IMG/VR virus record: IMGVR_UViG_3300011113_000465
Coordinates: 1-23,114 of that record
Reading direction: 5' to 3' (one strand)
Length of the DNA stretch: 23,114 bases
Source: a virus
The notes beneath the pieces were generated by a model. That model did no database searches. It was not told the DNA's origin and was given only the letters and a program-made list of their open reading frames with translations. Positions 1 to 23,114 of the stretch are shown here, one piece after another. Numbering within the stretch: the stretch's first letter is position 1; the number at the start of each line of letters is the position of its first letter. The position numbers were made by a program, and so were the translations under genes.

Positions 1-664
1 ATTTCTGCCTGAGATCTTCAGGCAAGGGTTGATCGTGTGCGTTGATCACATTGGTGTAGTCACTGACTGGTGCGTTTTGTCTTGTGGCCCTGATGGGTAT
101 GAGATAGTCCAGGGTTTTAATAAATTCTGAATCAACGGCAAAATCTTTGATGGATCCAGGATCGTTGACTGCTTGCTCTCGCAACTCTCGTATGTCTTTG
201 ACAAAGGTTTTGCTACCATGCTTGTCAGGCAAGTCATAGCCAAACTTGTAATAAGGTGCCCGGGTGAATTTACTCATGGGCCCATGCCAGTAGTTGTCAA
301 AAAATACCGTGCCTACCAGGCCAGGTTCCTGGGGCAACTCAAGCGGTATCAGCACGTTCTTGTAGATGTCTTGTAGTCCTACACCAAGTCCGGTATCGGC
401 ATGCACAGGAAAATAGGTTTCACCTTTGCGATAGTCGGCACGATACATGCCCATCCAGTATTCTACTTCGTAACCGGGTTCCAGCACCCGATCCAGTATG
501 CGTTTGACTGTGTGCTTGTCCCAACCGTCCTGGCTCCAGTTGATGTTTTTGCTGATGTTGTCGGGTCTGACATCTAGTCCAGACTTGTCTGTGTAAAAAA
601 AGTCAACCAATTGCTGTACAGTTTCAGCATCAACGACATTTTTATGGATTTGCACTGTGCTCAT
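1..664 (-). CDS. 2OG-Fe(II) oxygenase-like protein, C-terminus cut by window edge
   Basis: The reading frame starts at ATG 664-662 and stays open to base 1, giving 221 codons without a stop, so the gene continues outside the window. The previous gene's TAA lies in the same frame 12 bases upstream, so this ATG is the first possible one. Residues 84-92 read YFPVHADTG: an HxD pair (H88, D90) preceded by aromatic residues, as in prolyl-4-hydroxylase-like 2-oxoglutarate/Fe(II) dioxygenases. A downstream His in NYWHGP (H127) could be the distal iron ligand, but the spacing is short, so the third ligand may lie elsewhere. Such oxygenases are common in T4-like environmental phages, usually with unknown substrate. 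The coding frame is well supported; the family call is moderate. Confidence 0.6.
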   Translation of the reverse strand, partial: MSTVQIHKNVVDAETVQQLVDFFYTDKSGLDVRPDNISKNINWSQDGWDKHTVKRILDRVLEPGYEVEYWMGMYRADYRKGETYFPVHADTGLGVGLQDIYKNVLIPLELPQEPGLVGTVFFDNYWHGPMSKFTRAPYYKFGYDLPDKHGSKTFVKDIRELREQAVNDPGSIKDFAVDSEFIKTLDYLIPIRATRQNAPVSDYTNVINAHDQPLPEDLRQK

Positions 665-676
665 TGTTGCATATAC

Positions 677-859
677 TTATTTGGTGGCAACTGGCTCACA
701 TTTAAAATCAGCATCACAGCGTTCAAAGGTGCCATTTTGTGTGTTCATTCTTACGATCTGACCGTTGTGAACTGTGAATGTATATTTGGCGTTGTCAACT
801 GCCGGCATGCTGACCTGATATGTTAGGAGAGCGCACATAAGTGCTGTGAGTGCTATCAT
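677..859 (-). CDS. Small secreted or periplasmic protein (60 aa)
   Basis: This 60-residue protein begins with a short hydrophobic segment (MIALTALMCALLTYQVS) that fits a signal peptide or membrane anchor without strong positive charge. The rest is a small polar domain with two cysteines (C48 and C54) that could form a disulphide in the periplasm. The start is supported by a four-base ATGA overlap with the stop of the HIT gene, which implies translational coupling. No family is recognised. Its neighbours are a HIT protein and an exported lipoprotein upstream and an oxygenase-like gene downstream. An envelope role during infection is possible but is inference only. Confidence 0.6.
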   Translation of the reverse strand: MIALTALMCALLTYQVSMPAVDNAKYTFTVHNGQIVRMNTQNGTFERCDADFKCEPVATK

Positions 860-1224
860 TTTCTATAATTTCCTTTGCCTGGTATGGTATTGCGAATCCC
901 GCCCACTGGATCCTCTACATCTCCGGTCCGGCGTGGAATAAGATGTATGTGTGGATACATCACAGTTTGACCCGCTGCTTCTCCTGAATTGTAACCAATG
1001 TTAAACGCATCACATTCACCTTCTGCAACCATGTGCATGCCATCAGCTAAGGCATTTTCAAAAGCTCTAACTACCCAGTTAGGATTGTCGTTGTCCTTGG
1101 GCACATACAATCTGTGTCCGGGTGTGCATGGGTACTTGTCTAGATAAACAACCACTTGATTTCGGTTGTCAATTTCCGTGTCCCATGGTGCTATGCCGGC
1201 CTGTTTTGCTTCTACAAGTTTCAT
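856..1224 (-). CDS. HIT-family nucleotide hydrolase/transferase
   Basis: A 122-residue histidine-triad protein. HIT enzymes act on nucleotide phosphates such as Ap4A or adenosine phosphoramidates in the cytoplasm. The signature is visible near residues 84-98, AGQTVMYPHIHLIPR, followed by the usual tail GDVEDPVGGIRNTIPGK. The first His of the triad is Tyr (Y90), while H92 and H94 are present; H94, usually the nucleophile position, is kept. The length is normal for a single-domain HIT protein. The ATG lies one base after the lipoprotein stop, and the stop overlaps the next start as ATGA, so it belongs to the operon driven by the promoter at 3680-3708. Its role in a phage is unknown; nucleotide signalling or salvage is a guess. 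Confidence 0.8.
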   Translation of the reverse strand: MKLVEAKQAGIAPWDTEIDNRNQVVVYLDKYPCTPGHRLYVPKDNDNPNWVVRAFENALADGMHMVAEGECDAFNIGYNSGEAAGQTVMYPHIHLIPRRTGDVEDPVGGIRNTIPGKGNYRK

Positions 1225-1225
1225 T

Positions 1226-3649
1226 TTAGTCTATCCAAAATTTAAGTTCAGTCATTGCGCGATACTGTCCTGCTGTGGTAGTCATGGCACTCAATCTTAA
1301 CTGTGTCTGTTTGGTCAGTTGATTGGTGTACAAGGCTCGCACATAACCGGTGGTCTGATTCTGCACTTGCAATGTTTTATTAGTATACACTATGTTTCCA
1401 CCCATGTCAACAGCAGTGGGTATCCGGGCTTGCACCGAACCAGATAGGACCACGGGTTTAACGCCGGCATATATGCCCATGTCACCAGCACGTCGGACGT
1501 CACCGAATCTGTATCCGGATTCGGCCCAGGCACCCCACATGTTGTCTACTCGAGTGATCAGGCCCGGTTGTATGTTTGTGGTCACGTGCATGGCACTGGC
1601 CTGTGCTGAGAATCCACCCCGGCGATATGTGACCACATTGTCCATGATGCCCGATCCGGTGATCTCACCCCAGGCACCACCAAAAGCCATCCAAGGATTG
1701 CTGTTGAGATAGGTGTATTGTGTGCCCACACTCCAGTTGCCTTTGCTGTACCATCTTGGCACACCCACGGTGTATTGTTTGGGCTTGTTTAGACCCATGC
1801 CGGTGTTGTCACGGCCGGCAAAATCACTACCAAAGCGTAGATTGCCCACAGTGGTCAGGGTACCATTGACCAAGTATTCGGCATGGCTGGTCAGTTCATA
1901 CTGATCATTGTGTTCGGTGTTGTAACCAAACGCATTCATGGCATTGATATTCATGGGTTTAATATTGGTGGAGAATGCACGACCCAGGCTGTCGGTGACC
2001 ACGGCTGCTCCGTCACCAATGTTCAGACCCGTGATGTAACCACGTATGGGTGCTATGCCACCGGTGGCAAGAGGTATGCCCAAGGTGCCGATGGGCTGGA
2101 ATGCTTTTTCTGGATCCAACACATTCATGCCAAACCATGTGGTCGAACTCTGGGCCAACACTGTGTTGATCTGACCGTCGCTCATCCAAGGCCAAGCCTG
2201 TTTGATTGCAGCAGCAGTGGCCTGAGCACCAGCGGTTGTAGAACCCAGCTTGCTGAGATAAATGGCCTTTTGTTGTGTGCCGTTGTTGTAGTTTACTGCT
2301 GTGGCCAGATACATGTTGCCATCTGGGCCCCGCACAAAAACAATACCATTGCCACCACCTTCGGCACTGGCATTCAAGGCTTTTTCTAGGTTCACGCTCT
2401 GATCTATGAACGCATTTATCACGGTACCATAACTGGCCACATACTTGTGTTCCTTGGTATGTATCAAGACCTGGGCACCAGTTGATCCTGTGGTACCACC
2501 CAGCACGATGTCTATGAGTCCATCGCTGTTTACGTCCATGAGTTTGGGATTATAACTGGGCGGACTGGCGGTATTGTATCCTACCAACACCGAATCAGTT
2601 ACATCCGTGAACGAGCCGCCACCTTGATTCTTAAGGAACTGAATTTCATTGAAGTCGGGCCATACACCATTGGTAATAGCAGGTCTACTGAATATCACAG
2701 CACTGGTCCTACCAGAACTGTCAAAGTCAAAGGCCAAGGCACGATAATCATGTGACCCGGCAAAGTTGTAACTGCTCCATTTGGGCAACAAGAATCTACT
2801 GTTGGGCAAGGTAGCTATCATGGTCAATTCAAAATCCTGGGTGGGTCTGCCACCATTGACCATGCTCCAGCTATAAAGTCGATTGTTGCCGGCCTGCCAG
2901 GCATTTTGGTCAGTAAGGATGATGGTGCTGGTACCATTGCCCATGAAGTCTGCTATGGCCACTGAAGCGGCTGTACCACCATAGTTTTGTCCTGTGACCC
3001 AGTGTGTGCTAAATGTTCGATTGGCTTGACCAAAGCTGACTCGGCTGCCTGTGGTGAATATGTCAGATCTACCGTCGCCGTTGAGATCATATACGGCACT
3101 GTCGTGACCGTTGATGTTGAGATTTAGATCGAGCCTGGTAAAATTTGTGCCATTGTTGAAAAACACCCAACCAGAACCGGTAATTCCTGCCTGATCAGTG
3201 TTGGGTGCCACATACATGTCGGTCCTTCCATCACCATCAAAGTCAGCAAACTTCACGCTGGGCTCAGTGCCGCGGATACGATAGTCTGTGCCAGAAAACC
3301 ATTGGCTGGTTCGATTGACTAATTGACCGTTGCTCCACCCATAGATGTTTAAATCATAGTCAGGATAGGAGCCTTGATTCTGTGTTCCGCTTCGTCCAGC
3401 AGTGACGACTTCCTCACCACTGCCACTGAGACTGGCAGTATATAAAGCACTGGAGTCAGATTCAAGAGTGGTGCTGGCTATGGGTTTGACCGAATCCACA
3501 CGCACAGGCGTAGAGTAAGGAACTTGCCTAAGAATAGGATTGGGGCTATTGTAAGGGCTTCCACCACCTCCGCCGCCGCCTCCACCCCCACAACCAGTGA
3601 CAACTATGACTGTACCAAAAAGTGCCACCCAAAGCAGTTTACGCCGCAT
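1226..3649 (-). CDS. Large FG-GAP/VCBS-type lipoprotein with possible beta-barrel C-terminus
   Basis: The start is placed at ATG 3649-3647 (807 aa) because it begins a lipoprotein signal (MRRKLLWVALFGTVIVVTGC) with an AGG ribosome site six bases upstream; a longer open frame to 3802 lacks such support. Lipobox VTGC puts the lipidated Cys at residue 20, followed by ten glycines. Calcium-loop FG-GAP motifs are seen at DFDGDG (136-141), DLNGDG (188-193), DFMGNG (234-239), DFDSSG (308-313) and DVNSDG (372-377), consistent with a beta-propeller. The last 200 or so residues alternate aromatic and polar residues and end in LKFWID, like an outer-membrane strand region or an autotransporter-like domain. 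The protein probably sits in the outer membrane of the infected cell; adhesion, receptor masking or superinfection exclusion are possible. Function is not established. Confidence 0.75.
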   Translation of the reverse strand: MRRKLLWVALFGTVIVVTGCGGGGGGGGGGSPYNSPNPILRQVPYSTPVRVDSVKPIASTTLESDSSALYTASLSGSGEEVVTAGRSGTQNQGSYPDYDLNIYGWSNGQLVNRTSQWFSGTDYRIRGTEPSVKFADFDGDGRTDMYVAPNTDQAGITGSGWVFFNNGTNFTRLDLNLNINGHDSAVYDLNGDGRSDIFTTGSRVSFGQANRTFSTHWVTGQNYGGTAASVAIADFMGNGTSTIILTDQNAWQAGNNRLYSWSMVNGGRPTQDFELTMIATLPNSRFLLPKWSSYNFAGSHDYRALAFDFDSSGRTSAVIFSRPAITNGVWPDFNEIQFLKNQGGGSFTDVTDSVLVGYNTASPPSYNPKLMDVNSDGLIDIVLGGTTGSTGAQVLIHTKEHKYVASYGTVINAFIDQSVNLEKALNASAEGGGNGIVFVRGPDGNMYLATAVNYNNGTQQKAIYLSKLGSTTAGAQATAAAIKQAWPWMSDGQINTVLAQSSTTWFGMNVLDPEKAFQPIGTLGIPLATGGIAPIRGYITGLNIGDGAAVVTDSLGRAFSTNIKPMNINAMNAFGYNTEHNDQYELTSHAEYLVNGTLTTVGNLRFGSDFAGRDNTGMGLNKPKQYTVGVPRWYSKGNWSVGTQYTYLNSNPWMAFGGAWGEITGSGIMDNVVTYRRGGFSAQASAMHVTTNIQPGLITRVDNMWGAWAESGYRFGDVRRAGDMGIYAGVKPVVLSGSVQARIPTAVDMGGNIVYTNKTLQVQNQTTGYVRALYTNQLTKQTQLRLSAMTTTAGQYRAMTELKFWID

Positions 3650-3679
3650 ATTATACCTAGAAAAAGTTACAATACTACT

Positions 3680-3708
3680 ATTATAGCACTTGGGCCTTTT
3701 TAGGTCAA
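3680..3708 (-). promoter_or_regulatory. Sigma70-type promoter for the lipoprotein gene
   Basis: Reading the minus strand, a -35 box TTGACC (3708-3703) is followed after exactly 17 bases by a perfect -10 box TATAAT (3685-3680). Transcription would begin near 3673, leaving a leader of about 24 bases that contains the AGG ribosome site of the lipoprotein start. The -35 box overlaps the TGA stop (3707-3705) of the upstream gene, so the promoter is embedded at a gene junction. Confidence 0.75.
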
Positions 3709-4700
3709 TTTGAGTTGTTGTGAGAAAACAACACTTTCCACTGTGGTAATTCTGTGGAGAAATTATGGGCATAATGCCGGAGTCTGGTCCAATTGTGTTC
3801 AAATCTTGGAAGTAATTGTTTTTTAATTTCTAATAGTTGCGTGTGAGATTGATCACAGATCCTCTGTATCTCGTCGGCTACCCGACTGATACGTTTTATC
3901 GGATCTGACTCCAGGTCATAGCTGTGATCAATGATGTCGTCAAACACATCAAACCCCAGCGCACGATAACAGGCCACAGCTCGATAAGGAGCCAGCCAAA
4001 CGGGTATCTGGAACAAAGCAAAACATTTATAACTCTTTTCGGTCATGCCAGGTCTATGATGATGGGTCAACTGTGTGACACTAGATTCGGGTTCATAGGC
4101 AGTTTCGCATATGACATTGTACAAGGCATTACTAAGTTCTGGAAAATTTATGTTTCTCTGTTCATGCCACGAAACTTCTAATCGGTCAATCCAGATAGGA
4201 AATCCAGCTACAGGAACAGGCGGAGGTTGCAGATAAGATACGCGGCCAAACTGAGTGAGATTTCTTTTTAGTATTTCACAAATCAATTCAAATCTCTGCC
4301 ATCTATGTCCGTTGTTCAAACAAACAAAATGATGTGTGGGGTCAACTGCAGTCGGCCGGTAATCTTGAAGCATGGTCACAAAATCACTGCACTCATCAAC
4401 TATGGTATGTACGTGCCGCACTGGACTTTCTGGATCCCACAAACAGGCCGAACGTATGACAATGTGGTCCAAAGATACTCCTGCACTTTCCAATTGTGGT
4501 ATCAATCGATCAAACCACTTGTGACTGCTGCCTTCGTTGGTAGTTATGATTACCCAGGTATTGGCATCTAGATCATGATAAGGTAGTTCTTGACCTCCAA
4601 TAGGGTCCAGAATGTAGATTTTGCCGTCGGCTGGTGCCAGTTGCTCAAGTATACCAATTATTCCAACTGGAGGAAAATCAAAACCGTAGTGCTTGATCAC
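3705..4700 (-). CDS. Unnamed phage family protein, glycosyltransferase-like context (paralogue of 21197-22360)
   Basis: A 331-residue protein with a GTG start (4700-4698) three bases after the folE stop. It shares two blocks with the product of 21197-22360: a central HHFVCLNNGHRWQRFELI (there FMCLNRQPRQHRINLV) and a C-terminal LGFDVFDDIIDHSYD followed by a DP.kR pattern. The family is widespread in environmental T4-like phages and giant viruses, where it is mostly called hypothetical or glycosyltransferase-like; I know no proven activity. The N-terminal half has alternating hydrophobic strands (IYILDPIG, WVIITTNEG) like a Rossmann-type domain. The surrounding sugar genes favour a role in glycan transfer, but that is inference. 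Its 3' end carries the promoter of the next gene. Confidence 0.7.
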   Translation of the reverse strand: MIKHYGFDFPPVGIIGILEQLAPADGKIYILDPIGGQELPYHDLDANTWVIITTNEGSSHKWFDRLIPQLESAGVSLDHIVIRSACLWDPESPVRHVHTIVDECSDFVTMLQDYRPTAVDPTHHFVCLNNGHRWQRFELICEILKRNLTQFGRVSYLQPPPVPVAGFPIWIDRLEVSWHEQRNINFPELSNALYNVICETAYEPESSVTQLTHHHRPGMTEKSYKCFALFQIPVWLAPYRAVACYRALGFDVFDDIIDHSYDLESDPIKRISRVADEIQRICDQSHTQLLEIKKQLLPRFEHNWTRLRHYAHNFSTELPQWKVLFSHNNSN

Positions 4701-4703
4701 ACG

Positions 4704-5543
4704 TTATCGTGGCGCAAATTCTTGTTGCAGTTTGATATTGTCCATAAACTCTTTTTTGGTTGCAGGATCAGTACGGAACGCACCCTTGAGCACCGTGGTT
4801 TGAGTCAAACTTGAATGTGCCATGATTCCGCGATTCTCACAGCAACCATGTGTGGCTTGTATATACACACCAATATTCTCTGAATCAGTAGCACGACTTA
4901 TTTCTCTCGCGATGTCGTTGCATAGTTCTTCCTGTAGAGTACCGCGACGAGCACACCACTGAGCAATCCTAGTGTACTTAGATAAGCCAATAAGTTTTTG
5001 GGCAGCAATAATACCAATGTAAGCAACACCAGATACAGGCTGATGATGGTGACTACACATACTACGCAATTCACTACGTACAACAAGCATGCCTTCATAT
5101 CGGTCCTCACTATCGTTGGGAAAAGCCGTGGCATCGGGTCGGGGTTCATACCGGCCTACCATGATTTCATTGAAATACATCTTGGCCAGCCTACGTGCGG
5201 TGCCTGCACTGTTGGGATCTGTTTCTCTATCAATTAATAGTGTATCTAGAACTTTTTCAAATGCCTGAGTGGCTTCGTCGATCAACTGCTCACGTTCACG
5301 TTCAGTTTCGATAAACTCACTGATGTTGTCTCCGGCCCAGAATCGTTTACCGCTGGCCCGCATGCTGTCTCGGATGACCTGGCTCAGTGGGCGACCTTCG
5401 TCAGGATCTACTACAGCATCCTCATAACCAGGATGATATGGCGCCTCTGCCACAATACGGCTTTGTTGCAAGGCATCGAATGTTTTTTGGCTGGCATTAT
5501 TTTTCACTGCGTTCTCTCTGTCTTCACTTGTAAATGTTGTCAT
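4704..5543 (-). CDS. folE: GTP cyclohydrolase I (FolE)
   Basis: FolE converts GTP to 7,8-dihydroneopterin triphosphate, the first step for folate and for 7-deazaguanine (queuosine or archaeosine type) bases. The zinc ligands are readable: C163 and H166 in SMCSHHHQPVSG, and C234 in THGCCENRG. The upstream helix DPNSAGTARRLAKMYF also matches the family. At 279 aa it is longer than the E. coli enzyme (about 222 aa) because of an N-terminal extension of some 80 residues of unknown role. The ATG has an AGGA site five bases upstream. The gene is separated from the QueD-like and TGT-like genes by the sugar cassette and may have its own promoter (5555-5582). The neighbourhood favours deazaguanine synthesis; the DfrB homologue also allows a folate role. 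Confidence 0.93.
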   Translation of the reverse strand: MTTFTSEDRENAVKNNASQKTFDALQQSRIVAEAPYHPGYEDAVVDPDEGRPLSQVIRDSMRASGKRFWAGDNISEFIETEREREQLIDEATQAFEKVLDTLLIDRETDPNSAGTARRLAKMYFNEIMVGRYEPRPDATAFPNDSEDRYEGMLVVRSELRSMCSHHHQPVSGVAYIGIIAAQKLIGLSKYTRIAQWCARRGTLQEELCNDIAREISRATDSENIGVYIQATHGCCENRGIMAHSSLTQTTVLKGAFRTDPATKKEFMDNIKLQQEFAPR

Positions 5544-5554
5544 GGTTTCCTTTT

Positions 5555-5582
5555 ATTATACATGTTATTTAGATTTTTGCAA
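5555..5582 (-). promoter_or_regulatory. Possible sigma70-type promoter before folE
   Basis: In the 53-base gap before folE the minus strand has TTGCAA (5582-5577), 16 bases, then a perfect TATAAT (5560-5555). The weakness is position: only 11 bases separate the -10 box from the ATG, so a normal start site would fall inside the AAAAGGAAACC ribosome site and give an almost leaderless mRNA. The boxes may be chance in AT-rich DNA. Nothing else is seen in the gap. Confidence 0.4.
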
Positions 5583-5596
5583 GATTAAATGGATGT

Positions 5597-6232
5597 TTAT
5601 GGATTTATTGTGATTGTCCGGCAATCTGGATAGTCATAGTGTTTGTCAATTTGTTCCGTAAACTTTTTTTGTTCAAGCATGTTCAATCCGGTCACACAAT
5701 CTTCGGGCCTAAGCATGTAATGATATCCTATTTCAAAATCTTTCTGGGCGTTCCAGTTGTGCTCGGTTCCTATGCTCCATGTAAAAAGATCACGTCCGTC
5801 TGATCTCATTTGACTGGCTCGTTCGTAGATTTCAACATCGTCGGTCAAAATACATCCGCCTCTATTGATCTGTAAGGGTTTTGTCCTACCAAAACTAAGA
5901 CACTGCATGGTTCCGGCTTGATACATGTCTGGCTTTAATAATCTGGCACAATCCCATATCTGTGTTCCTTTGATTTGATAGCTTTCTTTCCAGGCAATAT
6001 CTTCAAGCTCATATGGAATGTTCAAAATATGCATGGTCATTAGCACGCTTAGATAGGTCCTTGCTGGAAAGGAAACCGGAGATCCATCATGCGTGATCCG
6101 CAAACACAGTTCCAGAGCATGTGTACAAGAATCAGTGGTCACGCAGTAAGGAGCACCTGTGTAGGCACACAAAGCCGATTCAAAGTCTTTGATGGCTAAA
6201 AAAGCGTCTTTGTAGTCATTCAGTGTTTTCAT
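5597..6232 (-). CDS. Short DegT/DnrJ-type sugar aminotransferase-like protein
   Basis: The start is set at ATG 6232-6230, which overlaps the galE stop as ATGA; this gives 211 aa. It matches the PLP-binding large domain of DegT/DnrJ/EryC1/StrS sugar aminotransferases: THALELCLRI (residues 37-46), the cofactor-ring Asp in IWDCARLL (D94), and the Schiff-base Lys in SFGRTKPLQINRGG (K118). Full-length relatives have 360-400 residues; here the C-terminal domain is missing although the frame closes cleanly with TGA and a normal intergenic gap follows. It may be a compact phage form or a truncated gene. These enzymes add an amino group to a keto-sugar nucleotide, and the cupin three genes upstream could supply such a keto sugar. 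Activity of the short form is uncertain. Confidence 0.75.
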   Translation of the reverse strand: MKTLNDYKDAFLAIKDFESALCAYTGAPYCVTTDSCTHALELCLRITHDGSPVSFPARTYLSVLMTMHILNIPYELEDIAWKESYQIKGTQIWDCARLLKPDMYQAGTMQCLSFGRTKPLQINRGGCILTDDVEIYERASQMRSDGRDLFTWSIGTEHNWNAQKDFEIGYHYMLRPEDCVTGLNMLEQKKFTEQIDKHYDYPDCRTITINP

Positions 6233-7194
6233 ATCTTGTGATTGTTTTTTGTGTACCAATCCCAGGCATGTCGTAGGATGTCTTCAAGACCATACTGTGG
6301 TTTCCAACCACTTATGGTCATGAATTTGGATGCGTCGGCTGTGAGCATGGCCGGATCACCCCCACGCTTGGGACCGTGCAACACGCCCACATCTTGTTGG
6401 GTGATTTTGGCCGCGGCCTGGATCACTTCAAGATTACTTGTACCCCGGGTTGTGCCCAGATTGTAAATGTCACTGACCACGGACTGATCTATGGCCATGA
6501 CATGTGCCGCGGCCAAATCCTCCACATGTATGTAATCTCTCACACATGTGCCATCATTGGTGGTATAATCAGTGCCGTACAAGGTAAAGTCTTGTTTGTT
6601 TTTTACCGCTTCTAGTATACGGGCAATGATATGAGTGGCACCAGGTGCCTGTCCATGACGACCTTGACTGTCTGCACCGCAGGCATTGAAATATCTAAAA
6701 CTCACATAATCAAGGTCGTAGGCATGTTTGTAGCTGGCCAACATCCAGTCGACCATGAGCTTGCTTTGACCGTACGGACTGATAGGCTCAGTGGGATCAA
6801 CTTCTTGCACCGGTGTCATTATGGGATTGCCATAGGTTGCAGCACTGCTTGAAAAAATCACGCGAGTTTTTATTTTTTGTTGGACCAACCAGTCGCAGAG
6901 TATCTTGGTCTTGACAAAGTTGTTGTTATAGTATTCTGCTGGATTCAACATGCTGGGTCCTACCAGACTGGTACCAGCACAGTGTATGATAGCTTCGGGT
7001 TGGAAAGTTTTAATAGCACCAAGTGCCACCTCACCTGCAAAGTCCCCTATCAACCATTTGGCACCGCAGTGCTCCAGGTGATCTGGTTGCCACACACAAT
7101 CTATGGCTAACACGCTGTGTCCTGCATCTAGTAACTTTAATACAGTTTGTCCGCCTATAAATCCTGCTGCACCAGTGACCAATATTCTACTCAT
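6229..7194 (-). CDS. galE: UDP-glucose 4-epimerase-type NAD-dependent sugar epimerase
   Basis: A 321-residue extended short-chain dehydrogenase. The NAD-binding motif is VTGAAGFIGG (residues 6-15), the catalytic Ser lies in FSSSAATYG, and the Tyr/Lys pair is in SPYGQSK. RYFNACGAD and VRDYIHVEDLA are typical of GalE, which interconverts UDP-glucose and UDP-galactose, or the N-acetyl forms. The length is close to the usual 330-340 aa. Both ends overlap neighbours by four bases (ATGA), placing it in a tightly coupled sugar operon. Substrate choice between UDP-Glc and UDP-GlcNAc, or an activity on another nucleotide sugar, cannot be decided by reading. Confidence 0.9.
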   Translation of the reverse strand: MSRILVTGAAGFIGGQTVLKLLDAGHSVLAIDCVWQPDHLEHCGAKWLIGDFAGEVALGAIKTFQPEAIIHCAGTSLVGPSMLNPAEYYNNNFVKTKILCDWLVQQKIKTRVIFSSSAATYGNPIMTPVQEVDPTEPISPYGQSKLMVDWMLASYKHAYDLDYVSFRYFNACGADSQGRHGQAPGATHIIARILEAVKNKQDFTLYGTDYTTNDGTCVRDYIHVEDLAAAHVMAIDQSVVSDIYNLGTTRGTSNLEVIQAAAKITQQDVGVLHGPKRGGDPAMLTADASKFMTISGWKPQYGLEDILRHAWDWYTKNNHKI

Positions 7195-8066
7195 TTGTTA
7201 AACCATTCCCATGTTTTTGTTAATCCTATGTTGATGTCAGTTTCAGGTTGAAAGCCTATGTCCTGCTTCATTTTTTTGTTGTCTAATACCTTGTATGCTA
7301 CTCCGTTGTCAAAGGGGTTACCCCATTGTATGGTTGAATCGCCACGTGCCACCGAAACCAACTTTTCGGTCATTTGCTTGATAGTAATTCCTTGCCCTGA
7401 ACTGATATTTGTGGGTTGACAGGTCGCTTCTGATTTTTCTATATATCTACACACCGCCTCTGTGGCATCTTTTATATAGATAAAATCTCGGACAGCAGTT
7501 CCTGTTCCTAACATTGTAACATGATTTTTATCTTGTTTCAACTTGTTGATCAAACTGCCGACAAAGTGACTTTTTTCATAAGACACATGTTCACCTGGAC
7601 CGTAAACATTGGAAAGAATCAAATATTCCCAAGGTACTTGCAACACCGGCATTAGCTGTAGTTGTATGTGTTTGACTCTGGCACTGTATTCTATGCTGGG
7701 ATGAAAATTTGAAGAATCAATATCGCATTCACTGACAGTATTTTCAACGTGTTTTGGATAGATACAGGCACTTCCTATGTTGATGAATTTTTTTGGTTGT
7801 AGTTTTTGAACCAAACGCCACACATTGGCAGTGATTTGTAGATTTGTATACAGGATGTTTTGTTTGTGTTGTTGATTAAAAACCAAACCTCCAAAAAAAC
7901 CTGCACTGTTGATCACCACATCATAGCAATCGTTTATTTTGTCTATGCTGTTGGGATCCAACAAATTGATTTGGTGCGAACCTAAAGTAGTCCAAGACCA
8001 AGATGGGCGGTGTTGTGCGATGTTGCTGCCTATCCAACCTGTGCCACCTAACAATAATATTTTCAT
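7191..8066 (-). CDS. NAD(P)-dependent sugar epimerase/reductase, GDP-fucose synthase-like
   Basis: A 291-residue extended SDR protein. The cofactor motif GGTGWIGS is at residues 7-14; NIGSACIYPKH around residues 96-106 and SNVYGPGEHV match GDP-L-fucose synthase (WcaG/Fcl) and related epimerase-reductases, in which the Ser and Cys of S.CIYP are catalytic (here S99 and C101). The catalytic Tyr/Lys pair is odd: the segment reads EYSARVKH, with the Lys five rather than four residues after Tyr (Y127, V131, K132). The protein is also shorter than Fcl (about 320 aa). It is coupled by ATGA overlaps to the cupin and galE genes. It probably makes a modified hexose, but the substrate and even activity are open. 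Confidence 0.75.
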   Translation of the reverse strand: MKILLLGGTGWIGSNIAQHRPSWSWTTLGSHQINLLDPNSIDKINDCYDVVINSAGFFGGLVFNQQHKQNILYTNLQITANVWRLVQKLQPKKFINIGSACIYPKHVENTVSECDIDSSNFHPSIEYSARVKHIQLQLMPVLQVPWEYLILSNVYGPGEHVSYEKSHFVGSLINKLKQDKNHVTMLGTGTAVRDFIYIKDATEAVCRYIEKSEATCQPTNISSGQGITIKQMTEKLVSVARGDSTIQWGNPFDNGVAYKVLDNKKMKQDIGFQPETDINIGLTKTWEWFNK

Positions 8067-8437
8067 TTAAGCACCGTGATAGGAATTCGACAATCGTCCC
8101 ACCGATTAGTCAAAAAACTCACTGCTTTACAATCGGTCAAGGGCACAAAGGTATGTGGGGCACCAACAGGAATATAAATTGCTTGACCAGCACCCATGAT
8201 TATTTTTCTTACGTTGCCGTCATCTAATGGTTCCAAGTAGATGCCTTCGCCGTGTGTCAACAAGATGTACTCATCAAACTCTGTGTGATAATGATTACCA
8301 CGGGTTACACCAGCTTTGGTGTCAATATAGACAAATTCGACTATGGCATCAAAAGGAATGTAGCTGTAGATGGCACCACGGCTGTCCACAGCCTTGTCAC
8401 TGATGTTGGGATTTAGTATCTGTATTTTACCAGTCAT
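8063..8437 (-). CDS. Cupin sugar isomerase/epimerase-like protein (WxcM/FdtA type)
   Basis: This 124-residue protein has both cupin motifs intact: GNHYHTEFDEYILLTHGEG (motif 1, HxH, four residues, E, six residues, G) and GQAIYIPVGAPHTF (motif 2, with the third His). Small cupins of this size in sugar clusters include FdtA-like 3,4-ketoisomerases, WxcM-like domains and dTDP-keto-sugar epimerases. The neighbouring short aminotransferase would fit an FdtA/FdtB-like pair making a 3-amino sugar, but the classical dTDP-glucose genes rmlA and rmlB are not in the window. A general metal-binding cupin with another sugar substrate remains possible. It overlaps both neighbours by four bases. Confidence 0.75.
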   Translation of the reverse strand: MTGKIQILNPNISDKAVDSRGAIYSYIPFDAIVEFVYIDTKAGVTRGNHYHTEFDEYILLTHGEGIYLEPLDDGNVRKIIMGAGQAIYIPVGAPHTFVPLTDCKAVSFLTNRWDDCRIPITVLK

Positions 8438-9048
8438 TGAATATGGATTTCTTTAATGTCTTTGTTTATGGCATCAACAATGTTGTCAGCAACATATTCT
8501 GCTGTCAAACTGTGTTCTTGATCATACATACTATTTACTTCTTGAAGACTTTTGGTTCCTTCAAAGTTTCTGTGCCTGAATCCAGTTTTGGTTGGACCAA
8601 CATTGACTTCAAGAATTTGAATATGATTGGCCTCTTGGCGTATCAGATCTATTGCAGTTTTACTGGCCTGTTTGCTACTGACATACACACTGTGGAACGG
8701 TCTTGCATGTTCACGCATGAGGCTGGTGCTGATCCATACAAATTTTCCATTTTTACGACTGTTGGCAAAATGTTTGAGTAGAGCTAGATTACTAGCATAG
8801 TTTACCATGATTTGACTGATTTGATTGTGCCAAGAATTTTGCAAAAAACCTCTATATGTTCCTTGACTGTGTCCACTGCTATTCAACAACAAGTCAAAGT
8901 CTTTGAAATTGATATCAAACACACGCTCAGGAAAATTTAGATCTAGATCGCTACTAGTCAGGCCTTGCACCTGATATCCTTGCTGTGCCAATAGTTCCAC
9001 ACAGTGAGATCCTATTCCACCATTGGATCCAACCACTAGTGCTTTCAA
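8434..9048 (-). CDS. Short-chain dehydrogenase/reductase
   Basis: A 204-residue classical-type SDR with the cofactor motif GSNGGIG (residues 7-13), an NSSG in the place of NNAG (56-59), a Ser in WISTSL, and the catalytic Y122-VSS-K126. The start is TTG (9048-9046), overlapping the glycosyltransferase stop as TTGA; the Rossmann strand begins directly after it, so no later start is likely. It is slightly shorter than the usual 240-260 aa. It probably reduces or oxidises a keto sugar within this cassette, though SDR substrates cannot be read from sequence. Confidence 0.82.
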   Translation of the reverse strand: MKALVVGSNGGIGSHCVELLAQQGYQVQGLTSSDLDLNFPERVFDINFKDFDLLLNSSGHSQGTYRGFLQNSWHNQISQIMVNYASNLALLKHFANSRKNGKFVWISTSLMREHARPFHSVYVSSKQASKTAIDLIRQEANHIQILEVNVGPTKTGFRHRNFEGTKSLQEVNSMYDQEHSLTAEYVADNIVDAINKDIKEIHIQ

Positions 9049-10256
9049 ATTTTATCCAATTTTTTAACTGCATACTTGGCCTGACTTACATGATCTCTAT
9101 AGCGATTGCCAGCACGATTCCACTGTTCGCCCGAGCCTTCAAGTATGTCCACGATACGATCCACGGTGCCGTCGGTCCAGTCACTAATCAATCCTTGATT
9201 GTGATGTGCTTGGTCCAACAAGTTTTCTAACTTGTGGAAGGCATCATCAATGCTCCAAGGAACGTACAGACGATTAGGATCGTCAGCAAAGGTTTCAGGG
9301 AAACTGCGATAAGCAGGATATAACACGTTGCAACCAAGAGTATCGGCTTCTGATACTGTGTTAGATACCCAGTCTTGTAAAGCACAATTAAACAGCACAC
9401 GAGTATCGTTGACAAGAGCGTAGTAATCATTTTTCTTCAAGTTTTCGTAGATTTTGAGTCGGCCTTGATTTTCCAACTCTCTGGCCCGCAGGATATAACG
9501 CACATTGTTGCTACGCAATGGGCCACCTTGGAACACAGCAAACTCAATGTTGTCTCGATGATGACCTTGTGCCAGATACATTTCAATCAAGTCCATGTAA
9601 AAGTCTGGTTGTTTCTCTTGATCAAATCTTGCAGCAAAGCCCACACGCATGGTTCTATCTGCGAAAGGTTTGATATTAGACGCTCCGCCAATGCGTTCTA
9701 GCACTTCCTGTTTGCCAAACGCCAGGCCCGAGATGTTGTAGATGGGGGCAGTCCAACCTGCGATGCGCATGTGGGCAACCATTTCTTCGTTGGTGGCTAG
9801 GACACCTGTTACAAATTGGTTAACCATCTTTTCATATGTCGACATCCACTCCGCCATGCCCCAAACATGAACGAAATCATCAGGATCAATGGCTTGAGCA
9901 AGACAACGTACATAAATGCGAGGACGCTGAGACTCAGGCACTTGATCCAGAATATAAGGCAAGCTCTCGATACCGGGCTGAAACATGTCTTCAAAGTAGA
10001 TAATATCTTCATTGGTGACTTCTCCATTACGCATCATTTGCACCAGATTCATCATCTGGCTCATGCTAAAGTAACTACGACCATGTGCGTCTAACACTTG
10101 ACCCACGCTGATGCTTTGAGTGTTGTCAATGGTGGATCCAGGCACATAGACCACGTCAAGACCTCGACGATCAAATACTCTACGGTTCCATTCTGTAAGT
10201 TGTAGTGTGTATCGGGCTTCGTAACTCTCGAGACCCATGTAGAACAGTCGTCTCAT
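9045..10256 (-). CDS. Phage glycosyltransferase, GT-B type
   Basis: The start is set at ATG 10256-10254 (403 aa), because it overlaps the previous stop as ATGA and begins directly with MRRLFYMGLESYEARYTLQ; a 12-residue upstream extension is not supported. The protein has the shape of a two-domain GT-B enzyme: an N-terminal half ending near VLATNEEMVAHMRIAGW, then a linker and a C-terminal nucleotide-sugar domain with MRVGFAARFDQEKQPDFYMDL and a late VSEADTLGCNVLYPAYRSFPE, where the Glu-rich acceptor loop of GT4-like enzymes lies. Similar proteins occur in many T4-like environmental phages. It probably transfers the sugar made by the downstream genes; the acceptor (modified DNA base, virion protein or host glycan) is unknown. 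An earlier homologue of T4 DNA glucosyltransferases is not visible. Confidence 0.7.
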   Translation of the reverse strand: MRRLFYMGLESYEARYTLQLTEWNRRVFDRRGLDVVYVPGSTIDNTQSISVGQVLDAHGRSYFSMSQMMNLVQMMRNGEVTNEDIIYFEDMFQPGIESLPYILDQVPESQRPRIYVRCLAQAIDPDDFVHVWGMAEWMSTYEKMVNQFVTGVLATNEEMVAHMRIAGWTAPIYNISGLAFGKQEVLERIGGASNIKPFADRTMRVGFAARFDQEKQPDFYMDLIEMYLAQGHHRDNIEFAVFQGGPLRSNNVRYILRARELENQGRLKIYENLKKNDYYALVNDTRVLFNCALQDWVSNTVSEADTLGCNVLYPAYRSFPETFADDPNRLYVPWSIDDAFHKLENLLDQAHHNQGLISDWTDGTVDRIVDILEGSGEQWNRAGNRYRDHVSQAKYAVKKLDKI

Positions 10257-10474
10257 ATGTTGCGTCCCAGTCTGCGGGCATCTTCCACCCACATGTTCTT
10301 GGCATTTTTGCCTTGGCTAAATTTGTTGTACTGTTGCCAGGCATAGGCCTTGAAGTTGAATAGATCTTCCTCGCGGAATCTGTAGCCATAATCTGCACAG
10401 AATTCTCTAAAGCGATCTAGTTCATCCATGATCTGGATGGCTCTGGGATTGGGACGATACTCACGCTTGCCCAT
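10253..10474 (-). CDS. Small conserved-looking hypothetical protein (73 aa)
   Basis: A 73-residue basic, largely helical protein rich in aromatic and charged residues (for example YGYRFREEDLFNFKAYAWQ). The start ATG has an AGGA ribosome site seven bases upstream (AAAGGAAATAAC before ATG), and the stop overlaps the glycosyltransferase start as ATGA, so it is very likely translated. No domain is recognised. It sits between the QueD-like gene and the sugar cassette and may be an accessory to either. Confidence 0.7.
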   Translation of the reverse strand: MGKREYRPNPRAIQIMDELDRFREFCADYGYRFREEDLFNFKAYAWQQYNKFSQGKNAKNMWVEDARRLGRNI

Positions 10475-10485
10475 GTTATTTCCTT

Positions 10486-10935
10486 TTAAATTTTGATTGA
10501 TTGATAAGGGCGAGAAGTTTCATACTTGATAAGGCAACCGTTCTCGCCATCTTCGGCTACCTCAATCCATACAGCACGCTCAGGATAACGTGCAGCTATC
10601 TGTGTATATAGGTCATCTGCGATCATCTCGCAACTTTTCCAGTCTAGTGCTAGAACGGAACTTTGACCATTATACAACGACTCGAGCCATCGCTTGAACT
10701 GGATGAATTCAATGTCTCGGTCATTGTGCCACACATCGATCCACACCCGGAAATGAAAAATGTGCCTATGAGGACTAGCAAGAAACGATACATCATACTC
10801 TCCTGCTGTATTTAACCGGGGATCTGTGGCTGCCGCTGGGTAGCAATGGATTCCTTCCTTGCGGAACGTGACCCAGATCTTGCGTTCTGCGGCTTCTCGT
10901 ATACGTTCTATGGTTTCTCTTTCGCTTTGTATCAT
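10486..10935 (-). CDS. queD: QueD/6-pyruvoyl-tetrahydropterin synthase-like phage protein
   Basis: A 149-residue protein of a phage branch of the T-fold PTPS/QueD family. QueD turns dihydroneopterin triphosphate (the FolE product) into 6-carboxy-tetrahydropterin. Candidate zinc ligands are H30 in KEGIHCYPAAA and the cluster PHRHIFHF (H56, H58, H61). The C-terminal part has SCEMIADDLYTQ and WIEVAEDGENGCLIKYE, which align in pattern with the C-terminal acidic residue and active-site strand of QueD. The canonical C-x3-HGH signature is replaced, so a diverged or different reaction is possible. It overlaps the 75-aa gene by ATGA. With FolE and the TGT-like gene it supports a 7-deazaguanine pathway. 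Confidence 0.65.
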   Translation of the reverse strand: MIQSERETIERIREAAERKIWVTFRKEGIHCYPAAATDPRLNTAGEYDVSFLASPHRHIFHFRVWIDVWHNDRDIEFIQFKRWLESLYNGQSSVLALDWKSCEMIADDLYTQIAARYPERAVWIEVAEDGENGCLIKYETSRPYQSIKI

Positions 10936-11159
10936 AGTGCGTTCCTCATTTCACGGATCCACTCATCCACACGAGTCTCAGCTTCCTTCTGGCTTATGGC
11001 CGGTACCGTGATACGGTATGGAGTGCCTGGTCGGTGACGGATGTCATAGCGTATGACACCATCCAGGATCATGTCGTTTTCATCTCGCAACACTGTAAAC
11101 TCTTGCAAGTTCATGGCACGATAAATCAGTTGTTCTGCTTGTTGTTTTACATCATTCAT
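10932..11159 (-). CDS. Small hypothetical protein (75 aa)
   Basis: A 75-residue acidic/basic mixed protein with an N-terminal helix, a predicted strand pair (FTVLRDENDMILDGVIRYDI) and a C-terminal helix (EAETRVDEWIREMRNAL). It overlaps both neighbours by four bases (ATGA at each end), so it is embedded in the coupled operon between the 171-aa gene and the QueD-like gene. I do not recognise the family. Context suggests a helper in base modification, but nothing in the sequence proves it. Confidence 0.68.
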   Translation of the reverse strand: MNDVKQQAEQLIYRAMNLQEFTVLRDENDMILDGVIRYDIRHRPGTPYRITVPAISQKEAETRVDEWIREMRNAL

Positions 11160-11671
11160 TTGAGCACCTCATCTTGGGTATATTTAGACCAGTCGGTGAA
11201 CACCGACCTCCTTTGTAAAGCATGTAGGCTGTGACACCACACTCCGGGGTTAGTGGCTTGAAAGTCTCGATCATCCAGTTTGAGTATGGCATTGTAACCA
11301 AACTGTCTGATGTAAGGTAGCTTAACACTGATCATGGGTATAAAGCGATGCAGTTCGACTAGACTGCTTTCCAGCAAACCCTCGGCACAGCTCACATCCA
11401 GATCCAAGGTGCACCAAAATCCTGCATCAAGACAGTCAGTGATCATGGTCTCCCATGGTTGCCAACCATTGCCGTCGTCGACCTCTAGTTTAGGAAAGCT
11501 TTGATTGGCACCACAGTATATGTGTGTACAGGCATGTCGCCGTGCTTCTGCGATGATGTCTGTTGAATCCTGAACACCTATCACAAACAGGGTTCGTTGT
11601 CCAAATGCTGGTGAGTGTTCTACTTCAGTTCCTACAAACATGCTGACTGCTTCGTGGCCATCTCGATTCAT
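11156..11671 (-). CDS. Conserved T4-like phage protein of unknown function (171 aa)
   Basis: The start is placed at ATG 11671-11669, which overlaps the dfrB-like stop as ATGA; two earlier in-frame ATGs would overlap more. The 171-residue protein has conserved-looking segments [47 protein letters not shown] and [12 protein letters not shown]. It resembles from memory an unnamed family seen in marine and freshwater T4-like phages near folE and queD-like genes; I cannot confirm this by search. There are five cysteines but no CxxxCxxC, so it is not a radical-SAM QueE. Paired EVEH, D-L-D and H motifs could bind a metal. Its position between DfrB/TGT-like and QueD-like genes makes it a candidate missing step in the deazaguanine route. 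Confidence 0.72.
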
Positions 11672-11853
11672 TTGCATGGCGTCCACAGTTCCAGGGCCTT
11701 GGCTGGATAGATTTGAACTGACCCTTTCTCAGTCCAGCTTTCTACTGCGTAGCCTTCTGGTGTGAGTTCAGTGCTGTAAGTGCCTACAACAGTTCCATGC
11801 CATTGGCTGCCGGAGACTTTTTTAACAATATCGCCAAGTTTGAATTTGTTCAT
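11668..11853 (-). CDS. dfrB: R67-type (DfrB) dihydrofolate reductase homologue
   Basis: A 61-residue SH3-like protein that matches the plasmid-borne type II dihydrofolate reductases (R67, DfrB) along nearly its whole core: [14 protein letters not shown], then [10 protein letters not shown], then GSVQIYP and ALE. In R67 the active-site residues are K32, V66, Q67, I68 and Y69; the equivalents here are K12, V46, Q47, I48 and Y49, all kept. The disordered N-terminal 20 residues of R67 are absent, which R67 tolerates. R67 works as a tetramer with one central pore and reduces dihydrofolate to tetrahydrofolate with NADPH, and is naturally insensitive to trimethoprim. The ATG overlaps the TGT-like stop as TAATG. 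It may reduce folate made during infection or a pterin of the local pathway. Confidence 0.88.
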
Positions 11854-13427
11854 TATCGTGCTTGTTCATGTTCGAGTTGATCTAATCGGGCCTGTTGGTC
11901 CGGGCTAAAGTCTTGTTCTAATTGTACACTATCTTCATCTGCTTCGTCAACAGTTTCGAACAAGGCATTGAACTGGCTGTGGGCATTCTTGGCCTTTTTG
12001 CCTTTGAATCCACGTGTACCCACAATGTCCATCCAATAACGGTCATAGTGTTCGATGATGGCTTCTGCTTCGGCTCGGTCTGGCGTGGCAAATATGGCAT
12101 CCACAATGTCTTTGAATCGAGCATGGTCGCCATTTTGATTCCACATCATGGCCGGCCATGAACCCGAATCATATTCGAGATTGGCACGTTGTACTGCTTC
12201 GATGTGCATCCACACATTGTGCCCCATTAACAGAGCATAGCTGAAACTGTCCCACGACGTCTTGCCTTCCTTGCCGATCTTGTTGAGATCACCTGGTTTG
12301 TAGATACAGATGTCCTTCATCTGTAGTTGCTGGCTGATTGGACTTTCATCAAAGTGATTGATCAAGCCGTCGGCAATCACAGCAGGACCAAACTGGCGTG
12401 TGTCTGTGGCATACTTCTTGTCATCTACAATAGGGCTCATACGATAACACCACTTTTCGTTGTGTGGCAAATCAATGTGATGATATACCTGTCCGTTGGC
12501 CGTGGCCAAGAACGGTGACGCACAGTCAAAGCTGATGGTGAAACTTGGATTCACGTACTTGCGAACAGCACGTTGGATATCAGTTAATAATACTGCCCAC
12601 TCTAGTTTACTTGTGCCCAAGAAGTGCATCCAATCATGTACGCCTTCTTGTAACAAGCCGTCATGTCTTAGTGCTACAAGTCGTTTAAGCACCAAGTGTA
12701 CGTCACACATGTTTTGCCCACCCATACTCCAACCATCAAAGTGTGTGTCTGGATATATCTTGGGATCGCAATAGTGCTTCATGATGTCATACCAACGGTC
12801 TGCGTCGGCATGATTGGCACCCTGCAATACATTCAAAAACTTGGCACCACCATTCTTCACACCCTTGCGATGTTTCATAAAGTAGTCATTGTTGAACTTG
12901 GTGGCATCTACAGCTTCTTCAAGTGTGGTGATCTGGCAAGCCGCTGATGCTTTTTTGTCGTGTATAACCCAGGTTGGAATATCCAGGATCATGCCATAGT
13001 CGGCAATACTATCCAACCATTTAAGAACCATTTCACGTTTCTTCTGTGCCTTGGGGCAACCCGAGTTGGCCTTCCAATCACCTTCCCACAGGCCCTTGGC
13101 GATCTGGAATCCACCCGAATCACCCAATATCAGTGTGCCGGGCTCACGGTTACGCACCATGTCTTCCGACCAGTCTTGCTTGTTCAAATCCAGGTTGGCA
13201 TGGCCGCCTGAGTAAAGTGACCATTTGTAAGGGAAAAGACCTTTCTGGCTATTGAGCCAGTTCATCTGTTCCATGTCCTGTATGCCTGCGGGCATCCTAG
13301 CCGGGTCCACATAAGGACCTGCCACAGGATCTCTTTGCTTGCCTACGAATGTGGCATAGAATCCACTTATGGCCGGCAGGAATACAGCATAGTCATTCTG
13401 CTTGGCAGTTAGATTATCTTGTGTCAT
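11853..13427 (-). CDS. dpdA: tRNA-guanine-transglycosylase superfamily protein, DpdA-like
   Basis: The start is set at ATG 13427-13425 (524 aa) because it forms an ATGA overlap with the membrane-protein stop. TGT-family motifs appear in order: [14 protein letters not shown] (D103, equivalent to the general-base Asp in TDSGGFQ), [15 protein letters not shown] (equivalent to the VQGG region), GWSMGG (232-237, equivalent to GGLAVGE), [13 protein letters not shown], and [15 protein letters not shown], where D301 aligns with the nucleophile Asp of FDCVxPTR. The C-terminal CxCxxC zinc site of bacterial TGT is not seen. DpdA is the phage and genomic-island branch that exchanges guanine in DNA for 7-deazaguanine. 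FolE and a QueD-like gene nearby favour this over a tRNA role, but the DNA substrate is inference. Confidence 0.78.
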
Positions 13428-13777
13428 TTTGTCAAATGTTGTGCTAACACCATGCAACTGATCCATACCCAGATAGTATTAAATCCTACCAAGGTTGGCA
13501 GTAGTTTTTTATTGCTGGCCCATATTAGCGTAAGACTAGTGCCAAGGGTCAAAAAAAACAACCACCATATTGAAATACCAAATATCAAGCCAGGAACGAT
13601 GATGATCGCTTTGGCTACCCAGCTGAAAAATTCTACAGTATTGTAGTCAGTCCAGTATTCTTTTGTAAACCACATGCTATAACATTCTTTGATTTTGTCC
13701 CATCGAGAATGTGAATACACTATTACAATAAGAAAAACAAAAGCAATATTCGCTGACGCAATTTGTGTGAATGTCAT
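13424..13777 (-). CDS. Small integral membrane protein (117 aa)
   Basis: A 117-residue protein with three or four membrane segments: residues 6-22 (IASANIAFVFLIVIVYS starts at 6), a long hydrophobic region from about 49 to 87 rich in I, L, F and W, and a final segment near 94-112. The loop in between contains SRWDKIKECYSMWF. Its ATG overlaps the clamp stop (TAATG), and its stop overlaps the start chosen for the TGT-like gene as ATGA. No family is recognised. It stands between a core replication gene and the base-modification block; an inner-membrane role during infection is possible. Confidence 0.65.
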   Translation of the reverse strand: MTFTQIASANIAFVFLIVIVYSHSRWDKIKECYSMWFTKEYWTDYNTVEFFSWVAKAIIIVPGLIFGISIWWLFFLTLGTSLTLIWASNKKLLPTLVGFNTIWVWISCMVLAQHLTK

Positions 13778-14499
13778 TATTTGCTTTGGGCAGGAAGTAT
13801 GTAGTTGTACACAGCCAGACCCGAATCCACGGTAATCTGTGCTGCACCGTCATCACTGATGCGGAATGTCTTGTCACCAGTCAAATCAAGAATACCAATC
13901 ACGGTCTTGATGGGCCATGACCATGCACGCTTGAGTGTACCAGTGACACCGGGATGGAACACAAAGTTGCCGGCATGTGTGCTGTGGTCACCAAAGAAAA
14001 ACTTCAAATCACCGTTTTCTGTCTTGGCTTGGAAGTTGACTTCTTCGGCATTGGCCTGTGCCTGCATCTTGAGTCGCTGTATTGCAGCCACAGTGGGCAC
14101 AAATTCGATGTGCCAGTTTACACCTTTGAATTTCACAGTCTTGAGCTTTTCATTCACAATCTCTGATGCCATGAATCTGTAGTTGTTTTTGAAGTCGCCA
14201 GTGGCGTTGACAAAGTTGATGCCGTCGGGTGCACCAGTGTCTTTGCGAGTTAAACTTAACTGAGCATTTTCCTTGTACTCTTGCAGATTTAATAGGATCT
14301 TCAATTTGCTCAAGTTTGGCATGCCAAACGTGCCAATGAAGTCTGCGTGTGGTTGTGCAAAAGCACCTTCTACTACCACGCTACGATCTTCGGCCAAGCC
14401 GTTGATCACAGTGCTTTTATCGTCGCCGGTGATCTTTACCAGGTCAATGACCCCTAGATCATGTGTGTGTTCTACTAAGTCTAATAAATGGTCTCTCAT
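13777..14499 (-). CDS. 45: Sliding clamp, T4 gp45-like
   Basis: A 240-residue protein matching T4-type gp45 (228 aa). gp45 forms a trimeric ring on DNA, holds the polymerase, and activates late transcription together with gp33 and gp55. Family features include the N-terminal LVKITGDDKSTVINGLAEDRS region, the strand FIGTFGMPNLSKLKILLNL, and the C-terminal DLTGDKTFRISDDGAAQITV followed by LAVYNYILP. The ATG has a strong AAGGAG site, and a promoter (14521-14549) sits just upstream. The 3' end overlaps the membrane-protein gene. Clamp-loader genes 44 and 62, which usually adjoin 45 in T4, are not seen in this window, so the replication genes are in a different order. Confidence 0.85.
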   Translation of the reverse strand: MRDHLLDLVEHTHDLGVIDLVKITGDDKSTVINGLAEDRSVVVEGAFAQPHADFIGTFGMPNLSKLKILLNLQEYKENAQLSLTRKDTGAPDGINFVNATGDFKNNYRFMASEIVNEKLKTVKFKGVNWHIEFVPTVAAIQRLKMQAQANAEEVNFQAKTENGDLKFFFGDHSTHAGNFVFHPGVTGTLKRAWSWPIKTVIGILDLTGDKTFRISDDGAAQITVDSGLAVYNYILPAQSK

Positions 14500-14520
14500 T
14501 GATATTTCTCCTTGTGTTTG

Positions 14521-14549
14521 ATTATACGGGATTTATTTAGATTCTGCAA
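14521..14549 (-). promoter_or_regulatory. Sigma70-type promoter for the sliding clamp gene
   Basis: On the minus strand TTGCAG (14549-14544) is followed after 17 bases by a perfect TATAAT (14526-14521). The -10 box is 21 bases before the clamp ATG, and the leader carries AAGGAG. The -35 box lies in the last codons of the upstream gene. The -35 match is weak (TTG only plus composition), but the -10 box, spacing and leader match the dsbA promoter. Confidence 0.6.
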
Positions 14550-15489
14550 TGGGTTTGGATATTATTTTTGCCAAGGCCTGGCCGCCTCGCAATGAAGTAA
14601 ATTCCCCTGGTTTTTTCAATTCCAGCCAGGTACTGGGACCGCCGTCACTCCATTTGAACACTACTTCAAACCCCAAAGTTTGTGCCAACTGCATGATAAG
14701 ACGGCCCGGGGTATAACAACAATATTTTTGTTCAACCAGCATCACTGCCTTGTCATTGTCACAGTCATTAAAAGTCATCAACAATACTCCACCAGGTTTG
14801 AGCTTGGTCAAAAGTTCAGACAACCATTTTTTTATGACTTCGAACGGTCTGAAATTGAAATAGTTGTAGGCCAGTATTACACCAAATTGTGAGTCAGGCA
14901 ATCTATGTAAAATATGATTATCATCGCGCTCATCGACTACATAGACCCTTAATCGTTGCTGATATACTTCGTTATACTGTTGCACAGCCGGAGCCAATAG
15001 TTCATGACGGAGATCTACTAGATATAGAGGATCGCATGCGACCATGTCGTTGATATAAGTTTCTACTCCAGGTCTTAAAATCATTGCAGGATATTTCCAA
15101 CTATTGTAACGACTCATACGGGCAGTTAAGTATTCTACGGTTGACTCACTCAGTTGAGGATGTCGGTTGATTAGGTCCTCTACAGTTTCATTTCCAAATT
15201 CATTTTCATACAAGGTATAACTGTCTAAGAAATAAGGATGCTCTAGCTTGTTGATCAATTGATCAACATCCTGTTTCAATGTGTCTATAAGGATTTCAAA
15301 ATCATGAATAGACTGTTGTATATGCTGATTTTGATTTTTGAGTTTCTCGGTATAATTATCTTTTCCCATAGGATGAATGCCGGACAGATACATCACTTTG
15401 TTTACTTGGTCTCCTACATTTTTTTTCATAGGTTGGAGATCTAATTTTTGTAGTTCATTGAGATAATTGACTAAGGTACTCAGTTTCAT
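14533..15489 (-). CDS. SAM-dependent methyltransferase-like protein
   Basis: The start is set at ATG 15489-15487 (318 aa), one base after the polymerase stop, with a GAG ribosome site seven bases upstream; an ATG four codons earlier lies inside the polymerase gene and is less likely. The N-terminal 140 residues are helical, with a coiled-coil-like stretch (KLKNQNQHIQQSIHDFEIL). The second half looks like a Rossmann methyltransferase: LYLVDLRHELL in the motif I/II region, LRVYVVDERDD, FGVILAYNYFNF, and LKPGGVLLMTFNDCD as the typical motif after strand 5. The glycine-rich motif I is not classical, so cofactor binding is uncertain. Placement between gp43 and gp45 is unusual; substrate unknown. 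Confidence 0.6.
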   Translation of the reverse strand: MKLSTLVNYLNELQKLDLQPMKKNVGDQVNKVMYLSGIHPMGKDNYTEKLKNQNQHIQQSIHDFEILIDTLKQDVDQLINKLEHPYFLDSYTLYENEFGNETVEDLINRHPQLSESTVEYLTARMSRYNSWKYPAMILRPGVETYINDMVACDPLYLVDLRHELLAPAVQQYNEVYQQRLRVYVVDERDDNHILHRLPDSQFGVILAYNYFNFRPFEVIKKWLSELLTKLKPGGVLLMTFNDCDNDKAVMLVEQKYCCYTPGRLIMQLAQTLGFEVVFKWSDGGPSTWLELKKPGEFTSLRGGQALAKIISKPIAESK

Positions 15490-15490
15490 A

Positions 15491-18148
15491 TTACCACTCA
15501 AATAAAGTTTGGAATGTGTTTTCTGTGTTGGTAGCCGACGCTAGGTCCCAGTCTAACACACCTAACAGATTATCCAATTTCTGATCCACTACTGTGGTTT
15601 CCATCTCTGCATCGTCAAACGGAAGTTCTTTGAACCAAGCTGGCAAATGAATCTCGTCTGTGGGATATCCTATGCTGGTCCAGCCCAGAGGATTGGACTT
15701 TAACTTACACACAATGGTCTTCATGCCATCCACAATCTGCATGCTGTACTTGTCTGAATTCATTTTGCGCAGATTGTTCCAGTTGATGGCTGCACGCACA
15801 TGTCCTGGCATGTTGGCTTTTCCCAGGCGTTCTTCTTCCTTGGCATACTTGGTCAAGTTGTTCACACGCTTGGGACTGCCCTTTTCCCAACCGGGACGCT
15901 CTTTAAACTTATACTTGAATTCGCGAATCTTTTCAATGATCTGCTCACGACTTGTGCCAATCAGCACCTCGTCGAGAATTTCGCTTAAAAACTCTTGAAT
16001 AACCTTGGGAGTGTCACTGCGTTTGAGATCGAGACCCATGGCTTTTACTTTACCAGGGCTACCGTGTGTGTCAACACGCTTGTTTTCTTTGTCATAATAC
16101 ATGACAGCATAACGCTTTTTAGTGATAAACAAACCTTTGCTGGCAACAATTTCACGGCCACCTCGGATCACATCGCCCATTTCACGCGGCACATGGAATG
16201 CCTGTTCCATAAAGCCAGGAAAGCTATCGTTGACTTGATCAGCAATACTGTTATACAGTTGAACGGCAATCTCTCTTGACCAGGTCATGTTGCCGGCTTC
16301 TATTTCTTTTTGCAACACCGGATAGGCTGAGAAGTAGCATGAGTCTGTGTCACCGTAAATGATGGCTTCACCTACGTGGTCATAAGATCCAGTGATACAC
16401 TCGTTGACATAAGCATCCATGTGTCGAGCAATGGCACGACCTGTCAGCGTGGTGCTCTGTCCAATGCGCTTGTCAAAAAATCTGCAACCAGGATTCAAGA
16501 TAGCACCATACAAACTGTTTAGATTAATCTTCTTGACCAACTGTCGCTTGTCCCAGTATTCTTCATCTTCAGGATTCTTACACTCTTTGAGTCGGGCCTG
16601 CATCTCTTTACGCTCGGCATACCAGCGTTTTAACAAGCCTGGAATCACTGCTTCTTTCTCATAGGTAAAGATAGTGCCGTTGGCTGTGAGCATCCAAGGT
16701 TGATTGCTATCAAAAATTATCTTCCATACATCAGCGGCACTGTGAATTGATTCTTCGCCATCTTTCCAATCAATAGTAATTTCTGTGCCCGGTTCGGTAT
16801 TCATCACAGCCGTGTATTCCAAACTACCAAACAGGCCCTCCCATGCACCAGCAAAACTGCTGCCACTACGCATTTTGTCTTGAATATATCGTTCGGTCAT
16901 TACAGGACGAAGTTGCCCCACAATGGTCTCGGGCCCCATGTTCAAGGCACGGATGGCACTGGGATACAAACTGTTGATGTCTATACTACCTACATACTCG
17001 TGGATGCCTTTCTTTGGAAAGGCCACATAAGCTCCAGCGGCCTGCGTGTCTTCATCACTGTAACGTTCCTTGCGATTGGGCACAACCATGCCACGCTCGT
17101 GTGCTTCGTTGATAATGGCCTGTTCAGTCACAGCCACAGCACCCATTGTGGTTTGAAGCAACACTGTGTTTTCGTGTGCCAAGGTGTTGGCAAGATCCAA
17201 GAACTTTAATTTCTTGTCCAGCTTGCCCAGAATCATTGTATCTTGACGGTTGTATTCGATGAATTTTTTAAAGTTTTGATTGTACAGTTGATCTAGTGTG
17301 CCTTCAAACACTGTCTTGGTTTCTTGGAGTTCGTATTCGGCAATGGCATCCAGGCTATAACTGTGACGTTCTTCGTAGGTGTACTTGCGATACAGTTGCA
17401 TATAGTCCATATGCACACGACCAATCAAGTCATAGGTTTCATTCTCTGCACCAAAGCGTTCAAACATACGTTTCTTGGGATATTGATTCCATAAACAGAA
17501 TCTACGTGTGTCATCTTTGCTTAGGACCCGAGTCACACGATTTACTGTGTAGGGTATATCATAACCCTCACTGTTCCAACCTGAGAGTGCATCCGCGTCT
17601 TCGATTAGATCCAAGAACGTTTTTAACATTTCTTCTTCGCGATCAAACACAATGCAGTTTTCGAACTCGCCGGCGATTTCATTCGCGGTCTCACGACTCA
17701 TGTGTTTTGGTGGAACAACCAGGGTGACCATTTGCTCTAACCATTGCAGATAAACTGAGATAGCAGTGATAGCATTAAATGGATCTGTGGTTGGGCTAAA
17801 GCCACGTTCTGGATCGAAGTCCACCTCAATGTCAAAGAACGCTACATTTAGCCGGGGACCGTCTTGACCCTTGTAGTTTTCTTCCAAGCAACGGAATATG
17901 GGATTGATATCACTCTCATACAACTGCTTGCCTGACTGTATGCGGATCTCTTTGCGGAACTCTTTGTTGTTTCTAGTGCTAAACCTTGACACAGGCGTGC
18001 CATAGATACTAGTAAACTTACCGCGGGGATCATCGTAATAGAATATGTAGTTGGCTGCGTATTCTTGATAGCGACGTTCACCATCTCTGCGTTCAACTAC
18101 ATGTATGCGATCGTGTTCACGATCAAATAGTGCGTCAATATAACTCAA
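15491..18148 (-). CDS. 43: DNA polymerase, family B, T4 gp43-like
   Basis: An 885-residue replicative polymerase with proofreading. Exonuclease motifs: FFDIEVD (D106, E108), SGWNSEGYDIPY (N192, D197) and YNRQDTMIL (D303). Polymerase motifs: A, SIDINSLYPS (D390); B, KKINLNSLYGA (540-549); C, YGDTDS (598-603). The C-terminus QTLFEW resembles the clamp-binding tail of T4/RB69 gp43. Length is close to T4 (898 aa). The start codon is TTG (18148-18146): GGAG lies six bases upstream and an in-frame TAA just before it excludes earlier starts except CTG. The 77-base leader holds two hairpins (18186-18222), a possible translational operator because gp43 of T4 and RB69 represses its own mRNA. Confidence 0.95.
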   Translation of the reverse strand: MSYIDALFDREHDRIHVVERRDGERRYQEYAANYIFYYDDPRGKFTSIYGTPVSRFSTRNNKEFRKEIRIQSGKQLYESDINPIFRCLEENYKGQDGPRLNVAFFDIEVDFDPERGFSPTTDPFNAITAISVYLQWLEQMVTLVVPPKHMSRETANEIAGEFENCIVFDREEEMLKTFLDLIEDADALSGWNSEGYDIPYTVNRVTRVLSKDDTRRFCLWNQYPKKRMFERFGAENETYDLIGRVHMDYMQLYRKYTYEERHSYSLDAIAEYELQETKTVFEGTLDQLYNQNFKKFIEYNRQDTMILGKLDKKLKFLDLANTLAHENTVLLQTTMGAVAVTEQAIINEAHERGMVVPNRKERYSDEDTQAAGAYVAFPKKGIHEYVGSIDINSLYPSAIRALNMGPETIVGQLRPVMTERYIQDKMRSGSSFAGAWEGLFGSLEYTAVMNTEPGTEITIDWKDGEESIHSAADVWKIIFDSNQPWMLTANGTIFTYEKEAVIPGLLKRWYAERKEMQARLKECKNPEDEEYWDKRQLVKKINLNSLYGAILNPGCRFFDKRIGQSTTLTGRAIARHMDAYVNECITGSYDHVGEAIIYGDTDSCYFSAYPVLQKEIEAGNMTWSREIAVQLYNSIADQVNDSFPGFMEQAFHVPREMGDVIRGGREIVASKGLFITKKRYAVMYYDKENKRVDTHGSPGKVKAMGLDLKRSDTPKVIQEFLSEILDEVLIGTSREQIIEKIREFKYKFKERPGWEKGSPKRVNNLTKYAKEEERLGKANMPGHVRAAINWNNLRKMNSDKYSMQIVDGMKTIVCKLKSNPLGWTSIGYPTDEIHLPAWFKELPFDDAEMETTVVDQKLDNLLGVLDWDLASATNTENTFQTLFEW

Positions 18149-18185
18149 TGCTTTCTCCAGTTATGGCTGGCGGGCCATGATTCAT

Positions 18186-18222
18186 GTTGCTTACGGCAAC
18201 GACTCGCTGTTAATAGTAACAG
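18186..18222 (-). promoter_or_regulatory. Two hairpins in the gp43 mRNA leader, possible translational operator
   Basis: In the transcript the first hairpin is CTGTTA-CTAT-TAACAG (18222-18207), a perfect six-base stem, and the second is GTTGC-CGTAA-GCAAC (18200-18186), a perfect five-base stem. They stand between the dsbA stop and the GGAG site of gp43. Neither is followed by a T-run, so they are not typical terminators. T4 and RB69 gp43 bind a hairpin next to their own ribosome site; here the hairpins are about 20 bases further upstream. Confidence 0.45.
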
Positions 18223-18225
18223 TAC

Positions 18226-18486
18226 TTATAGTGTTTTGCCTACAGTGGTCAAGATTTGTTCCAGTAACTCGTGATCCTGTTGCTCACGTCCAAATTCACT
18301 CTTGTGCGCCAGACGAATGGCCTTCTTGAGAACATTGGGTTTGATTTCTAACTCTTCGGCAATGGCCTTGACTGTGTCGTTGAGACCGCCTGTGAGTGTT
18401 TCAATTTCATGCATGACCTGCATGCCTTCATTGATGACCTGATTGAGTTTCTTGGTTTGTTCTGCATTGAAATTTTTGGTTGTCAT
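18226..18486 (-). CDS. dsbA: DsbA-like double-stranded-DNA-binding late-transcription accessory protein
   Basis: An 86-residue helical protein. The segment AIAEELEIKPNVLKKAIRLAHK (residues 42 on) resembles the part of T4 DsbA reading DELGVDGKMFNRLLALYHK, and the size matches T4 DsbA (89 aa), which binds double-stranded DNA near late promoters. This is the phage protein, not the disulphide oxidoreductase of the same name. It has a strong AAGGAG ribosome site and the best promoter in the window (18508-18536). It heads the transcript that includes gp43 and the clamp. The similarity is short, so moderate confidence. Confidence 0.7.
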   Translation of the reverse strand: MTTKNFNAEQTKKLNQVINEGMQVMHEIETLTGGLNDTVKAIAEELEIKPNVLKKAIRLAHKSEFGREQQDHELLEQILTTVGKTL

Positions 18487-18507
18487 GATTTTCTCCTTAA
18501 CTTGTTT

Positions 18508-18536
18508 ACTATACAGAATATTTTATAGTCTGTCAA
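18508..18536 (-). promoter_or_regulatory. Strong sigma70-type promoter for dsbA and the replication genes
   Basis: A perfect -35 box TTGACA (18536-18531) and a -10 box TATAGT (18513-18508) are separated by exactly 17 bases on the minus strand. The start site would be near 18501, giving a short leader with AAGGAG before the dsbA ATG. The -35 box is placed just after the stop of the TctC-like gene, so the replication block can be transcribed independently of it. Confidence 0.78.
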
Positions 18537-18539
18537 TGA

Positions 18540-19457
18540 TTATTGTTCTTGTTTGATTTCTTTTTCAAACTGACCGCGTAACTTGCTGATCAATTCCACG
18601 CTTTTGGTAAAATGTTCCTGCGCAGTGATTCGATCAAACTGTGGCGGCATAAATCCGCTTGACTTGATTATTTCAGATTCACCAATCTGATTTGTGGCCT
18701 GTTCAAGTATTTTGCCCAGTTGTTGCCTGCGATTTGCTGACATGGCTTGATTGGCCATTACAATATTGATAACTGATGGAGCCACTATACCTTGCTCACG
18801 CAGTGTAGGCACATCAGGATATTCTAGCAGACGTTTTGGACAACTCACAGCCAAATTCTTCAAGCGTGGATTTTTAGAACGTAGATTTTCAAATGTGGTT
18901 GGAGTATCGATGCCAAAAGTCACTCCGTTGTTGCCGGCCATGTTTACTACCGCATCATAGTTAGACTTAAATGGTACCAAACGTATTTTTAAATTGTATT
19001 TCTTTCCAATCTGCAAGGCAGTGAGATGGGTGGCATTGCCGAATCCCACGGTACCCACGGTGAGTTCTTTGGAATCTTTGAGTCCAAAAATTGATGAACT
19101 ACGGGCCACCGTTGACATGACCATCCAGCAGGCATCGCCCAAACTCCAAACAGGAACATAGTCTGCGGCCGATAAGATTTTCTGTTCGATATTTTCAACA
19201 AAAGATGCTGCAATGATGGTCAAATTACGCTGTGGATCTTGATCCATTTGTTTGACTGCTATGACTTGATTGCCGCCGGGACGGAATTCCAGCACAAATG
19301 TATAGTCTTTTTGAATGTTGTTGGCTGTTTCAATGATACGCAACATGGCCGGAGTGCCGCTATGGCTGGCTGTGTAAGGAGTTTGTATGCGTATGACTTC
19401 CTGAGCTTGAGCGACCGAAATCCAGATCATGCCCAGCGTCAGCAATATCTTTTTCAT
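18540..19457 (-). CDS. TctC/Bug-family periplasmic binding protein
   Basis: A 305-residue protein with a clear cleavable signal peptide (MKKILLTLGMIWISVAQAQ, cleavage likely after AQA). The mature part follows the tripartite tricarboxylate transporter receptor (TctC/Bug) pattern: an early RPGGNQVIAVKQM, LTVGTVGFGNATHLTALQIG in the first ligand loop, VPFKSNYDAVVNMAGNNGVT, and ENLRSKNPRLKNLAVSCPKR with YPDVPTLREQG, a hallmark near the hinge. Length is normal for the family. These proteins capture carboxylates or other small anions for TctA/TctB membrane partners, which are absent here, so it may feed a host transporter or act alone. It has its own promoter (19483-19512). A host-derived metabolic gene is the likely origin. 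Confidence 0.85.
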   Translation of the reverse strand: MKKILLTLGMIWISVAQAQEVIRIQTPYTASHSGTPAMLRIIETANNIQKDYTFVLEFRPGGNQVIAVKQMDQDPQRNLTIIAASFVENIEQKILSAADYVPVWSLGDACWMVMSTVARSSSIFGLKDSKELTVGTVGFGNATHLTALQIGKKYNLKIRLVPFKSNYDAVVNMAGNNGVTFGIDTPTTFENLRSKNPRLKNLAVSCPKRLLEYPDVPTLREQGIVAPSVINIVMANQAMSANRRQQLGKILEQATNQIGESEIIKSSGFMPPQFDRITAQEHFTKSVELISKLRGQFEKEIKQEQ

Positions 19458-19482
19458 TTGGAAATCCTCTTATAAGTAACTC

Positions 19483-19512
19483 ACTATATATTAAATTTCT
19501 CAGGTAGGTCAA
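19483..19512 (-). promoter_or_regulatory. Sigma70-type promoter for the TctC-like gene
   Basis: TTGACC (19512-19507) and TATAGT (19488-19483) are separated by 18 bases on the minus strand, with the -10 box 25 bases before the ATG and an AGAGGA ribosome site in the leader. The -35 box shares its first base with the ATG of the plus-strand gene at 19512, so polymerase bound here could hinder that gene's expression. Confidence 0.6.
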
Positions 19513-20603
19513 TGAAAAGAGCAGTGTTGTGTGTTCCCAATCCTCAGGACTACATAGATCAATTGGATGATTACAGCATCATGATCATGAATCCAGATTA
19601 TACTCCTGCGAGGAAAAAATATCTTTTGGATCAATCTGATTGGAGCCTTCTGATTGAACCCAATCACCAACAAAAAAGATCGGGCGGCGACTACAGCAAC
19701 GAACGACTGCTGTGGTACACTTCGGGCACTGTGGGTGACAGCAAATTTTACAGTTTCAGTCAACAGAAACTAGATAACCTAACTAAGTCTATTATAAAGG
19801 ATCTTGATATTACTGCCAATGACAGATATGTGGGCGTGATGAGCCTTTGGCACGCACATGGTCAATCACTATATTGGGCCACACGAGCCGCAGAATGTGA
19901 AACTCATTTTTTGTCGGTTCGGCAGGTGCGCCAGATGGTCGATTACCAGCCCACATTTGTGTCGGCCATCCCAGATATTTTAAAAACCATAAATCAATTG
20001 CCATTGACAAATTTGAGGTTCATCAGAAGTGGAAGTGCACCACTAGATCAAAAATTATATTGGGCATTGAATGATAATTTCAAGGTGCCGGTCGTAGAAT
20101 ATTTTGGCATGACTGAAGCCATGAGCCATGTGTTGTCTAATCCCTTGCATGGAGAACGTAGACCTGGTACCGTGGGTGTGCCAACACAATGCATACAAGC
20201 CCAGATCAAAGATAGCTATCTATGGATCAAGAGCCCTAATGCCTATACCAACGATTGGTTCAACACCGGCGATCTAGCTGAACAGGATCAAGACGGATAC
20301 TATAAAATACTGGGTCGCGGATTAGATAGAATAAATCTGCGAGGTTATAAATTAGATCCAGTGAGTGTGGAACAAAAACTCAAAGATCTGCTGCCGCAGA
20401 TCACAGAATGTGTGATTTTTGGAAATCAGCAACTGAACTGTGTGTATAGTGGAAATGTTGACCGTGCCCAGGTCAGGAAATCACTGATTCAGATCCATAG
20501 TTTGTTTACGGCGAAATTTATTGAAAATGTCGAAACCATTCCGCTTGGTCCCGGAGGCAAAATTTCCAGAACATGGTTAATAAAAAAATATCAATGCGGT
20601 TGA
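19512..20603 (+). CDS. Short ANL-superfamily acyl-AMP ligase / acyl-CoA synthetase
   Basis: The only plus-strand gene, 363 aa. It carries the core motifs of adenylate-forming enzymes: A3 WYTSGTVGDSK (P-loop, 68-78), A5 EYFGMTEA (196-203), A7 WFNTGDLAEQDQDGYY (D254), A8 ILGRGLDRINLRGYKLDP (hinge region from 266) and A10 GPGGKISRTW with the catalytic K350. The family is normally 500-600 aa; most of the N-terminal subdomain before A3 is reduced to about 67 residues, yet all catalytic motifs remain. It should activate a carboxylic acid as acyl-AMP, then pass it to CoA or another acceptor. The ATG has AGGT nearby. Its stop abuts the stop of the acyltransferase on the opposite strand, suggesting an acyl donor for that enzyme. 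The substrate acid is unknown. Confidence 0.82.
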   Translation: MKRAVLCVPNPQDYIDQLDDYSIMIMNPDYTPARKKYLLDQSDWSLLIEPNHQQKRSGGDYSNERLLWYTSGTVGDSKFYSFSQQKLDNLTKSIIKDLDITANDRYVGVMSLWHAHGQSLYWATRAAECETHFLSVRQVRQMVDYQPTFVSAIPDILKTINQLPLTNLRFIRSGSAPLDQKLYWALNDNFKVPVVEYFGMTEAMSHVLSNPLHGERRPGTVGVPTQCIQAQIKDSYLWIKSPNAYTNDWFNTGDLAEQDQDGYYKILGRGLDRINLRGYKLDPVSVEQKLKDLLPQITECVIFGNQQLNCVYSGNVDRAQVRKSLIQIHSLFTAKFIENVETIPLGPGGKISRTWLIKKYQCG

Positions 20604-21200
20604 TTATTTGATTTTTCTAGCTGGGGTTCCTGCATACTTTCCGGCACTAGTTAAATCTTTGGTCACGGCACTGAATCCCATGACTTCAACGTTGTCACAA
20701 ATTACAGCGTTGTTGACAACTGTAGATCTAGCATTTAAGACGCAATGATTTCCTATTTGAGATTTGCCAATGATCATAACCCCGGGACGAATAATACACC
20801 CATGCCCAATTTTGGTATAATGCCCTATCAACGTGTAGTGATTGATAATGCAGTGCCTTCCTATGTTGCTGGACAAACCGACATGACACAAATCAAATAT
20901 GAAAGTTCCGGGCTGTATGATAGGTGCAGGATCTCTTGCTATCACAGCAGAATCATGTATCACTGTTATCAAATCTAACTGACAGTTATCTACAAGATCT
21001 GTAACCTGTTTTCTGGACTCCAGGTCAATCCACGACGACACTATGTATTGAAACTGTTGTTTATTTTCTAGTCCTAGAAATTCATCGGGTTCAATGACCT
21101 GGGCAAAGTGAGTTTTAGAAATTTCCTGCATAAACTCTTCGGTCATAGAAGATTTCCGGTATCCTATTATTAAAATAGGTTTGTGATTGGCCAGTATCAT
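20604..21200 (-). CDS. NeuD/PglD-type sugar O- or N-acyltransferase
   Basis: The start is set at ATG 21200-21198 (198 aa), overlapping the previous stop as ATGA. The N-terminal 80 residues form the PglD/NeuD-like nucleotide-sugar domain (KPILIIGYRKSS), and from about 85 a left-handed beta-helix of hexapeptide repeats follows (GTFIFDLCHVGLSSNIGRHC, INHYTLIGHYTKIGHGCIIR, SQIGNHCVLNARSTVVNNAV), ending in the usual YAGTPARKIK. H114 or H120 in the coil region could be the catalytic base. Such enzymes transfer an acyl group from acyl-CoA to an amino or hydroxyl sugar. The adjacent acyl-AMP ligase could supply the acyl-CoA and the DegT-like protein the amino sugar. Length is normal. Confidence 0.85.
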   Translation of the reverse strand: MILANHKPILIIGYRKSSMTEEFMQEISKTHFAQVIEPDEFLGLENKQQFQYIVSSWIDLESRKQVTDLVDNCQLDLITVIHDSAVIARDPAPIIQPGTFIFDLCHVGLSSNIGRHCIINHYTLIGHYTKIGHGCIIRPGVMIIGKSQIGNHCVLNARSTVVNNAVICDNVEVMGFSAVTKDLTSAGKYAGTPARKIK

Positions 21201-22360
21201 GGGCGGACATTCCAAGATATTTTTTCAAAATCTCGTTGGGCACGATTTTTGAGTATGTCAAGCATTTTATTTTTTATAAAATCTATATTGCTAATAAAAC
21301 GATGTTTATTTTGCATCCAAAGTTTTTTGGTTCTATTGCTGTCAGACAAAAGCAAACGGTTCAAATTTATGCTGGCACACAACCTATCCAAAGGATCTTG
21401 TATACTGTCATAACTGTGATCTACTATGTCGTCAAACATATCAAATCCTAGGTCTTGTAAAAATTTAACTAGCCCGGCACCACCTATTAGTATCGGAAAT
21501 ACACACCCATACACTGAATTTTTAAATTTTTCACTGACTCCCAAAAAAGGAAAATTGAACAGTGTTTCAGAAACAATTTCAACAAAATGATTTCTATACA
21601 ATGATCTCAACGAAACATCAAAATTTTCGGCATTAAATCCATTGGAGGGTTGACTAGAAAATTGATTGTAAATTTGATTTACTTGATCCAAACTTTGATA
21701 TAGGTCTAAAGTTTTCAGTTTTTCATATCCACGCAACAGTGCAGGTTTAACTTGTTCAATCTGTTGTTGGGTCAAGGTCCAACTGCATCTTTCTAGCCAG
21801 GCAGACGCTGTAGCATTTTTTTTATCAAAACTCACAGTTCCATATTGTTCAAAATTTAGACCTAACAGGTAACTGACAAGATTGATACGATGTTGGCGCG
21901 GTTGCCTATTAAGACACATAAAAATTTTGTCGCTGTTAAAATTTTTATCTAATTCTGGAAGCAGAACTTGGTATTCGTGTGCTTCTCTGCTCAACCCAGA
22001 TCCAAAACGCACCAGATGTAATCTATCATGTGTTAGGGTTTTTTCTAAATTTTCATGTGAGTAAAATAACACAAATTTGGTATCAGGATTATTGTTTACC
22101 AACTTTAAAAAATTTTTAACAAATGGTATAGGGTCTTTGCTTGTATGATCATATTCTCCTGGTTGTATCAGATCAAAATTGATAAAAATAAAATTTGGTT
22201 TTTGAGTGAAGATATGATCAAAATTCTCACTCGAACAACTAAATCTATCATAGATTTGATATTGCACATCCTTGGGTATGGTTTCTAACAAACTGTTGAT
22301 ATTTTTAACGTTCCAGTCGTTCAAAGGAAGTTGTATGGGCGGATGATTGTTAATTATCAT
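21197..22360 (-). CDS. Unnamed phage family protein, glycosyltransferase-like context (paralogue of 3705-4700)
   Basis: A 387-residue protein, clearly related to the product of 3705-4700. Shared blocks are FMCLNRQPRQHRINLVSYLL followed by an FEQYGTVSF, and the C-terminal LGFDMFDDIVDHSYD followed by DPLDRL. Between them lies a region with SEKFKNSVYGCVFPILIGGAG that corresponds to the EKSYKCFALFQIPVWL of the paralogue. The DNA is visibly more AT-rich than the replication genes, which suggests recent acquisition. It overlaps the acyltransferase by ATGA, tying it to sugar acylation. The family is usually called hypothetical; a glycosyltransferase-like role is inference from context. The ATG follows a GC-rich spacer and has only a weak GAG-type ribosome site. 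Confidence 0.7.
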   Translation of the reverse strand: MIINNHPPIQLPLNDWNVKNINSLLETIPKDVQYQIYDRFSCSSENFDHIFTQKPNFIFINFDLIQPGEYDHTSKDPIPFVKNFLKLVNNNPDTKFVLFYSHENLEKTLTHDRLHLVRFGSGLSREAHEYQVLLPELDKNFNSDKIFMCLNRQPRQHRINLVSYLLGLNFEQYGTVSFDKKNATASAWLERCSWTLTQQQIEQVKPALLRGYEKLKTLDLYQSLDQVNQIYNQFSSQPSNGFNAENFDVSLRSLYRNHFVEIVSETLFNFPFLGVSEKFKNSVYGCVFPILIGGAGLVKFLQDLGFDMFDDIVDHSYDSIQDPLDRLCASINLNRLLLSDSNRTKKLWMQNKHRFISNIDFIKNKMLDILKNRAQRDFEKISWNVRP

Positions 22361-22445
22361 GCAAGTAATTAGCTCACTTTAGGCATCACGGTAGCGAATC
22401 GCGTAGCCAGCCCAGCAGCCGGGCATCTGGTCCTAAGGCCAAATC
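22361..22445 (-). other. GC-rich intergenic segment with potential RNA structure
   Basis: This gap is about 65% G+C in bases 22381-22440, much higher than the AT-rich gene that follows. It contains GCCCGGCTGCTGGGC, able to form a four-base GC stem with an extra pair, an imperfect palindrome GGCCTTAGGACC, and a repeated GATGCC. A 15-codon open frame with an AGGA site is also present. It could be an mRNA leader structure, a factor-dependent terminator or the scar of a recombination event. Confidence 0.35.
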
Positions 22446-23036
22446 CTATTTGCGTCCGATGACCATGTAACGAGTGTATTGGGTTTCAGGGTCACGCAGT
22501 TGCATGCGTCCGTGATACAACACTTGACTCAATGGAAAACGGTCTACGATATCTTGTGTGCTCGAAAAACTGCGATTGGGATCATGGTCACGGGCTTGCA
22601 TGACCACAAGTGTGCCGTCGGGTATGTTTAAAAACCAACTACGTCCCTGCATGTCGGTCAGGCTGGTGTTTATGACCACACCAGATTCGCCCAGTTGACG
22701 GTAGTCAAGTTTGTTGCTGTCGGCCAGCATGTATTCTACGTTGTCTGCGCCAGACAAGTCCAATAACTTTTTGCTAGTACTCAAAAACTTTTTGTCTTTT
22801 TCCACCAGCACAATCTTGTCAGCCCGTATTCTACCTTCCAAAGTCATATACAGGGCCAAGTTGCCATACCAGGAACCCAACATGTAAATTGTAGAATAAT
22901 TTGTTTGTATCCGTTCCAGTTCGCTCAACAACCAGACCTTGCTGGCTGTGAGGTCACGTGTGAAACTGCCTGCTAGGCTGTAACCACTGCTCTCGTCTAA
23001 ATTACGCTGGTGCGTATGGAAGTCTTGGAGTATCAT
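22446..23036 (-). CDS. Class-I methyltransferase-like phage protein
   Basis: A 196-residue protein with a Rossmann methyltransferase pattern: YMLGSWYGNLALYM (residues 51-64) in place of the glycine-rich SAM loop, KIVLVEKDKKFL as motif II with an acidic end (E79), and VEYMLADSNKLDY as motif III, then VVINTSLTDMQG and a late TLVVMQARDHD. Related proteins occur in T4-like environmental phages without known substrate. The ATG at 23036 has only a weak ribosome site (GAAG), and the end of another gene lies 33 bases upstream in the same frame. DNA, RNA or small-molecule methylation are all open. Confidence 0.68.
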   Translation of the reverse strand: MILQDFHTHQRNLDESSGYSLAGSFTRDLTASKVWLLSELERIQTNYSTIYMLGSWYGNLALYMTLEGRIRADKIVLVEKDKKFLSTSKKLLDLSGADNVEYMLADSNKLDYRQLGESGVVINTSLTDMQGRSWFLNIPDGTLVVMQARDHDPNRSFSSTQDIVDRFPLSQVLYHGRMQLRDPETQYTRYMVIGRK

Positions 23037-23069
23037 GGCCGTGGTCTTCAGGATATACTGGGTATGGGT

Positions 23070-23114
23070 TCATTTGCCGTCCACGTGTAGTTGACTGCCT
23101 TTGTTGAAACTGGG
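23070..23114 (-). CDS. C-terminal end of a gene cut by the window edge
   Basis: The minus strand reads in frame PSFNKGSQLHVDGK then TGA (23072-23070). Only 14 codons are inside the window, so no family can be named. A 23-codon open frame overlaps this TGA as ATGA, but it mostly runs into the methyltransferase-like gene and is probably not real. The 33 bases between this stop and the next start contain no clear signal. Confidence 0.45.
   Translation of the reverse strand, partial: PSFNKGSQLHVDGK

Follow-up and report, generated by a model that had tools for sequence, protein, structure and literature searches.

What does a gene for a homolog of R67 (DfrB1) dihydrofolate reductase do among the deazaguanine genes of a phage, and which pterin might its product reduce? 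The question is raised by a virus fragment of 23,114 bases (here, the window), which derives from a freshwater T4-like phage and displays T4-like features: its DNA polymerase is of family B, and it encodes a DsbA-type regulator. It bears also on the resistance enzymes themselves, as the native role of DfrB proteins has been stated to be unknown (PMC9835603, PMC9774602, PMC11662351).

The gene in question is read from the minus strand (Table 1), the plus strand of the same interval containing no open frame. Its 61-aa product matches the Pfam DHFR_2 profile (PF06442) at 4e-21, with 75.1 bits where the gathering threshold is 25, and R67 (PDB 1vie) at 2.5e-16 by phmmer, with 63% identity across the common SH3 core. 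Alignment to 1vie places R67 numbering 20 positions ahead of that of the window protein, whereby K12, W18, and V46-Q47-I48-Y49 correspond to R67 K32, W38, and V66-Q67-I68-Y69, while W45 and H62 of R67 are replaced by T25 and E42, respectively. The original prediction of an SH3-like DfrB homolog retaining K12 and V46-Q47-I48-Y49 was, therefore, borne out by both the profile score and the R67 alignment. The NCBIfam model trim_DfrB, which represents a 78-aa form, has a curated cut-off of 137 bits, and the window protein falls below it at 84.6 bits; at 61 aa, the protein is devoid of the N-terminal tail.

Close relatives of the window gene are present in approximately 200 IMG/VR stretches. Among 35 distinct T4-like DfrB sequences, the median pairwise dN/dS is approximately 0.04, with many pairs saturated at synonymous sites, and the codons for K32, V66, Q67, I68, and Y69 display synonymous changes only within the T4-like clade. 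Because of these relatives, this ratio, and the purely synonymous variation of the pore codons, the window protein is confirmed as a real R67/DfrB homolog, far beyond chance, and its gene is under strong purifying selection. In a set of 110 distinct domain sequences, some from phages and others from alpha-, beta-, and gammaproteobacteria, the residues of the VQIYP motif are invariant, as is W38 of the dimer-dimer interface (110/110), and K32 is kept wherever that position is present. Following the addition of eight phage and plasmid sequences, VQIYP was found in 143 of 144 alignment rows, the sole exception being VQVYP. Some of the scans used the pore motif as bait and several sequences were obtained by tblastn without motif selection; those pattern-free tblastn matches in phage records that were inspected kept the motif, with one reading VQVYP.

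Table 1. Position of the DfrB gene and of associated genes within the window
Feature	Coordinates	Strand	Evidence or context
DfrB/R67-type SH3-like protein, 61 aa	11668..11853	minus (11853 to 11668)	ATG start, TGA stop; Pfam, phmmer, alignment
TGT-fold protein, 537 aa, GDSGGFQI motif	11853..13466	minus	Directly upstream of DfrB, coupled; AlphaFold and Foldseek
g11686, conserved protein, no assigned family	11156..11686	minus	Directly after DfrB
Small ORF between g11686 and QueD-fold gene	10932..11159	minus	Weak PHROG match only
QueD/PTPS-fold (T-fold) paralog, 149 aa	10486..10935	minus	Alignment, AlphaFold, Foldseek
FolE, GTP cyclohydrolase I	4704..5543	minus	Pfam PF01227, 4.5e-39; PHROG 2197
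PHROG 12062 protein, 240 aa, conserved	13777-14499		Adjacent to DNA polymerase in the majority of these phages

The start codon of DfrB and the stop codon of the TGT-fold gene share bases (TAATG), as do the DfrB stop codon and a start of the following gene (ATGA), and DfrB thus reads as a member of an operon. Sequence-profile searches against the PDB returned nothing for either the TGT-like or the QueD-like protein, so structure was needed to identify both folds. The 537-aa upstream product, which has no Pfam, PHROG, or NCBIfam match, was modeled with a pLDDT of 70.5 and gave 18 Foldseek matches with E<0.001, all of them TGTs (best, 7e-8); it is a candidate DpdA2-like DNA transglycosylase based on this predicted structure. 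For the 149-aa protein (pLDDT, 85.9), the best Foldseek match was E. coli QueD (PDB 4ntk; E, 9e-5; TM score, 0.75 on the target), and H30, H56, and H58 are invariant in the alignment, their equivalence to the zinc ligands being assigned by motif. A QueF-like identity for this paralog was considered and rejected, as QueD matches better in Foldseek and the three histidines are present. It is unlikely to be a canonical QueD, because L52 occupies the position of the catalytic Cys, four residues N-terminal to the leading histidine of the HxH motif, where the alignment revealed no Cys. A QueD-fold paralog of this kind, devoid of the catalytic Cys, adjoins a TGT-fold gene in at least 587 IMG/VR stretches. 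The gene that follows DfrB, g11686, has no Pfam or PHROG match; it was found in 80 of 80 sister loci, often directly after the TGT gene. As regards the conserved PHROG 12062 protein, assignment as a sliding clamp would be a guess.

The claim that the DfrB gene lies in a deazaguanine block with TGT-like and QueD-like genes accordingly stood, given the Foldseek matches to TGTs and to E. coli QueD, and FolE is likewise present in the window. QueE and a canonical QueD are absent from the window and present in related contigs, and QueC is represented by one weak profile match among 14 DfrB phage records. Judged from this gene content, the block likely specifies a deazaguanine DNA modification, perhaps 7-carboxy-7-deazaguanine or a product completed via host QueC.

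The association extends beyond the window. A TGT, FolE, QueD, or QueE gene was found within 10 kb of DfrB in each of 45 T4-like phage loci, and in 35 of them the closest such gene lay no more than 20 nt away. The nearest deazaguanine gene was FolE upstream in 17 loci, QueD upstream in 13, QueE downstream in 8, and TGT upstream in 7, representing four arrangements in which DfrB follows TGT, FolE, or QueD or precedes QueE. Two FolE types fill the same block, one in the window and the other in loci L031, L065, and others; because the two are only approximately 30% identical, the link between DfrB and FolE survives replacement of the partner. These 45 placements belong to one phage group and are not independent samples, and, in most of the loci whose background genes were numerous enough for comparison, 8 to 50% of the other block genes are at an equally short distance from a pathway gene, a share that reaches 71% in single loci.

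DfrB is an accessory gene of the block, as just one of the 80 loci in which sister phages have this block harbors it, this one being the contig of a locus (L017) already included in the DfrB set. A second DfrB elsewhere was found in none of 24 longer sister records, a scan run with no positive control, though with the same profile that finds the window gene. The slot after the TGT gene measures at least 60 nt in 42 of 76 sister loci and is occupied by other small genes in many of them; adjacency may, therefore, partly reflect a variable region, since this slot takes other inserts and background genes are also close. The link between DfrB and the deazaguanine genes is read as real but moderate, that of an accessory gene settling beside pterin-pathway genes.

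That the window protein functions as a DfrB-type reductase is, as a claim by itself, very probable. The pore mechanism of R67 is known and, based on residue conservation, may be applied to the window protein: four SH3-like chains would assemble symmetrically around a pore, within which NADPH would be stacked against a 7,8-dihydropterin, hydride passing to the pterin C6 with no catalytic acid involved. Reduction of the nitrile preQ0 to preQ1 in the manner of QueF was rejected as a role for DfrB, because that chemistry requires a covalent Cys and the pore has none. The explanation that we favor, with confidence somewhat above an even chance, is that the protein would function as an NADPH-dependent dihydropterin reductase of the DfrB type, recruited to a deazaguanine operon that consumes pterins, its activity, tetrameric state, use of NADPH, and substrate all being predicted. 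The phage lineage may have acquired DfrB as an optional metabolic gene and kept it translationally coupled to the 7-deazaguanine DNA-modification genes (FolE, QueD, QueE, and TGT/DpdA-like). There, it would keep pterins reduced, either by regenerating tetrahydrofolate or by restoring the tetrahydro form needed by QueE from a pathway pterin that has become oxidized, for example 6-carboxy-7,8-dihydropterin; dihydrofolate and the pathway pterin are given about equal weight as substrates. In favor of this explanation, an ordinary FolA adjoins ThyA, at a distance from the block, in two sister phages devoid of DfrB, whereas neither gene lies near DfrB in any T4-like locus. Against it stand the sister phages, most of which have a working block with no DfrB (79 of the 80 loci and all 24 longer records noted above), together with the variable slot after TGT and the restriction of the placements to one phage group.

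A deazaguanine-pathway pterin, for instance 6-carboxy-7,8-dihydropterin, might even be the native substrate, with dihydrofolate reduction a side activity, a tentative proposal that we consider possible though doubtful. The recurrent closeness of DfrB to FolE, QueD, QueE, and TGT in four arrangements is what suggests it, and the invariant K32 would fit a negatively charged ligand; K32 also binds the NADPH phosphate, however, and so says little about the substrate. It is also in favor of this proposal that CPH4, on which QueE acts, tends to become oxidized to dihydropterin and pterin forms (PMC11994313). Sister phages nevertheless manage without DfrB, and the same pore is found in DfrB proteins of phages and bacteria whose records show no QueD or FolE. 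The further proposition that the DfrB-type enzymes of these phages are deazaguanine-pathway dihydropterin reductases, acting on 6-carboxy-7,8-dihydropterin or a dihydroneopterin compound, with dihydrofolate reduction and trimethoprim resistance as side activities, is regarded as unlikely.

Beyond the T4-like group, most phages with DfrB have no deazaguanine neighbors. DfrB was located by tblastn in phages of Rhizobium, Sinorhizobium, Ochrobactrum, Vibrio, Pseudomonas, and Skermania, and QueD was not found in five isolate phage genomes with DfrB. No recurrent neighbor family emerged among 50 bacterial DfrB loci. A separate group of stand-alone DfrB relatives of 71 to 87 aa was observed in Bradyrhizobium, Ensifer, Sphingomonas, and Novosphingobium (L206, L207, L210 to L212, L215, and L216).

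The phage locus L066 (IMGVR_UViG_3300050010_000571, 9986-11291) bears on a simpler alternative. Here, DfrB shares 8 nt with the beginning of a thymidylate synthase gene and is preceded by a dCMP-deaminase-like gene, and it thus occupies the expected place of a true dihydrofolate reductase (the frd-td place); T4 frd encodes a comparable phage dihydrofolate reductase. DfrB might accordingly be a plain auxiliary dihydrofolate reductase which supplies tetrahydrofolate for phage thymidylate synthesis, its placement in the block being incidental or explained by shared FolE products, and we consider this a serious contender, albeit one falling short of an even chance. In line with such a role, none of the 14 DfrB phage records tested contained FolA, as against 2 of 12 sister records, and ThyA occurs somewhere in the genomes of three of the five isolate phages with DfrB. 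The pairing with ThyA is, however, a single case: DfrB is never close to ThyA in the T4-like group, ThyA was detected in 2 of the 14 DfrB records, most of them fragments, and ThyX in none, while the neighbors QueD, QueE, and TGT play no folate role.

The third alternative dispenses with catalysis and presumes an oligomeric SH3 module which would bind modified DNA or scaffold pathway enzymes, any reductase activity being adventitious. SH3-like folds often bind, and in temperate-phage contigs (L055 to L063 and L067 to L072) DfrB domains with an intact pore motif are joined to a variety of unrelated domains. Adventitious activity has, furthermore, been proposed for such proteins as DfrB ancestors (PMC9835603). 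The invariant residues across phages and bacteria nevertheless belong to the pore rather than the outer surface, and distant homologs are active or confer a phenotype (PMC9835603), rendering this alternative improbable. With the reductase reading retained, 45 loci beside FolE, QueD, QueE, or a TGT-fold gene and one beside thymidylate synthase narrow the role of DfrB to reduced pterins. These gene neighborhoods name substrates that can be tried directly and offer a concrete idea of what DfrB did before antibiotics; were a deazaguanine-pathway pterin the substrate, a resistance oddity would gain a metabolic origin.

It was further suggested that phages are a reservoir of plasmid-borne DfrB, and this found no support. 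In trees of 109 and 52 sequences, with the limit of 58 alignment columns, the clinical enzymes group with chromosomal Comamonadaceae genes and the T4-like phage genes form another group. The clade to which DfrB1, DfrB4, and a DfrB9-like allele belong is rich in Comamonadaceae (support, 99/95) and excludes the T4-like phage clade, in which the window gene is placed (94/88). The phylogeny that had been suggested as a check thus places the window gene and the clinical alleles in separate clades, and a phage reservoir for DfrB1/4/9-like alleles was rejected by both of these short-alignment trees, because the clinical alleles group with Burkholderiales. A Burkholderiales origin of clinical DfrB has been published (PMC11662351), with which the present trees agree. 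An unnumbered DfrB relative was additionally observed in a class 1 integron on the Pseudomonas plasmids pTmex-577K (L381, 3962-4267) and p1160-VIM (L382, 3977-4180); reversed relative to its neighbors and annotated in one of the two plasmids only, it shares at most 76% identity with phage sequences and lies outside the DfrB1/4/9-like clade.

Phage DfrB homologs are already known, and it is their deazaguanine context that appears undescribed, our literature search having found no paper linking DfrB to deazaguanine. DfrB homologs have been counted in lytic phages (PMC12466917), and DfrB2-like ORFs were seen in freshwater viral contigs by Moon et al. 2020 (PMC7265639); these resemble the present case in their freshwater phage source, with 67% identity to DfrB2, but gene neighborhood and function lay outside that study. 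The phage 7-deazaguanine system outlined in the passages on it in Hutinet et al. 2019 (PMC6884629) comprises FolE-QueD-QueE-QueC-DpdA/DpdA2. The present block has in common with it FolE, QueD, QueE, and a TGT-fold protein, encoded, as they are in Vibrio phage nt-1, by a T4-like phage. It differs in that QueC was found once, and weakly, and in its extra QueD-fold paralog; DfrB is not described in those passages. Relative to R67/DfrB1, the SH3-like core spans nearly the whole window protein with K32, W38, V66, Q67, I68, and Y69 kept, whereas the N-terminal tail of approximately 20 residues is missing and the protein lies outside the clinical/Comamonadaceae clade. The closest phage precedents are DfrB-H3, from a Pseudomonas phage, and DfrB-H4, from a Vibrio phage (Lemay-St-Denis et al. 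2023; PMC9835603). In the same work, SH3 segments of distant DfrB homologs, one of them from a Vibrio phage, sufficed for a trimethoprim-resistance phenotype, one bacterial homolog was an active dihydrofolate reductase, and W45 was likewise not kept in the tested DfrB-H proteins (PMC9835603). DfrB-H3 and DfrB-H4, together with PHROG 31682, resemble the window protein in being phage encoded, in sharing the pore motif, and in lying near DNA-modification genes; they are, however, multidomain proteins of other phages, whereas the window encodes a stand-alone chain within a deazaguanine operon.
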